Shown: positions 1 through 64,000 of the stretch, in pieces
Numbering within the stretch: the first letter of the stretch is position 1
Layout of the letters: every line of letters starts with the position of its first letter
Source of the DNA: Mycolicibacterium sarraceniae
Lineage (GTDB): Bacteria > Actinomycetota > Actinomycetes > Mycobacteriales > Mycobacteriaceae
Direction: 5' to 3'
NCBI RefSeq assembly: GCF_010731875.1
Contig: NZ_AP022595.1
Coordinates: 1,116,001 to 1,180,000 of the forward strand
Length of the DNA stretch: 64,000 nt
The notes under the pieces: generated by a model
Databases searched by the model: none
What the model saw: only the letters and a program-made list of their open reading frames with translations
Told to the model about the DNA's origin: nothing
Position numbers and translations under genes: made by a program

Positions 1-38
1 CATGAACCGCGACGACAGCGAACAGTTGGAGGACAGCC

Positions 39-551
39 GTGAGCAATGGCGATCGCACGAACGGGGTACCCGCCACCGTTACCTCGATTCCGCTGGTGGA
101 CCCGAACGCGGTACCCGCCAATCCCTCCATCGGCGACTTGGTGAAAGACGCCACCGCCCAGGTCTCGACCCTCGTGCGCGCGGAGGTCGAGCTGGCCAAG
201 GCGGAGATCACCCGCGATGTGAAAAAGGGCCTGACCGGCAGCGTCTTCTTCATCCTCGCGCTGGTCGTGCTGTTCTACTCGACGTTCTTCCTGTTCTTCT
301 TCCTCGCCGAGCTGCTCGACACCTGGCTGTGGCGCTGGGTGGCCTTCCTCATCGTCTTCCTCCTGATGGTGGTCACCACCGCGGTGTTCGCCCTACTGGG
401 CTATCTCAAAGTGCGCCGGATCCGCGGGCCGCAACAGACCATCGAATCGGTGGGTGAGCTCCGCGATGCGCTGGCACCCGGCCACGACAAGCCGGCCGGC
501 CAGGTCGCCACCACCAGCAGCACGCCGCCCAAGGACCCGTCGGGCTGGTGA
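39..551 (+). CDS. Holin-X/DUF1469-like membrane protein (Rv3669 type)
   Basis: 170 aa. A soluble N-terminal stretch of about 65 residues is followed by two strongly hydrophobic helices (about residues 67-92 and 101-121), then a polar tail rich in Thr, Ser and Pro. The layout matches the actinobacterial 'putative phage holin / Holin-X' membrane family, and gene order with the epoxide-hydrolase-like gene and marP matches Rv3669. Chosen start is GTG at 39, with GGAGG at about 28-32 as ribosome site. Its stop overlaps the next gene's start, so the two are probably co-translated. No enzymatic function is visible; a role in envelope organisation is only inference. Confidence 0.8.
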   Translation: MSNGDRTNGVPATVTSIPLVDPNAVPANPSIGDLVKDATAQVSTLVRAEVELAKAEITRDVKKGLTGSVFFILALVVLFYSTFFLFFFLAELLDTWLWRWVAFLIVFLLMVVTTAVFALLGYLKVRRIRGPQQTIESVGELRDALAPGHDKPAGQVATTSSTPPKDPSGW

Positions 552-1507
552 TGGCACAACCGGATCCGTCGGTCACCCGCATCGCGGGTCCGTGGCGCCA
601 TTGCGACGTCCACGCCAACGGAATTCGGTTCCATTGCGTCGAAGCGCAGGACGGCGCTGAAACAACGGCGGGCACGTCGCTGCCGCTGGTGGTCCTGCTG
701 CACGGCTTCGGTTCGTTCTGGTGGTCGTGGCGTCATCAACTGCGCGGCCTGACCGGGGTCCGGGTGGTGGCCGTCGACCTGCGAGGCTACGGCGGCAGCG
801 ACAAACCCCCCCGCGGCTACGACGGCTGGACGCTGGCCGGCGACACCGCCGGGCTGATCCGCGCGCTCGGCCACAGCTCGGCGACCCTCATCGGCCACGC
901 CGACGGTGGACTGGTGTGCTGGGCGACATCGGTTCTGCACTCGCGCGCGGTGCGAGCCATCGCGCTGGTGAGCTCACCGCATCCGTCCGCGCTGCGGGCG
1001 TCGGCGCTGACCCGCCGAGACCAGGGCCGGGCGCTACTGCCGACGCTGCTGCGCTACCAGCTGCCGGTGTTTCCCGAGCGAGCGCTCACCCGGCATAACG
1101 CAGCGGCGCTCGAAGACCTGGTGCGCAGCCGCGCCTCCGGAAAGTGGCTTGCCTCCGAGGACTTTTCGGAAGCCATCTCGCATCTGCGGCAGGCGATTCA
1201 GATTCCGTCCGCGGCGCATTCCGCTCTCGAATACCAGCGATGGGCCGTGCGCAGCCAATTACGCAGTGAGGGTTGGCGATTCATGAAATCGATGGACCGC
1301 CAGCTCGATGTTCCGCTGCTGCATCTGCGCGGCGACGCCGACCCGTACGTGCTCGCCGACCCGGTCGATCGCACCCAGCACTACGCGCCGCGGGGACGGT
1401 TCGTCTCGGTGGCCGGCGTAGGGCACTACGCCCACGAGGAAGCCGCCGACGAGGTCAACGAACACCTGCGCCGATTCCTGCACCAGGTGTACGGCCCGGC
1501 TAGGTGA
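551..1507 (+). CDS. ephE: Alpha/beta hydrolase, epoxide hydrolase-like (EphE type)
   Basis: 318 aa from ATG 551 (GTG 548 is an alternative that overlaps the preceding stop). Alpha/beta hydrolase fold: oxyanion HGFG at residues 51-54, then LRGYGGSD, the nucleophile elbow at 115-120, LRGDADPY carrying a likely acid, and VGHYAHEE carrying the catalytic His. The neighbour of marP in M. tuberculosis is annotated EphE (Rv3670). Oddity: the elbow reads GHADGG, so the position that is Asp in canonical GHDWGG hydrolases is Ala, with Asp one residue later. Real epoxide hydrolase activity is therefore uncertain. The 3' end overlaps convergent marP by 8 bp. Confidence 0.85.
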   Translation: MAQPDPSVTRIAGPWRHCDVHANGIRFHCVEAQDGAETTAGTSLPLVVLLHGFGSFWWSWRHQLRGLTGVRVVAVDLRGYGGSDKPPRGYDGWTLAGDTAGLIRALGHSSATLIGHADGGLVCWATSVLHSRAVRAIALVSSPHPSALRASALTRRDQGRALLPTLLRYQLPVFPERALTRHNAAALEDLVRSRASGKWLASEDFSEAISHLRQAIQIPSAAHSALEYQRWAVRSQLRSEGWRFMKSMDRQLDVPLLHLRGDADPYVLADPVDRTQHYAPRGRFVSVAGVGHYAHEEAADEVNEHLRRFLHQVYGPAR

Positions 1508-2687
1508 CGCAGGCCCCGGTGGGCACCTTCGCGGTGTTGCCGATCTTGGCCAGCTGACGCGATACCTCGTTGGCGGTCAGGACGAACCCGGTGTCGTTAT
1601 CGTCCACCGCCGCACCGAATACCACGCCGAGTACCTGACCGGCGCGGTTTATCATCGGACCGCCGGAATTACCCTGGCGCACAGTGCCTCTGATGGTGTA
1701 AACCTCACGGTTGACCGTGGTGGTGCGATAGATGTCCGGGCCGTTGAGCTCGATGGTCTCGCGGACCCGCGCGGGAGTGGCGGCGAACTCACCGCCGCCG
1801 GGGTAGCCCAGCACCACCGCGTCGGTGCCGGACTTCGCCGGCTGGTCGGCGAACACCAGCGGACGCTGCGGCAGGTTCGGCACGTCGAGGATCGAGATGT
1901 CCTCGTTGGGGTCATAGGAGACGACGGTCGCGTCGTACGTCTGGCCCTCGGCCTCCACGGTGACGGTGTCGGAGCCGGCGACAACGTGGGCATTGGACAT
2001 CACCCGGTTCGGCGCGATCACAAAGCCGGTGCCCTCCAAGACCTTTTGGCATCCCGGCGCGACACCTCGGATCTTCACCACGCTGGGCCTGGCATTGGCG
2101 ACGACCAGGCCGTCGGCCAACGACGCGTCCGGGGCGTCGACCGCCTGAATGGGAGTGCGGCCGAACGGCTGCAGAACATCAGGCAGCCCGGAGGTACGCA
2201 GCAGTGCGGACATCCGCTTGGGCACCGCCTTGAGCCATTCGGGCGCGTACTTGTCCACCTCGGCAAGCACTTTCGAGCCGCGAGTGGCGGCGGCCAAATT
2301 CGGTTGATCCGACGACGTCAGCGGGCTGGCCAGCAGCCACGCCGCGACCATCACCACCACCAGCTGCAGCGCCACACCGATCACCGAATCGACGGTGCGC
2401 ACCGCGCGATTGCGGATCGCGCCGCGCACCGCGCGGCCCAGCACCACACCGGCGACCTCACCGACCACCACCAGAGCCAGGATCAGGAAGAGCGCGGCAA
2501 ACAACTTGCCGCGCGGCGAACTGATGTGGCTGACGATATGGGGGGCAAGCATCACGCCCGCGATGGCACCGAGCACCACGCCCACGAACGACATCAATGA
2601 GCCCAACGCGCCGGACCGCCAGCCCGAGATGGCCGCGACGAACGCCACAGCCAGTACGGCGATGTCCAGCCATTGCGAACTCGTCAC
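1500..2687 (-). CDS. marP: Membrane-anchored periplasmic serine protease MarP
   Basis: 395 aa. The N-terminal half is a CvpA-like membrane domain with four hydrophobic helices (about residues 1-130); the C-terminal half is a chymotrypsin-like protease. Catalytic motifs visible: SNAHVVAG (His), NEDISIL (Asp) and RQGNSGGP (Ser). A Cys in APGCQK and a Cys three residues from the C-terminus match the disulfide pair known for the M. tuberculosis enzyme (Rv3671c), where MarP is needed for acid resistance and acts on the peptidoglycan hydrolase RipA. GTG start overlaps the stop of the NUDIX gene (GTGA), indicating translational coupling in a nudix-marP operon. Confidence 0.96.
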   Translation of the reverse strand: MTSSQWLDIAVLAVAFVAAISGWRSGALGSLMSFVGVVLGAIAGVMLAPHIVSHISSPRGKLFAALFLILALVVVGEVAGVVLGRAVRGAIRNRAVRTVDSVIGVALQLVVVMVAAWLLASPLTSSDQPNLAAATRGSKVLAEVDKYAPEWLKAVPKRMSALLRTSGLPDVLQPFGRTPIQAVDAPDASLADGLVVANARPSVVKIRGVAPGCQKVLEGTGFVIAPNRVMSNAHVVAGSDTVTVEAEGQTYDATVVSYDPNEDISILDVPNLPQRPLVFADQPAKSGTDAVVLGYPGGGEFAATPARVRETIELNGPDIYRTTTVNREVYTIRGTVRQGNSGGPMINRAGQVLGVVFGAAVDDNDTGFVLTANEVSRQLAKIGNTAKVPTGACVT

Positions 2688-3496
2688 AGAGGCTCCTCAC
2701 TGCTACCCACGAGCGCCATCGCCTCGTCCAGCTCTCGAACATCTTCGGTGTTCCACGGTTGTGACCAGCCGGCCACGTCGAGCATCGCAGAGATTACGTG
2801 GCCGGTGAATCCCCACACCAGCATCTGGTTGAGCAGAAATGCTGGCCCCGCGAAACCGGGACCCGTCCCCGTCCGGTACACCATCAGCCGGTTCTCGGGA
2901 TTCACGAAGGCACGCACTGGAACCCGCGCGACGATCGCGGTCTCGGCCTGATCGACCACGGCCACCGGCCCCGGATCCGGTGAGTAGGCCAACACCGGCA
3001 CGACGTGAAAACCAGAGGGCGGGATGAACATTCGCTCCAGCAGGGCCAAGGTGTGCAAGCGGCGCGGATCAATTCCGGTCTCTTCCTGGGCTTCTCGCAG
3101 AGCCGTGACTACCGGTCCGGAATCTTGCGCGTCTGCCGCCCCACCAGGGAATGCGGCCTGTCCGGCGTGGTGCCGCAGGGTGCCGGCCCGCACGGTCAGC
3201 AGCAGGTCGGCATCATCAGGCAGCTGCTCGCCCGACATGCCGGAACTCGGCCCGGAGAACAGCACGAGAACAGCTGCGTCGCGCCCGCCGCCGGCATCCC
3301 GAGCCTTGGTGACCGCGGCCAGGAAGTCGGGCGGCACCTCACGGCGATATGCCTGCGGTACCAGGTCGACGTTGTCGACCAGCGGTGCCAGCCACGGCGG
3401 CCGATACTCCGGGGTGAGCGCGAAGGATCCCGCCGAGCGGGAGGAACCCTGCGTCACCGGCCCGTCTCTCTCATCTGTTGTCACTGCACTTGTCAC
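2684..3496 (-). CDS. NUDIX hydrolase, CoA pyrophosphatase-like
   Basis: 270 aa; homologue of Rv3672c. It carries the motif preceding the NUDIX box in CoA-pyrophosphatase-type enzymes (LLTVRAGTLRHHAGQ, then FPGG) and a NUDIX helix ending REAQEETGI. The first box Glu (GX5E) is Asp here, a conservative change. Likely reaction is hydrolysis of a nucleoside diphosphate derivative such as CoA; substrate is inferred from the family. The GTG start at 3496 overlaps the stop of the upstream thioredoxin-like gene by GTGA, and its own stop overlaps marP in the same way, so three genes form one tightly coupled operon. Confidence 0.88.
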   Translation of the reverse strand: MTSAVTTDERDGPVTQGSSRSAGSFALTPEYRPPWLAPLVDNVDLVPQAYRREVPPDFLAAVTKARDAGGGRDAAVLVLFSGPSSGMSGEQLPDDADLLLTVRAGTLRHHAGQAAFPGGAADAQDSGPVVTALREAQEETGIDPRRLHTLALLERMFIPPSGFHVVPVLAYSPDPGPVAVVDQAETAIVARVPVRAFVNPENRLMVYRTGTGPGFAGPAFLLNQMLVWGFTGHVISAMLDVAGWSQPWNTEDVRELDEAMALVGSSEEPL

Positions 3497-4134
3497 TGCA
3501 CTGCATTCTTCACCGCGGCGGCGATCTCGTCGGCACTGGTGAACGCTTGCGGCAGGATTTTGGCAACGCTACCGTCCGCGCGCAGTACCACTGTCGCGGG
3601 CATCACGTTGGGTACGTTCAGCGCCGCGGCGATCCGGCGCTGACCGTCCTGCAGCGTGGGCAGCCGCACACCCAGCTCGGCCAGCCGCAGCAACGCCGCC
3701 GTCTCGTTCTCGTCCTGATGAACCGTCACCACGGTGACATCGGGACCTACTCGGCGCTGGTAGTCCGCCATCGCCGGCAATTCCTCGGCACACGGCCCGC
3801 ACCAATAGGCCCACAGGTTCACCACCACCGGGCGACCGGCCAAGGCACGGGCGACGTCCACATCCGCACCGTCGGCGGCGCACTCGACGACGATGCCGCG
3901 CAATTCCTGTGGACCGGGATTGTCGGCCACCGCCGGGCACGGTGGTAGGTCGGCCCGCTGCCGCGGCTCGGCCAGCGCCTCGGGCGTGTCGGCCTCACGG
4001 TGGGTGCGGGCCGCCTGCGCACCGGGCGCGCTGCCGGTTCCCGGCGGGGTGTGACCGAGCGAGAGCGCCAGCGCCGTGACGATCGCGGCCGCCACGGCGA
4101 GCACCAGCAGCGTCCAGCGAGTTGATGTCGTCAT
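3493..4134 (-). CDS. TlpA-like membrane-anchored thioredoxin-fold protein
   Basis: 213 aa from ATG 4134; an upstream in-frame extension would overlap nth and lacks sense, and the chosen start immediately precedes a single hydrophobic anchor (about residues 8-28). The extracytoplasmic domain has the redox centre WCGPC, and the fold context matches TlpA/ResA thiol-disulfide oxidoreductases. Corresponds to Rv3673c. Probable role is thiol redox work outside the membrane, possibly for disulfide-containing partners such as MarP in the same operon (inference). Followed 3' by the NUDIX gene with GTGA overlap, preceded by nth with 22 bp spacing. Confidence 0.88.
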   Translation of the reverse strand: MTTSTRWTLLVLAVAAAIVTALALSLGHTPPGTGSAPGAQAARTHREADTPEALAEPRQRADLPPCPAVADNPGPQELRGIVVECAADGADVDVARALAGRPVVVNLWAYWCGPCAEELPAMADYQRRVGPDVTVVTVHQDENETAALLRLAELGVRLPTLQDGQRRIAAALNVPNVMPATVVLRADGSVAKILPQAFTSADEIAAAVKNAVQ

Positions 4135-4156
4135 ATGTGCAGCGCCGGCCGAACGG

Positions 4157-4969
4157 TCAGAGCCCGGCCAGCGCCAGCAGATGCTCGGTTTCGGGTCCCT
4201 TAACCAGCGGTGCGGCGAGCAGCGGGTCAGTAGGTCCAAGGCCGAATGACGGGCAGTCCTTCGCCAGCACACAGACGCCGCACGCGGGCTTGCGGGCGTG
4301 GCAGACACGGCGGCCGTGGAAGATCACCCGGTGACTCACTAGCGTCCACTCGCTGCGCTCGATCAAGTCGCCGACGATGTGCTCGACTTTCACCGGGTCT
4401 TCCTCGGCAGTCCACCGCCAGCGGCGCACGAGCCGGCCGAAGTGGGTGTCCACGGTGATGCCGGGTATGTCGAACGCATTGCCCAGCACCACGTTGGCGG
4501 TCTTGCGCCCGATGCCGGGCAGCGTCACCAACTCATCCAGCGTCTTGGGTACCTCGCCGTCGAACCGTGCCTCGAGCTCCTGACCCAGCCGGATCAGCGA
4601 ATTGGCTTTATTGCGGTAGAAGCCGGTGGGGCGGATCAGTTCCTCGAGCTCGGTCCGGTCGGCCTGGGCGTACTCCCGGGCGGTTCGGTACCGCGTGAAC
4701 AGTGCCGGGGTGGTGAGGTTGACCCGCTTGTCGGTGGACTGCGCCGACAGGATGGTCGCGACCGTGAGCTCCAGCGGATTGGTGAAGTCGAGCTCGCAGT
4801 ACACATGCGGGAAAGCCGTGGCCAGCCTCCGATTCATCCGGCGGGCGCGCCGCACCAGGCCCAGATGAGTCTCCGAATCCCACTTCTTGGCCTCAGTCGT
4901 GGTCAGCGCCGGTGTCTTCGCCGCGCCGCGGGCGGTTTTACGCCTGGTCGGCGGGCTGTCCGTGGTCAC
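4157..4969 (-). CDS. nth: Endonuclease III (base-excision repair glycosylase/AP lyase)
   Basis: 270 aa from GTG 4969; the frame is open further upstream but that part has no family resemblance. Helix-hairpin-helix [12 protein letters not shown] contains the catalytic Lys, and VDTHFGRL the catalytic Asp. A C-terminal 4Fe-4S ligand set is complete: C-x6-C-x2-C-x5-C in the [11 protein letters not shown]...C segment. The enzyme excises oxidised pyrimidines and nicks the abasic site. Homologue of Rv3674c, same neighbours on both sides. The N-terminal 30 residues are a basic, poorly conserved tail as in other mycobacterial Nth proteins. Confidence 0.95.
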
Positions 4970-5063
4970 GCTGCCAGGGTACTGACTCCGGTGCGTCAAG
5001 CAGCGGACTGACCGGTGACAATTTGTAATCCCGCTGAGACCTTGCCCGTGTTTACTTTCCCCC

Positions 5064-5363
5064 GTGACCTGGTTGCTCGCGGTGTGTGTCCCCGGGCTTT
5101 TGATGCTGTGCACGTTCGGGTTGCAGCACCTCGAAGAGGCGTTGCAACCCGAACGCGCCGCCGCCGACGACGTGACCACGTATCTGGAGCAGGCCGCCAC
5201 AAAGGCACTGCCGCCGGCGCCGCCCAGGGCCGAAACCCAGCCTCGGCGGGTCGAAGTGCATTCCCGCCTGAGCGTCGATGAGCCCGGTTTGCCTACGCAT
5301 CCGTTCGCCCATGTGCAGCCGAATCCGCAGTTTCACCGGACTCAGTACGCCAATCGTGTGTAG
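5064..5363 (+). CDS. Small membrane protein (Rv3675 type)
   Basis: 99 aa from GTG 5064. One hydrophobic N-terminal segment (about residues 2-20) followed by a polar, Pro-rich tail. No catalytic motif. Position between nth and crp matches Rv3675, a conserved mycobacterial membrane protein of unknown function. It starts 94 bp from the divergent nth start, so the two probably share a promoter region. Confidence 0.7.
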
Positions 5364-5463
5364 CGTTGGCACGTTGCAAGACCGGCTGCTACTAGACTGA
5401 TACTGCCCAGCACTACAGTTGGCCTGCGCATTTCACATCATCGAAGAGTTTAAGAGGGGCGAC

Positions 5464-6138
5464 GTGGACGAGATCCTGGCGAGGGCCGGAATCTTCCAGG
5501 GAGTTGAACCCAGCGCGGTCTCCGCGCTGACGAAACAGCTGCAGCCGGTGGACTTCCCGCGTGGACACACAGTCTTCGCCGAAGGCGAGCCCGGCGACCG
5601 GCTGTACATCATCATCTCCGGCAAGGTGAAGATCGGCCGCCGTTCCCCGGACGGGCGGGAAAATCTGCTGACGATCATGGGCCCGTCGGACATGTTCGGC
5701 GAACTGTCGATCTTCGACCCGGGCCCGCGGACTTCCAGCGCCACCACCATCACCGAGGTGCGCGCGGTCTCGATGGACCGTGACGCGCTGCGGGCGTGGA
5801 TCGCCGATCGCCCCGAGATCGCCGAGCAGTTGCTGCGTGTGCTGGCCCGCCGGCTGCGCCGCACCAACAACAATCTCGCCGACCTGATCTTCACCGACGT
5901 CCCGGGACGGGTCGCCAAGCAGCTCCTGCAGCTGGCTCAGCGGTTCGGCACCCAGGAGGGTGGCGCGCTTCGCGTCACGCACGACCTCACCCAAGAGGAG
6001 ATCGCTCAGCTGGTCGGAGCGTCGCGTGAAACAGTTAACAAGGCACTGGCCGACTTCGCCCATCGCGGATGGATTCGCCTGGAGGGCAAGAGCGTGCTGA
6101 TCAGCGACAGCGAAAGACTGGCTCGCAGAGCGCGCTAG
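5464..6138 (+). CDS. crp: cAMP receptor protein, global transcription regulator
   Basis: 224 aa from GTG 5464 (AGAGGGG about 8 bp upstream), the same length as M. tuberculosis Crp (Rv3676). N-terminal cyclic-nucleotide-binding domain: [16 protein letters not shown] is the phosphate-binding cassette with the conserved Glu and Arg. C-terminal winged helix: [19 protein letters not shown] is the recognition helix region. Acts as a dimer on TGTGA-type palindromes. A loosely related half-site pair (GTGT near 5355 and GCAC near 5369) lies upstream but is too degenerate to claim autoregulation. Its stop overlaps the convergent metallo-beta-lactamase-fold gene by 4 bp. Confidence 0.96.
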
Positions 6139-6908
6139 CTCCGCAGGTAGTCCAACTGGGCGCGCACCGATTTCTCGGCGGCGTCCCATAGTTTCTCGTC
6201 GACGTCGGTATAGACGTGCTCGACCACTTGGCGCGCGGTGGCGTCATCGCCCAACGCCCGCACGGCTTGGCGCACCTGCTCTAGCCGTTCCTCACGGTGC
6301 GCCAGGTACAGGGCGGTCACCGCTTCCAAATCGTCGAGATCGGGCCCGTGGCCGGGTAATACCGTCCGCCGTCCCAGCCCGTGCAGTCGCCGCAGGGAGT
6401 CCAGGTATTGGGTCAGGCTGCCGTCCTCGTCGTCGATGACGGTGGTGCCGCGGCCGAGCACGGTGTCAGCGGTCAGTACCGCGTCGTCGACCAGGAACGA
6501 GAGCGAATCCGCCGTGTGACCTGGGGTAGCCATCACCGTGATTCGCAGCCCCGCGGCGTCGATCACCTCGCCGTCGGTCAGCGGGCCGCCGAGTCCGCGG
6601 AGAAAGCCGCTACCCACCGACCGGACGACCGCGCCGGTCAATTCAACGATCGTGTCGATGCCACCCGTGTGGTCTTCATGCTTGTGGCTCAGCAGCACCA
6701 GCGGAATCTTGCCGAGTTCGGCCAGCCGGCCGATGTGTTCGTCGTCGTCGGGACCGGGGTCGACAATCACCATCTCGGCACTGCCGTGGCCCCTGAGCAC
6801 CCAGGTGTTGGTGCCGTCCAACGTCATGATGTTCGGGTTGTCGCACAGTAGGACGGAGGCCGTTGCGGTCACCGGCCTCAGCACGCCGTAGGCGGGGTGT
6901 TCGCTCAC
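6135..6908 (-). CDS. Metallo-beta-lactamase-fold hydrolase
   Basis: 257 aa, homologue of Rv3677c. The metal-binding signature HKHEDHTGG is intact, and later motifs MATPGHTAD and VLPGHGPD supply further His/Asp ligands, as in the glyoxalase II/LACTB2-like branch. A C-terminal helical domain follows. Substrate unknown; LACTB2-like proteins can be thioesterases or RNases, which motif reading cannot separate. GTG start overlaps the stop of ridA (GTGA), so it is translated as part of the DUF4177-ridA-MBL operon. Confidence 0.88.
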
Positions 6909-7360
6909 ACCACCTCGACGATGAGCTCAACCTCCACCGGCGCGTTCAGGGGCAACTCCGACACCCCGACTGCCGAACGGGCATGCGCGCCCGCCTCGCC
7001 GAACACCTCAGCGAGGAGCTCCGAGGCTCCGTTGATGACGCCGGGCTGGCCCGTGAAGCCGGACGCCGACGCGACGAAACCGACGACCTTGACCACCTTG
7101 GTCACGGTGTCGAGGCCCACCAGGGCGTCGATGGCGGCCAGGGCGTTCAGCGCGCACAGCCGGGCGGCGTCCTTGGCTTGTGCGGGGGTGACGTCGGCGT
7201 CGACCTTACCGGTGTGGATCAGGCTGCCGGCCTCGATGGGCAGCTGTCCGGCGGTGTAGACGAGATTGCCGGTACGCACCGCCGGCACGTAGGCGGCCAG
7301 CGGTTTCGCAGGGGTCGGCAGCGTCAGCCCCAAGTCTGCAAGACGCTGGGAAGCGCTCAC
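6905..7360 (-). CDS. RidA/YjgF-family enamine/imine deaminase
   Basis: 151 aa from GTG 7360, corresponding to Rv3678c. The C-terminal signature ARSAVGVSELPLNAPVEVE with the substrate-binding Arg is typical of RidA/YjgF proteins, which hydrolyse reactive enamine/imine intermediates released by PLP enzymes. This branch has an N-terminal extension compared with E. coli RidA. The GTG start overlaps the stop of the upstream small DUF4177 gene and the stop overlaps the downstream MBL-fold gene, both as GTGA, so all three genes are translationally linked. Confidence 0.88.
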   Translation of the reverse strand: MSASQRLADLGLTLPTPAKPLAAYVPAVRTGNLVYTAGQLPIEAGSLIHTGKVDADVTPAQAKDAARLCALNALAAIDALVGLDTVTKVVKVVGFVASASGFTGQPGVINGASELLAEVFGEAGAHARSAVGVSELPLNAPVEVELIVEVV

Positions 7361-7518
7361 TTGGGCCGCTTCAAATAGGCGACATGCTGCTCCCCGGTGG
7401 GACCCGGCAGGACCGCGACGAGCTCCCAGCCGTCGGCACCCCACTGGTCGAGGATTTGCTTGGTCGCGTGGGTCAGCAGCGGGACCGTGGCGTATTCCCA
7501 TGTCGTCGGTTGGCTCAT
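7357..7518 (-). CDS. Small DUF4177 protein (Rv3678A type)
   Basis: 53 aa from ATG 7518, read directly from the sequence. It begins MSQPTTWEYATVPLL and contains the WGADGWELVAV stretch typical of DUF4177 proteins. Its TGA overlaps the GTG of ridA. First gene of the three-gene minus-strand operon; the divergent Get3-like operon starts 65 bp away. Function unknown. Confidence 0.8.
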   Translation of the reverse strand: MSQPTTWEYATVPLLTHATKQILDQWGADGWELVAVLPGPTGEQHVAYLKRPK

Positions 7519-7571
7519 GGCCGAAGCTTATCGCTCGGCACCAAAGACACTAGGACCCGCAGGGCCTTGGC

Positions 7572-7577
7572 TAGCAT
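7572..7577 (+). promoter_or_regulatory. Candidate -10 element, leaderless start of Get3-like operon
   Basis: TAGCAT followed by six bases and then the ATG at 7584. This spacing would put the transcription start at or next to the start codon, a layout common in mycobacteria. No good -35 is seen. No ribosome-binding site precedes the ATG, which supports a leaderless message. Confidence 0.4.
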
Positions 7578-7583
7578 GCTCTG

Positions 7584-8603
7584 ATGGCGACCACACCGAG
7601 CGATGGCAGCTCTCTAGCTTGGCCTTCCCGGCTGACCAAGGCCCGCTTGCATTTTGTGACTGGCAAGGGCGGTACCGGCAAGACCACGGTGGCCGCGGCA
7701 CTGGCGCTGACGTTGGCCGCCGGCGGGCGCCGAGTCCTGCTCGTGGAAGTGGAAGGGCGCCAAGGCATTGCGCAGCTGTTCGACGTTCCGCCGCTGCCCT
7801 ACGAGGAACTGAAGATCGCCACCGCCGATGGTGGCGGTCACGTGAACGCGCTGGCCGTCGACATCGAGGCGGCGTTCATGGAGTACCTCGACATGTTCTA
7901 CAACCTGGGGCTGGCCGGCCGGGCAATGCGACGTATCGGCGCGATCGAGTTCGCGACGACAATCGCTCCCGGCCTGCGGGACGTGCTGCTCACCGGCAAG
8001 ATCAAAGAGTCGGTGGTGCGCCTGGACAACAAGAAGAAGCCGGCTTACGACGCGATCGTCGTCGACTCTCCCCCGACCGGGCGCATCGCCCGGTTCCTCG
8101 ATGTCACCAAGGCCGTCTCGGATCTGGCCAAAGGCGGTCCGGTGCACTCCCAGGCTGACGGCGTGGTGAAGCTGCTGCACTCCGATCAGACCGCGATCCA
8201 CCTGGTCACCCTTCTCGAGGCGCTGCCCATCCAGGAGACCATCGAGGCCATCGATGAGCTCAAGGAGTTGGGTCTGCCGATCGGCAGCGTGATCGTCAAC
8301 CGCAACATCCTGCCGTTCTTGCCCGCCGCCGACCTGGCCAAGGCCGCCGAGGGCGATATCGACGCCGACGCGGTGCGGGCGGGTCTCCAGCGGGTGGGAA
8401 TCACGCTGCCGGACGCCGACTTCGCCGGGCTGCTGACCGAGTCGATCGAGCACGCCAGCCGCATCAAGGCGCGCGCCGAGAGTGCGGAGCAACTCGACCG
8501 GTTGAACGTGGCGCGACTCGAGCTGCCGACGATTCCTGACGGCGTTGACCTTGGAAGCTTGTACGAATTGGCGGAAACGCTTGCAGAGCAGGGGGTCAGG
8601 TAA
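7584..8603 (+). CDS. ArsA/Get3-like ATPase, first of a pair (Rv3679 type)
   Basis: 339 aa. Deviant Walker A KGGTGKTT at about residues 27-35, plus VVDSPPTGR in the switch region, place it in the SIMIBI/ArsA-Get3 ATPase group. The homologue Rv3679 forms a pair with Rv3680 (described as Get3-like BagA/BagB in M. tuberculosis). No arsenic-type Cys cluster is seen, and no arsB or arsR is nearby, so arsenite transport is unlikely. Stop codon (8601-8603) abuts the ATG of the second ATPase, so the two subunits should be made in equal amounts. Confidence 0.88.
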   Translation: MATTPSDGSSLAWPSRLTKARLHFVTGKGGTGKTTVAAALALTLAAGGRRVLLVEVEGRQGIAQLFDVPPLPYEELKIATADGGGHVNALAVDIEAAFMEYLDMFYNLGLAGRAMRRIGAIEFATTIAPGLRDVLLTGKIKESVVRLDNKKKPAYDAIVVDSPPTGRIARFLDVTKAVSDLAKGGPVHSQADGVVKLLHSDQTAIHLVTLLEALPIQETIEAIDELKELGLPIGSVIVNRNILPFLPAADLAKAAEGDIDADAVRAGLQRVGITLPDADFAGLLTESIEHASRIKARAESAEQLDRLNVARLELPTIPDGVDLGSLYELAETLAEQGVR

Positions 8604-9737
8604 ATGAGCGGCACACCGCCAGCACTCGACATGAGGTCGATCCTGGAAGACAAGTCCAATCGGGTCGTGGTGTGCTGCGGCGCGGGTGGAGTCGGCAAGA
8701 CCACCACCGCCGCGGCGATGGCACTGCGGGCCGCCGAGTACGGCCGAGCCGTCGTGGTACTCACGATCGACCCCGCCAAGCGACTCGCGCAGGCGCTGGG
8801 AATCAAGGAACTCGGCAATACCCCGCAGCGGGTGCCACTGGCTCCCGAGGTGCCCGGTGAGTTGCACGCGATGATGCTCGATATGCGCCGCACGTTCGAC
8901 GAGATGGTCGTCGAATACTCGGGATCTGAACGCGCACAAGCGATTCTGGACAACCAGTTCTATCAGACGGTAGCCACGTCGTTGGCCGGCACGCAGGAAT
9001 ACATGGCGATGGAGAAGCTCGGCCAGCTGCTCGCGCAGGACCGCTGGGACCTCGTGGTCGTGGACACGCCGCCGTCGCGCAACGCACTGGACTTTCTCGA
9101 CGCCCCCAAACGGCTGGGGAGTTTTATGGACGGCCGGCTCTGGCGGCTGTTGTTGGCGCCGGGCCGGGGCTTCGGGCGCCTGGTGACCGGCGTGGTCGGC
9201 CTGGCGATGAAGGCCATGTCGACGATCCTGGGGTCGCAAATGCTGGCGGACGCGTCGGCGTTCGTGCAGTCACTGGATTCGACGTTCGGCGGATTCCGGG
9301 AGAAGGCCGATCGCACCTACGAGCTGCTCAAGCGACGCGGGACGCAATTCGTGGTGGTCTCGGCGGCCGAGCCCGACGCGCTTCGGGAGGCGTCGTTCTT
9401 CGTCGACAGGCTGTCCGCCGAAGGTATGCCGCTGGCCGGGCTGATCCTCAACCGGACCCACCCGACGCTGTGCGCGCTGACGGTCGAGCGGGCTATCGAT
9501 GGGGTCGCCGAGCTGGAGGCCAACGGTTGTGCCACCGACGGTGACCAGCTGGCGGCGGCGGTACTGCGGATTCACGCCGATCGCGCGCAGACCGCGAAGC
9601 GGGAAATCCGGTTGCTGTCGAGATTCACTGGAGCCAACCCACATGTCGCGGTGGTCGGCGTCCCGTCGTTGCCGTTTGACGTGTCCGATCTGGACGCCCT
9701 ACAGGCGATTGCCGATCAGATCACCGGCGCAACATAA
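8604..9737 (+). CDS. ArsA/Get3-like ATPase, second of a pair (Rv3680 type)
   Basis: 377 aa. Walker [16 protein letters not shown], switch [15 protein letters not shown], and a long helical insertion around residues 170-240 that in Get3 proteins forms the client-binding part. Homologue of Rv3680. Starts directly after the stop of the first ATPase and likely forms a heteromeric complex with it. Role in handling membrane-protein or hydrophobic clients is inference from the Get3 family. Convergent with whiB4, 37 bp between the stops. Confidence 0.88.
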
Positions 9738-9774
9738 TGACGGCGGTCGACGAGCACCAGGCTCGGCTGGCAAG

Positions 9775-10128
9775 TTAGCTGACGCTGCGGTGCTTGCGCT
9801 GCGCGGCGAAGAATTCCGACCAAGACACCACTTCAGGGTGCTGCTTGAGCAATGCGCGGCGCTGACGCTCAGTCATGCCACCCCACACACCGAATTCCAC
9901 TCGGTTGTCCAACGCATCGGCACCGCACTCGGCCATGACCGGGCAGTGCCGACAGATCACGGCGGCCTTGCGCTGCGCCGCACCGCGGACAAACAGCTCG
10001 TCAGGATCGGTTGACCGGCACAAAGCCCGCGACACCCATACGATCCGAGCTTCCGCCTCAACGCCTTGGACGGAACCGTTCAACAGTGCTGCGCTTTGTT
10101 TGCGGGCAGCAGTCCGAATACCTGACAC
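9775..10128 (-). CDS. whiB4: WhiB4 redox-sensing Fe-S regulator
   Basis: 117 aa from GTG 10128, chosen because it matches the length and N-terminus (SGIRTAARK) of Rv3681c; an ATG 39 bp further upstream is possible. Four conserved Cys: ALCRST, VICRHCPV (two) and AECGAD bind a 4Fe-4S cluster; GVWGG turn and RQRRALLKQ basic stretch follow. WhiB4 in M. tuberculosis senses O2/NO and controls antioxidant genes. It is divergent from ponA2; the 291-bp gap between them shows no further gene. Confidence 0.94.
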   Translation of the reverse strand: MSGIRTAARKQSAALLNGSVQGVEAEARIVWVSRALCRSTDPDELFVRGAAQRKAAVICRHCPVMAECGADALDNRVEFGVWGGMTERQRRALLKQHPEVVSWSEFFAAQRKHRSVS

Positions 10129-10419
10129 CGACGATCCCCTTCGTCCGGCCGCAACCGCGGCTGACAATCTTCTGGTGTAGGCCGCGTATGCGATCTACGC
10201 CACATAGCGCCTCAGAGTGTTACCTGAATCGCACTGCCTGTTTAAGTTAGGTGGTCAGGTATCTTTTACGCAACAGTTAGATCTCACGTTTTTTGGGACG
10301 ACCGTCCAGACCGATCATGAACTGGCGTTTTCTGACCCCCTCGTAAATGCATGTTAATGGGATCTGTCCGGCAGGGGACGCTCCGCAAGACCCCACGGGT
10401 CCTCGTTACTCTGTTACAC

Positions 10420-12858
10420 ATGTCGGAACGCCCTCCGGCCGGCGCGACAATCATCAAGCTGGCCTGGTGCTGCCTATTGGCCAGCGTGTTACTTGCGGCG
10501 CTCCTGTTTCCCGTGGTCGGCGGCGTGGGGCTGATGTCCAACCGCGCTTCCGATGTAGTCGCCAACGGCTCGGCTCAACTCGTCGAGGGTGAAGTGCCCG
10601 CGGTGACGACGATGGTGGACGCCAAGGGCAACCCCATCGCATGGCTCTATTCGCAGCGTCGCTTCGAGGTCCCCAGCGACAAGATCGCCGACACGATGAA
10701 ACTGGCAATCGTTTCGATTGAGGACAAGCGGTTTGCCGAACACAACGGTGTCGACTGGAAAGGCACGCTGACCGGCTTGGCGGGCTACGCCTCCGGCGAT
10801 CTCGACACTCGCGGCGGGTCGACGATCGAACAGCAGTACGTGAAGAACTACCAGCTGCTGGTGATCGCGCAGACCGACGCGGAGAAGCGCGCAGCGGTGG
10901 AAACCACGCCCGCTCGTAAGCTGCGCGAGATCCGGATGGCTCTGACGCTCGACAAGACGTTCACCAAGGCCGAGATCCTGACCCGCTATCTGAATCTGGT
11001 CAGCTTCGGCAACGGCGCCTTCGGCATCCAGGACGCCGCGCAGACCTACTTCGGTGTCGACGCCTCCCAGCTGAACTGGCAGCAGGCCGCACTGCTGGCC
11101 GGGATGGTCCAGTCGACGAGCACCCTGAACCCGTACACCAACCCCGACGGTGCGCTGGCCCGCCGCAACCTGGTGCTCGACACCTTGATCGACAACGAGC
11201 CCAAGTACGCCGACGAACTGCGCGCCGCCAAGCAGCAGCCGCTCGGCATCCTGCCGCAGCCCAACGAGTTGCCCCGGGGCTGCATCGCCGCCGGCGACCG
11301 AGCCTTCTTCTGTGATTACGTGCAGGAGTATCTGGCCCGAGCAGGTATCAGCAAGGATCAGCTGTCCCGCGGCGGCTACCTGATCAAGACCACTCTGGAC
11401 CCCGATGTCCAGAACTCGGTCAAATCGGCTGTCGACTCGATCGCAGCCCCCGATATCCAGGGCATCGCGAGCGTGATGAGCGTTGTGCTACCGGGTAAGA
11501 CCGCCCACCCAGTGGTCGCGATGGTCAGCAACCGGACCTACGGGCTGAACTCGGCTGTCGGGGAAACCATGCAGCCGCAACCGTTTTCGCTTGCCGGCGA
11601 CGGCGCCGGGTCGATCTTCAAGATCTTCACCACGGCCGCCGCCCTCGATATGGGGATGGGCATCAACGCGAACCTCGACGCCCCGGTGCGGTTCGAAGCC
11701 AAGGGCTTGGGCAGCGGCGGCGCGAAGGGCTGCCCGAAGGACACCTGGTGTGTGCAGAACGCGGGCAACTACCGCGGCTCGATGAGCGTGACCGACGCAC
11801 TGGCCACCTCGCCCAACACCGCCTTCGCCAAACTCATCTCCCAGGTCGGCGTGCAGCGCACGGTCGATATGGCGGTCAAGCTGGGGCTGCGGTCATACGC
11901 CGAGCCGGGCACCGCGCGCCCGTACGACCCGGACAGCAACGAGAGCCTCGCCGATTTCATCAAGCGCCAGAACCTCGGATCGTTCACGTTGGGCCCGATC
12001 GAGGTAAACGCGCTCGAACTGTCCAATGTGGCCTCGACGCTGGCGTCCGGCGGGACGTGGTGCCCGCCGGACCCGGTCGACAAACTCTTCGACCGCAACG
12101 GCAATGAGGTGTCGGTGACCACCGACACCTGCGACCAGGTGGTCCCCGAGGGGCTGGCCAACACCCTGTCCAATGCGCTGAGCAAGGATGACGTCAGCGG
12201 CACGGCGGCCGGCTCGGCCAGCTCGACGGGCTGGAACCTGCCGATGTCGGGCAAGACCGGTACCACCGAGGCGCACCGATCCTCGGGCTTCCTCGGCTAC
12301 ACCAACCACTACGCGGCCGCCGCCTACATTTATGACGATTCGCCCACCCCGTCGGACCTGTGTTCGTGGCCGTTGCGGCAGTGCGGTGACGGCAACCTCT
12401 ACGGCGGCAACGAACCTGCCAAGACCTGGTTCACCGCGATGAAGCCGCTGGCCCAGAGCTTCGGCGATATCGCGCTACCGCCCACCGATCCGCGCTATGT
12501 CGACGGGGCCCCGGGCTCGCGGGTGCCGAGCGTGTCCGGCCTGCCGCAGGGTTCGGCGCGAGACCGGCTGAAGGACGCGGGGTTCCAGGTCGCCGATCAG
12601 GCCAACCCGGTCAACAGTGTGGCGCCTGCCGGGGAGGTCGTCGGCACATCGCCCAGCGGCCAGACCGTACCCGGATCGATCGTCACGATCCAGGTCAGCA
12701 ACGGCATTCCGCCGGCACCGGCGCCGCCGCCACCGCCGCCGGGCGGGCTGCCCATACCCGGTCTGGACGGCGCCCCGTTCGGACAGACCGTCGTCCAGAT
12801 CCCCGGATTGCCGCCGATCACGGTCCCATTGCTGGCCCCGCCACCGCCTCCGCCATAG
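10420..12858 (+). CDS. ponA2: Class A penicillin-binding protein PonA2 with PASTA domain
   Basis: 812 aa from ATG 10420, matching the N-terminus of Rv3682. Order: short cytoplasmic end and signal anchor (about residues 8-32); GT51 transglycosylase with EDKRFAEHNGVDW and GGSTIEQQY; transpeptidase with GSIFK (SxxK serine), TSPNT (SxN) and SGKTGTTEA (KTG); one PASTA repeat (about residues 695-760); Pro-rich tail. Polymerises and cross-links peptidoglycan at the outer face of the membrane. WhiB4 is divergent upstream, a conserved arrangement. The 3' neighbour is a phosphoesterase. Confidence 0.96.
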   Translation: MSERPPAGATIIKLAWCCLLASVLLAALLFPVVGGVGLMSNRASDVVANGSAQLVEGEVPAVTTMVDAKGNPIAWLYSQRRFEVPSDKIADTMKLAIVSIEDKRFAEHNGVDWKGTLTGLAGYASGDLDTRGGSTIEQQYVKNYQLLVIAQTDAEKRAAVETTPARKLREIRMALTLDKTFTKAEILTRYLNLVSFGNGAFGIQDAAQTYFGVDASQLNWQQAALLAGMVQSTSTLNPYTNPDGALARRNLVLDTLIDNEPKYADELRAAKQQPLGILPQPNELPRGCIAAGDRAFFCDYVQEYLARAGISKDQLSRGGYLIKTTLDPDVQNSVKSAVDSIAAPDIQGIASVMSVVLPGKTAHPVVAMVSNRTYGLNSAVGETMQPQPFSLAGDGAGSIFKIFTTAAALDMGMGINANLDAPVRFEAKGLGSGGAKGCPKDTWCVQNAGNYRGSMSVTDALATSPNTAFAKLISQVGVQRTVDMAVKLGLRSYAEPGTARPYDPDSNESLADFIKRQNLGSFTLGPIEVNALELSNVASTLASGGTWCPPDPVDKLFDRNGNEVSVTTDTCDQVVPEGLANTLSNALSKDDVSGTAAGSASSTGWNLPMSGKTGTTEAHRSSGFLGYTNHYAAAAYIYDDSPTPSDLCSWPLRQCGDGNLYGGNEPAKTWFTAMKPLAQSFGDIALPPTDPRYVDGAPGSRVPSVSGLPQGSARDRLKDAGFQVADQANPVNSVAPAGEVVGTSPSGQTVPGSIVTIQVSNGIPPAPAPPPPPPGGLPIPGLDGAPFGQTVVQIPGLPPITVPLLAPPPPPP

Positions 12859-12909
12859 CGCGGGAATCTTCACACGTCGCTCGCCCCGATGAACCGCGGC
12901 GAGGGGCAG

Positions 12910-12915
12910 TATTCT
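12910..12915 (+). promoter_or_regulatory. Candidate -10, leaderless start of phosphoesterase gene
   Basis: TATTCT followed by seven bases and then ATG 12923. Perfect spacing for a leaderless message; there is no Shine-Dalgarno sequence before the ATG. No convincing -35. Confidence 0.45.
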
Positions 12916-12922
12916 GGCCGGT

Positions 12923-13879
12923 ATGGCTGTGCCGTCCGCAGTGAAGTCGTCCGCCCTCGTCGCTGCCGGCTCGGCCGCGCTTGCGCTCGGCTACGCCACG
13001 GTGATCGAACGCAACGCGTTCGTGGTCCGCGAAGTGACCATGCCGGTGCTGTCCCCGGGCTCCACGCCCCTGCGGGTGCTGCACCTCAGCGATATCCACA
13101 TGCGGCCCGCGCAGCTGCACAAACAAGCCTGGTTGCGCGAGTTGGCTCGCTGGGAGCCCGACCTGGTGGTCAACACCGGCGACAACCTGTCGCACCCCAA
13201 GGCTGTGCCCGCGGTGGTGCAGGCGGTCGGTGATCTGTTGTCGGTCCCTGGCGTCTTCGTGTTCGGCAGTAATGACTACTTCGCCCCGAAGTTCAAGAAC
13301 CCGGCACGGTACCTGTACGACAGCAACGGTCGCATCCACGGCAACGCGCTGCCGTGGCAGGATCTGCGCGCGGCGTTTACCGAACGCGGCTGGCTGGACC
13401 TGACCCACAACCGGCGCGATCTCGAGGTGGCCGGGCTGACCATCGCCGCCGCTGGCGTCGACGACCCGCATCTGGGTCGAGACCGCTACGAGACCATCGC
13501 CGGCCCACCCAATCCGACGGCGAACCTCTCCCTCGGTGTGGCCCACGCCCCCTACACCCGCGTGCTGGACCGGTTCGCCGCCGACGGCTATCAGCTCGTT
13601 ATGGCCGGGCATACCCACGGCGGACAGCTGTGCCTGCCGTTCTACGGTGCCCTCGTCACCAACTGCGACCTGGACCGTTCCCGCGCCAAGGGGGCGTCGC
13701 GCTGGGGTAAGGACACCTCGCTGCACGTGTCGGCGGGCATCGGCACCGGACCGTTCGCCCCGTTCCGGTTCTGCTGCCGCCCCGAGGCCACCCTGCTGAC
13801 CCTGGTGGGTGCACCGACCGGCGGACATGACGAGACGCGAAACGTGGTGCGGTCCAGCCCTACCGCCTCCGTGCGGTGA
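12923..13879 (+). CDS. Membrane-anchored metallophosphoesterase
   Basis: 318 aa, homologue of Rv3683. N-terminal hydrophobic segment (about residues 8-25) then a calcineurin-like phosphoesterase: LSDIHMRPAQ (metal-binding Asp/His), NTGDNLS (Asp), GSNDY in place of the usual GNHD/E, and MAGHTHGGQ (His). Resembles the YkuE/YaeI-like family acting on envelope or lipid phosphate esters; substrate unknown. The altered GNH motif keeps Asn nearby but should be checked structurally. Conserved position after ponA2. Confidence 0.88.
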   Translation: MAVPSAVKSSALVAAGSAALALGYATVIERNAFVVREVTMPVLSPGSTPLRVLHLSDIHMRPAQLHKQAWLRELARWEPDLVVNTGDNLSHPKAVPAVVQAVGDLLSVPGVFVFGSNDYFAPKFKNPARYLYDSNGRIHGNALPWQDLRAAFTERGWLDLTHNRRDLEVAGLTIAAAGVDDPHLGRDRYETIAGPPNPTANLSLGVAHAPYTRVLDRFAADGYQLVMAGHTHGGQLCLPFYGALVTNCDLDRSRAKGASRWGKDTSLHVSAGIGTGPFAPFRFCCRPEATLLTLVGAPTGGHDETRNVVRSSPTASVR

Positions 13880-13904
13880 ACCCCGCCCGCGGTAATCGCC
13901 AGCG

Positions 13905-15029
13905 ATGACCACGGTCGTCGCCGCCCATACCCACCCCCGCGGCTGGTTGGACAACGCCATTCGGCTGATCGAGGCTGACAGCCGCCGCAGCGCCGACACT
14001 CACCTGTTGCGCTACCCGCTTCCTGCGTCGTGGTGCGCGACTGCGGATATCGCGCTCTATCTCAAAGACGAATCAACGCATATCACCGGCAGTCTCAAAC
14101 ACCGGCTGGCACGCTCACTGTTCCTCTACGGGCTGTGCAACGGCAAGATCGATGAGCAGACCACGATCGTCGAAGCGTCGTCGGGGTCAACGGCGGTGTC
14201 GGAGGCGTATTTCGCCGCGCTGCTGGGCCTGCCGTTCGTCGCGGTCATGACGGCCTCAACCAGCCCCTCGAAGATCAAACTCATCGAGGCCCAAGGCGGG
14301 CGGTGTCATTTCGTTGATCGGCCTGGTGAGGTGTACACCGAGGCGCAGCGGATCGCCGACGAGACCGGCGGCCATTACCTGGATCAGTTCACCAACGCCG
14401 AGCGGGCCACCGATTGGCGGGGCAACAACAACATCGCCGAGTCGATCTATCAGCAGATGAGTCACGAACGCCATCCGATCCCCGACTGGATCGTGGCGGG
14501 CGCGGGTACCGGCGGCACAAGCGCCACGATCGGGCGCTACATCCGATATCAGCGCCACGCAACCCAGCTCTGCGTGGTCGACCCGGAGAACTCGGCGTTC
14601 TTCCCGTCCTACGCGCAAGGCCGCGGCGACATCGTGACGGGGGCGCCGTCGCGGATCGAGGGCATCGGCCGGCCACGGGTGGAACCGTCGTTCCTGCCCG
14701 AGATCGTAGACCGGATGGTCAGCGTGCCCGACGCGGCGTCGATCGCGGCCGCCCATCACGTATCGCGGGTGTTGGGGCGCCGAGTCGGCCCATCAACGGG
14801 AACCAACGTGTGGGGTGCATTCGGTCTGCTCGCCGAAATGGTCGCTGCCGGCGTCGGCGGCTCGGTGGTCACCCTGATCGCCGATAGCGGTGACCGCTAC
14901 GCCGACACCTGTTACAACGCCGACTGGCTAGCGGCTCACAACCTCGACCCGAGCGTGTACGCAGGTGCGCTCGGCGAGTTCGAACGATCCTGTGGCTGGG
15001 CCTGGTCCGGGTCATCGACGGCGTCATAG
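13905..15029 (+). CDS. cds1: PLP-dependent cysteine desulfhydrase (Cds1 type)
   Basis: 374 aa, homologue of Rv3684. Type II PLP fold (cysteine synthase family): [13 protein letters not shown] carries the Schiff-base Lys, [10 protein letters not shown] binds substrate carboxylate, [12 protein letters not shown] binds PLP phosphate. M. tuberculosis Cds1 releases H2S, pyruvate and ammonia from cysteine and supports respiration and redox balance. Follows the phosphoesterase gene by 25 bp. The last 94 bp overlap an antisense candidate small gene. Confidence 0.9.
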
Positions 15030-15106
15030 TCGCCGGTCACGACCAGCCAGAGTGCTGCGAGCAGGAAAAATCCCCCGTACACCACGGCCCCCAAAGCGGT
15101 CATCAT
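14936..15106 (-). CDS. Candidate small membrane protein antisense to cds1 3' end
   Basis: 56 aa from ATG 15106 (or 15103). A good ribosome site (GGTGGAG) sits 5-6 bp upstream. The peptide has one hydrophobic helix (about residues 5-24, [18 protein letters not shown]) followed by a polar tail. The overlap with cds1 is over the tail only, so the tail may be a by-product; the helix lies outside cds1. Function unknown. Confidence 0.45.
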
Positions 15107-15270
15107 CGGCTCCACCTTTCGCTGCTCGACGTGTCTGTCTCGCCGTCTGTGCGCATAACGCCATCGACAACTCGGATCCATCCCGCAACGCGTCGCGAAA
15201 CTCGGCCACCTGGCCGACAAGCCGTTTGGCTTCCGACTGGGCACGTGCGATACGCTGTCGTGGCTTCACG

Positions 15271-15344
<74 letters not shown>

Positions 15345-15354
15345 CAATGAAAGT

Positions 15355-15389
15355 AAGGCCCTGACTAGGGATTCCCTGGTCAGGGCCTT
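15355..15389 (+). terminator. Hairpin terminator of the tRNA-Pro transcript
   Basis: AAGGCCCTGAC and GTCAGGGCCTT form a perfect 11-bp stem beginning 10 bp after the tRNA. The 13-nt loop can itself pair (AGGG with CCCT). The T-run is short, as is usual in mycobacteria. Confidence 0.8.
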
Positions 15390-15580
15390 CTCTCATTTCT
15401 GGGCAGATCGGCCGGTGGCCCGCAGTTAGCCCGTGTCCAGCGTTCGTGATTCTTCGGTGTGGATCTTCCACCATTCGAGCTTCTTCGCAGGTGGCGAAGT
15501 TGCTTCGGCGGGGGAGTTGGTGGTCGGAGACGGACGAACCGAATTACTGGGCAACCGAGGGGCGATGATGCCTGCTAAGT

Positions 15581-15608
15581 CACCCCCGGTCTAAGCAGCC
15601 CGGGGGTG
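15581..15608 (-). terminator. Hairpin terminator downstream of the proline-rich protein gene
   Basis: CACCCCCGG pairs with CCGGGGGTG across a 10-nt loop, 14 bp beyond the stop of the minus-strand gene ending at 15623. No U-tract. The stretch between this hairpin and the tRNA terminator (15390-15580) shows no gene. Confidence 0.65.
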
Positions 15609-15622
15609 AAGTAGTTACCGCG

Positions 15623-16228
15623 TCAGAACGGCGGCGGCGGTAGCGCCGGCGGCGGCGGAAGCGGAGGCGGACCTGGCAGTGGCGGAGAGCCCGGCAGGAA
15701 CGGAATCCACGGCGGCGGCGGCAATGCCGGCGGCCCCGGAAGCGGCGGCGGCCCGATCATGGGCGGCGGAGGCAGCGGGCCAAGGGCCGGCGGCGGGCCA
15801 ACCGCTGGTGGCGGAGGCAACGCCGGCGCGGCCGGCACTGCGGCCGCCGAAAGGGCCGACGGGACCGAGGCAGCGGTGAGGCCCGCGAACGGGTTTTTGC
15901 CGCCCTGGAACGCCGAGAACACCAGCGCCGAGCCCACGCTGCCGGCCACGGCGGTGGTGCCGCCGATCGCGCCATTGGCGATGGGTACCCCGATCGCCAG
16001 CCCGATGTTCTGTGCCGCCTGGTCCTGGGCGGTTTGACGAGCCTCGTCCACCGAACGACCGATGGTCTTGTCGTACGCACCCGTCAAGCTGTCGAGATAC
16101 GTCTGCAGATCCGCCCCTTGGTCTGCCGGCTGAGGTGCGGCCGATGCCGTACCACCCGGCGCAAACAACGCGCCAAGTGATAGCGACACGGTCGCCATCA
16201 CTCGTAGCGATGTGTGTCGAAGGCTCAT
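15623..16228 (-). CDS. Secreted proline-rich protein
   Basis: 201 aa from ATG 16228 with an AGGAAGGGGG ribosome site. Sec signal peptide (about residues 1-31, cleavage after TASAA), a small helical domain (about residues 35-115), then an 85-residue tail made almost entirely of Pro, Leu, Gly and Ala ending PPPPF. Many mycobacterial exported proteins have such tails. No catalytic motif recognised; a cell-wall-associated role is inference. Hairpin terminator follows. Confidence 0.75.
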   Translation of the reverse strand: MSLRHTSLRVMATVSLSLGALFAPGGTASAAPQPADQGADLQTYLDSLTGAYDKTIGRSVDEARQTAQDQAAQNIGLAIGVPIANGAIGGTTAVAGSVGSALVFSAFQGGKNPFAGLTAASVPSALSAAAVPAAPALPPPPAVGPPPALGPLPPPPMIGPPPLPGPPALPPPPWIPFLPGSPPLPGPPPLPPPPALPPPPF

Positions 16229-16320
16229 GTCGGCCCCCTTCCTGATGGAGCCATACTATCGGGCCACAGCCCAGATAGACATCCCGTCATGTTGGCGTCG
16301 GCACCGAGCCGGCCCGGTGG

Positions 16321-17030
16321 TCAGCGCAGCGCGGGCCAGCGCATTCTTCCCCTCGGCCAGGGGGCCAACGGAAACACGCCGTCGCCGGCGGCGACGATGA
16401 CGTCGTAGCGCTCAGCCATCCCTATTAGCAGGGCGTCGACCCCGACGGGCTCGACCGGGAAGCCGTCGGTGTGCGTGACGGTCATCCGATGCCCCGCCAG
16501 CGCGACACGGAACGCGGTGTCCGCTCCGGCGTCGATGATCCGAAGGCGGATACGCCCCGGGTTTGGCGGTGAAAGCGCTTGGAGCATAGGGGATTCTGCC
16601 GTTGACCAGATAGTAGGGATAGACCACACCGCCGGGATCACCACCGAGGAGCTTGCTGCGGCGCGTTGACCCCGGTGCAGGGTGTGCCCAGTAGGCGCCC
16701 GCGTCGGGAACCGAGAATCTGTAGGTGAAGGCAGCTTGTTGGTCACGGTGGCGACGATCTCGTCACCGACGTTGGCCCGGATCAGCAGACCGGGGACGAT
16801 GTCGGCGTAGCCGCGCGTGTTGACCAACCGCCTGCCCAGGACGACGGTGACGGTCTTACCGGTGTGCGGGCGAGCCGCCTCGGCGGCCTCGATCGCGGCG
16901 CTCAGATCCGTGGGCACAGCTGTGGGTTGAATCTGCGGCGGCGGTGCCGGAGCGCTGCTGTGCCCGCACGCCGACAGGGCTACCCCCGCTCCGGCTGTCA
17001 CACTGGACGCCTGGAACGCTCGTCGGCTCT
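16321..17030 (-). pseudogene. Degenerate multicopper oxidase (MmcO-like)
   Basis: Pieces of a Tat-exported, lipoprotein-type multicopper oxidase are seen in shifting frames: RRAFQ twin-Arg and ALSAC lipobox (about 16965-17020), TVTVVLGRRLVNTRG and PGLLIRANVGDEI, then in another frame VPDAGAYWAHP and VYPYYLVNGR, then DAGADTAFRVALAGHRM and THTDGFPV back in the first frame. A TAG stands directly before the twin-Arg segment. The HWHG copper ligands and the C-terminal copper domain are absent. At least two frameshifts plus deletions, so no functional enzyme. Confidence 0.75.
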
Positions 17031-17077
17031 ATTGCCGACGCCGAGAACCAGATCCGCCCATTGGTGGCGCCTCGCCA

Positions 17078-18748
17078 TCACAGTGCCCCAGCGGCTGCTC
17101 TACCCGCGACGCGGCCCGAGAACAGGCAGCCTCCAAGGAACGTTCCTTCCAAGGCGTTGTAGCCGTGCACGCCGCCGCCACCGAATCCGGCCACCTCGCC
17201 CGCGGCATACAGTCCGACGATCGGACGACCGTCCAGACCGATCGCCCGCGACGACAGGTCAGTCTGTATGCCACCGAGGGTCTTGCGGGTCAGAATGTGC
17301 AACTTCACCCCGATCAGCGGCCCGGCCGCCGGGTCGAGGATGCGGTGCGGTGCCGCTGTCCGGCCGATCCGGTCGCCGATGTACCGCCGGGAATTGCGGA
17401 TCCCTTGTACCTGAGCATCTTTGGCGTACGGGTTGGCCATCTGCAAATCGCGGGCCTCGATCTGCGCCCGGATGCGCCCGGTGTCGAGCAACGGTTCGTC
17501 GGTCAGTGCATTCATCTTCGCCACCAGCTCGTCGAGACCCCCCGCGACCACGAAATCGGCGCCGTGACGCTTGAAGGCCTCTACCGGCGCCGGCGCGCCC
17601 TTGCTCAGCAATCGCTCCTTGAGGAATCCGGTGCGGTCCTTATTGGTGATGTCAGGATTCTGTTCGGATCCCGATAGGGCGAACTCCCGCTCGATGATCT
17701 TCTGCGTGAGGATGAACCAACTGTGGTCGTAGCCGGCGATCTCCGGGCTGGTGCGCAGGTAGCGCAGGGTTCCCAGGGTGTCGTAGCCGGGCAGGTAGGG
17801 CTCGGGCAACCGCCGGCCCAGTGCGTCGAACCACATCGACGACGGCCCCGGCAGGATACGAATGGCGTGGGCCGGCCAGATCGGATCCCAGTTCTGCACC
17901 CCCTCGGTGTAATGCCACATCCGGTCCCGATTTACCGTGCGCACCCCCGAGTTGGCGGCGATGTCGAGCATCCTGCCATCGACGTAGGCGGGCACCCCGG
18001 TGATCATCTCCCGCGGCGGGGTGCCCATCCGCTGCGGCCAGTACCGTCGCACGACGTCATGGTTGCCGCCTATGCCACCGGTGGTGAGAATGACTGTCTG
18101 AGAGGATAATTCGAACTCGCCCACGGCATCCCGGTTGGACGTCACACCACGCGGGGCGTCGTCGGGCGCGAGCACCACACCCCGTACGCCGGTAACGGCG
18201 CCGTCGGTGATCACCAGCTCGTCGACTCTGTGCCGGTGGCGGAACGTCACCAAGCCGCGGTCAGCGGCGGTCAATGCCGACGCCACGAACGGCTCCACCA
18301 CCCCGGTACCAGTGCCCCAGGCGACGTGGAAGCGCGGCACCGAGTTGCCGTGTCCATCGGCGCGCAGGTCGCCGCGCTCGGCCCAGCCGACGGTGGGCAG
18401 GAATGTGATGCCGTGGCTGAGCAGCCATGAGCGCTTCTCCCCCGCGGCGAATTCAACGTAGGCCCGGGCCCAGCGCACTGCCCAGCTGTCCTCATCGTCG
18501 ATCCGGTCGAACTGGGCGCTGCCCGACCAGTCATTCCACGCCAGCTCGACGCTGTCTTTGACCCCCAAGCGCCGCTGTTCAGGGCTGTCGACCAGGAACA
18601 GCCCACCGAACGACCAGAACGCCTGCCCGCCGAGGTTCGCCTCATTCTCCTGGTCGATCAGCACGACCCTCTTGCCGCGGCTGGTCAGTTCGTGGGTAGC
18701 GACGAGACCGGCCAGACCGGCCCCGACCACGATGACATCTGCGTCCAT
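17078..18748 (-). CDS. FAD-dependent oxidoreductase (KstD/fumarate reductase-like; Rv0785 type)
   Basis: 556 aa from ATG 18748; the open frame extends upstream without family resemblance. N-terminal dinucleotide motif VIVVGAGLAGLVATHEL, then QAFWSFGGLFLV, TTGGIGGNH and a C-terminal FAD motif GLYAAGEVAGFGGGG. This layout fits the flavoprotein subunit family that includes 3-ketosteroid delta1-dehydrogenases; the length and motifs match the Rv0785-like 'FAD-binding dehydrogenase' branch whose substrate is not known. Flanked on both sides by broken oxidoreductase genes, which suggests an accessory redox region now decaying. Confidence 0.85.
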   Translation of the reverse strand: MDADVIVVGAGLAGLVATHELTSRGKRVVLIDQENEANLGGQAFWSFGGLFLVDSPEQRRLGVKDSVELAWNDWSGSAQFDRIDDEDSWAVRWARAYVEFAAGEKRSWLLSHGITFLPTVGWAERGDLRADGHGNSVPRFHVAWGTGTGVVEPFVASALTAADRGLVTFRHRHRVDELVITDGAVTGVRGVVLAPDDAPRGVTSNRDAVGEFELSSQTVILTTGGIGGNHDVVRRYWPQRMGTPPREMITGVPAYVDGRMLDIAANSGVRTVNRDRMWHYTEGVQNWDPIWPAHAIRILPGPSSMWFDALGRRLPEPYLPGYDTLGTLRYLRTSPEIAGYDHSWFILTQKIIEREFALSGSEQNPDITNKDRTGFLKERLLSKGAPAPVEAFKRHGADFVVAGGLDELVAKMNALTDEPLLDTGRIRAQIEARDLQMANPYAKDAQVQGIRNSRRYIGDRIGRTAAPHRILDPAAGPLIGVKLHILTRKTLGGIQTDLSSRAIGLDGRPIVGLYAAGEVAGFGGGGVHGYNALEGTFLGGCLFSGRVAGRAAAGAL

Positions 18749-18978
18749 TGCTACGCGCCCTTCGGTGTCGAGATTGCCCACGGTACAACTGAGCCGGATT
18801 GTCGGACTCCTCATCGCGGCTCGTTCCTCGTCGCTTGATCGTCGTCCAACTGGGTGGCCAAGGGGCCGTTCCTGGGATTGGGCGTGCACGGGTTCCGCGG
18901 CCGCTGGCTGGTGAATGGTTCCTCGAAGGGCGTCGTCGAGCTGACGATCGATCCGCCGGTCCAGGCCAAGATCGTCGC

Positions 18979-19440
18979 TCACCGCTTATCCGCGCGGATG
19001 ACCACGATCTCTTCCGCTCGCCTGCCGACGGGCAGTATGCCGATGGTCTCCATCCACAGAGCCCGCGCCCTCAGCACGGGACCGAACGGAATGAGCTGGC
19101 TGAGAACCACTTCAGCGTGCAAACCGCCGCCGCGCAGTCGACGAAGCAGATCGGGATCTGCCCGATCACGCGACTGCCCGCGGACAGTCCGGTGGCCTGC
19201 CGGGCGGAGTGCCAGCCGTCGACCAGCTTGCTGTCGGGTTCCACAGCAATCATGTGGTCGGCCGCGGTGGCGAACGCGTCCAGCGAACGCTGCCCGGACA
19301 CCGCAACACCGAACGGTAGGCCAGCCCTTGCCGACGACGTGTTCGTCGAGGTTCTCACCGGAGCCAAGGCCAAGGACGAATCTGCCGTCGGCCAACGCTT
19401 GCTACGTCGCCCTGCGGACCACCCCAGCCCCACCCGGTGA
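18979..19440 (-). pseudogene. Degenerate F420-dependent LLM-class oxidoreductase
   Basis: Two frames each carry fragments of a TIGR03557/Fgd-like F420 enzyme. One reads ALADGRFVLGLGSGENLDEH VVGKGWP (about 19330-19400); the other reads AADHMIAVEPDSKLVDGW and IGQIPICF (about 19130-19260). The N-terminal third and C-terminal half are gone. A frameshift near 19320 separates the two frames. The 230 bp between this remnant and the FAD gene (18749-18978) hold no recognisable gene. Confidence 0.65.
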
Positions 19441-19452
19441 AACGGAGTAGCG

Positions 19453-19917
19453 CTACAAACGCGCCTTGACCGCGGCCGACAACCGCGACCCATCGGCCTT
19501 GCCCTCCGCGATCGCGGTGGCGGCCTTCATGACCAAGCCCATGTTCTTCACCGAAGGACGTCCCCCGAGTTGCTCGGCCACCTGGGCGATCGCGGTGTCG
19601 GCGACGTCGGCCACCTCGGCGTCGGTCAGCGGGGTCGGCAGGTACTCGTCGATGATCCGGGCTTCGGCGTGCTCCTCAGCGGCGAGCTCACCGCGACCGT
19701 TCTGCGTGTAGATCTCCGCAGACTCGCTGCGCTTCTTGGACTCTCTGGCAAGCACCTTGAGTACCTCGTCGTCGGAGAGATCGCGCGCCTGCTTGCCCGA
19801 GACCTCCTCGGTCTGGACCGCCGCGAGCAGCAGCCGCAGCGTCGCGGTGCGCAACTTGTCCTGGGCCTTCATCGCTTCGGTGAGGTCTGATCTCAGCCGG
19901 TTCTTGAGCTCCGCCAT
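19453..19917 (-). CDS. YqeY/GatB-domain protein (Rv3688c type)
   Basis: 154 aa from ATG 19917. Reads through a complete YqeY-family sequence: LRSDLTEAMKAQD near the N-terminus, ESKKRSESAEIY, EYLPTPLTD, and the C-terminal GRPSVKNMGLVMKA. These proteins share the GatB C-terminal tRNA-binding fold; their cellular role is unclear. Position before the Rv3689-type gene (divergent, 99 bp) matches M. tuberculosis. Confidence 0.9.
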   Translation of the reverse strand: MAELKNRLRSDLTEAMKAQDKLRTATLRLLLAAVQTEEVSGKQARDLSDDEVLKVLARESKKRSESAEIYTQNGRGELAAEEHAEARIIDEYLPTPLTDAEVADVADTAIAQVAEQLGGRPSVKNMGLVMKAATAIAEGKADGSRLSAAVKARL

Positions 19918-20016
19918 GGCGCAAACGCTACGCGACCGAGATGGGCGGCACGTTGAGAAATACCCGGCCTGTCGACAGGATGGGCACATGAGCAACGACG
20001 CCGGGGGCGTTGACCT

Positions 20017-21204
20017 GTGACCACACCACCTGGACCGCCGCCTGGATGGCCTGGTCAACCGTCCTTCCCGCGGCCCGGATATCCGCCGGCTGACCCAGCT
20101 GCCGGCTATCCGCCACCCGGGTACCCACCGCCGGGGTATCCGCCACCGGGCTACGGCCCGCCCGGCTATCCCCCACCGGGCTACGGCCCGCCCGGCTATC
20201 CCCCACCGGGCTACGGCGCCCCGGTACCCATTGCCCCCAAGCCGGGAATCATCCCACTGCGGCCGCTGTCACTCAGCGAGATCTTCAACGGCGCCGTCGG
20301 GTACATCCGGGCCAACCCGAAGGCTTCACTCGGCCTGACCACCGTCGTCGTGGTGATCACCCAGATCCTGGCGCTGGTCCTGCAGCTCGGTCCCATGGTC
20401 GCGATGGGCGGCGAGGTCGGCGGCCAAACCGGCGAGGAACTGTCCGCCCCCGTGCTCATCGGATCCGCGCTGTCCGGCCTCACCACTGGGGTGGCCACCT
20501 TCCTCGGTGGAATCCTGCTGTCCGGGATGCTGACCGTCGTGGTCGCACGGGCGGTGTTCGGCTCCAAGATTACGGTCGGCGAAGCCTGGCAGCGGGTACG
20601 TGGCCGGCTGCTGGCACTGCTCGGCTTCAGTCTGCTGGAGATTCTTGCCGGGCTGATGTTGGTCGGTGTGGTCGTTGGCGTGATCATCGGAATCGCGGTG
20701 GCTGGTAACGGCACCCTGGCCGCGATCATCGGCATCCCGCTCGTGCTCGGCTTGATCGCCGCGCTGACGTATCTGTACACCGTCCTGTCGTTCACGCCGG
20801 TGGCTATCGTGCTGGAGCGAAAGCCCATCATGGCGTCGGTCCGTCGCTCATTCGACTTGGTGCGCAACCACTTTTGGCGAGTGATCGGGATACGTTTGCT
20901 TGCCGGCCTGGTCGCCGGGGTGATCGCCGGTGCGGTCTCGGTACCGTTCAGCATCGCCGGACAGGTGATGCTGATGGGTGAGACATCCTCGGGGCCCATC
21001 ATTGTGGCAACCACGCTGATCGCCATCGGCGGCGCGATCGGCCAGATCGTGACCGCGCCGTTCACCGCCGGGGTGGCGGTGCTGCTCTACACCGATACGC
21101 GCATTCGCGCTGAGGCATTCGATCTGGTGCTGAGAATCGGAGCCAACACCGCGCCGGACGACATCGTGACCGCCGACAACCTGTGGCTCCCGCCGGCACG
21201 GTAG
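20017..21204 (+). CDS. Membrane protein with Pro/Gly/Tyr repeat N-terminus (Rv3689 type)
   Basis: 395 aa from GTG 20017. Residues 1-70 are a cytoplasmic tail of GYPPPGYGPP-type repeats; residues 90-390 hold about six to seven hydrophobic helices, resembling the glycerophosphodiester phosphodiesterase membrane-domain/DUF7847 family. No catalytic residues recognised. First gene of a plus-strand cluster running to 25293 (DUF4129, DUF4350, MoxR, DUF58). Its GTG overlaps the TGA of a 10-codon open frame starting ATG 19988, which may be a leader peptide. Confidence 0.82.
   Translation: MTTPPGPPPGWPGQPSFPRPGYPPADPAAGYPPPGYPPPGYPPPGYGPPGYPPPGYGPPGYPPPGYGAPVPIAPKPGIIPLRPLSLSEIFNGAVGYIRANPKASLGLTTVVVVITQILALVLQLGPMVAMGGEVGGQTGEELSAPVLIGSALSGLTTGVATFLGGILLSGMLTVVVARAVFGSKITVGEAWQRVRGRLLALLGFSLLEILAGLMLVGVVVGVIIGIAVAGNGTLAAIIGIPLVLGLIAALTYLYTVLSFTPVAIVLERKPIMASVRRSFDLVRNHFWRVIGIRLLAGLVAGVIAGAVSVPFSIAGQVMLMGETSSGPIIVATTLIAIGGAIGQIVTAPFTAGVAVLLYTDTRIRAEAFDLVLRIGANTAPDDIVTADNLWLPPAR
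20098..20220 (+). repeat. In-frame tandem repeat encoding PPGY motifs
   Basis: A 30-bp unit (CCACCGGGCTACGGCCCGCC then CGGCTATCCC) occurs in nearly exact copies at about 20143-20206, preceded by shorter 15-bp variants. The repeat is in frame, so copy-number change would lengthen or shorten the cytoplasmic tail without breaking the gene. Confidence 0.8.
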
Positions 21205-21216
21205 CGTCGGATCAGC

Positions 21217-21870
21217 ATGTCCACCATCGATATTGACCGGGAAACGGCCCACGACGCGGCTCAGCACGAGCTGGCCAAGCCGATCTACCCCAAGGCATCG
21301 TTGATGGACCGGCTCGATGACCGGATCCAGGACCTGCTCTACCGGCTGATCCTCAAGGGTTCAACGATCCCCGGCGGTTGGCTGACCATCACGGTTCTGG
21401 CGATCGTGGTATTGGTCACGTTCATCGTCGCCGTGCGGATCGCCCGACGCACGATGCGGACCAATCGCGGCGGCGATGCCGGCTTGTTCGGCAACCATGA
21501 ACTCAGCGCGGCCGAGCATCGCGCAACTGCAGAAGCCTATGCGGCCCAAGGCAATTGGGCTGCAGGGATCCGTCACCGACTCCGAGCCGTAGGCCGCCAG
21601 CTCGAGGAAACCGGCATGCTCAGCCCGGTTCCGGGCCGCACCGCCAACGAGCTCGCTCGCGACGCCGGCGAGCTTCTGCCTGCATTCACCGGCGAGTTAC
21701 GCCAGGCGGCAACGGTGTTCAACGACGTCACCTACGGCGAGCAACCGGGCACCGAGCCTCACTACCGGACGGTCGCCGAGCTCGACGAAGCGTTGCGCCG
21801 GCACGCCACACCGAGCGGGGTCGACGCGAGCGCGCCTGCTGTCCCCGACACCTGGACACCGTTGCGGTGA
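21217..21870 (+). CDS. DUF4129-domain membrane protein (Rv3690 type)
   Basis: 217 aa from ATG 21217. One transmembrane helix (about residues 55-75, WLTITVLAIVVLVTFIVAV) separates an N-terminal cytosolic part from a C-terminal DUF4129 domain containing the AYAAQGNWAAGIRHRLRAV segment. DUF4129 proteins accompany MoxR-DUF58 clusters. Its TGA overlaps the GTG of the next gene. Confidence 0.85.
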   Translation: MSTIDIDRETAHDAAQHELAKPIYPKASLMDRLDDRIQDLLYRLILKGSTIPGGWLTITVLAIVVLVTFIVAVRIARRTMRTNRGGDAGLFGNHELSAAEHRATAEAYAAQGNWAAGIRHRLRAVGRQLEETGMLSPVPGRTANELARDAGELLPAFTGELRQAATVFNDVTYGEQPGTEPHYRTVAELDEALRRHATPSGVDASAPAVPDTWTPLR

Positions 21871-22991
21871 GCACCACCATCGGCCAGCGTTGGCGCACCG
21901 GACGCTGGATTGCCGTGGCACTGATCGCGATCACAGCAGTCACCGCGGCCGGAGCCTTCTTCACCGCGCCACGCCCCGGTGGGCGAATGGATCCGGAGTC
22001 GACCAGTTCTGACGGCGCCCGTGCGCTGGTCACCCTGCTTCGAGACCGGGGCGTTGAGGTCGTCGTCGCGACCACCGTGGCAGATGTCGAGCAGGCGGCC
22101 CGGCCGGACACCTTGCTGTTGGCTGCCGAGACCTACTACACCCGGGGTACGGATCTTCTGGGCCGGCTGGCCGATGTCCCCGGCGACCGGCTCTTGCTCG
22201 AACCCACCTCGCGCGCACGGCAGGCACTGGCCCCCGACATCCGGCTCAGCGGCGCCAGCATACTCACCATGAAGCCCGATTGTGATCTGCCGGAAGCCAA
22301 GCGGGCCGGGACGGTGCAGCTGGGTTCCACCGATACCTACGAGAAGGCCGGTGACGCCGACCTGACGCGGTGCTACGGCGGGGCGTTGGTGCGCTACCAA
22401 GCCGACGGCCGCACGGTCACCGTCGTCGGCAGCGCGGACTTCATGACCAACGGCGGGCTGCTTCAGGAGGGCAATGCCGCACTGGCGATGAACCTTGCCG
22501 GCGGCCGGCCACGACTCATCTGGTACGCACCGCAGCAGAGCGAAGGCGAAATCGGCGCGGAGGGAACCTCACTCACCGACCTGATGCCCGACGCGGTGAC
22601 CTGGATCGTCTGGCAGCTGTGCGTGACCGTCCTGCTGCTGGCAGTGTGGCAGGGTCGCCGGTTGGGTCCGCTGGTCGCCGAGAAGCTGCCCGTCGTGGTG
22701 CGGGCCTCGGAGACAGTCGAGGGACGCGCCCGGCTCTACCGGTCCCGCCGGGCGCGCGGCCAGGCGGCCGAGGCACTGCGCACCGCAACCCTGCAGCGGC
22801 TGGCACCACGACTGGGTCTGGGCCCCAACGCTTCTCCCACGGCGGTGCTGGACGCCGTCGCGATGCGCTACGCCGGCGACGCAATGACCGTCCAGCACGT
22901 ACTTTTCGGTCCATCACCATCCTCTGATTCCGACCTGCTCCATTTGGCCCAGGCACTTGACGATATCGAAAGGCAGGTCACGAAGTCGTGA
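21867..22991 (+). CDS. DUF4350-domain membrane protein (Rv3691 type)
   Basis: 374 aa from GTG 21867, overlapping the preceding stop as GTGA. Two hydrophobic helices (about residues 14-33 and 245-265) flank an extracytoplasmic DUF4350/GATase-like domain beginning SSDGARALVTLLRDRGVEV; a cytosolic C-terminal tail follows. Partner of MoxR2 in the conserved cluster; molecular function unknown. Its stop overlaps moxR2 by GTGA. Confidence 0.86.
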   Translation: MSTTIGQRWRTGRWIAVALIAITAVTAAGAFFTAPRPGGRMDPESTSSDGARALVTLLRDRGVEVVVATTVADVEQAARPDTLLLAAETYYTRGTDLLGRLADVPGDRLLLEPTSRARQALAPDIRLSGASILTMKPDCDLPEAKRAGTVQLGSTDTYEKAGDADLTRCYGGALVRYQADGRTVTVVGSADFMTNGGLLQEGNAALAMNLAGGRPRLIWYAPQQSEGEIGAEGTSLTDLMPDAVTWIVWQLCVTVLLLAVWQGRRLGPLVAEKLPVVVRASETVEGRARLYRSRRARGQAAEALRTATLQRLAPRLGLGPNASPTAVLDAVAMRYAGDAMTVQHVLFGPSPSSDSDLLHLAQALDDIERQVTKS

Positions 22992-23971
22992 CGCACGTCG
23001 CCCTACCTCCCCCCGCCGGCGCCGAGAGCGATGCGGCCCGCGCGGCGCTGATCGCTCTGCGCAGTGAAATCGGTAAAGCCGTCGTCGGCCAGGACGCCGT
23101 GGTCAGCGGGCTGGTGATTGCCCTGCTGTGCCGCGGGCACGTTCTGCTGGAAGGTGTTCCGGGTGTGGCCAAGACACTGCTAGTGCGGGCCTTGGCCGCC
23201 GCGCTACAGCTGGAGTTCAAGCGGGTGCAGTTCACCCCCGACCTGATGCCCGGCGATGTCACCGGATCCCTGGTGTACGACGCCAAGACCGCGGCGTTCG
23301 CCTTCCGGGAGGGCCCGGTGTTCACCAACCTCATGCTGGCTGACGAGATCAACCGCACGCCGGCGAAAACCCAAGCAGCCCTGCTCGAAGCGATGGAAGA
23401 ACGCCAGGTGAGCGTCGACGGCGAGCCGAGACTGCTGCCCGATCCGTTCATCGTGGCGGCCACCCAGAACCCCATCGAATACGAGGGCACCTACCAACTG
23501 CCCGAGGCGCAGCTCGACCGGTTCCTGCTGAAGCTGAATGTGCCGCTACCACCGCGTGATCAGGAGATTGCGATCTTGTCCCGGCATGCCGGCGGGTTTG
23601 ATCCGCGCGATCTGAGCGCCATCCGCCCGGTGGCCGGTCCGGCCGAGCTGGCCGCCGGCCGTGCCGCGGTCAAGCAGGTGCTGGTCGCCGCGGAGGTGCT
23701 CGGCTACATCGTCGATATCGTTGGTGCGACCAGGAATTCGCCGTCCTTGCAGCTCGGGGTGTCACCACGGGGCGCGACCGCACTGCTGGGCACGGCACGG
23801 TCGTGGGCGTGGCTGTCGGGTCGCGGCTACGTCACCCCGGACGATGTCAAAGCCATGGCCCGGCCGACACTGCGCCACCGGATCGGGCTGCGCCCGGAAG
23901 CCGAACTCGAAGGAGCCACTCCCGACGGCGTGCTCGACGGCATCCTGGCCTCGGTGCCGGTACCACGCTAG
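22988..23971 (+). CDS. moxR2: MoxR-family AAA+ ATPase
   Basis: 327 aa from GTG 22988. Walker A in LEGVPGVAKTLLVRA, Walker B in LMLADEINRTPAKTQ, sensor 1 in VAATQNPIEYEGTY, and a C-terminal lid domain. Homologue of Rv3692. MoxR ATPases act as chaperones that remodel or activate partner complexes, here probably the VWA-like DUF58 protein encoded next. Overlaps by 4 bp with the gene upstream and 1 bp with the gene downstream. Confidence 0.94.
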   Translation: MTHVALPPPAGAESDAARAALIALRSEIGKAVVGQDAVVSGLVIALLCRGHVLLEGVPGVAKTLLVRALAAALQLEFKRVQFTPDLMPGDVTGSLVYDAKTAAFAFREGPVFTNLMLADEINRTPAKTQAALLEAMEERQVSVDGEPRLLPDPFIVAATQNPIEYEGTYQLPEAQLDRFLLKLNVPLPPRDQEIAILSRHAGGFDPRDLSAIRPVAGPAELAAGRAAVKQVLVAAEVLGYIVDIVGATRNSPSLQLGVSPRGATALLGTARSWAWLSGRGYVTPDDVKAMARPTLRHRIGLRPEAELEGATPDGVLDGILASVPVPR

Positions 23972-25293
23972 TGGTCCTCACCGGGCGCACCGGACTCATC
24001 GCCCTGTTAGGCGTGCTGCCCATTGCGCTGTCTCCCTGGCCCGACACGACGTTCGGCGTAGTGCTATTGGCACTGCTGGTGCTCGTGGCGATCGACGTGG
24101 CGCTGGCAGGCAGCCCGCGCGCGCTGCGGTTGACGCGGGCCGGGAACAACTCCGCGCGGCTGGGTCAGCCCGTCGATGCCGTGCTGCATGTCCACAATGC
24201 CGGGTCCCGCCGGTTCCGTGGCGCTCTGCGCGATGCCTGGCCGCCAAGCGCCTGCGCGGTGCCGCGGGCCCAACCGATCGCGGCCCAAGCGGCGGAAACC
24301 ATCACGGTCACAACACAATTGCGACCGGTACGCCGCGGTGACCTACGCTCTGAGGGTGTGACCGTCCGCTCCATCGGGCCGCTCGGCCTGGCCGGCCGGC
24401 AACGGTCGCATCCTGTCGCGGGTCAGGTACGCATCTTGCCGCCCTTCCTGTCACGCAAGCATCTGCCGTCCCGGCTGGCCCGGTTACGGGAGATCGACGG
24501 TCTGCTACCGGTGCTGATCCGTGGTCAGGGCACCGAATTCGATTCGCTGCGTGAATATGTCGTGGGCGATGACGTCCGCTCGATCGACTGGCGGGCGACC
24601 GCACGCCGCAACGACGTGGTGGTCCGGACCTGGCGGCCCGAACGCGACCGGCGGGTGGTGATCGTGCTCGATACCGGCCGCACGTCGGCGGGCCGGGTCG
24701 GCGTGGACCCCACCGCACGCGATCCGGGTGGCTGGCCGCGGCTGGACTGGTCGATGGATGCCGCGCTGCTGCTAGCTGCGCTGGCCGCTCGGGCCGGTGA
24801 TCATGTCGACTTCCTGGCTCACGATCGACTCACCCGCGCAGCGGTGTTCGGTGCCTCACGGACTGAGCTGCTCGCTCAGCTGGTCGAGGCGATGGCGCCG
24901 CTGGAGCCGGCGTTGATCGAATCGGACGCGACGGCCATGGTGGCCGCCGTGCAGCGCCGGGTGCGCCGCACCGCGCTGGTGGTGCTGCTGACCGACCTCA
25001 ATGCCTCGGCCCTCGACGAAGGCTTGCTGCCGGTGCTGTCGCTGCTGTCGGCCAAACACAAGGTGATCGTGGCGGCGGTATCCGATCCGCGGGTCGACGA
25101 ACTCGCGGCCGGCCGCGCGGATGCCGCTCAGGTCTATGATGCGGCGGCCGCCGAGCGGGCGCGCAATGACCGCCGGAGCATCGCCAGCCGGCTGCGCCAC
25201 AAGGGTGTCGAGGTGGTGGACGCACTGCCCGAGGATCTGGCGCCGGCCCTGGCCGATCGCTATCTGGGGATGAAAGCCACCGGCCGCCTATAG
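23971..25293 (+). CDS. DUF58 membrane protein, MoxR partner (Rv3693 type)
   Basis: 440 aa from GTG 23971, which shares its first base with the moxR2 stop. Two N-terminal transmembrane segments (about residues 5-45), an Ig-like stretch, then the DUF58 motif EFDSLREYVVGDDVRSIDW and a degenerate VWA-like domain with IVLDTGRTSAG and LTDLN as metal-site-like motifs. Works with MoxR2; exact process unknown, cell envelope suspected. Confidence 0.9.
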   Translation: MVLTGRTGLIALLGVLPIALSPWPDTTFGVVLLALLVLVAIDVALAGSPRALRLTRAGNNSARLGQPVDAVLHVHNAGSRRFRGALRDAWPPSACAVPRAQPIAAQAAETITVTTQLRPVRRGDLRSEGVTVRSIGPLGLAGRQRSHPVAGQVRILPPFLSRKHLPSRLARLREIDGLLPVLIRGQGTEFDSLREYVVGDDVRSIDWRATARRNDVVVRTWRPERDRRVVIVLDTGRTSAGRVGVDPTARDPGGWPRLDWSMDAALLLAALAARAGDHVDFLAHDRLTRAAVFGASRTELLAQLVEAMAPLEPALIESDATAMVAAVQRRVRRTALVVLLTDLNASALDEGLLPVLSLLSAKHKVIVAAVSDPRVDELAAGRADAAQVYDAAAAERARNDRRSIASRLRHKGVEVVDALPEDLAPALADRYLGMKATGRL

Positions 25294-25314
25294 GGACCTT
25301 TCTCCGGCCGAGAA

Positions 25315-26307
25315 CTAGCCGGTTGGAACGACGTCGGGGGCGTCTTCGGTGTCCCCGGTTTCGCCCGCACGGATGGCCTTGCGGCCGAAATGGACGACGT
25401 AGGACAGGAACGCGACCTCGGCGGCCACCCCGACACCGATGCGAAGGAACGTCGGCAGCGGCGATGGCGTCACCAACGCCTCGAGCAACCCCGACACCAG
25501 CAGCACGCCGGCCAGCCCGACGGCCGCCGCGATCACCGCCCGCCCTTGCTCGGCCAGCACCTGGCCGCGGGGCCGGTCACCCGGGGAAATCACCGTCCAG
25601 CCCAGCCGCATGCCGACCGCTCCGGCCAGGAACACCGCCGTCAGCTCCAGCAGCCCATGCGGGATGAGCAGCCCGAACAGCACATCGGCCTTGCCGGCGT
25701 CGACCATCAGGCCGCCGGTGACGCCGAGGTTGGCGGCGTTCTGGAACAGCACCCACGGGATCGGGATGCCGAGCAGAATCGAGTAGGCGATGCACTGTGC
25801 GGCCACCCACGAGTTGTTCACCCACACCCGCAAGGCGAACGACCCGGCCGGGTTATCGCTGTAATACGAGGCGAAGTCGTGGTTGACCAGATGCTCGATC
25901 TCCTCGGGCGTGCTGAGCGCCGACTGCACTTCATGGCTGCCGGCGACCCAGATCCCGATGATCACCACCACCGCGAAGAACACAACGGCCGTGGCCAGCC
26001 ACCACCGCCACGCCCGGTACGCGACCACCGGGAAGGAGACCGTCCAGAACCGCGCGAACTCGTGCCACATCGGGGCGTGCGCACCGGTCACGGCGGCGCG
26101 GGCACGAGCCACCAGGCTCGACAGTCGCCCCACTAGAACGGAGTCCGACGACGCGGAGCGCACCATCGACAGATGGGTGGAGACCCGCTGGTAGAGCTCG
26201 ACGAGCTCGTCCACCTCGGCACCGGACAGCCGGCGGCGTCGCTTCACCAACTCCTCGAGCCGCTTCCAGGTGTCCTGGTGAGCCAGCACGAATGCGTCGA
26301 CGTCCAT
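25315..26307 (-). CDS. Stage II sporulation protein M-like (DUF95) membrane protein (Rv3694c type)
   Basis: 330 aa from ATG 26307. N-terminal helical region starting DVDAFVLAHQDTWKRLEEL, then about six hydrophobic helices between residues 110 and 310, typical of SpoIIM/DUF95 proteins in non-sporulating actinobacteria. Divergent from the RDD gene with 28 bp between the starts, a conserved pair. Function unknown. Confidence 0.88.
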   Translation of the reverse strand: MDVDAFVLAHQDTWKRLEELVKRRRRLSGAEVDELVELYQRVSTHLSMVRSASSDSVLVGRLSSLVARARAAVTGAHAPMWHEFARFWTVSFPVVAYRAWRWWLATAVVFFAVVVIIGIWVAGSHEVQSALSTPEEIEHLVNHDFASYYSDNPAGSFALRVWVNNSWVAAQCIAYSILLGIPIPWVLFQNAANLGVTGGLMVDAGKADVLFGLLIPHGLLELTAVFLAGAVGMRLGWTVISPGDRPRGQVLAEQGRAVIAAAVGLAGVLLVSGLLEALVTPSPLPTFLRIGVGVAAEVAFLSYVVHFGRKAIRAGETGDTEDAPDVVPTG

Positions 26308-26335
26308 CCGGCCGATGCTAGTAGCGTTGGTCGGC

Positions 26336-27220
26336 ATGGTGCCCGAGACCGTGGTGACAGGGGACGCGGTCGTCCTCGACGTACAGATCGCGCAGCTGCC
26401 GGTGCGGGCCGTGAGCGCGCTGATCGACATCGCCGTCGTCATGATCGGCTACATCATCGGCGTGATCCTGTGGGCAACCACGATCACCCAGTTCGACGAG
26501 GCGCTGTCGGCCGCGGTGCTGATTCTCTTCACGGTGTTGACGATCGTCGGCTACCCCGTTGTATTCGAAACCGCCACCCGCGGAAGAACGCTGGGCAAGA
26601 TGGCGATGGGTCTTCGAGTCGTGTCTGATGACGGCGGCCCGGAACGCTTCCGGCAGGCCCTGTTTCGCGCTTTGGCTGGGTTCGTGGAGATCTGGACTCT
26701 GACCGGCGGCCCGGCGGTGATCTGCAGCCTGATCTCACCGCGCGGTAAACGCATCGGCGACGTGTTTGCCGGCACCGTCGTGATCAGCGAGCGGGGCCCG
26801 AAGCTGCCACCTCCGCCGGTGATGCCACCGAGCTTGAGCTGGTGGGCGTCGTCGCTGGAGCTGTCCGCACTGACCCCGGAACAGGCCGAGCTGGCCCGTC
26901 AATTCCTCTCTCGGGCAACGCAATTGACACCCGAGGTGCGTAACGATATGGCGTATCGTATCGCCGCCGATATCGCCAGTAGGGTCTCGCCACCGCCGCC
27001 TCCCGGAGTGCCGCCGCACTACGTTCTGGCGGCCGTGCTCGCCGAGCGGCACCGCCGCGAGCTGGCCCGGTTGCGACCGTCCGGCCCTCCCGCACCGCCG
27101 ACCTATTCGCTCCCACCGCCGTCTTATCCGGCCGCGGCGCCACCCTTCTACCCGGCCGCGGCGCCACCGATCGTGGCCCCGACCGCGTCGCCCACCGACG
27201 GATTCGTGCCACCGAGCTAA
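26336..27220 (+). CDS. RDD-family membrane protein (Rv3695 type)
   Basis: 294 aa from ATG 26336. RDD domain with the Arg in QLPVRAVSALIDI, two helices, and the second motif RGRTLGKMAMGLRV; a further helix pair and RGKRIGDVFAGT close the domain. The C-terminal 100 residues form a helical stretch plus a Pro/Ala tail with PPSYPAAAPPFYPAAAPP repeats. A TAGCGT at 26322-26327 could be a -10 for a near-leaderless transcript. RDD proteins are proposed transporters; substrate unknown. Confidence 0.86.
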   Translation: MVPETVVTGDAVVLDVQIAQLPVRAVSALIDIAVVMIGYIIGVILWATTITQFDEALSAAVLILFTVLTIVGYPVVFETATRGRTLGKMAMGLRVVSDDGGPERFRQALFRALAGFVEIWTLTGGPAVICSLISPRGKRIGDVFAGTVVISERGPKLPPPPVMPPSLSWWASSLELSALTPEQAELARQFLSRATQLTPEVRNDMAYRIAADIASRVSPPPPPGVPPHYVLAAVLAERHRRELARLRPSGPPAPPTYSLPPPSYPAAAPPFYPAAAPPIVAPTASPTDGFVPPS

Positions 27221-27221
27221 C

Positions 27222-27340
27222 GCATCCGCACACCGATCATCATCAGTACCGAGCCGAGTATCGCTGCGACGGTGCACACGTGGTTCCAGAGGGTCCAGTC
27301 CAGGTGCGGAAGTAGTCCGGCAACGGCACCACGCCACGAG
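27222..27340 (-). pseudogene. C-terminal remnant resembling DUF1772 membrane protein
   Basis: A minus-strand frame reads LDWTLWNHVCTVAAILGSVL then MMIGVRMR and a stop at 27222-27220. This resembles the last helix of DUF1772 (anthrone-oxygenase-like) membrane proteins. No start or upstream part is seen, so it is a fragment at best. The rest of 27341-27426 shows nothing. Confidence 0.3.
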
Positions 27341-27426
27341 AGCGACCAGCGCCCCTCATCGGCGCCTATGAGGGCCGCAGCGCCGGCGGTGAACGGCTGC
27401 TGAATGTGTTACCGAACGTGGCCGTA

Positions 27427-27753
27427 CTACGGGCCGGTCCAAGCGGCTTTCCTGCATCGCCACGCCACCAGCGGCACCAGGAACCCGTGCCGAAGGCGGG
27501 CAGTAGAGAACGACAACCCGATCGCGACCACTGCCACCACCGGGGCGCCGTAGGTGAGCAGGCCGTAGACGAACCCGCTGGGCTTGGGACAGTCGGCGGC
27601 GCTGCACGACGAGGTGCTCATCACCGCGCCCATGGCGAACAGTTGGACGACGCCCGCACCCAGGATGGTGGACAGCGCCAGCAGCCAGTTGACCCACATT
27701 CGGGCTCGGGGTGCCTGATCGGGGTGGGTGCCGGTGGCGTTCGATGCGGTCAT
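27427..27753 (-). CDS. Small membrane protein of unknown function
   Basis: 108 aa from ATG 27753. Two hydrophobic helices (about residues 19-45 and 62-86) separated by a Cys-containing loop STSSCSAADCPKPSG whose two Cys could form a disulfide. C-terminal end is basic. No family recognised. It stands alone between the RDD gene and the antiporter gene. Confidence 0.6.
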   Translation of the reverse strand: MTASNATGTHPDQAPRARMWVNWLLALSTILGAGVVQLFAMGAVMSTSSCSAADCPKPSGFVYGLLTYGAPVVAVVAIGLSFSTARLRHGFLVPLVAWRCRKAAWTGP

Positions 27754-27796
27754 AGTGATCGGCCACCGCGGCGGGCACCCGGCACACGTTGTTGAG

Positions 27797-28942
27797 CTAA
27801 GCCGGCTGCTCGCGCTGCCGGTGCGCGGCGATCACGCTGGCCACGGAGGTGACCACGATCGTCAGCAGCGCACCCAGCATCAGCGCCGACGGTTCACCGG
27901 ACGAGAGCAGGTGGTTCTGGGTGCCCAGGGTGGCCGCGGCCACCGGAACCCCGAGTTGAGCGGCGGCCAGTGCCGACAGCGCCAGGGGTTGACCGGTCAG
28001 CCGGCCTGCACAGTGCGCCAGCACCGCACCCACCCCCAGTCCGACGCCCAGCAAGATGTAGGCGGGATGGTCGCCGAGTTCGCGCACTTGTAGCGAGGCG
28101 CCGAGCCAGACGAAGAACAACGGGCCGAACAGGCCCTCGGTGATGCCGAACAGCTGGCGTGTGAGCCGCCGTGGCTCCCCCGCGGCCTTGACCACCAGAC
28201 CGAGCGCGAAGCCGGCCAACATGATCGACACATGCGTGGAAACCGCGAGCGCGGCGAGCGCAAACAGAACGATGAGGTTGATCCGTAACTCCAGCGCGAA
28301 CCCATGGCGCTGCGAGTAGCGGTGCAGGCGCTTGCGCAATCCCCGGCGGTCAAACCACCGCAACACGACGAACAGCACTACCGCGGCCAGCGCGATCAGC
28401 ACCGCACCGATGGCCGCGGTCAACGCGCGCTCCGGGTTGATCACCAAGGGCAGCAGGACGATCGACGTCGCGTCGGCGATCGCGATCTGGGCCGTGACGC
28501 CCTGCACGGAGGGGCCATCGATACCAAGCGACTGAATCACCGGTAATGCCAGCGCCGCCGATGACGACGCCATCAACACCGCGTACACCGCGGCATGCCC
28601 GGTGTGGAAGACGCTGGCCAGTCCGACCGCGAACACGGTCGCCACCGCACCGACAAGGATGGCCCGCACGACCGCGCCCGGGATCGAGGACCGCAGCGTG
28701 GCATCGCGGATCGGGACGTGGGTGCCCACCACGAACATCACCAACGCGAATCCGATATCGGCCAGCAGACTGAAGGTGGGGTCGCCGGCGTCGACGAGGC
28801 CGAATCCGGTTCTGCCGATGAGTAATCCCACCGCGAGCTCGCCAATGACGACCGGGATACGCAGCCGTGGCACCGACGCGAGCAGCGGACCGGCCATACC
28901 GACGACCGCCACGAGTGCCAGCGCGGAGAAGCCGAAACTCAC
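27797..28942 (-). CDS. CPA2-type cation/proton antiporter
   Basis: 381 aa from GTG 28942; this start overlaps the upstream stop as GTGA, which is why it is preferred to an ATG 30 bp earlier. About twelve hydrophobic helices; IPVVIGELAVGLLIGRTG near the N-terminus and the HTGHAAVYAVLMASSSAAL region fit KefB/NapA-like CPA2 exchangers. No C-terminal TrkA-N domain is present, so it is the short form. Exchanges K+ or Na+ for H+ (family knowledge). Coupled to the ParB-like gene upstream. Confidence 0.88.
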   Translation of the reverse strand: MSFGFSALALVAVVGMAGPLLASVPRLRIPVVIGELAVGLLIGRTGFGLVDAGDPTFSLLADIGFALVMFVVGTHVPIRDATLRSSIPGAVVRAILVGAVATVFAVGLASVFHTGHAAVYAVLMASSSAALALPVIQSLGIDGPSVQGVTAQIAIADATSIVLLPLVINPERALTAAIGAVLIALAAVVLFVVLRWFDRRGLRKRLHRYSQRHGFALELRINLIVLFALAALAVSTHVSIMLAGFALGLVVKAAGEPRRLTRQLFGITEGLFGPLFFVWLGASLQVRELGDHPAYILLGVGLGVGAVLAHCAGRLTGQPLALSALAAAQLGVPVAAATLGTQNHLLSSGEPSALMLGALLTIVVTSVASVIAAHRQREQPA

Positions 28943-29316
28943 GTCGTGGGCGCCCACGATACGAGACGGCACGGAATCGGGGTGTCCTCATCGGTGAGGT
29001 AGCTGGCGCACACCCGGTGATACCCGTCGGCGATCTGCAGGGCATCGGCGGGGGTGCCGCGCACCAGCAGAATCGGTGACAACTTCTTGCCGTGGCCGAT
29101 CTTCTCCACGTCCGAGCGCACATGCGGGTTGTCGGGAGGCAACAGGCTCAGGCGGGCCGCGCGCAGGATGTCTTTGGCCTTGCGGTACACCAGCTTCGCT
29201 GATTTGAGAGCGTTAACGGTGGCCGCCACCGTGGCATCCTCGGCGAGCATGCCCAGGTAATCCGCCGCCGCCTCGTAGTCGTGTTCTTCAGGCTCATCGA
29301 ACCATTTCACCGCCAT
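28939..29316 (-). CDS. ParB/Srx-like domain protein of unknown function
   Basis: 125 aa from ATG 29316. The second half reads LSPILLVRGTPADALQIADG followed by YHRVCASY, which resembles the ParB-N/sulfiredoxin fold motif (ligand-binding DGxHR). No DNA-binding HTH follows, so it is not a partition ParB. TGA overlaps the GTG of the antiporter, so it is co-translated; a regulatory link to the antiporter is possible but unproven. Confidence 0.6.
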   Translation of the reverse strand: MAVKWFDEPEEHDYEAAADYLGMLAEDATVAATVNALKSAKLVYRKAKDILRAARLSLLPPDNPHVRSDVEKIGHGKKLSPILLVRGTPADALQIADGYHRVCASYLTDEDTPIPCRLVSWAPTT

Positions 29317-29341
29317 GATGTGGTGAGGGTACTCGTAGCAC

Positions 29342-29839
29342 CTACACGCCGAACCGTTTCACAAGGACGGACAGCGGATCGTCAGCGTCGCGGGTGCCGC
29401 GGGGGCCGGGGCGTTCGGGGGCGACGAACACGTCCGGACGGGTCCATTCGCGCACGGCCCAGCGTTCGGCGATCGCCCATCTGCCGTCCCGGCGCTCCAT
29501 ATGGTCGACGTAGCGCGCACCGGTGGTGAAGTTGGCCTTTCCCTGGTCAGGCTTGCCCCAATGCGTTGCCGTCAAATACGTCTCGCTGATCGCGATATCG
29601 TCGCCGACGAAGTCGACGTGATGGTTACCTATGAAATGCATTGTCCCTGCCAGGAACTCGAGGCCTCTGCCGAGCCACGGTACGAACTCGTCGACGGTGC
29701 CGTCGAAACCGATGTGGTGGTCGATGCCGTCGGGATGGTAGGCCTGACGCACCAGGTCCAGGTCGAGCCGGTCCACACCGCGGCAGTAGAGCGCGACCAC
29801 ATCGCGGATCGCATGAATGTCAGCCAATCGGTCAGACAC
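29342..29839 (-). CDS. NTF2-like/SnoaL-family protein
   Basis: 165 aa from GTG 29839, chosen because GGAGG lies just upstream with proper spacing; an ATG 12 bp earlier is part of that ribosome site. Cone-shaped NTF2 fold signature: IRDVVALYCRGVDRLD with YHPDGIDHH, and a C-terminal WAIAERWAVREW strand. Typical of SnoaL_4-type dehydratases/isomerases acting on polyketide or steroid-like substrates. Start overlaps the SDR gene's 3' end by 8 bp; both are probably one operon. Confidence 0.8.
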   Translation of the reverse strand: MSDRLADIHAIRDVVALYCRGVDRLDLDLVRQAYHPDGIDHHIGFDGTVDEFVPWLGRGLEFLAGTMHFIGNHHVDFVGDDIAISETYLTATHWGKPDQGKANFTTGARYVDHMERRDGRWAIAERWAVREWTRPDVFVAPERPGPRGTRDADDPLSVLVKRFGV

Positions 29840-30590
29840 CGTAACCTCCATCTACATCGAGCTTTTGGCCGGTGATGAACCCCGCTCGCGGGGAGGCGAG
29901 AAAGCAGACCGCTTCGGCGATGTCGGCGGCGACACCGAAACGTCCCAACGGGGTGTTGCGGCGAGCGGCGTCGAGCGCCTTCTCGTCGAGGTCACCGTCG
30001 GCGATCAGGCGTTCGGCGTTGCCGTCGACCAGCATGCCGGGCCCGACACAGTTGGCACGCACACCAAAGCGGCCTTCCTCGGCCGCGATCCCCCGGATCA
30101 ACGCCTCGATGGCGGCCTTGGGGGCTACCGACAGTCCGTCGCGGACGGCGAAGCGACGCGTCGCCGCTGTCGTCACCGCCACCAGACTGCCGCGCGCGCT
30201 CCGCAGGTGTGGGAGGGCCGCGGCGATGACGTTGAAGAACCCACCGGTATCGGTACCGAGCTGCTGATCGAAGCGTTCCGGGTCGACAGTGCTGAGGTGG
30301 CGCATCGGGACGTGGGCACCAGCGGCGTGGACCACGGTGTGCACACCACCCTGCTCGGCGAACGTGTCGATGACGTGCCGCACCGCTGCGGCATCGGTGA
30401 TGTCGAGCTGTTCGCCGGTGATCTCCGCAGTGGCGAGTGCGGCAGCCTTGGTCGCGTTGCCGTAGTACGTGAAACCCACCCGCGATCCGCGCGCGGCCAG
30501 CATCGCGACGATCGCCGACCCGATGCCGCCGGTGCCACCGACGACGATCGCGGTGCCCGGCAGCGCATTGAAGTCACCCACGCGCTCCAT
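29832..30590 (-). CDS. SDR-family oxidoreductase lacking the catalytic Tyr
   Basis: 252 aa from ATG 30590. Rossmann NAD(P) motif GGTGGIGSAI (residues 18-27), VVHAAGAH in place of NNAG, and C-terminal FITGQKLDVDGGYG. The active-site stretch reads DGLSVAPKAAIEAL: Lys is present but the Tyr four residues before it is Ser, and the catalytic Ser region is VTTAAT. So cofactor binding looks intact while classical catalysis does not. Operon with the NTF2-like gene downstream. Confidence 0.82.
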   Translation of the reverse strand: MERVGDFNALPGTAIVVGGTGGIGSAIVAMLAARGSRVGFTYYGNATKAAALATAEITGEQLDITDAAAVRHVIDTFAEQGGVHTVVHAAGAHVPMRHLSTVDPERFDQQLGTDTGGFFNVIAAALPHLRSARGSLVAVTTAATRRFAVRDGLSVAPKAAIEALIRGIAAEEGRFGVRANCVGPGMLVDGNAERLIADGDLDEKALDAARRNTPLGRFGVAADIAEAVCFLASPRAGFITGQKLDVDGGYGV

Positions 30591-30629
30591 CGTCCCAACC
30601 GCCGCGGCCAGGCTGGCGCCGCGGTACCG

Positions 30630-31976
30630 CTAGGCAGGAATCCAGTTGCCGTGGAAACCGTAGGGGACGCGGCGCGGCAGCTGAATCTTGGCGACCGGCT
30701 CGCCGGCGAAATCGGAGGCGTCCAAGATCACCAGATCGCTGCCGTCACGCGCGGCGTCGTACACGTACGCCATGTACCAGCCGTTGCTCTCGTCGGTCGG
30801 GCCCGACGCCGACGGTACGAAGACCGCCTCGCCCGGACCACCCGGCGCCAATCCGGTGGCGAAACGATGTTCGACGGCACTGCCGGTGACCAGGTCGTGC
30901 CGCACCAGGCTGGCGTCGCCGACCGAGACGCAGTAGCGGGCCGGCAGCCCGGCCAGCCGATCGTCGATCCGCGGAAATTCCACTGCCCGGTCGTCGAGCT
31001 GACGCTCGCTGACGGTGCCGCTCTGCAGGTCGATGGTCCAGCTCCACAGCACCGCGTTAGCGTCGAATCCACCGTTGTCACGCCACAATTCGGCATACCG
31101 AACCGCCTGCAGGACAAGCGATTTACCGTCGGGCGTCTCGTGGGCGTTGGCGACGTGGAACACGTAACAGGGGTCGATCTCGAACCAGCGGATCTCGCCG
31201 AACGGGTCGTCGCGGCGCAACACACCCAGCCGGGCGCCGTAGGCGTCGTCCCAGCGGTAGGGCATATCGCCCTCACCCTTGAGCGCGATGTCGAGGTTGA
31301 ACACGATCGGCAAGTCCATGAAGATGACGTGCTGCGCGGTCAGCGCGAAGTCGTGCATCATCGTCAGCGCCTTCACGTCGACCGGACGGTTGATGGTCAA
31401 CTCTCCATTGGCATCGGCGCGGTGGTAGGTGACGTGCGGCGCGAAAATGCTGCCGTAGCCGAAGAAATGCAGTTCCCCGGTGGTCGGGCAGATCTTGGGG
31501 TGCGCGGTCATCGAGTCGACCAGCTTGCCGCCGAAGTCATAGCAGCCGACCGTTTCCAGATCATTGGTGACCTCGTACGGCAGTGACGACTCGACCAGCG
31601 CCAGCGTCTTACCGGCGTGATTGACGACGTGAGTGTTGGCGACCGCGGCTCGCAGGTCGCGTGTTCCGTCCTCGCGGTAGAGCGGGAACGGATCGAGGAA
31701 GCTGTCGGTGCGCACCCAGCGGTTGCGATACCACTTGGCCGCACCGCCCTCGAGGCGCACGCCGTGGAGCATGCCGTCGCCGGTGAACCAGTGGCCGGTG
31801 GCCGCACGCGGGTTCGGCCCGTTGCGCAGATACCAGCCGTCGAGCTCGGGTGGGATGGCGCCCTCGACAGGAAGCGTGTATTCGGTCAGTTCGTCCGGCA
31901 CCGGCGCGTAGTTGCCACGCTGAAAGAACTGACCCTGGGTGGGCAAGTTGGCTGAATCGGTGGTGATGTCCGTCAT
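30630..31976 (-). CDS. Carotenoid cleavage oxygenase (RPE65 family)
   Basis: 448 aa from ATG 31976. The four iron-ligand His lie in MTAHPKICP, MMHDFALT, VFHVANAHE and the C-terminal GFHGNW, and LRNGPNPR/WFTGDGMLHG near the N-terminus are typical. Cleaves C=C bonds of carotenoids or stilbene-like compounds using Fe(II) and O2; substrate unknown. No carotenoid synthesis genes are in the window. Upstream on its strand are TTGACA (32012-32007), 17 bp, CAGAGT, then seven bases to the ATG, implying a leaderless promoter within a palindrome-rich region shared with a divergent PadR gene. Confidence 0.92.
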   Translation of the reverse strand: MTDITTDSANLPTQGQFFQRGNYAPVPDELTEYTLPVEGAIPPELDGWYLRNGPNPRAATGHWFTGDGMLHGVRLEGGAAKWYRNRWVRTDSFLDPFPLYREDGTRDLRAAVANTHVVNHAGKTLALVESSLPYEVTNDLETVGCYDFGGKLVDSMTAHPKICPTTGELHFFGYGSIFAPHVTYHRADANGELTINRPVDVKALTMMHDFALTAQHVIFMDLPIVFNLDIALKGEGDMPYRWDDAYGARLGVLRRDDPFGEIRWFEIDPCYVFHVANAHETPDGKSLVLQAVRYAELWRDNGGFDANAVLWSWTIDLQSGTVSERQLDDRAVEFPRIDDRLAGLPARYCVSVGDASLVRHDLVTGSAVEHRFATGLAPGGPGEAVFVPSASGPTDESNGWYMAYVYDAARDGSDLVILDASDFAGEPVAKIQLPRRVPYGFHGNWIPA

Positions 31977-32006
31977 ACCGAATACTCTGACAGTCCACAG
32001 ATGACC

Positions 32007-32050
32007 TGTCAATAATGAAATGTCACAGATTGGCGGCGCGTGACATTCCA
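32007..32050. promoter_or_regulatory. Divergent promoter/operator between carotenoid oxygenase and PadR gene
   Basis: Two inverted copies of TGRAATGTCAC stand at 32016-32026 and 32040-32050, with 13 bp between them. Extra TGTCA/TGACA half-sites lie at 31988-31992, 32007-32011 and 32054-32058. The left copy borders the TTGACA -35 box of the oxygenase promoter. The spaced ATGT...ACAT form is what PadR proteins usually bind, so the adjacent PadR is the likely ligand-responsive repressor. Confidence 0.65.
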
Positions 32051-32068
32051 CAACTGACATATCGCACC

Positions 32069-32074
32069 TACGAT
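32069..32074 (+). promoter_or_regulatory. Candidate -10 of the PadR gene, leaderless
   Basis: TACGAT followed by six bases and GTG 32081, so transcription would start at the start codon. No ribosome site precedes the GTG. Confidence 0.5.
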
Positions 32075-32080
32075 AGGGCC

Positions 32081-32605
32081 GTGAGTCTTCGGTACGCGGC
32101 GCTCGGCCTTCTGGCACAGCAGCCCGGCAGCGGGTACGACCTGCTCAAGCGGTTCGAAATCTCGATGGCCAACGTCTGGCCGGCCACCCAGAGCCAGCTC
32201 TACGGCGAGCTCAACAAGCTGGCCAGCGCCGGCCTGATCGAGGTCAGCGATATCGGTCCGCGCGGCCGCAAGGAGTACCGCGTCACCGACGCCGGCCGTG
32301 TGGACCTGCTGCGCTGGATGACCAATCCCCAGGACGACCCGCCGTATCGCAGCGCCGAACTGCTGCGCGTGTTCCTGCTCAGCGAGATGACGCATGAGCA
32401 GGCCAGAGCCTACGTCACCGCCGTGGCCGAGCATTCCGAAGCCGAATTGGCCCGCTACGAGCAGCTGCGCGACGCCATCGACTGGGATGACAACCCCGCC
32501 GGTTTCTACGGGCGGGCAGCCCTGGAATTCGGATTGCGCGCCCAAGCGATGGAGACCGACTGGGCGCGCTGGCTGATCAGGGAAATCGACAAGACATCAG
32601 ATTAA
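32081..32605 (+). CDS. PadR-family transcriptional regulator
   Basis: 174 aa from GTG 32081. N-terminal winged helix: LRYAALGLLAQQPGSGYDLL, then TQSQLYGELNKLASAGLIE as recognition helix and wing with RGRKEYRVTDAG. C-terminal PadR/Vir-like dimerisation helices (about residues 90-170). Divergent from the carotenoid oxygenase across a palindromic operator, so it probably represses that gene and itself in response to a hydrophobic or phenolic ligand (inference from the PadR family). Confidence 0.9.
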   Translation: MSLRYAALGLLAQQPGSGYDLLKRFEISMANVWPATQSQLYGELNKLASAGLIEVSDIGPRGRKEYRVTDAGRVDLLRWMTNPQDDPPYRSAELLRVFLLSEMTHEQARAYVTAVAEHSEAELARYEQLRDAIDWDDNPAGFYGRAALEFGLRAQAMETDWARWLIREIDKTSD

Positions 32606-32608
32606 CCG

Positions 32609-32678
32609 TTGCATCACGATAGTTTCCGATATATCGTCACCGTATCGGAAACGCATTCGGCGTTTCCTGACCAGAAAC
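32609..32678 (+). promoter_or_regulatory. Promoter with overlapping palindromic operators upstream of Gly/Phe-rich PadR gene
   Basis: TTGCAT (32609-32614), 17-bp spacer and TATCGT (32632-32637) make a good promoter. A perfect inverted repeat GTTTCCGATA/TATCGGAAAC (32622-32631 and 32643-32652) covers the spacer and start region, so a bound repressor would block polymerase. A second weaker palindrome GTTTC/GAAAC (32662-32666 and 32674-32678) lies in the leader. The obvious candidate ligand is the PadR protein encoded 11 bp downstream. Confidence 0.7.
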
Positions 32679-32688
32679 GAGAACTTTC

Positions 32689-33462
32689 ATGAACACCCCA
32701 TTTCCCCAGTTCGGCGGCCCTGACATGGGTCGCCCCGGCTTCGGCCCGGGCTTCGGTCCCGGCTTCGGCTTTGCCCCAGCGGGTCGCGGTCGCCGCGGCG
32801 AACGCCACGGCCGTCGCGAGCATCGCGACCAATCAAGTGCGCAGCTCCGCGATCAATTCCGCGAGCACGGCGATGTCCACGACGGTCCGGCCTTCGGCCC
32901 GCGCGGCGGATTCGGTCCGGGCTTCGGTCCAGGTTTCGGCCCCGGTGGCTTCGGTCCAGGTTTCGGCCCCGGTGGCTTCGGTGCCGGTGGACGCGGCGGT
33001 CGCCGCGGACACGGCCGTAGCCGCGGCAAGCGCGGCGACGTGCGCGCCGCAATCCTCAAGCTGCTGGCCGAACGGCCGATGCACGGCTACGAAATGATCC
33101 AGGAGATCGCCGAGCGCACCCAGGATCTATGGAAGCCCAGTCCCGGCTCGGTCTACCCGACCCTGCAGCTGCTGGTCGACGAAGGTCTGCTGGTGGCCAC
33201 CGAATCCGAGGGCAGCAAGAAGCTTTTCGAGCTGACCGACGAGGGCCGCGTGGCCGTCGAGAAGATCGAGACCGCACCGTGGGACGAGATCACCGAAGGT
33301 GCCGACCCCGGCCAGGTGAACATCCGCGCCGCAGTCGGCCAGTTGTTCGGCGCCGTACGGCAGGCGGCTTTCGCTGCCAACTCCGAGCAGCAGCAGCGCA
33401 TCATCGACATCGTCAACAATGCGCGTCGCGAGATCTACCAGATCCTCGGCGAATCCGAGTAA
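32689..33462 (+). CDS. PadR-family regulator with Gly/Phe/Pro-rich N-terminal domain
   Basis: 257 aa from ATG 32689. Residues 1-118 are low complexity: FGPGFGPGF-type repeats interrupted by an Arg/His-rich stretch (GRGRRGERHGRREHR) and followed by GRRGHGRSRGKRG. Residues 119-195 are a PadR winged helix (RAAILKLLAERPMHGYEM, SPGSVYPTLQLL, SKKLFELTDEGR), and a helical C-terminal domain ends the protein. Likely autoregulated through the palindromes upstream. The repeats could drive self-association; that is inference. Confidence 0.85.
   Translation: MNTPFPQFGGPDMGRPGFGPGFGPGFGFAPAGRGRRGERHGRREHRDQSSAQLRDQFREHGDVHDGPAFGPRGGFGPGFGPGFGPGGFGPGFGPGGFGAGGRGGRRGHGRSRGKRGDVRAAILKLLAERPMHGYEMIQEIAERTQDLWKPSPGSVYPTLQLLVDEGLLVATESEGSKKLFELTDEGRVAVEKIETAPWDEITEGADPGQVNIRAAVGQLFGAVRQAAFAANSEQQQRIIDIVNNARREIYQILGESE
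32923..32976 (+). repeat. 27-bp perfect tandem duplication in the PadR gene
   Basis: The unit beginning TTCGGTCCAGGTTTCGGCCC occurs twice back to back (32923-32949 and 32950-32976) without a mismatch and adds nine Gly/Phe-rich residues per copy in frame. Confidence 0.85.
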
Positions 33463-33471
33463 TACGCAGAC

Positions 33472-33514
33472 TTGGGCGCGCTTTCGTGCGCACAGCGCAT
33501 GAAACCGCGCCCAA
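33472..33514. terminator. Bidirectional terminator between PadR gene and glpK
   Basis: TTGGGCGCG and CGCGCCCAA form the outer stem; the interior continues as TTTC/GAAA and TGCGC/GCGCA around an ACA loop, giving a nearly continuous long hairpin. It sits 9 bp after one stop and 7 bp before the other, serving two convergent genes. Confidence 0.85.
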
Positions 33515-33521
33515 CCTGTGT

Positions 33522-35036
33522 CTAGACCTCGACCCAGTCCAGCGTGCGCTGGACGGCTTTGCGCCACCCGGCATAGCCGGCCTCGCGCTGCTCGGAGTTC
33601 CACGCCGGCGACCACCGACGGTCCTCCTGCCAATTGGCCCGCAGGTCGTCGGGATCCGACCAGAATCCGACCGCCAGCCCGGCGGCGTAGGCCGCCCCCA
33701 GCGCCGTCGTCTCGGCGACCACCGGACGCACCACGTCCACGCCGAGCACATCGGCCTGAATCTGCATGCACAACTCGTTCTGGGTGACACCGCCGTCGAC
33801 CTTCAGAACCTCAAGGTGCACACCGGAATCGGCTTCCATCGCATCGACCACGTCGCGGCTCTGGTAGCAGATCGCCTCCAACGTCGCGCGGGCCACGTGC
33901 GCATTCGAGTTGTAGCGGGACAGCCCGACGATCGCGCCGCGCGCGTCCGAGCGCCAATACGGGGCGAACAGTCCCGAGAACGCCGGCACGAAGTACACCC
34001 CGCCGTTGTCCTGCACCTGCGCGGCCAGCGTCTCGCTCTGCGAAGCGCCGCTGATGATGCCCAGCTGATCGCGCAACCACTGCACCGCCGAGCCGGTGAC
34101 GGCGATCGAACCCTCAAGGGCGTAAACGGGTTTGGCGTCCCCGAACTGGTAGCACACGGTGGTCAGCAGCCCGTTTTCGCTGCGCACGATCTTCTCGCCG
34201 GTGTTGAGCAGCAGGAAGTTACCGGTGCCGTAGGTGTTCTTGGCCTCCCCGGGTGCCAGGCACACCTGCCCGACCATCGCGGCCTGCTGATCGCCGAGGC
34301 TCGCGGTCAGCGGTACCTCGCCGCCGACGGAGCCACCGGCCAGCGTCGTCCCGTAGGGGTCCGGTGACGACGACGGCCGGATCTCGGGCAGCATTGCGCG
34401 TGGAATACCGAAGAGCCCCAACAGTTCCTCGTCCCAGTCGAGGGTCTCCAGGTTCATCAGCATGGTGCGGCTGGCGTTGGTCACATCGGTGATGTGCGCG
34501 CCACCTTTTGTTCCGCCGGTGAGGTTCCACAGCACCCAGGTGTCGGGGGTGCCGAACAGGGCGTCACCGCGTTCGGCGTCGGCGCGCACGCCGTCGACAT
34601 TTTCCAGGATCCACTGCAGCTTGCCGCCGGAGAAGTAGGTGGCCGGGGGCAGACCGGCCTTGCGCCGGATGATGTCGCCGCGGCCGTCGCGATCCAGCGC
34701 GGCCGCGATCTTGTCGGTGCGGGTGTCTTGCCAGACGATCGCGTTGTAATACGGCCGGCCCGTCTTGCGGTTCCACACCAGCGTGGTCTCGCGCTGGTTG
34801 GTGATGCCCACCGCGGCGAGGTCACCGGCGGCCAGCTTCGTGGTGTTGAGCGCCGACTTCACGACTGTTTGGGTGCGTTCCCAGATCTCGACCGGGTTGT
34901 GTTCGACCCATCCGGACTGCGGCAGGATCTGCTCGTGCTCGAGCTGGTGCCGGCCGACCTCAGTGCCCTTGTGATCGAAGATCATGCAGCGGGTGCTGGT
35001 GGTGCCTTGGTCAATCGAGGCGACGAAGTCAGCCAA
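33522..35036 (-). CDS. glpK: Glycerol kinase
   Basis: 504 aa, full length. N-terminal [18 protein letters not shown] phosphate-binding loop, [12 protein letters not shown], and the C-terminal FGGY-family signature region [14 protein letters not shown] and [20 protein letters not shown]. Phosphorylates glycerol to glycerol 3-phosphate for catabolism and lipid synthesis. The start is a TTG at 35036 with GAGGAG 6-10 bp upstream; no better ATG/GTG keeps the conserved N-terminus. Homologue of Rv3696c. Confidence 0.95.
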
Positions 35037-35173
35037 CGGTGCTCCTCAAAGGTCGACGGTAGCCGATGTGGCCAGCATGCCAGCTTCTCGGACGCAGGCA
35101 GTAAAAACGCCAGGTGAAGTGACTCGGAGCGGCAATTCGACACAATTGGTCCAGGTGACGAAGGGGGACGACG

Positions 35174-35479
35174 ATGCCGGACAAGTTGTCTGTCAATGTC
35201 GAAGGAGTAGATGCGTCCGCGACGCAGGTGCAGGGCCACGGCGATGACTTCGCTGCCGGCCACAGTGCCGCTGCAACGCGCATCTGGGCAGCGCACGGCG
35301 GCTGGGCCGGCCAATCGGCGCAATCGTTGGGTGCCTGGGCCGCGACGCTGGGCAAGCGCGCGGAAGCGCTGGTAACCAACGTGGATGACCACGGCCAGCA
35401 CTTACACACCACGGCCCGCACCTTCGCCGTCACCGAAGAGCGACGCGCCGACAAACTGGCTGACGTCTACCGGGGATAA
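35174..35479 (+). CDS. WXG100-like small protein, predicted type VII secretion substrate/partner
   Basis: 101 aa from ATG 35174. Two helices joined by a GGWAGQ turn (a WxG motif at about residues 43-45). The C-terminal segment has FAVTE, a Phe variant of the usual YxxxD/E export motif. The pairing with a large downstream protein beginning LADLDRWDPNAIHEVF recalls Rv0025-Rv0026 and similar mycobacterial pairs. Ribosome site GGGGGACGACG upstream. Next gene starts 6 bp after the stop, indicating a co-translated partner. Confidence 0.75.
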   Translation: MPDKLSVNVEGVDASATQVQGHGDDFAAGHSAAATRIWAAHGGWAGQSAQSLGAWAATLGKRAEALVTNVDDHGQHLHTTARTFAVTEERRADKLADVYRG

Positions 35480-35485
35480 TGCACG

Positions 35486-37630
35486 ATGAGCATGTCCCTG
35501 GCCGACCTGGACCGGTGGGACCCCAACGCCATCCATGAGGTCTTCTCCGCGGTGACCGGCCACTCCGAGGCGACCCGACAAACATCGCAAAGCCTCGGCC
35601 AGGTGATGGCGTCGGTGCCCTTGGAAGGCGCGGCACACGATGCGGCCATGCGGGCGAGCTCCGGCATTCAACGGGATCTCGATCTGCACGCCGACCAACT
35701 CGATGCCGTCGCTAACGCGGCGAGCACCGCCGAGACCGAGGTCCGGGGAATCAAGTCGGACTGGCAGAAGATCTGCCGGATGGCCGACCGCTGGGGAATC
35801 ACCATCGATATCGAGACCAACGAGATCCTGCCGCCGAATCCGCAGCCCACCGATCCCGATGACATCGCCGAGCTCGAGCGCCGGATGGGCATCATCCATG
35901 ACGAAATTGTCGAGTTGCTTGATCGAGCGAACAACGCTGACCGCGACCTCGCAGCCGCGATCGACGGCGCGAACGGGACCATGTCGGCTGCCGACGTCGC
36001 CCGTGAACTGCACGATGGCCCGCACACGCCGATGGACAACGGGTTGGGCGCAGGCGACGGTCTGGCCCTGCAGAGCGGCCAGCTCACCGATCGACAGCGG
36101 CAGCGCCTTACCGAGGCCACGACCTTGTCGCCGAGTCAGCTCGAAGCACTCCAACGCGGCGATCTGGTGTTACCGCCCGACCAATTGGGTTATCTGATCG
36201 GCGTGTCACAAGCTCTCGGCGACAAGACCCCGCAACAGGTGTCCGACTTGATAGGCAAGCTGGGGCCTGACGGTGACAAGCTCGCTTCGGCGCTTCATGT
36301 GGCGTCCAATCCCTACATCAGCAGCGGAGTGCCCGGCCAGGGCAAGCCGGGAACCGTGGGGTACGTCCCCGACCGGGGCGGCAAGTTCGCGCTTCCGCAG
36401 GGGTTGGCCAACGCGCCGGTGATGCAAGAGTTCTATCCCCGGCCCGGCACGCCGGGGCAGCCCGGCGGCGGTATGCCCAAGCCGCTCGCACCGCCGATGG
36501 CCAATCAGCAACTCATGGCTCTGGCCAACATCGCCGCCAAGGGCGATCCTGGGGTGAAGATGGGCTCTGGGCTGGATGTCCTGGTGCTGGACAAAGCGCA
36601 CGCACTGGTCACCGCGTCGAACGACCAGGCTCTGCCGATGGGGCCCGCCGGCGCCGAGATGGATCGAACGATCCGGTCCAAGAACAGCATTGACCCCACC
36701 CTGCAGCGAATGCTCGACGTCGTCCACGCAGATTCGTTAGTGATCCACGATGCGGTGACCGGCGCGGCGGTGGACGGCCTGTCAGCGGATTCTGGCCGGG
36801 GCCAACAGTTCCTGGCGGACATGTTCAACCACGACTACGCCGACGGCGGAAAGTCTGTTGGCAGTCTGTTCCACAACATCGAAGGCCAAGCGGTGGTGCA
36901 TGATCCCGGCAACGCCACCGAGGTCGCACTCGCCGAGCGGGCGGGTCAAACCGCCCACGCTGCGGCCTTCCAGCTCGGCGACAAGTGGCAGCACCTGCTG
37001 AATCTCAACGGTGCAGGCGACAGCCTGGGACAGATGAATCCTGAACTTGCACAGAGTCTTTCGCATGCTCTGTCGCACGACATTCCGGACATGATGAACA
37101 ACCGCTTGGAGGACACCCGCGGATTCGGATTGCTCGACGGCGCACTCGGCGTCGGAGAAGGACACGCACCGCTTGCACAGGGCGTTTTCGCAGTGCTCGA
37201 CAGCGATGACGCAGCCTCGCGGTACATCAACAAGGCGGCGGAAGGCTATACCGTTCTTTGGCACCACGAGCTAGCCCAGTCGATCGCAAAGTCCTTGACA
37301 ACGGGTGACTCCAGCACGATTGACTACGCCGACGCGACCACCATCGGTGAAATGTACGGAATACGTGATCACGCCAACCTCGTCGAAGCCAACGACAGAA
37401 TCACCGATCACAATCTCGCGGCCCAGGCGGCTTACGACAGGCGCAAAGCGTGGATCGACGGCCTCGACGGCGTCGGATCCTCAGTGCCGATTGCTGGCCA
37501 GTACGCCAGCACGGCTGCCTATGTGCTAAACCAAATGTTCCTCGGTGACGCGCCAACACCCTCACCCCTAGGCGAGGCCAACATCAGAGCGTCGACACCG
37601 GCGCAATACGCGCTAGCGGCGGAGCTGTAG
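35486..37630 (+). CDS. Large TPR-repeat-region protein, putative T7SS-associated effector, interrupted by stop codon
   Basis: 714 aa to a TAG at 37628-37630 (ATG 35486; 35492 also possible). N-terminal 110 residues are helical, as in mycobacterial 'TPR repeat region-containing' proteins that follow a WXG-like gene; a Pro-rich link near residues 300-345 precedes a globular, mostly helical C-terminal half starting GSGLDVLVLDKAHALV. After the TAG the same frame runs a further 67 sense codons (37631-37834) with coherent protein-like sequence (SQIWANYTEGHN near the end), and the following gene's ATG overlaps that tail. The TAG is therefore probably a nonsense mutation, or a read-through site. Function unknown; no toxin active site recognised. 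Confidence 0.75.
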   Translation: MSMSLADLDRWDPNAIHEVFSAVTGHSEATRQTSQSLGQVMASVPLEGAAHDAAMRASSGIQRDLDLHADQLDAVANAASTAETEVRGIKSDWQKICRMADRWGITIDIETNEILPPNPQPTDPDDIAELERRMGIIHDEIVELLDRANNADRDLAAAIDGANGTMSAADVARELHDGPHTPMDNGLGAGDGLALQSGQLTDRQRQRLTEATTLSPSQLEALQRGDLVLPPDQLGYLIGVSQALGDKTPQQVSDLIGKLGPDGDKLASALHVASNPYISSGVPGQGKPGTVGYVPDRGGKFALPQGLANAPVMQEFYPRPGTPGQPGGGMPKPLAPPMANQQLMALANIAAKGDPGVKMGSGLDVLVLDKAHALVTASNDQALPMGPAGAEMDRTIRSKNSIDPTLQRMLDVVHADSLVIHDAVTGAAVDGLSADSGRGQQFLADMFNHDYADGGKSVGSLFHNIEGQAVVHDPGNATEVALAERAGQTAHAAAFQLGDKWQHLLNLNGAGDSLGQMNPELAQSLSHALSHDIPDMMNNRLEDTRGFGLLDGALGVGEGHAPLAQGVFAVLDSDDAASRYINKAAEGYTVLWHHELAQSIAKSLTTGDSSTIDYADATTIGEMYGIRDHANLVEANDRITDHNLAAQAAYDRRKAWIDGLDGVGSSVPIAGQYASTAAYVLNQMFLGDAPTPSPLGEANIRASTPAQYALAAEL

Positions 37631-37834
37631 ACCGCCGGGGTCGGCAATACGAGCGGGCTAGCAGAGTATGCGCTGCCCGACGGTTCGGCATTGCAGGACT
37701 ATCAATCTCAAGCTTCGAAGGCCGACGGAGGCGCATTCAGGAATGCTATACAAGATTACCTAAATACCCTGGGGATACCCAATTCACAGATCTGGGCAAA
37801 TTACACAGAGGGGCACAATAATGCGCTCAAGTAG
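37631..37834 (+). pseudogene. In-frame 67-codon tail beyond the internal TAG
   Basis: Continues the frame of the preceding gene without a start codon of its own near its beginning: reads TAGVGNTSGLAEYALPDG, later GGAFRNAIQDYLNTLG, ending TEGHNNALK and TAG. The end overlaps the lipoprotein ATG (37821) by 14 nt, the sort of overlap expected for a natural gene end. Base composition here is clearly more AT-rich than the core genes around it. Confidence 0.6.
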
Positions 37835-38690
37835 CACCAGTGCGTGCGCCGCTTTGATTATTGCGCTTGTTGCATTCACGATTAGCAGCTGCAATTCACG
37901 CCACGACTCGGCCCATGAATCGCCGACTCCCCCTGCCGCTGAATTTCCGAACCTTACACCGCTAGCGGCGAACATGCGTTTCCATTGGAGCGCGGACCCT
38001 GGCATCGACTTGTATAAAGGGCCAGCCGTACCCATTCGCGCCTATTTGGAATCGTTTTTCCTCATCAATCTCCTTGCGAATCCCGATGCGGGATACCCGG
38101 GTTTTAAACGCGCGGTTCCGTATCCGCCCGACGGGGTCTTCAATATCAAGCGCATCAACAATCCGGCTCCGCGCATCGACCAATCCACTTCCGTGATCGG
38201 CCCCTACCTGGATAAACCTCTGTATGGCGTGGATTATCTACACATCCTGCGGATCACGCCGATTCCCGACGGCTTTTCTACGCGGGTATGCGTCGCCGAA
38301 CAGGGCTTGTACCTCGTTACGCCCGAAAAGAAGTACCGGCCGATGTTCAGCGGTAGCGAGCTGAAACCATGGGTCATGCGCGTCGATTTCAGCGACCAGA
38401 CACCCACAACTGGTCCACCGGCACCCGCAAGCCCTACCGCTCCCCAACGGGGACCTCTGCCCGCTCCTGCCGAAGACGTGTTCGGGCCGTGGGTTGCAAC
38501 TGCAGGACGGCCATTGCCGGAGTGGTTCACTCCAGATGGCAAGTCCGGCAAAGATCCTGAAACTGATGCCCTTGAGCAGCAGTGCACAACCAGCATGCAG
38601 ACCCCCGGCCTGCAACTGCCAGGCCCCACCTTCGAGAATCCCCCACCCGCACCTGCTCCAGTGCCCGGCTGGCCGGCGCTACCCGAATGA
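37821..38690 (+). CDS. Lipoprotein of the T7SS-like module
   Basis: 289 aa from ATG 37821. Lipoprotein signal: charged start, hydrophobic core ALIIALVAFTI, lipobox ISSC with Cys at about residue 24. The mature part contains RVCVAEQGLYLV and a Pro-rich C-terminal third; two further Cys may pair. Related lipoproteins follow the WXG/TPR-region pairs in other mycobacterial loci, where they could act as immunity or chaperone partners (inference). The first 250 bp are AT-rich compared with flanks, suggesting transfer. Confidence 0.75.
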   Translation: MRSSSTSACAALIIALVAFTISSCNSRHDSAHESPTPPAAEFPNLTPLAANMRFHWSADPGIDLYKGPAVPIRAYLESFFLINLLANPDAGYPGFKRAVPYPPDGVFNIKRINNPAPRIDQSTSVIGPYLDKPLYGVDYLHILRITPIPDGFSTRVCVAEQGLYLVTPEKKYRPMFSGSELKPWVMRVDFSDQTPTTGPPAPASPTAPQRGPLPAPAEDVFGPWVATAGRPLPEWFTPDGKSGKDPETDALEQQCTTSMQTPGLQLPGPTFENPPPAPAPVPGWPALPE

Positions 38691-38958
38691 TCGCCGATAT
38701 GCCCCGCGGCGGCCCGGATGCCTCGTGCCTGGATCGGCTGCTGCAGACCAACGGTCAGGAGTACCTTGACCGCGACGACATCGGCGATGACGTCAAACGC
38801 GACATCGTGGCAGCGCTGGACCGGTTCGGCACGATGTTCCGACCGGCCGCTGTGGAAAAAGATGAGTTTCACTGCGGCACAAGACAATTTCATCGAGGCC
38901 GCGCGGCACGGGATGGACGCCCGGCTGTACTGGCCCGGATTGGGTGAGATCACCCCCT
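38687..38958 (+). pseudogene. Probable fragment of a class I methyltransferase-like gene
   Basis: ATG 38687 overlaps the lipoprotein stop (ATGA). The frame reads MPRGGPDASCLDRLLQT and LDRDDIGDDVKRDIVAALDR, which resembles the N-terminus of mycobacterial SAM-dependent methyltransferases, but breaks off near GTMF around 38838 and continues as unrelated sequence to a TGA at about 38945. The methyltransferase core is missing. Family call is tentative. Confidence 0.3.
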
Positions 38959-39234
38959 GATGAGCTGGTGCTACGGACCCTGCTGCCGATGGCCGACGAA
39001 GGCTTGCGCCGCTGGGGCGTGGCCGCCGAAGTGCGCGACCGCTACCTCGGGGTGATCGAAGGCCGGGCCAAGACCAGCCGCAACGGGTCGGCGTGGCAGG
39101 TCGCCACGGTGGAGGCGTTGCAGCGCGGCGGCATGGCCCGCCCGCAGGCGCTCGCCGAGATGCTGCGCCGGTACTGCGATCTGATGCACAGCAACGAACC
39201 CGTCCACACCTGGGCGGACGGCGCCGCGGAGTAG
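38863..39234 (+). pseudogene. 3' remnant of glutamate-cysteine-ligase-like gene (Rv3698 type)
   Basis: First frame from about 38863 reads QDNFIEAARHGMDARLYWPG, then GEITP and a TGA; shifting by one base at about 38958 continues DELVLRTLLPMADEGLRRWG, YLGVIEGRAKTSRNGSAWQV and ends SNEPVHTWADG. This is the C-terminal end of GCS2-like carboxylate-amine ligases; Rv3698 lies at this position in M. tuberculosis. About three quarters of the gene is absent and one frameshift remains. Confidence 0.6.
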
Positions 39235-39244
39235 GTTGGGGGCC

Positions 39245-39922
39245 ATGGATTCTGAGGTGATGGACTGGGACAGCGTCTACCGGGGAGAAGACGGTTTCGA
39301 CGGCCCGCCACCATGGAGTATCGGGGAACCGCAACCCGAGCTGGCTGCCTTGATCCGGGACGGCCAACTCACCGGTGACGTGCTCGACGCCGGGTGCGGG
39401 CATGCCGAGTTGTCGTTGACGCTCGCCGCGGCCGGCAGCACCGTCGTCGGCATCGACCTGTCACCGACGGCCATTGCCGCGGCGACCAAAGCCGCCGAGA
39501 AACGCGGTCTGGGCAATACGACGTATGTGTGCGCTGACATCACCTCATTCACTGGCTACGACGGCCGCTTCGACACGATCGTCGACAGCACCCTGTTCCA
39601 CTCGCTTCCGGTCGATCGTCGCGATTCCTACCTGCAGTCCATTCACCGCGCCGCCGCGCCGGGTGCCAAGCTGTACGTGCTGGTGTTCGCGAAGGGCGCC
39701 TTCCCACCGCATCTGGAGACTAAGCCCAATGAGGTCGATGAGGACGAGCTGCGGGCAGCGGTGTCGAAGCACTTCGTGATCGACGAGATCCGTCCGGCGT
39801 TTATCCACGCCTACCAGCCTGAGATCCCCGGCATACCGCCCACCGCAACGCCTTTCGATCTGGATGAGAAGGGCCGAACGAAGCTGCCGGCATTCCTGCT
39901 CAGCGCCCACAACGAGGGCTGA
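39245..39922 (+). CDS. Class I SAM-dependent methyltransferase (Rv3699 type)
   Basis: 225 aa from ATG 39245, with TTGGGGG upstream. SAM-binding motif I VLDAGCGHAELSLTLA, motif II VVGIDLSPTAI, motif III ADITSFTG and a post-motif YDGRFDTIVDSTLFH. Homologue of Rv3699, adjacent to the ergothioneine cluster in both genomes; substrate unknown. It resembles thiol/halide methyltransferase-like small enzymes, but specificity cannot be read from sequence. Confidence 0.88.
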   Translation: MDSEVMDWDSVYRGEDGFDGPPPWSIGEPQPELAALIRDGQLTGDVLDAGCGHAELSLTLAAAGSTVVGIDLSPTAIAAATKAAEKRGLGNTTYVCADITSFTGYDGRFDTIVDSTLFHSLPVDRRDSYLQSIHRAAAPGAKLYVLVFAKGAFPPHLETKPNEVDEDELRAAVSKHFVIDEIRPAFIHAYQPEIPGIPPTATPFDLDEKGRTKLPAFLLSAHNEG

Positions 39923-39923
39923 A

Positions 39924-40180
39924 TCTGTTATTCCGACAGGCAACTATGTGCCCGCGGGCATCCGCTCGATCGGAGTGGCCAGTCTCCTGCTCTGCCGTCA
40001 GGCCACCGCCGCTGATTTGGCCAGCGCCGTGGTGGCGACCCTGGCCAGCGCTACAGCGCGTCCGGTGCCACGCTGTATCTGCGGAATCCAACACCTCGAA
40101 ACGCCGTCGACGGTCCAAACGAGCTTCATCCCAGCGCATTCCGGGGCCATCGATGCCTATCGCGCCACACGGATGAGCCA
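39924..40180 (+). pseudogene. C-terminal remnant of a TAXI-type TRAP solute receptor
   Basis: The plus frame reads GNYVPAGIRSIGVASLLLCR, ADLASAVVATLASA and PAHSGAIDAYRATR. This resembles the last 80 residues of TAXI-family periplasmic receptors (which end near PLHPGAxxYY). No start, signal peptide or transporter genes are found, so it is a leftover fragment. Confidence 0.4.
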
Positions 40181-40192
40181 GTCTGGGCCGCT

Positions 40193-41308
40193 TCAGGTTA
40201 GAGCGCGCAGCGCCGTCACGAACGCCTCGAGGTCCTCGATGGAGGCGTCAACATGCGGCGAGACTCGCAGCACCGGCGTCGTCATCTCCAGGGGTGCCCG
40301 CTCAATGCCGGCCGCGGTCGTCACGATGCCATACTCGGCGATCAGTCGGGCCCGCACCTGCGCCGGGTCGGTGCCCTCGGTCGGCGCCAGCGTGGTAATG
40401 GCAGTTGGCTCGTCGACAGGTTCGACGACCCGCCAGCCGGGAACGTCGGCGAGCAGCGTGCGCACCTGCCGTCCCAGCTCCCCCAAGCGTTGCCGCACCG
40501 CGTCCGGGCCAGCCGCGAGATGCAACCCCACGGCCACCGAAAAAGCAACCCGGGTAGCAATATTGGCCTCACCGAATTCCAAGCATTGCAGCGCCGACAG
40601 CGAGCCGGCCCACTCCGGAGTCTGCAGCAGGTCGGCCAGCGCCGGACGCACGGCGAGCACACCAACCCCGCGCGGGCCGGCCAGCCACTTGCGCGACGAG
40701 GAGTAGACGGCATCAGCATCGGCCACGCAGTCGATGTGCGCCAGGGCCTGGGCAGCATCGACGATCAACGGCACCCCGATCTCCCGGCATATCTCTGCAA
40801 CGGCGGCCACCGGTTGCACGACGCCGCGATGGCTGGCGACCGCGGTCAGGTGCACCATCGCCGGCGGATCATCGGCCAACGCCGTGCGTGCAGCATCGGG
40901 ATCGACCCGGCCGAGGCTATCGACTGGCAATGACCGGCGGCTGAATCCGTTGGCGGCGAACCCCGCGAGGTTTGGACCGTACTCGCCGGGTAGGCACGCG
41001 ACCGTGCGCTCCATCGGCCACACACCGAGCAGCAGTTGCAGGGCGTTTCCCGAACCGGTGGTGAAAACCACGTCGGCGGCCGACATTCCGGTCAGCGCAG
41101 CGACACCCGCGCGGCCGGCGTCGAGCACCGATGCTGCCGCCTGTGCCGCGACATAGCCGCCGACCTCGGATTCGTGGCGGGCATGCGCGGCCGCGGCATC
41201 GATCGCCGCCACACTCTGGCGCGAACACGCGGCACTGTCCAGATGCACACCTGCGGCAGGCAGCCGAGCAGCGCGCCAACTCTGTGCCAGGGCCTCTGGT
41301 CCGCTCAC
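40193..41308 (-). CDS. egtE: Ergothioneine biosynthesis PLP-dependent C-S lyase EgtE
   Basis: 371 aa from GTG 41308, which overlaps the egtD stop as GTGA. Fold-type I PLP enzyme: [13 protein letters not shown] (phosphate region), [11 protein letters not shown] (Asp to pyridine N), [12 protein letters not shown] (Schiff-base Lys). Last step of ergothioneine synthesis: cleaves hercynylcysteine sulfoxide to ergothioneine. Homologue of Rv3700c and last gene of the egtABCDE operon. Confidence 0.93.
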
Positions 41309-42270
41309 TTCACTGCCAGCGACAGGCCGAAGTCGCCTGCCGGGTCGGTCCACCAGTGAGTGCGTCGCAACCCCGCCTCGGCGAGTTCCTGCGCGACCGT
41401 CTCCGGCCGGAACTTGCACGACACCTCGGTGAGCATCTCCTCCCCTGCGGCGAAATCGACCTGCATCCCGAGGCTGCCGATAACCACCCGCTGCGGAGCT
41501 GTTGCCCGCAGCCACATTTCGATCCGCTCCTCGTCTGGATTCCAGCGAGCGACGTGCTGGAAGGCACCGAGATCGAAGTTCGCGTCCAGCTCGCGGTTGA
41601 CCACCGCCAGCACGTTGAGGTTGAACCGCGCGGTGACGCCGGCGCCGTCGTCGTAGGCACGGACCAGCCGGCCGGTGTCTTTGACCAGATCAGTACCCAG
41701 CAACAGGCTGTCCCCGGGATCGAGCACATCGGCCAGCGCGGCCAGGAACTGCTTGCGAGGACCTGGCGTCAGATTGCCGATGGTCGAGCCGAGAAAGACG
41801 AACAGCCGCCGACCGCCGGCAGGAACTCTGGCTAGGTGTTCCTCGAAATCACCACACACAGCGTCGATCTCGAGACCGGGATACTCGCTAGCCAATGCGG
41901 CGCCGGCCGACTCCAGCACACTCGAGTCGACGTCGAAGGGCACGAAGCGCCGCAGCGATCCGGTGTCGCGCAGCGCCGTCAGGAGCTGCCTGGTCTTCTC
42001 CGAGGTGCCGCTGCCGAGCTCGACCAGCGTGTCGGCACCACTTGCCGCCACGATCGCCGGCGACTGGGCACGCAGGATCTGCGCCTCGGCCCGGGTCGGG
42101 TAGTACTCCGGCAACCGGGTGATCTGGTCGAAAAGCTCGCTGCCCACAGAGTCGTAGAACCACTTGGGCGGCAACGATTTCGGATTCTGCGCCAGCCCGT
42201 TCCGGACGTCGGCGCGCAATGCCTGGGCAGCGGAGTCGGCGGCTAGGTAGTGCGACAGCGTGAACGTCAC
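41305..42270 (-). CDS. egtD: Histidine N-alpha-methyltransferase EgtD
   Basis: 321 aa from GTG 42270, the same length as the M. tuberculosis enzyme Rv3701c. SAM site [16 protein letters not shown], acidic [19 protein letters not shown], and the histidine-binding C-terminal half ending DFGLSLAVK. Trimethylates histidine to hercynine, the committed step of ergothioneine synthesis. GTGA overlaps on both sides couple it to egtC and egtE. Confidence 0.96.
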
Positions 42271-42959
42271 GAAGATCCTTCCAGCGGCGTCAGCGACACC
42301 TGTCCCCCAGTCACGTCGACCAGGTGCCGTTCGGGAATGTCCTGCCAATCGGGATGGTCGTCATAGGGCTCGCTGGCCAGCACCACACCATCGTCGCGGC
42401 GCAGGACCGACAGAGTATCGCCCCAGGTGGTGGCCACTAGCCGGGATCCGTTGGCCGCCATGATGTTCAGTCGCGCTGAAGGGTCTGCGGTGCCGACGTC
42501 GAGGATGGTGTCGGCGAGGTTGTCCAGGCCACGGTCGAAGATCAGCGCGGCAAGCATCGCGCTGTCGACCGTTGATTCGGCGGCGCGGCTGACGGGCAGT
42601 ACCCCGCGGTCGACGACTCCGTTGTGTGACAGCAGCCAGCTGCCGTCGCTGAATGGCGCCGAAGCGCTGGCCTCGATGGGCATGCCCACCGTCGCCGAAC
42701 GCACCGCGGCGACTACACATCGGCTGTGCAGCGCGGGTGCCACCGACGCGAAGGACACATCACCCCACAGCGGTGACGCGCTGCGCCACCGGCGAGCGTG
42801 TCCATGATCGAAGAACCCCACGCCCCACCCGTCGGCGTTCATCAGCCCGTGCTTCTGCCGGCGCGGAGCGTAGGACTGCACCTGCAGGCCGGAGGGCGGA
42901 TCCAGCATCAGCGAGGCGATCGACACCGGCTCACCCAGCCACCCGAGATGTCGGCACAT
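42267..42959 (-). CDS. egtC: Gamma-glutamyl hercynylcysteine sulfoxide hydrolase EgtC
   Basis: 230 aa from ATG 42959. Class II glutamine amidotransferase-like Ntn hydrolase: starts MCRHLGWLG so that Cys2 becomes the N-terminal nucleophile; [10 protein letters not shown] and LLSHNGVV complete the site. Removes the gamma-glutamyl group from the sulfoxide intermediate. ATGA overlap with egtB, GTGA overlap with egtD. Homologue of Rv3702c. Confidence 0.95.
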
Positions 42960-44245
42960 CAGACGTCCCAGACCAGGCGCACACCGGAGAAGATCTGCCG
43001 GCGGATCGGGTGATCCCAGTTGCGGAAGCTTGGCCGCAACGTGTCGGCGGCCACCGCCCAGGAACCGCCGCGCAACACCTTGTAATCCCCGTCGAAGAAT
43101 GGTTCCGAATAGCGTTGGTAGATCATCGGGGTGAATCCGGGCCACGGCCGCAAGGGCGAGGTGGTCCACTCCCACACGTCGCCGAGCATCTGCTCGGCCC
43201 CGTAGGCCGAGGCCCCGGCGGGATAGGCGCCGACGGGTGCAGGCCGCAGCGCCGTACCGCTGAGGTTGGCCAAGCGCCCACTGGGTTCGTCGGAACCCCA
43301 GGGATAGCGGCGGCGGGTGCCGGCACCGGGATCCCAGGCCGCGGCCTTCTCCCATTCGATTTCGGTGGGCAGGCGGGCACCCGCCCACGCCGCGTAGGCC
43401 TCGGCTTCGAAGAAGCTGACATGCTGCACGGGTTCGTCGCCGGGGATCGCCTCGACATGGCCGAACCGGGTTCGGGTGCCCTCACGATTCCAGAATTCCG
43501 GCGCGCTCAGACCGGCCTGCACTCGGTGCTCCCAGCCGCGTGGTGACCACCACCGCTGCTGGACGTATCCGCCGCCGTCGACGAACTCGCGCCACTCGGA
43601 GTTGGTCACCGGCACCCGCCCGATCCGGAAGGCCGGTACGTCGACCAAATGCGCAGGCCGCTCGTTGTCGAGCGACAACGGCTCGTCTCGCCCGTCGACA
43701 CCGAGTACGAACGCACCGCCGGCGACCAGCACCGAGGTGCCCGCCAGGCCGGGTCGCCCGTCAGGCAGGGCATTCCGCTGCGCCAGAATCGGCGCGCCAC
43801 TGCGCAGGTTCAACGCCTGGAGCATGGTTTCGTCGTGCTGATTCTCATGGCTGATCACCAGGCCGAAGCGGAATGCGACCTCGGCGTCGTCATCGCGTTC
43901 GGGCAGGGTGTCCAAGATGTCGAGCGCGGCGGCCCGGACGCTGTTGCAGTAGGCGCGTGATTGCGCGGGCGACAGCAGCGGCAGGTCGACGCGGCTGGCC
44001 CGAGAGTGCACGAAAGCGTCGTAGAGGCCTTCGATATTGGCAGGCAACATCCCCGGCCGGTGCGGGTCACCGTCGCGCAACAGCCACAGCTCCTCCTGTT
44101 GCCCGATGTGCGCAAGGTCCCATACCAGCGGACTCATCAGCGGGTTGTACTGGCGATGTAACTCGGCATCGTCGAAGTCGGTGAGGGCCAGAGTGCGCTG
44201 CCGGGCCCGATCGAGATCGCGGGCCAAGGTGTCGCGCCCGATCAT
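42959..44245 (-). CDS. egtB: Hercynine oxygenase (sulfoxide synthase) EgtB
   Basis: 428 aa from ATG 44245. N-terminal DinB-like domain with the iron ligands LAHIGQQEE (His) and [10 protein letters not shown] (two His); C-terminal formylglycine-generating-enzyme/FGE-sulfatase-like domain with [22 protein letters not shown] and VLRGGSWA. Non-haem iron enzyme joining gamma-glutamylcysteine to hercynine with O2. Homologue of Rv3703c. Overlaps both neighbours as ATGA. Confidence 0.95.
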
Positions 44246-45540
44246 GCTGTCGACCTGGCCATCTGCAGCAGTGCGCCCTCGATGCCACTGCTGATGGCTT
44301 GGTCGGCGAAATCGTCGGCGGGACTGCGGCCGTTCTCCACGCTCTGCACCAACCGCTGCATCGACTCGGATAACTCCGCGGGTGCGCGTTCGGCGGCCAC
44401 CGCGACACAGCGGTTGGCCGCCTCGTAAAGCCGGTCGTCCTTGAGGCCGATCCGAGCCGCCAGATCCCACGCTGTCGCGACCGGTTCGACGGCTTCGGCG
44501 GCCAACTCGGCAGCCACCGGGTCATCGAGCAGCGTCACCATCAGGAACACCACCGCCGGCAACAGTTCGTCGGGCACGCTGTCGAGGTAGCGGATCTCCA
44601 GCCAGCGCCGCGGGCGCACCGGCGGGAACAACGTGGTCAGGTGGTAATCAAGGTCGGCGGTGGTGGGCCGGCGATCACCCAGGAGCACGAGCCCGTCGGC
44701 CCAATCGGCGAACGGGACATGCTCGGTGACCGCCACCGCATCCGGGGTGTGCACCAGCATCACCGGAGCTTTGAGCGCGTAGCGGGACCAGTCGGTGCCC
44801 GGATCGTCACCGCTGGCACCGAGGATCGGTCCGCAGCGCGCCGAATCCAGCTGGCTCCACACCCGCTGACGGCTGGAGGCCCAGCCGGTGAAGCGACCGG
44901 CGAGCAGCGGCGAATTGGCGGCGATCGCAATCATCGTCGGGCCGAGCGAGTGGGCCAGCCGGACCCGGGCTGCCCACCCGTCGCGCGGGCCGGCGTCGAG
45001 ATTCACCTGAATCGAGGCGGTCGACGTCATCATCGCCGTGCCCGCACGTCCCGTGCCCGAGGCGGTGAAGAACCGTTCCATGGCCTGATAGCGGTCACCC
45101 GGGTTGATCCGGTGTGGACGGCGCAGCGGGTCTGCACCCAGCAGCGCGAGGCCCAGACCCGCCTCGGCGAACGCCGATTGCAAGGCTTTGCGGTCGGCGC
45201 TCAACGCGGCGATCGCGGCTACCGGCCCATCTGCCGGTGGCCCGGACAGTTCGACGGCACCGCCGGGCTCCACAGTGACGGCGCTGCCGCCGGGCAGTGG
45301 TCCCACAGTGGCGATCACGTTGTTCAGCTGCACCCAATCCGGCCGCCGGCGGGGGTCATGCAGATCGAAGCAGTGCGCTTCGAGTTCCAGACCCACCCGG
45401 CCGATCGGGCCGTGCTCCAGAGATGCGCCGGCGATGTACAGCGCGGCCGAGGATGAGCTGGTCAAAACGCGCTCGCCGACGGCCGGGCCGCTCGATGCCC
45501 GGCCCGGCTCGGACGTGACGACGAACGTCATGCGATCCAT
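44242..45540 (-). CDS. egtA: Glutamate-cysteine ligase EgtA
   Basis: 432 aa from ATG 45540; ATG 45531 or a TTG/GTG up to 45561 are alternatives, none with a strong ribosome site. GCS2 family: [15 protein letters not shown] (ATP/Glu site), [18 protein letters not shown] [28 protein letters not shown], and [14 protein letters not shown]. Makes gamma-glutamylcysteine for EgtB. Homologue of Rv3704c and first gene of the egt operon. Confidence 0.94.
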
Positions 45541-45598
45541 CTTCGGCGACCACACCGACAAATTCCTTCGATCCCCTGCTTACGCATTGGTGACCTGA

Positions 45599-46249
45599 CT
45601 ATTGACCCAGGGTGTTCTGCATGGCGCCGGCCAGAACATTGACCGCGGGCCCGCCATTCCCGGCCTGGCAGACCTTGGCCTGCAGCAGCACGTTTTCCCG
45701 CAGCCGGGTCTGGGTGAAGCACCGGCGATCAGTACCCGCTTCTTGTTTGACCCACACCGCGTCGGTGGCGGTGGGTGCGACACCACCGAACGACCACACC
45801 TGCGTGGTGCCGTCATCGAGGTGCATGGCCGTGGTCTGACCTGCGCACCCGATGGTGCGGTCGGTGATGCGGTGGAAGGCCCGGGTGGCGGCGTCGGCGG
45901 TGGCGAACACCCCGATGGCCTGCTTGACCAGGTGGTTCTGGTCGGTCGCCGAGGTCTGGGTCACCGCACTGTTGAATGACGCGAGGTCGGGATCGAGGTA
46001 CACCTCAGGCAGCCCGACATCGGCCCAGTTATTGCAGACGGGCAGGTCCACCCAGTACGCCTGGACCGGATCGGTGTTCACCGCTTCCCAGGTCATCGGG
46101 GCGCCGACGATATTGCCGACGGACCCCTTGCTCAGCACTGCGTAGGACACCACACCCGGATCCGACGGACGGGCCTGAGCCGGAACGGCCGTGCCGAAAC
46201 CGGTGACACCGGCGGCCAACGCGACCGCCGCCGCAACAGTGCTGCGCAT
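45599..46249 (-). CDS. Secreted PknH-sensor-like protein (Rv3705c type)
   Basis: 216 aa from ATG 46249. Signal peptide (residues 1-27, cleavage near AQARP). The mature domain has four Cys (VCNNW, TIGCAG, RRCFTQ, AKVCQAG), consistent with the two disulfides of the PknH extracellular-type sensor domain, with VLSKGSVGNIVGAPM at its start. Binds an unknown ligand outside the membrane. Follows the egt operon's 5' side in both genomes. Confidence 0.85.
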   Translation of the reverse strand: MRSTVAAAVALAAGVTGFGTAVPAQARPSDPGVVSYAVLSKGSVGNIVGAPMTWEAVNTDPVQAYWVDLPVCNNWADVGLPEVYLDPDLASFNSAVTQTSATDQNHLVKQAIGVFATADAATRAFHRITDRTIGCAGQTTAMHLDDGTTQVWSFGGVAPTATDAVWVKQEAGTDRRCFTQTRLRENVLLQAKVCQAGNGGPAVNVLAGAMQNTLGQ

Positions 46250-46253
46250 CGCC

Positions 46254-46421
46254 TCAGACCTTGGCAGTCAGCGTGACGTCGATAGTGCCCCGGGTGGCTT
46301 TGGAGTACGGACACACCCGGTGTGCTTTGTCCATCAGCTCCTCGGCCTGCGCCTGCTCCACACCGTCGCGTCCCCCGCCGCTGGCCGTGGACTCCGCGGT
46401 GTAGATGACCTCGATCTTCAT
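46254..46421 (-). pseudogene. Internally deleted ohr (organic hydroperoxide resistance) gene
   Basis: A 55-codon frame starts [20 protein letters not shown], the N-terminus of Ohr/OsmC, and jumps directly to [19 protein letters not shown], its C-terminus ending IDVTLTAKV. About 85 central residues, including the first redox Cys, are gone but the frame is preserved. The resolving-type Cys remains. It may still be translated, but peroxidase function is not possible. Confidence 0.75.
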
Positions 46422-46526
46422 GGAATCGATCATGCCAGCCGATGCGCGGGGTGATTCGGTCGCGAGATCGACATGAGGGTCGTGAAACATCAGCAATCAC
46501 AACCCGCACGTCGATTTCGGTGGCCG

Positions 46527-47975
46527 CTATTCGGCCTTGCCGCGCACTCCTTCTTCGACTTTTTCACCGAGATCGGCGTCGACGTTGCGCCAGTACTCGA
46601 ACACGCGGGACAACACCGGCTCCTTCACACCGTCGGACACATGCCCGATGATGTTGTGCACGAGACGATCTCGAGCGGCATCGTCGAGAACCTCCCGGAC
46701 CAAGGTGCCGGCTTGGCCCCAATCGTCGTCATCTGGGCGAAGCGCATACGCGCTACGGACCATGTCGCCATCACAGACCCAGTGCACCTCTGCAGCCCGC
46801 GCGGGATCGGCTTCCGGACCGCCCATCGAGTTCGGTGCATACACCGGGTCGGGGGCATTGCGGATGCGCATCGCACCGTCCTTGGAATAGGCGTTCACTT
46901 CGACGTGCGGCTCGTTGACCGGGATCTGCCGGTAGTTCACGCCGAGCCGGTGACGATGCGCGTCGGAGTACGAGAATCCGCGCGCCAGCAGCATCTTGTC
47001 CGGGCTCAAGCCGGTCCCTGACACGATGTTGTTCGGCTCGAAAGCGGCCTGCTCCATCTGGGCGTGGTAGTCGACGACGTTGCGGTTCAACGTCATTCGG
47101 CCGACCTCATGCAGGGGGTAGTCGCTGTGCGGCCACACCTTGGTCAGGTCGAACGGGTTGAATCGGTAGGTCTTGGCGTCCTCGAACGGCATGATCTGGA
47201 CGTGCAGCGTCCAGCTCGGGAAGTCGCCGTCCTCAATCGAGTTGAAGAGGTCGCGCTGGTGATAGTCGCCGTCTTCGCCTGCCAGCCGGTCGGCATCCTC
47301 CTGGCTGAGGTAGTCGATGCCCTGGTCGGTCTTGAAGTGGTACTTCACCCAGAACAATTCGCCGGCGGCGTTGAGCCAGCTGTAGGTGTGGCTGGAATAC
47401 CCATTCATGTTGCGCCACGTCTTCGGGATGCCCCGATCACCCATCAAGTAGGCAACCTGGTGTGCCGACTCCGGACATAACGTCCAGAAGTCCCACTGCA
47501 TGTTGTGGTCGCGAAGATTATTCGCGGCCATGCGCTTCTGGCTGCGAATGAAGTTCTGGAATTTCATCGGATCGCGCACGAAGAACACCGGAGTGTTGTT
47601 GCCGACCATGTCGAAGTTGCCCTCGCTGGTGTAGAACTTCAGCGCGAAACCCCGCGGGTCCCGCCAGGTGTCTGGGCTGCCGCGCTCACCGGCCACCGTG
47701 GAGAACCTGGCCACCATCTCGGTCTTGGCACCGGGTTGCAGGAACGCGGCTCGAGTGAATTGGCTGACGTCCCGGGTCACCTCGAAGGCCCCGAACGCTC
47801 CGCCGCCCTTGGCGTGCGGTTGACGCTCCGGGATGCGCTCCCGGTTGAAGTTCGCCATCTGCTCGATCAAGTAGTGATCCTGTAGCAGGATCGGGCCGTC
47901 CGATCCGACGGTCAGGGAGTGTTCGAAACTCGGGGCCGGCGCACCGGCATCGGTAGTCAGGAATTTCTCTGTCAT
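46527..47975 (-). CDS. katA: Monofunctional haem catalase, small-subunit type
   Basis: 482 aa from ATG 47975, preceded by GAGAGGGG; the frame is open further upstream only because of a G/C-rich repeat gene. Distal site [14 protein letters not shown] with catalytic His, Asn region [13 protein letters not shown], and proximal Tyr in [12 protein letters not shown]. Length and absence of a C-terminal flavodoxin domain place it in clade 3. Decomposes H2O2. The broken ohr gene next to it suggests a former peroxide-defence pair. Confidence 0.93.
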
Positions 47976-48099
47976 TTTTTGCGCCCCTCTCTGTGGCTGT
48001 GGGCCGACCGAGGAGCGAGTACCCGCCAACCGCTGTCCCATCACCACCGAAAGCCCAGCGCCCTCCGGGGGAAGGGCGCTGGGCAGCTCGGGGCAGAGG

Positions 48100-48573
48100 T
48101 CAGGGACGAGGAGTTGGCGTGGCACCGGGGCCAGTGCCACCCGGGCCGGCCGGCGCGAATCCAGGACCTGCGCCAGGTCCACCGGGCCCACTGGGGCCAA
48201 CGGGGCCACCAGGCCCACCGGGGCCAACGGGGCCACCGGGCCCACCGGGCCCACCGGGGCCACTGGGGCCACTGGGGCCACTGGGGCCACCAGGTCCGCC
48301 GCGGTGTTGCCACTGCTGCGAGTCACCGTCGCCCCTGTTGTGGTGGTGGCAGCCGCCGCCGTGTCCGCTGTGGCGTCCGAGGGCGAATCCGGTGAAGAAC
48401 ACAGCGCCAACGATAAAGATCGTTCCGGCGACGATGGCGACCCACGCGGCGGCCTGATAGAGCCGGTTGGGTCGAGTGGCGACGGGGACAGGCACCACGT
48501 ACTCCGGTGGCTGCGGCAAGGTCGCGACAGGGCTGGTTGCGGGCTCGTCGGCCTGCTCGGGTGTTTCGGTCAT
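48100..48573 (-). CDS. Single-pass membrane protein with collagen-like Gly-Pro repeats
   Basis: 157 aa from ATG 48573 (a GTG at 48597 would add 8 residues). Cytosolic N-terminus of about 40 residues, one transmembrane helix ([20 protein letters not shown]), a His-rich stretch [10 protein letters not shown], then about 45 residues of GGP/GPS/GPV triplets and a Pro/Gly tail. The triplets have Gly at every third place, as in collagen-like bacterial proteins. Function unknown; 124 bp upstream of katA on the same strand. Confidence 0.65.
48172..48298 (-). repeat. 9-bp tandem repeats encoding collagen-like triplets
   Basis: Variants of CCACCGGGG/CCACTGGGG/CCAACGGGG repeat in 9-bp steps across about 125 bp. 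The array is in frame and likely variable in length between strains through slippage. Confidence 0.75.
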
Positions 48574-48748
48574 GACTTCATCATCCGAGGCGGCCACCTA
48601 GTGCGGGCTAGGTCCGGCCTTTGAGTTGGCTATGAAAGGCACCCCCGCCCGGGCAGGTAGTCATGCCGCCAGGGCCAGTAGTGGCCCTAGACAGCATCAG
48701 CCAACTTTGCGACGATATTGCCTAGGTTGCCTCGAAGGAGAACGCGCG

Positions 48749-48967
48749 ATGCTGGTCTGGGTCCATCTCACCGGCATGCTGGTGTTCACATTCCTGGCAT
48801 GGGCATTCTCCGAGGCACTTCAATCAGGTGATTCCGTGCACGACCGGATGCGCATCCCTCTCATAGTGGCGTCCGGATTGTTGTGGCCGGTGGTACTGGT
48901 CGGAGTTGCTCAAATTCAACTTGTTCGTGTTACGGCGAAGCTCCTGCAGCCTGTCACCAGGGCTTGA
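48749..48967 (+). CDS. Small two-helix membrane protein
   Basis: 72 aa from ATG 48749 with GAAGGAG nine bases upstream. Two hydrophobic helices (about residues 5-22 and 37-55) with few loops. No family recognised. The 3' end overlaps the convergent DUF4185 gene by 14 bp. Confidence 0.55.
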   Translation: MLVWVHLTGMLVFTFLAWAFSEALQSGDSVHDRMRIPLIVASGLLWPVVLVGVAQIQLVRVTAKLLQPVTRA

Positions 48968-50108
48968 AAGGGTTCACCGCGAATTGCAGAACCCGGTACG
49001 GCGCTTGGTCGCGCGGCCCGGTGTTCCACTGGCTGATGAACACCCGCACCTCCTCGAGCGTCGAACCCGGCGAGATATAGCCCCCGTAGGGCTGCGCGAG
49101 TCGATTGTCATCGGCCGCGGGCAGGCTCGCAGGCGGGTCCGGCCAACCGTCGGCCTGCACCACCGTCGTCACCGGCGCGCTGCCCAGACCGGTCGGATCG
49201 TAGGCCACCCGCATCTCCATGTTGCCGGTGCTGGCGTTGAAATAGGACAGCACCGGCTTACCGTCGACCTCACGCAGACTCATCTCGCCGACCTTGTCCG
49301 GCCACAACGGCGTCGGTGTCGTGTTCCAGCCGCCACCGGGACCGGCCGCCCAGCCCTGCCATCGGGAGCGATCGGTGAAGGTCTCCGGGGTGGCGCGGTA
49401 CAGCACCGCCGGAGAGGACCGATCGAAATTGTTGGCCACGATGTACACCCAGCCGCTCTGCGAATCCGGGGCGGGAATCGGGCTGTAGTAGCCGCTGATC
49501 TGCGTCTGACGCCCACCGGCGTAGGACGCGGGGCGCTGCGAGCCGGCGATGGTCTGCCAACCACCCTGTCCGGCTTGAGCTTTCACCAGCCGCGAGGTCT
49601 GCGGCACCAGATCCGTGGTGGTGGTCACCAGCAGGTAGTTCTGCCGGTTGATCGACACCACGCCGGCCGGCAGCTGCGAGGATCCTGCTGGCGTCGGGTC
49701 GGCCAGCAACGGCTTGTCCACGCCGGTGACCCCGGTGTAGCGCACCCCGTCTGGATCGGCGACCGAGTCGCCCGACACGTGAAGGGCAACCGGCGAGAAC
49801 CAGCCGCCGAATCCGACGCCCTGCCCGGCGAAGCTGTCACCGCAGATCTGCAGCAATTCGGTGGGGAATTCCATGAATTCGCACAGGTCGGTGGCGCCGA
49901 TGCCGTAGTCGCGGGTCGGGGTTCCGGTGCCCGCGATCGGCCCGATGCGCACCACCTGACCCGGTGCCAGCGGCGCCAGAATCGGATCGGGCGCCGGGTT
50001 AGGTGGGTCAGCGACCGCGCCCGGAGCCAACGCCAGCGCCAGCAAACAGATCGACGAAATGGCGCACACCACTAGCAGTTTCGCGCCCAAACGTCGGTGT
50101 CGGCGCAA
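48954..50108 (-). CDS. Secreted DUF4185 protein (Rv3707c type)
   Basis: 384 aa from TTG 50108, twelve bases after the asd stop; no ATG or GTG before the signal peptide fits better, though two GTG codons at the signal core are possible. Signal peptide (residues 1-34, ...GAVADP). Mature domain has motifs of five-bladed DUF4185 proteins: GDSFAGQGVGFGGWFSP, SGWVYIVANNFDR, NASTGNMEMRVAY and VFISQWNTGP. Possible sugar-acting enzyme; not established. Homologue of Rv3707c, and downstream of asd-ask. Confidence 0.85.
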   Translation of the reverse strand: MRRHRRLGAKLLVVCAISSICLLALALAPGAVADPPNPAPDPILAPLAPGQVVRIGPIAGTGTPTRDYGIGATDLCEFMEFPTELLQICGDSFAGQGVGFGGWFSPVALHVSGDSVADPDGVRYTGVTGVDKPLLADPTPAGSSQLPAGVVSINRQNYLLVTTTTDLVPQTSRLVKAQAGQGGWQTIAGSQRPASYAGGRQTQISGYYSPIPAPDSQSGWVYIVANNFDRSSPAVLYRATPETFTDRSRWQGWAAGPGGGWNTTPTPLWPDKVGEMSLREVDGKPVLSYFNASTGNMEMRVAYDPTGLGSAPVTTVVQADGWPDPPASLPAADDNRLAQPYGGYISPGSTLEEVRVFISQWNTGPRDQAPYRVLQFAVNPFKPW

Positions 50109-50120
50109 GGGGAATCAGCT

Positions 50121-52435
<2,315 letters not shown>

Positions 52436-52524
52436 TGTCGTCCCTTTCGATCGAATGTCGGCTCTAAGGATAAAGGGTCCAAGCGCCTGCATTTCCCGCC
52501 CCGATCGGCGGTAACGTCGCGGCC

Positions 52525-53169
52525 GTGCCCGACCAACGCGCCGACCAACCCGTCGACCGTCGCGCCCGGACCCGGGTGCCGATCCACCCACCGATCGCTG
52601 ACAGGTGGAGCCCGCGCGCTTTCGACCCCGACGCGGTGGTCACATCCGAGCAGCTAATCGCGCTTGTGGAGGCGGCCCGCTGGGCCGCGACCTGGGGACA
52701 TCGGCAGCCGGTGCGGTTCGTGGTCGGGCTGCGAGGCACTGAGGTGTTCGTCACGCTCACCGGCCTGCTCCGCCGGGGAAATAGCTACGCCCGCGCTTCG
52801 GGCGCCCTGATCCTGGTGTGCGCCGATCAGGGCGAAGACGATCGCACCGCCCTCTATTCCGCGGTGGACGCGGGTGCGGCGATCGCGAATCTGTCGATCG
52901 AGGCGGTGGCCCGCGGCCTGATCGCGCATCCGATGGCCGGCTTCGACGCCGACGGTGCCGCCGAAGCGTTCGAGCTGCCCGACGATGCGCGCCCACTGGC
53001 CGTGGTCGCGGTCGGATCCCAGGGTGACTATGCGCAGGTGGCCCCGGATATCACCGAGCGCGACGCCCGGCCGCGGGCGCGGCTGCCGCTGGACCAGATC
53101 GTGCTCAACTGGTCAGGAGCATTCTTTCCGCAAGTCACCGAGCTTGGCGACGATCCTGTCGTTGAGTAG
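52525..53169 (+). CDS. Nitroreductase-family protein
   Basis: 214 aa from GTG 52525. FMN-type nitroreductase fold: [18 protein letters not shown] near the N-terminus (RxSxRxF), [19 protein letters not shown], and the [24 protein letters not shown] helix typical of the dimer interface. Oxidises NAD(P)H to reduce nitro or quinone compounds; substrate unknown. Divergent from ask (89 bp), and its 3' end overlaps the convergent gene by 57 bp. Confidence 0.85.
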
Positions 53170-53556
53170 CGACATCTCGTAGACCTGGGGCGGTGCCGGC
53201 GCGCCGGGCGCCCGCGCTCGGGTTTGGGCCCGCAGCGTCGGCAGCCCGGAGACGAACTGGTTCGCCAGCTGGGCCACCTCGGTGGCCTGGGCCGCCAGGC
53301 CGGGATCGGTCACCTTCTGGGCCCGCTCGGCCAGGCCGTCGGCCCAGTCCTTGTACGCGGTGTCCTCGGCGACCGTCGGAACCCCGTCGCCACCCTTGGA
53401 GTCGATTTTTTGCGCTTGCGACCGGCTGTAGTCCAAGAAGTCGATCACCGGCTTGCACTTCTCCGGCGGCCCGTCGAAGAACTTCGACCATATGGCGACG
53501 CCAATCGCGATGACCACCACCGTGATCGTGAGAACCCAGCGCGGTCGTCGGTGCAT
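53113..53556 (-). CDS. Membrane-anchored protein of unknown function
   Basis: 147 aa from ATG 53556. One N-terminal anchor (WVLTITVVVIAIGVAIW) then a helical extracytoplasmic domain with two Cys (EKCKPV near the start and KECS at the end) that may pair. Resembles small conserved mycobacterial proteins next to ask. No enzyme motif. The final 57 bp overlap the nitroreductase gene antisense. Confidence 0.65.
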   Translation of the reverse strand: MHRRPRWVLTITVVVIAIGVAIWSKFFDGPPEKCKPVIDFLDYSRSQAQKIDSKGGDGVPTVAEDTAYKDWADGLAERAQKVTDPGLAAQATEVAQLANQFVSGLPTLRAQTRARAPGAPAPPQVYEMSLLNDRIVAKLGDLRKECS

Positions 53557-53686
53557 GGTCAGCCAGCGTAGCCGGGCGCGCGAACGTGTAACGCGGGCCG
53601 GCCCGCGCAAGCAACCGGCACGCGGTACCACGCTTCAATGACTACCGTCGTAACCGCCGATCGCGTCGACTTTGTCAGCGGACGGG

Positions 53687-54720
53687 CTAGCTTCGATTTT
53701 TCGTCGAGGGTGATGGTGGTGGGAGTCGGGGCTGGGGTTTGTTGATGGACCCGGGTTTTGTGGTGGGGCCGTGTTTGATGGCCCCGTGTCGCCGGGTGGT
53801 GCGGGCTTTCCCAGTGCCAGTAGGTCTTTCGTGGTCGACGGATCGGTTGATCCGGTGTCAGTCGAAGGCTGTGCGGATGGTCTGCCAGGCGGTGGCGATG
53901 ATCGCTGCCCAGCGCCATGTCGCATCGATGCGCAGTCGCAGTTGTCGTGCGCCGTGGGTGATGCGGGCGGCCACGTGCAGGACCCGGTAGCGGAACGTGT
54001 TGATTTCGGCGCGGCCGAGTTCGGGATGGGTGGTGAAGCCCAGCAGTCGGGCCCAGGTGACCAGGTCGGCGGCGGTCAGGATGATTTCCACACCAGGCGG
54101 CGTTGGCATCGAAGGCGTGGCACGGCAGGTTAGGCAGGCCGGTGTTCTTGAGTTCGCGGATGCGGTCGGCGACGCGGGCGTGTTGGCGGTGCCGTAGTTC
54201 CAGGCCGGCGACTGCGGCCCACGCCGCTGCCCTGGCTACACCACGGGCGGTGCGGATCCCGGGCAGGTGCGCGGCATCAATGCGCTCGTCGACCAATCGC
54301 CACATCGTGGTGGTCGACGCCTTCGCGCCGAACACGTGCTCACGGTCGCCACACAGCTGTCCCACACCGTCGATGCAGTCCGCACCGTCGGCGACCGCAG
54401 CCGCCAGATCGGCGAACACCTCACCAGGGGCGTACACCCACCGGCCGCGGTAGGTATCGGCGGTCACCGCGGTGACCTGCAAGGACAGGCCCGTGAGATC
54501 GGCAAGCTCACGCAGCAAGCCCATCCCAGCATGCGACACGACACCCTGGCCGTCAGCCGACACTTCCACCCGTGATGCCACCGCGACACTCTTCACCTGC
54601 GAAGTGCCTTCCCAATGGGTTGATCGAACCGTAGACAAGTCCGATTATCCCCTGCAGGACAGGCACTTTCGCGTATCTACACCCCAAAACTCACAACATT
54701 CCACGAAAAATCCGGGCTAG
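53687..54720 (-). mobile_element. IS1380-family insertion sequence, internally deleted
   Basis: About 1.03 kb. Imperfect terminal inverted repeats share GATTTTTCGT (left 53691-53708, right 54699-54716). Both ends are bordered by CTAG (53687-53690 and 54717-54720), a probable 4-bp target duplication as is usual for IS1380 elements. The enclosed transposase gene is reduced to its ends, so the copy cannot move by itself but its ends might still be mobilised. Confidence 0.75.
53858..54600 (-). pseudogene. IS1380-family transposase, core deleted and frameshifted
   Basis: Minus-strand frame from about 54600 begins SVAVASRVEVSADGQGVVSH and AGMGLLRELADLTGL, the start of IS1380 transposases. Near 54203 it jumps to LELRHRQHARVADRIRE, which belongs to the C-terminal part; roughly 200-250 residues with the catalytic DDE core are missing. 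A frameshift near 54093 moves the rest (ILTAADLVTWARLLG to the stop at 53858) to another frame. Confidence 0.75.
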
Positions 54721-55120
54721 CCGCAGGCGCCGAGCCCCTTACCCGGTGACGATGTCGCGTCCTGATTACTCGCAGCCGGTTTACGCGCCGCACTGGGCCG
54801 TTTGGCAACCCGATCAGTTTTCTGAATCTTGGCGTCCGCGTTCACCCGGCGGGTCTGGCCGAACGCATCAGCCGAGGGGCCGGGGTTCAGCAGGCCGAAA
54901 GCCAGGCTGAACAGCGGCGTCGATGGGACTTGCGCCGTGGCGGCGGAGCAACGCGATGGCGGTAACGGTCGCGGCGTTGCCGAGCGCTGATCGCGGGCCT
55001 ACCGCAGCGGTCCGAATCGCCCGGTCGATCCGGTCCGGCGGCACCTCCAGGTCGTCCGCCGCGCTGCTGTCAACGCGACACAGATACCCAGCGCAGACAC
55101 CGATCGACGAACCCCAACCC
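54719..55120 (-). pseudogene. Degenerate gene of unknown family
   Basis: Protein-like minus-strand segments in three frames: a signal-peptide-like MWVGVRRSVSALGICVALTA near 55120, then VPPDRIDRAIRTAAVGPRSA, then TPLFSLAFGLLNPGPSADAF and a Lys/Ala-rich tail ending GKGLGACG and TAG at 54719. The pieces suggest one exported protein split by two frameshifts. No family recognised. The remaining 55121-55216 has no gene. Confidence 0.3.
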
Positions 55121-55193
55121 ACATGCCGCGTGCACTTATCGGAATTCTCTCGGGGTCCAGCTGTTTGAACTCGCACATTCGTCACATCGACTT

Positions 55194-55222
55194 TTGGCCA
55201 GCTGGCGGGTCGGGAGTACAGT
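55194..55222 (+). promoter_or_regulatory. Candidate leuA promoter
   Basis: TTGGCC (55194-55199), 17-bp spacer, TACAGT (55217-55222). Eight bases later is the GTG of the leader peptide, so the message would be leaderless for the leader peptide. Confidence 0.55.
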
Positions 55223-55230
55223 ACGACACT

Positions 55231-55272
55231 GTGCAGCGGGTGCTCCTTCTCGGACGCCGCGACGGGGTCTGA
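55231..55272 (+). CDS. leuL: leuA leader peptide
   Basis: 13-residue frame VQRVLLLGRRDGV then TGA. Three consecutive Leu codons (CTC CTT CTC) stand just before the base of a terminator hairpin, the classic arrangement for ribosome-mediated attenuation: stalling on Leu codons when leucyl-tRNA is scarce would prevent hairpin formation. Leucine attenuation before leuA has been predicted for actinobacteria; the presence here is read directly. Confidence 0.65.
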   Translation: MQRVLLLGRRDGV

Positions 55273-55300
55273 TCCAGACTGGCCTCCCGTCGCGGGTTTT
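55258..55300 (+). terminator. leuA attenuator hairpin
   Basis: CGCGACGGG (55258-55266) pairs with CCCGTCGCG (55286-55294), followed by GGTTTT. Inside lies GTCTG/CAGAC (55267-55271 and 55275-55279). CAGAC can alternatively pair with GTCTG at about 55313-55317, giving a possible antiterminator. The 5' arm overlaps the end of the leader peptide frame. Confidence 0.6.
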
Positions 55301-55318
55301 CGCGATGCGCCGGTCTGA

Positions 55319-57184
<1,866 letters not shown>

Positions 57185-57194
57185 GGAGCAGGCG

Positions 57195-57581
57195 ATGGAC
57201 TGGGGTTCGACATGGGATTTCCTCTGGCACTTCCTGATCATCTTCGCCTGGATCGCGTACTTGCTGGTGTTGTTCCAGATCCTCGTGGACCTATTCTGGC
57301 GTGATCACACCACATCCGGCTGGGCCAAAGCCGTATGGGTGATTTTCCTGATCGCGTTCCCCTGGCTGACCGCGTTGATCTACCTGATCGCGCGCGGTAA
57401 GGGTATGACCCAACGCGCTCGCGACGCCGCGCTGGCCGCCAAACAGCAGACCGACGAGTACATCCGGGATGCTGCCGGGCGTTCACCCGCGCAGGAGATC
57501 GAGCATGCCAAGCAGTTGTTGGATGCGGGAACGATCTCGCAGCAGGAGTTCGAGTCGCTGAAGGCCAAGGCCCTGAGCTAG
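57195..57581 (+). CDS. PLDc_N/SHOCT-domain small membrane protein
   Basis: 128 aa from ATG 57195 with AAGGAG upstream. Two helices (about residues 10-32 and 44-65) of the phospholipase-D-N type, then a C-terminal SHOCT motif EIEHAKQLLDAGTISQQEFE (about residues 100-125). Eleven bases after leuA, so probably co-transcribed. Function unknown. Confidence 0.8.
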   Translation: MDWGSTWDFLWHFLIIFAWIAYLLVLFQILVDLFWRDHTTSGWAKAVWVIFLIAFPWLTALIYLIARGKGMTQRARDAALAAKQQTDEYIRDAAGRSPAQEIEHAKQLLDAGTISQQEFESLKAKALS

Positions 57582-57616
57582 GGCCGGCGGTCAGGAACGC
57601 GAAGCGACCTGCAAAA

Positions 57617-57793
57617 TTAGGTCGTCGACACCGAATCGAGCACACCATCGGTCAGCCCGGCTGGGACATTCCCGCCGGGCTGACCGATGCTGAGGTTGCT
57701 GAACGCCAGCCCGTTGAGCGGCCGAGTGAGTTGGTCAACCCGCTCAGGTGGGGTATCGCCGGCGGAGGCCAGGATCATTGCGCCCGTTTTCAT
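57617..57793 (-). pseudogene. Unassigned coding remnant
   Basis: Frame from ATG 57793 reads MKTGAMILASAGDTPPERVD, LTRPLNGLAFSNL and ends DGVLDSVSTT. The same frame continues upstream across a TAA (about 57856) as RLALADVLTSAAAVEPIHAG, so it looks like the tail of a longer gene now interrupted. No family recognised. A long palindrome lies inside it. Together with flanks this accounts for the 57582-57927 interval. Confidence 0.3.
57646..57689. repeat. Long perfect palindrome (hairpin)
   Basis: CATCGGTCAGCCCGGC and GCCGGGCTGACCGATG form a perfect 16-bp stem; the 12-nt loop can extend pairing as GGGA/TCCC. It sits 65 bp after the SHOCT gene stop and may serve as a bidirectional terminator, or be a copy of a dispersed palindromic element. 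Confidence 0.8.
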
Positions 57794-57927
57794 GGCGGCG
57801 TGCTCCAGTGCAGTGTGTGCGACATACGACGGCGGAAGCCTCCAGCGGCATTAAGCTCTCGCCAGCGCACTACGGCCGGCGTGGATGGGCTCTACGGCCG
57901 CAGCGGATGTTAGGACGTCGGCGAGTG

Positions 57928-58128
57928 CTAGCCGGTCGCCGACGTCGTGGTCACGGCGCCCGACACCAGGGCCGGCGACGGTGGGGTGGGCGTGGGGAAT
58001 TTCGATTCCTGCCCGGAATCAGCAGAGGTGCGGTTCAACGTGGAACCGCTGACAGCGGCGGTGACGGCGAATATCGCGAGCAGAACGATGGCCGCCGCCC
58101 CAACGGTCGCGGCAAGTACTTTTTTCAT
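57928..58128 (-). CDS. Small secreted or membrane-anchored protein
   Basis: 66 aa from ATG 58128 (GAAGG about 13 bases upstream). Basic start MKK, hydrophobic stretch VLAATVGAAAIVLLAIFAVTAAV, then a Ser/Thr/Pro-rich tail with PTPTPPSPA. Could be a Sec-exported peptide or anchored by the helix. No family recognised. Confidence 0.5.
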   Translation of the reverse strand: MKKVLAATVGAAAIVLLAIFAVTAAVSGSTLNRTSADSGQESKFPTPTPPSPALVSGAVTTTSATG

Positions 58129-58231
58129 ATCCCAACTGCCTTCTGTCAACAAAATATTGTCAGTGGGCCCAACATCAAGCTACGCCAACATATTTCGATT
58201 TCACATAAACCTCAGGGTGTTGGCCAGACAC

Positions 58232-58790
58232 TTACAGGAGGCTCAAAGGGTCAGCATTGAGCACACTAAGGGTGTTGCGGCGCTTGCTGAGCCATGCCGC
58301 GGTCTCGGCGACCACCGTGATCCCGAGATTGTGATTCAGTTCGATGACCGCGCTGACCACAGCGGCAGCCCGGTCGTCGGCGGCAACCGACGCGATGAAA
58401 TGGCGGTCGAATTTCACGTCGCCGATCGGCAGATCACGCAGCTAACTCAAAGCTGAATAGCCGCTGCCGAAGTCATCGATGGCGATCCGGACGCCGTCGT
58501 CGCGCAGTTGTTGCAGCACCCCGGTTGCCCGGCCCACCTCGTCGAAGACCAGATCCTCGGTGATCTCGATGGTCAGTATCCGGGCCGGGAGATCACGTTC
58601 CCGCAGAACACTACTCACCGCCTCGCGCAGTTGGAGGTCGCGGAGCAGCGGTGCGAACAGATTGACTGCGACAGGGACATCCAGCCCCATCGCCATCCAC
58701 CGGGCTGCATCATCGAGCACCTTCTTGACAACCAGATCGGTCACCGGACGCATCAACCCGTGGCGCAGGATGCGGGGCAAAAAATGCCGC
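58232..58790 (-). pseudogene. EAL-domain (c-di-GMP phosphodiesterase) fragment with nonsense codon
   Basis: Reads PRILRHGLMRPVTDLVVKKV, DVPVAVNLFAPLLRD, ILTIEITEDLVFDEVGRAT and IAIDDFGSGYSALS, then TAG at about 58442-58444, and continues in frame LRDLPIGDVKFDRHFIASV and ITVVAET. The TAG replaces the Tyr of the usual SYLRDLP. The N-terminal EAL signature region and the C-terminal end are absent. Confidence 0.75.
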
Positions 58791-58978
58791 TGGCCGAAGC
58801 ACTTTCAGGCGCGGATGGCTCCGCAACATTTCCCAACGATGTTGTCGCCGCCCCACCGGAAGGTAAATGCCGGAGCAAGAAGATAGCTGAAGACAAGGTC
58901 GGCAAAGTCGATCGCGCCATGACCGTGCGATCCTCCACTGCCATCACCACCCAGGGGGGATGCTAACGAAGTGAACTG

Positions 58979-59968
58979 TCAGAACAGCGCGAACTGTTGA
59001 CCCTGGTCAACCGAAGGCGCGAACTCGTCCATCCCGGTGCCGTTGGCCACTGTCGCGACGGAGGCCATGAACTGCCGGTCGGACACCACCGGCACGCCGA
59101 GCTCTCGCGCCAGGTAGCCCTTGCCCTGCTCGGGTGTCTGCTGGTTGCAGATCACTAGGGAGGTCTGCGGGTCGACGGCGTCGGCGTAGGCGAGCCCGGC
59201 GTGGATGATCCGCTCGACGAGTTCCTCGTGGGTGCGATCCACCTCGGCCGACAGCGCGACGCGCATGCCCTGGACCAGCGGGCCACCCCGGCGGTATGGC
59301 CCGGGGTTCAGGTACGGGCACGGCATCCGGGAGGCCATCATCTTCAGCGGCCGCAGCTCATCGTGCGTCACCCGGCCGTTGGGCCAGCGGCGCCGGGTCG
59401 CGGGCCGCACCGGCAACCACACCTCCCGTTCGCGGGCCCGCTGCAGCGCCGGGGCCAGCACCTGGGACAGCACCAGCGCGTCGTCGAAAGCGTCGTGCGC
59501 GCGGGTCTGTGGCACCCCCCAGTGCCGTGCCAGGGTCTCCAACCGCAAGTTCTCCAAGCCCAGGTCGAGACGGCGGGCGAGCTCGACGGTGCACATGACG
59601 GTGTCGACCGGCAGTGCGGTTTCGGCCAGCTCGGCCTCACTGGACAGGAATGCGTAGTCGAAGGCCACGTTGTGGGCCACCAAGGTGCGACCGTGCAGCA
59701 GTTCGATGACATCGGGGGCGATATCGGCGAAGGTCGGCTGGTCTTCCAGCATCTCGGAAGTGAGGCCGTGGATATGAGTGGGGCCGGGATCGACGCCGGG
59801 GTTGAGCAGGCTGACGACGGAGTGTTCGACGCGGCCCTCGGGGTCCAGCGCCAGGGCAGCCAGGCTGATGATCCGGGCGTGGCCGGGCCGGAAACCCGAG
59901 GTCTCGACGTCGACCACGACCCACCCATCGGCCGGCTCGCGGGCAGGTCGACCCCAGGTGTAGCTCAC
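58979..59968 (-). CDS. dnaQ: DnaQ-like 3'-5' exonuclease with BRCT domain (Rv3711c type)
   Basis: 329 aa from GTG 59968, the same length as Rv3711c. DEDDh exonuclease: VVDVETSGFRPG (Exo I), AHNVAFDYAFLSSE (Exo II) and RAHDAFDDALVLSQ (Exo III). A C-terminal BRCT-like domain (about residues 235-329) contains SLVICNQQTPEQGKGYLA. Annotated as the polymerase III epsilon subunit in M. tuberculosis, though proofreading there is mainly by the DnaE1 PHP domain. Divergent from murT (89 bp). Confidence 0.9.
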   Translation of the reverse strand: MSYTWGRPAREPADGWVVVDVETSGFRPGHARIISLAALALDPEGRVEHSVVSLLNPGVDPGPTHIHGLTSEMLEDQPTFADIAPDVIELLHGRTLVAHNVAFDYAFLSSEAELAETALPVDTVMCTVELARRLDLGLENLRLETLARHWGVPQTRAHDAFDDALVLSQVLAPALQRAREREVWLPVRPATRRRWPNGRVTHDELRPLKMMASRMPCPYLNPGPYRRGGPLVQGMRVALSAEVDRTHEELVERIIHAGLAYADAVDPQTSLVICNQQTPEQGKGYLARELGVPVVSDRQFMASVATVANGTGMDEFAPSVDQGQQFALF

Positions 59969-60043
59969 ACAGTCAGGATGGCACGCAGGTCCGACAGTGC
60001 CCGGGACATCGAATCCGTGTCGGCCGAGCTGCTCATCTTTGAA

Positions 60044-60049
60044 TAAACT
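60044..60049 (+). promoter_or_regulatory. Candidate -10 of murT-gatD
   Basis: TAAACT, eight bases before ATG 60058; no ribosome site precedes the ATG, consistent with a leaderless or near-leaderless message. Confidence 0.4.
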
Positions 60050-60057
60050 CCGTCCCA

Positions 60058-61341
60058 ATGCCCAAGCCAACGATGACACTGCGGGGGCGCGCCGCCTTGG
60101 CCGCCGGTTCCGCCGCGCGCTGGGCTTCCCGGGCCACTGGCCGCGGCGCGGGCGCCATGATCGGCGGCCTTGTCGCGATGACCCTGGATCGCTCGATCCT
60201 GGGTCAGCTCGGCAGCGGGCGTTGCACTGTCGTCGTGACCGGCACAAACGGCAAGTCCACCACCACCCGCATGACGGCCGCGGCCCTCGCCACGCTCGGT
60301 CCGGTCGCCACCAATGCCGAGGGGGCCAATATGGACGCCGGGCTGGTGGCCGCGCTGGCCGGCTCCCGTCAGGCGTCGTTGGCCGCGCTCGAGGTCGACG
60401 AGATGCACGTCCCGCATGTCGCCGACGCGGTGAACCCCGCGGTGATCGTGCTGCTGAATCTGTCACGTGATCAGCTCGACCGGGTGGGTGAGATCAACCA
60501 CATCGAGCGGACCCTGCGCGCCGGGCTCGCCAGGCACCCCGATGCGATCATCGTCGCCAACTGCGACGACGTTCTGATGACGTCGGCGGCCTACGACAGT
60601 CCTCGAGTGGTGTGGGTGGCTGCCGGCGGTGGCTGGGCCAACGACTCGGTCAGCTGCCCGCGCAGCGGCGAGATCATCGTCCGCGACCATTTGCACTGGT
60701 ACTCAACGGGTACGGATTTCAAGCGGCCGAGCCCGCAGTGGTGGTACGACGACACGAACATCTATGGGCCGAACGGCTTGGAGCTGCCGATGCGGCTGTC
60801 ACTGCCGGGAAAGGTCAACCGGGGCAACGCTACTCAGGCAGTGGCCGCCGCGGTGGCCCTGGGGGCGGATGCTGCCGCCGCGGTGGCCGCCGTCTCCGGG
60901 GTCGATGAGGTCGCCGGCCGATACCAGACCGTGCCGGTGGGTGAGCACACCGCCCGCATCCTGCTGGCCAAGAACCCGGCCGGTTGGCAGGAAGCGCTCT
61001 CGATGGTCGACATAACCGCGCAGGGCGTGGTGATATCGGTCAACGGCCAGGTGCCCGACGGCGAAGACCTGTCCTGGCTCTGGGATGTCAACTTCGAGCA
61101 TTTCGACGGTGTCCCTGTTGTCGCTGCCGGCGAGCGGGGAACCGACCTGGCGGTGCGGCTGGGCTACGCAGGTGTGCCGCACACGTTGGTGCACAACACC
61201 ATTGACGCGATTGTGTCCTGCCCGAAGGGACATGTCGAGGTGGTGGCGAACTACACCGCGTTCCTTGCGCTGACGCGGACGCTGGGGCGGATGGGTCCGG
61301 CGGGGTGGAGCGCAGCGACTCGGGGTAATGGCGATGGCTGA
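60058..61341 (+). CDS. murT: Lipid II isoglutaminyl synthase, MurT subunit
   Basis: 427 aa from ATG 60058. Mur ligase central domain with P-loop TGTNGKSTTTRM, NAEGANMDAG, DEMHVPHVADAVNP and LLNLSRDQLDRVGEI; C-terminal DUF1727 domain from about residue 310. With GatD it amidates the D-Glu carboxylate of lipid II stem peptide. Homologue of Rv3712. Overlaps gatD by 8 bp. The four-Cys zinc ribbon of some Gram-positive MurT proteins is not evident. Confidence 0.94.
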   Translation: MPKPTMTLRGRAALAAGSAARWASRATGRGAGAMIGGLVAMTLDRSILGQLGSGRCTVVVTGTNGKSTTTRMTAAALATLGPVATNAEGANMDAGLVAALAGSRQASLAALEVDEMHVPHVADAVNPAVIVLLNLSRDQLDRVGEINHIERTLRAGLARHPDAIIVANCDDVLMTSAAYDSPRVVWVAAGGGWANDSVSCPRSGEIIVRDHLHWYSTGTDFKRPSPQWWYDDTNIYGPNGLELPMRLSLPGKVNRGNATQAVAAAVALGADAAAAVAAVSGVDEVAGRYQTVPVGEHTARILLAKNPAGWQEALSMVDITAQGVVISVNGQVPDGEDLSWLWDVNFEHFDGVPVVAAGERGTDLAVRLGYAGVPHTLVHNTIDAIVSCPKGHVEVVANYTAFLALTRTLGRMGPAGWSAATRGNGDG

Positions 61342-62044
61342 GATTCAGATTGGGCTGGTGCTGCCCGACGTGATGGGGACCTACGGTGACGGCGGCAATG
61401 CCGTCGTGTTGCGGCAGCGCCTGCGGCTGCGCGGGATTGACGCCGATATTGTCGAAATCACGCTATCCGACCCGGTGCCCGACTCGCTGGACCTCTACAC
61501 CCTCGGCGGCGCCGAGGACTACGCGCAGCGGTTGGCCACCAAACACCTTCTGACACATCAGGGCTTACAGCGGGCCGTCGCCCGTGGTGCTCCAGTGCTG
61601 GCGATCTGCGCGGCGATCCAGGTGCTGGGCCACTGGTATGAGACGTCGGCCGGCGAGCGGGTCGAGGGGGTCGGCCTGCTGGATGTGACGACGTCTCCAC
61701 AGGCCAGCCGAACCATCGGCGAAGTGGTGTCCACGCCGTTGTTGGACGGTATGACGTCGCCGCTGACTGGATTCGAAAATCACCGCGGTGGAACGGTTTT
61801 GGGCCCGGACGCCCGGCCGTTGGCGGCGGTGGTCAAGGGCGCGGGTAATCGCGCGGGGGACGGGTACGACGGCGCTGTCCAAGGCAGCGTGGTGGCGACT
61901 TACCTGCACGGCCCGTGCCTGGCACGCAATCCCGAGCTGGCCGACCTGTTGTTAGCGCGTGTGGTCGGGCCGCTGGAGCCGTTGGAGCTGACCGAGGTCG
62001 AACGGCTGCGTCGCGAACGACTCGTCGCGCCCCGGCGCGCGTAA
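61334..62044 (+). CDS. gatD: Lipid II isoglutaminyl synthase, glutaminase subunit GatD
   Basis: 236 aa from ATG 61334 (GGGG at proper distance; ATG 61328 also possible). CobB/CobQ-like class I amidotransferase: LPDVMGTYGDGGN, LGGAEDYAQ, nucleophile Cys92 in LAICAAIQVLG and catalytic His192 in TYLHGP. Supplies ammonia from glutamine to MurT. Homologue of Rv3713. Confidence 0.94.
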   Translation: MAEIQIGLVLPDVMGTYGDGGNAVVLRQRLRLRGIDADIVEITLSDPVPDSLDLYTLGGAEDYAQRLATKHLLTHQGLQRAVARGAPVLAICAAIQVLGHWYETSAGERVEGVGLLDVTTSPQASRTIGEVVSTPLLDGMTSPLTGFENHRGGTVLGPDARPLAAVVKGAGNRAGDGYDGAVQGSVVATYLHGPCLARNPELADLLLARVVGPLEPLELTEVERLRRERLVAPRRA

Positions 62045-62061
62045 TCCTTCATTACGCCGAC

Positions 62062-62116
62062 ATTGAACTCATGCAGTGAAAGTGCGAGTGACCCTCTGCG
62101 TGAGTTCAATCTCGCG
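62062..62116. repeat. 55-bp palindromic repeat, copy 1 (3' side of the AbiEi/DUF559 gene)
   Basis: Ends are a perfect inverted repeat, ATTGAACTCA and TGAGTTCAAT, enclosing GAAAGTGCGAGT and followed by CTCGCG. It is 49/55 identical by eye to copy 2 at 62996-63050, in the same orientation. The last 11 bp lie inside the minus-strand gene and provide its final codons and TGA. Confidence 0.85.
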
Positions 62117-62957
62117 CACGCCATCCACGTGAAGTCAGGGCAGCACGCACTCGGGCGATCACATCCGCCGGGTTGTCTTCCTTGATGACGCTCACCACCT
62201 TCCATCCCATCCCAGCGACCAGGCGCGCCCGCTTTCGATCCCAGGCATAGCGGCCGCGGTCAGTCCGATGCAGATCGCCGTCGTATTCAGCCGCCACCAT
62301 GAACTCCTCCCAGCCCATATCGAGCATCGCGATCAGGCCCCACGTGTTTTGAACCGGTATCTGAGTGGTGGGGACGGGAATGCCCGCGTCGATGAGCAAC
62401 AACCGCAGCCACGTTTCCTTCGGCGATGCCGCGCCGCGGTCAACCAAGGGCAGCGCTTCGCGGAGCCGGCGAAGCCCGCGCGCATTGAGATGCCTTTTGG
62501 CAATGAGCAATACGTCTTCACGCGAAAAGCAGATCGCGCGAGACAGTGCGTCCAGCCGAGGGATCGCCCTATCCCGGGGAAGGTGCCGACCGAGGTCGTA
62601 AGCCGTCCGGGCGACCGTGGTGACGGGAAGGCCCGACACCCGAGTGACCTCGTCATCATCGAGCGCCTCGTTGCGAACGATGAGCCCAGCCGGTGAGCGC
62701 CCGTTGTTCCAAATCAACTCAACCGGTTCGTCACCGTCCACCCATTGTGAACCGTGCAAGGCCGCCGCAGCGGCACCGGCAATGACGGCTCGCCGTCGCG
62801 ACCACAACCAAGCGGCGGCAGTGCGTTCGCGCAACGAGAGAGGCTTTCCGCGAGCACGGTAAACATCGGGCAGAAGCCTGTCGTGGAATCGCGCCAGCTC
62901 GTGTCGGGTCAGGGCACCGCTCGCCAGTGCTTCGCTGCCAATGAAAGCCTCACCCAT
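62106..62957 (-). CDS. AbiEi-like plus DUF559 (Vsr-type nuclease fold) protein (Rv3714c type)
   Basis: 283 aa from ATG 62957. N-terminal winged-helix stretch resembling AbiEi antitoxin/type IV TA regulators (SGALTRHELARFHDRLLPDVY, residues about 13-33), a central domain with IAGAAAAALHGSQW, and a C-terminal DUF559/Vsr-like PD-(D/E)xK-type segment with MVAAEYDGDLHRTDRGRYAW and KRARLVAGMGWKVV. Homologue of Rv3714c. No AbiEii nucleotidyltransferase toxin is adjacent, so a true toxin-antitoxin pair is unlikely. Framed by two copies of a palindromic repeat. Confidence 0.8.
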   Translation of the reverse strand: MGEAFIGSEALASGALTRHELARFHDRLLPDVYRARGKPLSLRERTAAAWLWSRRRAVIAGAAAAALHGSQWVDGDEPVELIWNNGRSPAGLIVRNEALDDDEVTRVSGLPVTTVARTAYDLGRHLPRDRAIPRLDALSRAICFSREDVLLIAKRHLNARGLRRLREALPLVDRGAASPKETWLRLLLIDAGIPVPTTQIPVQNTWGLIAMLDMGWEEFMVAAEYDGDLHRTDRGRYAWDRKRARLVAGMGWKVVSVIKEDNPADVIARVRAALTSRGWRARD

Positions 62958-62995
62958 CGGGTCATCATCGGCGTGGCCACTGACAATTCACCCAG

Positions 62996-63050
62996 ATTGA
63001 ACTGATGCAGAGAAAGTGCGAGTAACCCCTTACGTGAGTTCAATCTCGCG
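62996..63050. repeat. 55-bp palindromic repeat, copy 2 (5' side of the AbiEi/DUF559 gene)
   Basis: Starts ATTGAACTGA and ends TGAGTTCAAT then CTCGCG, with GAAAGTGCGAGT inside; one mismatch in the inverted arms. Begins 38 bp upstream of the gene's start codon. Same orientation as copy 1, 934 bp apart. Confidence 0.85.
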
Positions 63051-63055
63051 AGTGT

Positions 63056-63302
63056 ACGTGCATGGTCGCCCTGGAAAAGGTGGACGTTGATCTCGTTGAA
63101 CTCGAAACTATGCGGTCGATCGGAAACCCGTACGCCTGCGTCGCTTCCACCTCGGACCAGCGCTTCGTGTGCGTGAATCTCCTTGGCACCAGTATCGAAG
63201 ATCGGCTGGAAGGCCATGGAGAGCTCGAGGCCCGAACCGGCGCCGTCGAGACAGGCCCCACAGTTCAGCCGAACATAATCGCTTGGAGCGGTCGCAGTGG
63301 GC
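63056..63302 (-). pseudogene. N-terminal fragment of an EAL-domain gene
   Basis: In frame directly after the recR stop: LNCGACLDGAGSGLELSMAF, QPIFDTGAKEIHAHEALVRG, then unrelated codons. This is the first 35-40 residues of an EAL domain of the type preceded by a CxxC segment. No start codon precedes the Cys segment and the domain breaks off after EALVRG, so it is a fragment. The rest of the 62958-63304 interval holds the repeat copy. Confidence 0.6.
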
Positions 63303-63304
63303 CG

Positions 63305-63916
63305 CTAGACCATCTGACGGCGGCCGGTGAGGGCACGGCCCAGCGTCAGCTCGTCGGCGAACTCAAGGTCACCGCCCATCGGCAAGCCCGACGCGATCCG
63401 CGACACCGTGAGCCCGGGGATATCGCGCAGGATCCGCACCAGATAGGTGGCCGTGGCCTCCCCCTCGGTGTTCGGATCGGTCGCGATGATCACCTCGGTG
63501 ATATCCACACCGTCGACGCGCTCACCAATTCTGTTGAGCAGCTGACGAATTCGCAGCTGATCCGGCCCAATGCCAGACAGCGGATCCAGCGCGCCGCCCA
63601 GCACGTGATAGCGCCCACGGAACTCCCGGGTGCGTTCGACAGCCTGTACGTCCTTGGGTTCCTCGACCACACATACCTGCGTCCCGTCGCGGCGGGCGTC
63701 ACCGCAGATTCGGCAACGCTCGCCGTCGGACACATTGCCGCACACTTCGCAGAACTGCACACCGTCGCGAACCCTGCCCAGCGCCGCGGTCAGCCGATCG
63801 ATATCCGGCGGCTCCACCGACAGCAGGTGGAAAGCGATCCGCTGTGCGCTCTTGGGACCGACGCCCGGCAGCTTGCCGAGCTCATCGATCAAATCCTGGA
63901 CGGGGCCTTCAAACAA
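63305..63916 (-). CDS. recR: Recombination mediator RecR
   Basis: 203 aa from ATG 63916, the usual length. Hh[25 protein letters not shown] start, zinc finger CxxC...CxxC (FCEVCGN and RCRICGD), Toprim domain with [13 protein letters not shown], and Walker-like C-terminal [17 protein letters not shown]. Works with RecO/RecF in gap repair. Homologue of Rv3715c; 5 bp downstream of ybaB. Confidence 0.96.
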
Positions 63917-63921
63917 AGAAG

Positions 63922-64000
63922 TCAGGCCCCCGGCAGACCCGGCGCACCCGCGCCACCGGCCAGCGGACCGAGATGGGTCTGCGCGAGGATGGCGAACTGA
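63922..64000 (-). CDS. YbaB/EbfC nucleoid-associated protein, C-terminal part (runs off window)
   Basis: Only the last 25 codons are visible, reading [20 protein letters not shown] and LPGA then TGA at 63922. This matches the C-terminus of mycobacterial YbaB (Rv3716c), which precedes recR in most bacteria. DNA-binding protein with a role at the nucleoid. Confidence 0.8.

Follow-up and report, generated by a model that had tools for sequence, protein, structure and literature searches.

A mycobacterial AbiEi/DUF559-type nuclease gene lies between two 57-nt palindromes, and most related genes examined carry palindromes of their own type

In Mycolicibacterium sarraceniae, a gene for a predicted nuclease has a palindrome on either side, which raises the question of whether the gene and its palindromes form one unit of a repeat-enzyme system. 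The window that we analysed is a stretch of 64,000 nt (contig NZ_AP022595.1, 1,116,001 to 1,180,000), and positions at this locus count from its first letter. The gene (62106..62957, minus strand) is an open reading frame of 283 codons that starts with ATG and has its stop codon within the downstream palindrome. The two palindromes, both read on the minus strand, occupy 62992..63048 upstream and 62058..62114 downstream of the gene, and each consists of 57 nt, namely 19-bp arms around a 19-nt asymmetric core (63011..63029 with TTACTCGCACTTT in the upstream copy, 62077..62095 in the downstream copy, minus strand). The upstream palindrome is degenerate (14 of 19 arm pairs), while 17 of 19 arm pairs are formed in the downstream one. 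A preliminary description of this DNA had reported two same-orientation palindromes of 55 bp. Both are indeed present and direct (49 of 57 positions are equal in direct and 34 in inverted comparison), but their natural length is 57 nt. As that description also stated, the distal copy provides the last codons and the stop of the gene, CGA GAT TGA. The upstream palindrome ends 34 bp before the ATG; this spacer (62958..62991, minus strand; TGTCAGTGGC...ATGATGACCCG, read by eye) has a putative promoter role, and TGTCGGTGGC is common to the spacers of related genes, again by eye.

Both window palindromes exceeded chance in folding and shuffle controls, the upstream copy less clearly: the hairpin z-scores on the two strands were -4.5 and -3.9 for the copy at 62058 and only -2.2 and -2.7 for the weaker copy at 62992. 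The palindrome pair was also the longest direct-repeat family between 60000 and 64000 (67 nt, 84% identical, 934 bp apart), and the arm motif ATTGAACTCA had three exact matches in the 64 kb versus 0.02 expected. The neighbours are a GATase_3 gene (Pfam; 61328-62044, plus strand), which we take to be GatD, and, from 63305 on the minus strand, a gene matching the RecR family. Between recR and the upstream palindrome there is a remnant of an EAL-domain gene (63044-63217, minus strand). Its start corresponds to positions 15-42 of the EAL profile with an E-value of 0.011, below the cut-off, and a later piece of 11 residues, FNEINVHLFQG, resembles the C-terminal end of a longer EAL stretch near a family gene in genome G004 (locus L404); judged from these two pieces, the remnant looks as if its middle had been deleted. 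A second EAL-domain stretch at 58442-58780 (minus strand; profile positions 54-162, E 8e-18) lies in an open reading frame of only 112 codons and is therefore apparently not a full-length EAL gene.

The label AbiEi/DUF559-type given to the gene in the preliminary description turned out to be right, but the likeness is faint by sequence: in Pfam the window protein matched only MTES_1575, with an E-value of 0.0013 that is below the cut-off of this family, and PADLOC assigned it to AbiEi with 2.8e-12. NCBIfam gave zero matches and a sequence search of the PDB nothing useful. Among 48 family members at E<=1, Pfam found MTES_1575 in 45 and DUF559 in 41, with AbiEi_1 also among the matches. The structural model of the window protein had a mean pLDDT of 92, and VIA-align aligned its two parts to the AbiEi fold and to the fold of I-Bth0305I, a homing endonuclease of the EDxHD/Vsr type; since Foldseek alone found no match in the PDB at E<=0.001, the fold assignments are those of VIA-align. 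The predicted architecture thus joins an N-terminal part with the AbiEi antitoxin fold, putatively DNA-binding (residues 1-173; 62439..62957, minus strand), to a C-terminal EDxHD/Vsr-type (homing-endonuclease) nuclease part (residues 178-279; 62121..62426, minus strand). The window protein combines the N-terminal fold typical of AbiEi with the catalytic-domain fold and the conserved residues of EDxHD enzymes: of the 48 members, E181 is conserved in 48, D213 in 47, E224 in 47, D226 in 47, H230 in 48 and D240 in 46. No Y1 (HUH) tyrosine transposase family occurred in the Pfam matches of the 48 members and both model parts align to other folds, in agreement with the statement of the preliminary description that the protein is not a Y1 transposase. 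The unit consists of a single gene, and no transposase family was found for it in Pfam or NCBIfam.

A protein with the same kind of architecture, MtbAg1073 of M. tuberculosis (283 aa; COG5340, AbiEi, plus COG2852, YcjD/Vsr-like), has been studied as an antigen, and the word stem "palindrom" does not occur in the available text of that paper (PMC13366182). The window protein differs from the antitoxin AbiEi and from Rv2827c in being joined to a nuclease; no gene for an AbiEii nucleotidyltransferase, the toxin, adjoins it, its neighbours being GatD and recR, and matching sites are found also downstream and scattered. It differs from I-Bth0305I in its AbiEi-like N-terminal part and in that two full palindromes, its presumed target, lie one on each side of the gene.

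The genome of M. sarraceniae contains seven family matches including the window gene, six of them of nearly full length. Of 198 genomes searched within the genus, 196 contain a family match at E<=1e-40, with up to at least 12 matches per genome, and at the order level 78 of 121 genomes match the family alignment at E<=1e-20, ten of these 78 belonging to the same genus. Protein searches of a plasmid collection gave seven matching records, none of them mycobacterial, and of a phage collection one weak match, which is not a mycobacteriophage. A phage origin of the repeat was also considered and dismissed, as the palindrome had no blastn match in the phage collection. In genome G004, the family gene at L404 (G004:C1:5570900-5575400) is broken by an element resembling the IS21 type, with two open reading frames that look IstA/IstB-like by eye.

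To determine how regularly palindromes accompany this family, we scored a gene as bracketed when its upstream and downstream flanks shared a repeat with a score above the maximum of one shuffle per gene. This was done for the best 80 of 115 confirmed loci (79 of them testable), for 40 further genes picked from the matches listed in order of E-value (four of which repeat genes of the first set), and for the seven matches of the window's own genome. A shared repeat was found in 64 of the 79 loci, 32 of the 40 further genes and five of the seven own matches, in a sample in which, owing to the way the first two sets were chosen, distant paralogues are under-represented. In the two own-genome misses (L053 and L055) palindromes are visible only by eye, and a first-pass search for exact arms had found matches adjoining the gene in only five of 80 loci. 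The better match of the two flanks was direct in 69 cases and inverted in 32, and in several loci the stop codon is overlapped or directly adjoined by the downstream copy. Of 20 loci outside the genus, 10 had a repeat common to the upstream and downstream flanks that scored higher than the best of 20 shuffles; some of these repeats, e.g. that of L304, may be other duplications. The extra-genus family genes L299, L300, L301 and L307 are likewise bracketed by palindromes, whose sequence is a different one (L300, for instance, has CGAGTGTCGGCCCAGCGGGG...). Palindromes thus do accompany the paralogues, as the preliminary description had supposed, and a repeat-nuclease association exists; the supposed identity of the palindrome, however, did not hold. 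One palindrome common to all paralogues can be ruled out, because the arms differ and, in distant paralogues, the cores as well, and the window's own palindrome type was found by blastn in 35 of 198 genomes of the genus (best candidates). Each subfamily has its own arms (e.g. GAGATTGAACTCACGCAG, GAGCCTGTAATTTTGCAG, GAGATCGACGTCAGCGTG and GAAACGTACGTTTTGCAG, and GACACTTAAACCACGCAC with another core), and what the subfamilies have in common is the architecture and, within large groups, the core.

The similarity of the proteins predicts that of the upstream palindromes. For 121 units (6862 non-syntenic pairs) the correlation was 0.52, compared with 0.09 in the best of 1000 permutations, and the rank correlation was 0.41, compared with 0.05 when the next flank outward was used instead. 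Among the 368 pairs whose proteins are most alike, 86% shared the palindrome and 0.8% the next flank outward.

Of the 121 genes, 87 have an upstream 57-mer in which 14 or more of 20 pairs are symmetric, while 121 shuffles peaked at 13; controls on single regions reach 13 in places, so that lone weak palindromes are not to be trusted. The 29 class-1 upstream 57-mers among these 87 align without gaps and have the ends CGA...TCG or nearly so. Their arm cells are paired in 88.4%, versus 65.3% after shuffling, a value that is partly built in, since the 57-mers had been chosen for symmetric pairs. The arm cells changed on both sides numbered 123 (44.9 when shuffled), and arm covariation was 0.572, compared with 0.182 for shuffled copies and 0.219 for the best slide; the number of arm pairs with any two-sided change (15) was not above shuffles, 88 of 500 of which reach 15. 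The core (..TACTCGCACTTT..) is asymmetric and more conserved than the arms: in bits per column, class 1 (34 non-redundant copies) has 1.17 for the core and 0.72 for the arms, and class 2 (15 copies) has 1.22 and 1.07. A search of 818 kb of fetched DNA gave 119 palindromes with ends of the CGA..TCG type, versus 18 in the reversed sequence, and 55 of them are exactly 57 nt long; of 65 palindromes of 53-60 nt, 54 fall in gene flanks, which make up 5.8% of this DNA. The 12-nt core motif by itself is not enriched in the genome of M. sarraceniae (13 matches with at most one mismatch versus 19 for the reversed pattern).

Such palindromes can fold, and with a downstream copy that overlaps or abuts the stop codon in several loci they might be bidirectional terminators or hairpin RNAs whose pairing with the gene is incidental. 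This role at the RNA level is very improbable in our view: the upstream copy precedes the start of the gene, only 23 of 551 arm cells are G-U compared with the 123 changed on both sides, and terminators would not track the protein. Known RNA families were sought and rejected, with no Rfam match at E<=1 in 58000-64000 and none at the gathering score in the stretches of L054, L300 and L117; nor did ARAGORN find the end of a tRNA or tmRNA beside the paralogue L054.

The upstream palindrome has a favoured position. Of the 87 clear 57-mers, 52 end 33-36 bp before the start of the gene match (these starts are those of the alignment match, not proven start codons), where the promoter inverted repeats of an AbiE-type system would fit. 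The length is in a similar range, too: adding up the values in the available text of PMC7319586 gives repeat-pair spans of 49 bp for AbiEi and 59 bp for Rv2827c, and dimeric I-Bth0305I is described in part of a review as spanning nearly 60 bp (PMC3943268). Moreover, the upstream copy persists where the downstream one has gone. A shared downstream repeat was missing in 15 of the 79 loci, and 13 of these 15 are at the GatD-recR site, so that the downstream copy is missing in 13 of 18 GatD-recR genes versus 2 of 61 genes elsewhere. All 13 keep the upstream palindrome; in 12 of them its score reaches or exceeds the shuffle maximum of 10.5, and in L067 it is 8.5.

This distance and this persistence would suit a purely regulatory system, in which an AbiEi-type autorepressor has the palindromes as its operators, the scattered copies described below are regulon or chromosome-organising sites kept by the host, and the nuclease acts elsewhere, e.g. 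in DNA repair or defence. AbiEi and Rv2827c do repress themselves through pairs of 23-bp inverted repeats, according to the available text of PMC7319586, and at two sites solitary palindromes have been kept between species. Regulation by itself leaves unexplained the matched second copy at the 3' end, the sites that lack the gene and either palindrome, the class-1 asymmetric core that is more conserved than the arms, and an apparent chimeric scar (see below), and we consider it unlikely.

Palindromes of this kind also occur away from the genes. A covariance model of 57 positions, R1, built from 29 gene-flanking copies, matched 13, 48, 53, 69, 20 and 32 times in six genomes at E<=0.05, some places being counted on both strands, and 43 fetched copies were read. 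Nearly all matches listed span 57 nt, a length towards which they lean because it is that of the model itself. Among the places listed, six of eight in the genome of M. sarraceniae and 21 of 28 in M. rhodesiae DSM 44223 (G053) are not beside a listed family gene. In M. sarraceniae, three such solitary palindromes (at 2337902, 1075782 and 2280786) are of the type of the window gene and three are of other class-1 types. In M. rhodesiae, the arms at the two ends of each of four resident genes are 0.84-0.95 identical, compared with a mean of 0.49 and a maximum of 0.63 between genes. All 20 solitary copies examined there (of 21) match one of these four genes above the 99% level of random palindromes, and 18 of the 20 exceed the maximum of 2000 random palindromes; they are divided between the genes as 8, 6, 5 and 1, and one of the four arm types (GTTTCAC) is absent from the 29 sequences of R1. 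The match of the solitary copies to resident nuclease genes, together with arms that track the nuclease protein across 121 units, speaks against spread in trans, in which another enzyme (an IS200/IS605-type or other transposase) moves the palindromes and the nuclease gene is a passenger caught between two of them. Repeats with no resident enzyme do exist, in that CGTC-type REPs have no known dedicated transposase, as stated in the available text of PMC3733652; for the mycobacterial palindromes we regard spread in trans as very unlikely.

Comparison of related species showed that whole units and single palindromes may be present in one genome and absent from another. G018 lacks the L060 unit and its two palindromes; among the 12 relatives compared, it alone had both flanks aligned (flank identity 86%). 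At the L103 site, 12 of 13 relatives compared have the two flanks but not the unit. At the L117 site of M. arosiense, for which 30 genomes were searched, the unit was found in five genomes besides L117 itself, both flanks occurred without it in 20, and four were undecided. These empty sites mostly contain no cognate palindrome: by eye, none was seen at the gene-less L060/L183 site or in 19 of the 20 gene-less relatives at the L117 site (the 1-kb gap of L338 was displayed partly), and none was present in the 11 junctions displayed for L103, although two of these loci carry a similar one elsewhere. Many of the gene-less relatives at the L117 site (junctions L314-L339) have one or two copies of another, shorter palindrome of the GAGTGTGAAGCTAGCCGCACACTCGG type, which may be the short repeat of another subfamily, because its ends resemble the arms of L055 and L056 (CGAGCGTGCGG).

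The exception is L329, which lacks the gene at the L117 site and has a 66-nt palindrome instead. This palindrome fits a chimera of the left part of the upstream and the right part of the downstream copy as found in L321, joined in the cores at a shared CGA, at 62 of 66 positions (60 with L323), while reading it as either single palindrome requires an extra 9 nt. From its sequence, L329 is apparently a scar of both palindromes, joined core to core; another reading is a single palindrome into which 9 nt have been inserted.

Solitary palindromes differ between species as well. One in G175 is missing in G053 (flank identity about 90%); at a second site, G053 and G004 retain only the outer ends of the palindrome by eye. 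At two further sites, solitary copies occur in four of eight and five of eight genomes compared, with similar cores and changed arms, again by eye. At the L402 and L403 sites, the solitary copies of related species keep a similar core and length, while by eye their arms differ more than the flanks do, as if the arms had been rewritten. Retention of solitary copies with a similar core across several species at two sites is not required of a purely parasitic repeat.

With a homing-endonuclease fold predicted for its C-terminal part, the protein might be expected to home in the proper sense, i.e. to cut solitary palindromes, whose repair from a unit would copy the gene in between, so that every unit replaces a former solitary copy. 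Homing would account for the two full palindromes around the gene and their homogenisation, for their mixed orientation (69 direct, 32 inverted) and for a core-to-core scar. However, sites with neither gene nor palindrome disfavour strict homing into solitary copies, as gene-less sites are mostly without a cognate palindrome by eye (0 of 11 at L103, 19 of 20 without one at L117, none at L060/L183), and half-palindromes of about 28 nt are short for recombination. We consider homing proper quite improbable.

Units have moved to other places, though seldom. The genes at the GatD-recR site do not form one clade in the protein tree (six changes, at least four of them forced by well-supported branches), whereas each of the 12 other site groups is a single clade, which indicates that moves are rare and old. 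One intergenic site is occupied, with opposite gene orientation, by two groups, S1 (10 loci, among them L088) and S2inv (nine loci, among them L082), and the flanks of L082 and L087 were found to match those of the ten S1 loci; S1 and S2inv are close in the tree, and the sister of S1 is S7. The GatD-recR site is occupied in 18 of 79 testable related loci, 13 of them without the downstream palindrome, and therefore the window copy is not a fresh insertion. Target-site duplications were sought at L060, L103, L117 and L402a and none was established: there are hints by eye of 9-11 bp at L402a and of about 17-19 bp at L117, and the four other occupied relatives at the L117 site with both junctions read lack the latter. 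The preliminary proposal of a mobile unit is supported in that units and single palindromes are present in some relatives and absent from others. We infer movement of the unit from synteny, the protein tree and gene-less sites; no transposition signature was established.

Bracketing, matched gene ends, arms that track the protein, the 57-nt architecture, solitary copies that match resident genes, and presence or absence between relatives are what our computations demonstrate. To explain them, we propose, with about even confidence for and against, that the gene and its two palindromes are a unit of a REP/RAYT-like repeat-enzyme system with an unrelated nuclease. In a 57-bp palindrome, each arm would be bound by the AbiEi-like N-terminal part of one of two protein molecules, after which the C-terminal nuclease of the EDxHD/Vsr type would act on the conserved asymmetric core in the middle. 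At its preferred distance from the start codon, the upstream copy would double as an operator through which the protein limits its own synthesis. Through the repair of breaks or nicks in cores, palindromes would be copied, homogenised and deleted and, on rare occasions, a whole palindrome-gene-palindrome unit would be gained or lost; the scattered single 57-mers would be non-autonomous members. Two DNA-binding heads fit the symmetric pair of subfamily-specific arms, a nuclease site fits the conserved asymmetric core, and autoregulation fits the preferred upstream position, which is retained even by genes without a downstream copy. The second matched copy, the scattered cognate copies, the gene-less sites and the core-to-core scar fit a REP/RAYT-type system of repeat and enzyme. 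Against this reading, gene conversion by itself could produce the match between a gene's two ends.

The likeness to REP/REPIN elements and their RAYTs, as far as these are described in the available text of PMC3116915 and PMC3733652, lies in short palindromes in many dispersed copies, in an enzyme gene flanked by its own, cognate repeat type, in several types per genome with distinct enzymes, and in an enzyme that rarely moves by itself. In these papers, the enzymes tied to REP palindromes are Y1 transposases (RAYTs), and one class is said to be without a dedicated enzyme (PMC3733652). The mycobacterial enzyme, in contrast, has no Y1 family match, and its repeat is a 57-nt unit with a 19-nt core and CGA...TCG ends, with no GTAG/CGTC tetranucleotide at the ends of the 29 aligned copies. 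Since the Y1 enzyme and these ends are absent in what was tested, we conclude that the system is not a member of the REP/RAYT family. Among open-licence papers in PMC, we recognised none that links DUF559/AbiEi-type genes to palindromes. A stem-loop family of M. tuberculosis catalogued in 2008, Myt-1 (a 72-nt repeat in 75(70) copies with a predicted structure; PMC2267715), might, compared by description only, be a member of the mycobacterial palindrome family; the available text gives no partner gene for it, and the main text contains neither "nuclease" nor "transposase" (PMC2267715).

Going further, we tentatively entertain the possibility, to which we give well below even chances, of a self-spreading repeat-nuclease system, in which the 57-bp palindrome would be operator, target and homology at the same time: the AbiEi-EDxHD enzyme would cut the cores, repair between palindromes would carry copies of single palindromes and of whole units to new places, and units would be deleted core to core. 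If this were true, evolution would have solved the REP/RAYT problem a second time, independently, with an enzyme family that occurs in 196 of the 198 Mycobacterium genomes examined for it and extends, accompanied by other palindromes, to further Mycobacteriales. Palindromes of the REP kind occur widely among bacteria, and here an unrelated nuclease family is tied to palindromes of its own through matching arms. This provides a testable handle on a large "AbiEi/DUF559" protein family whose annotation is by likeness only, on the repeats of mycobacterial DNA, and on the way in which a homing-type nuclease coexists with many copies of its presumed target; for experiments on specificity, the matched pairs of enzyme and palindrome offer a panel that is already at hand.
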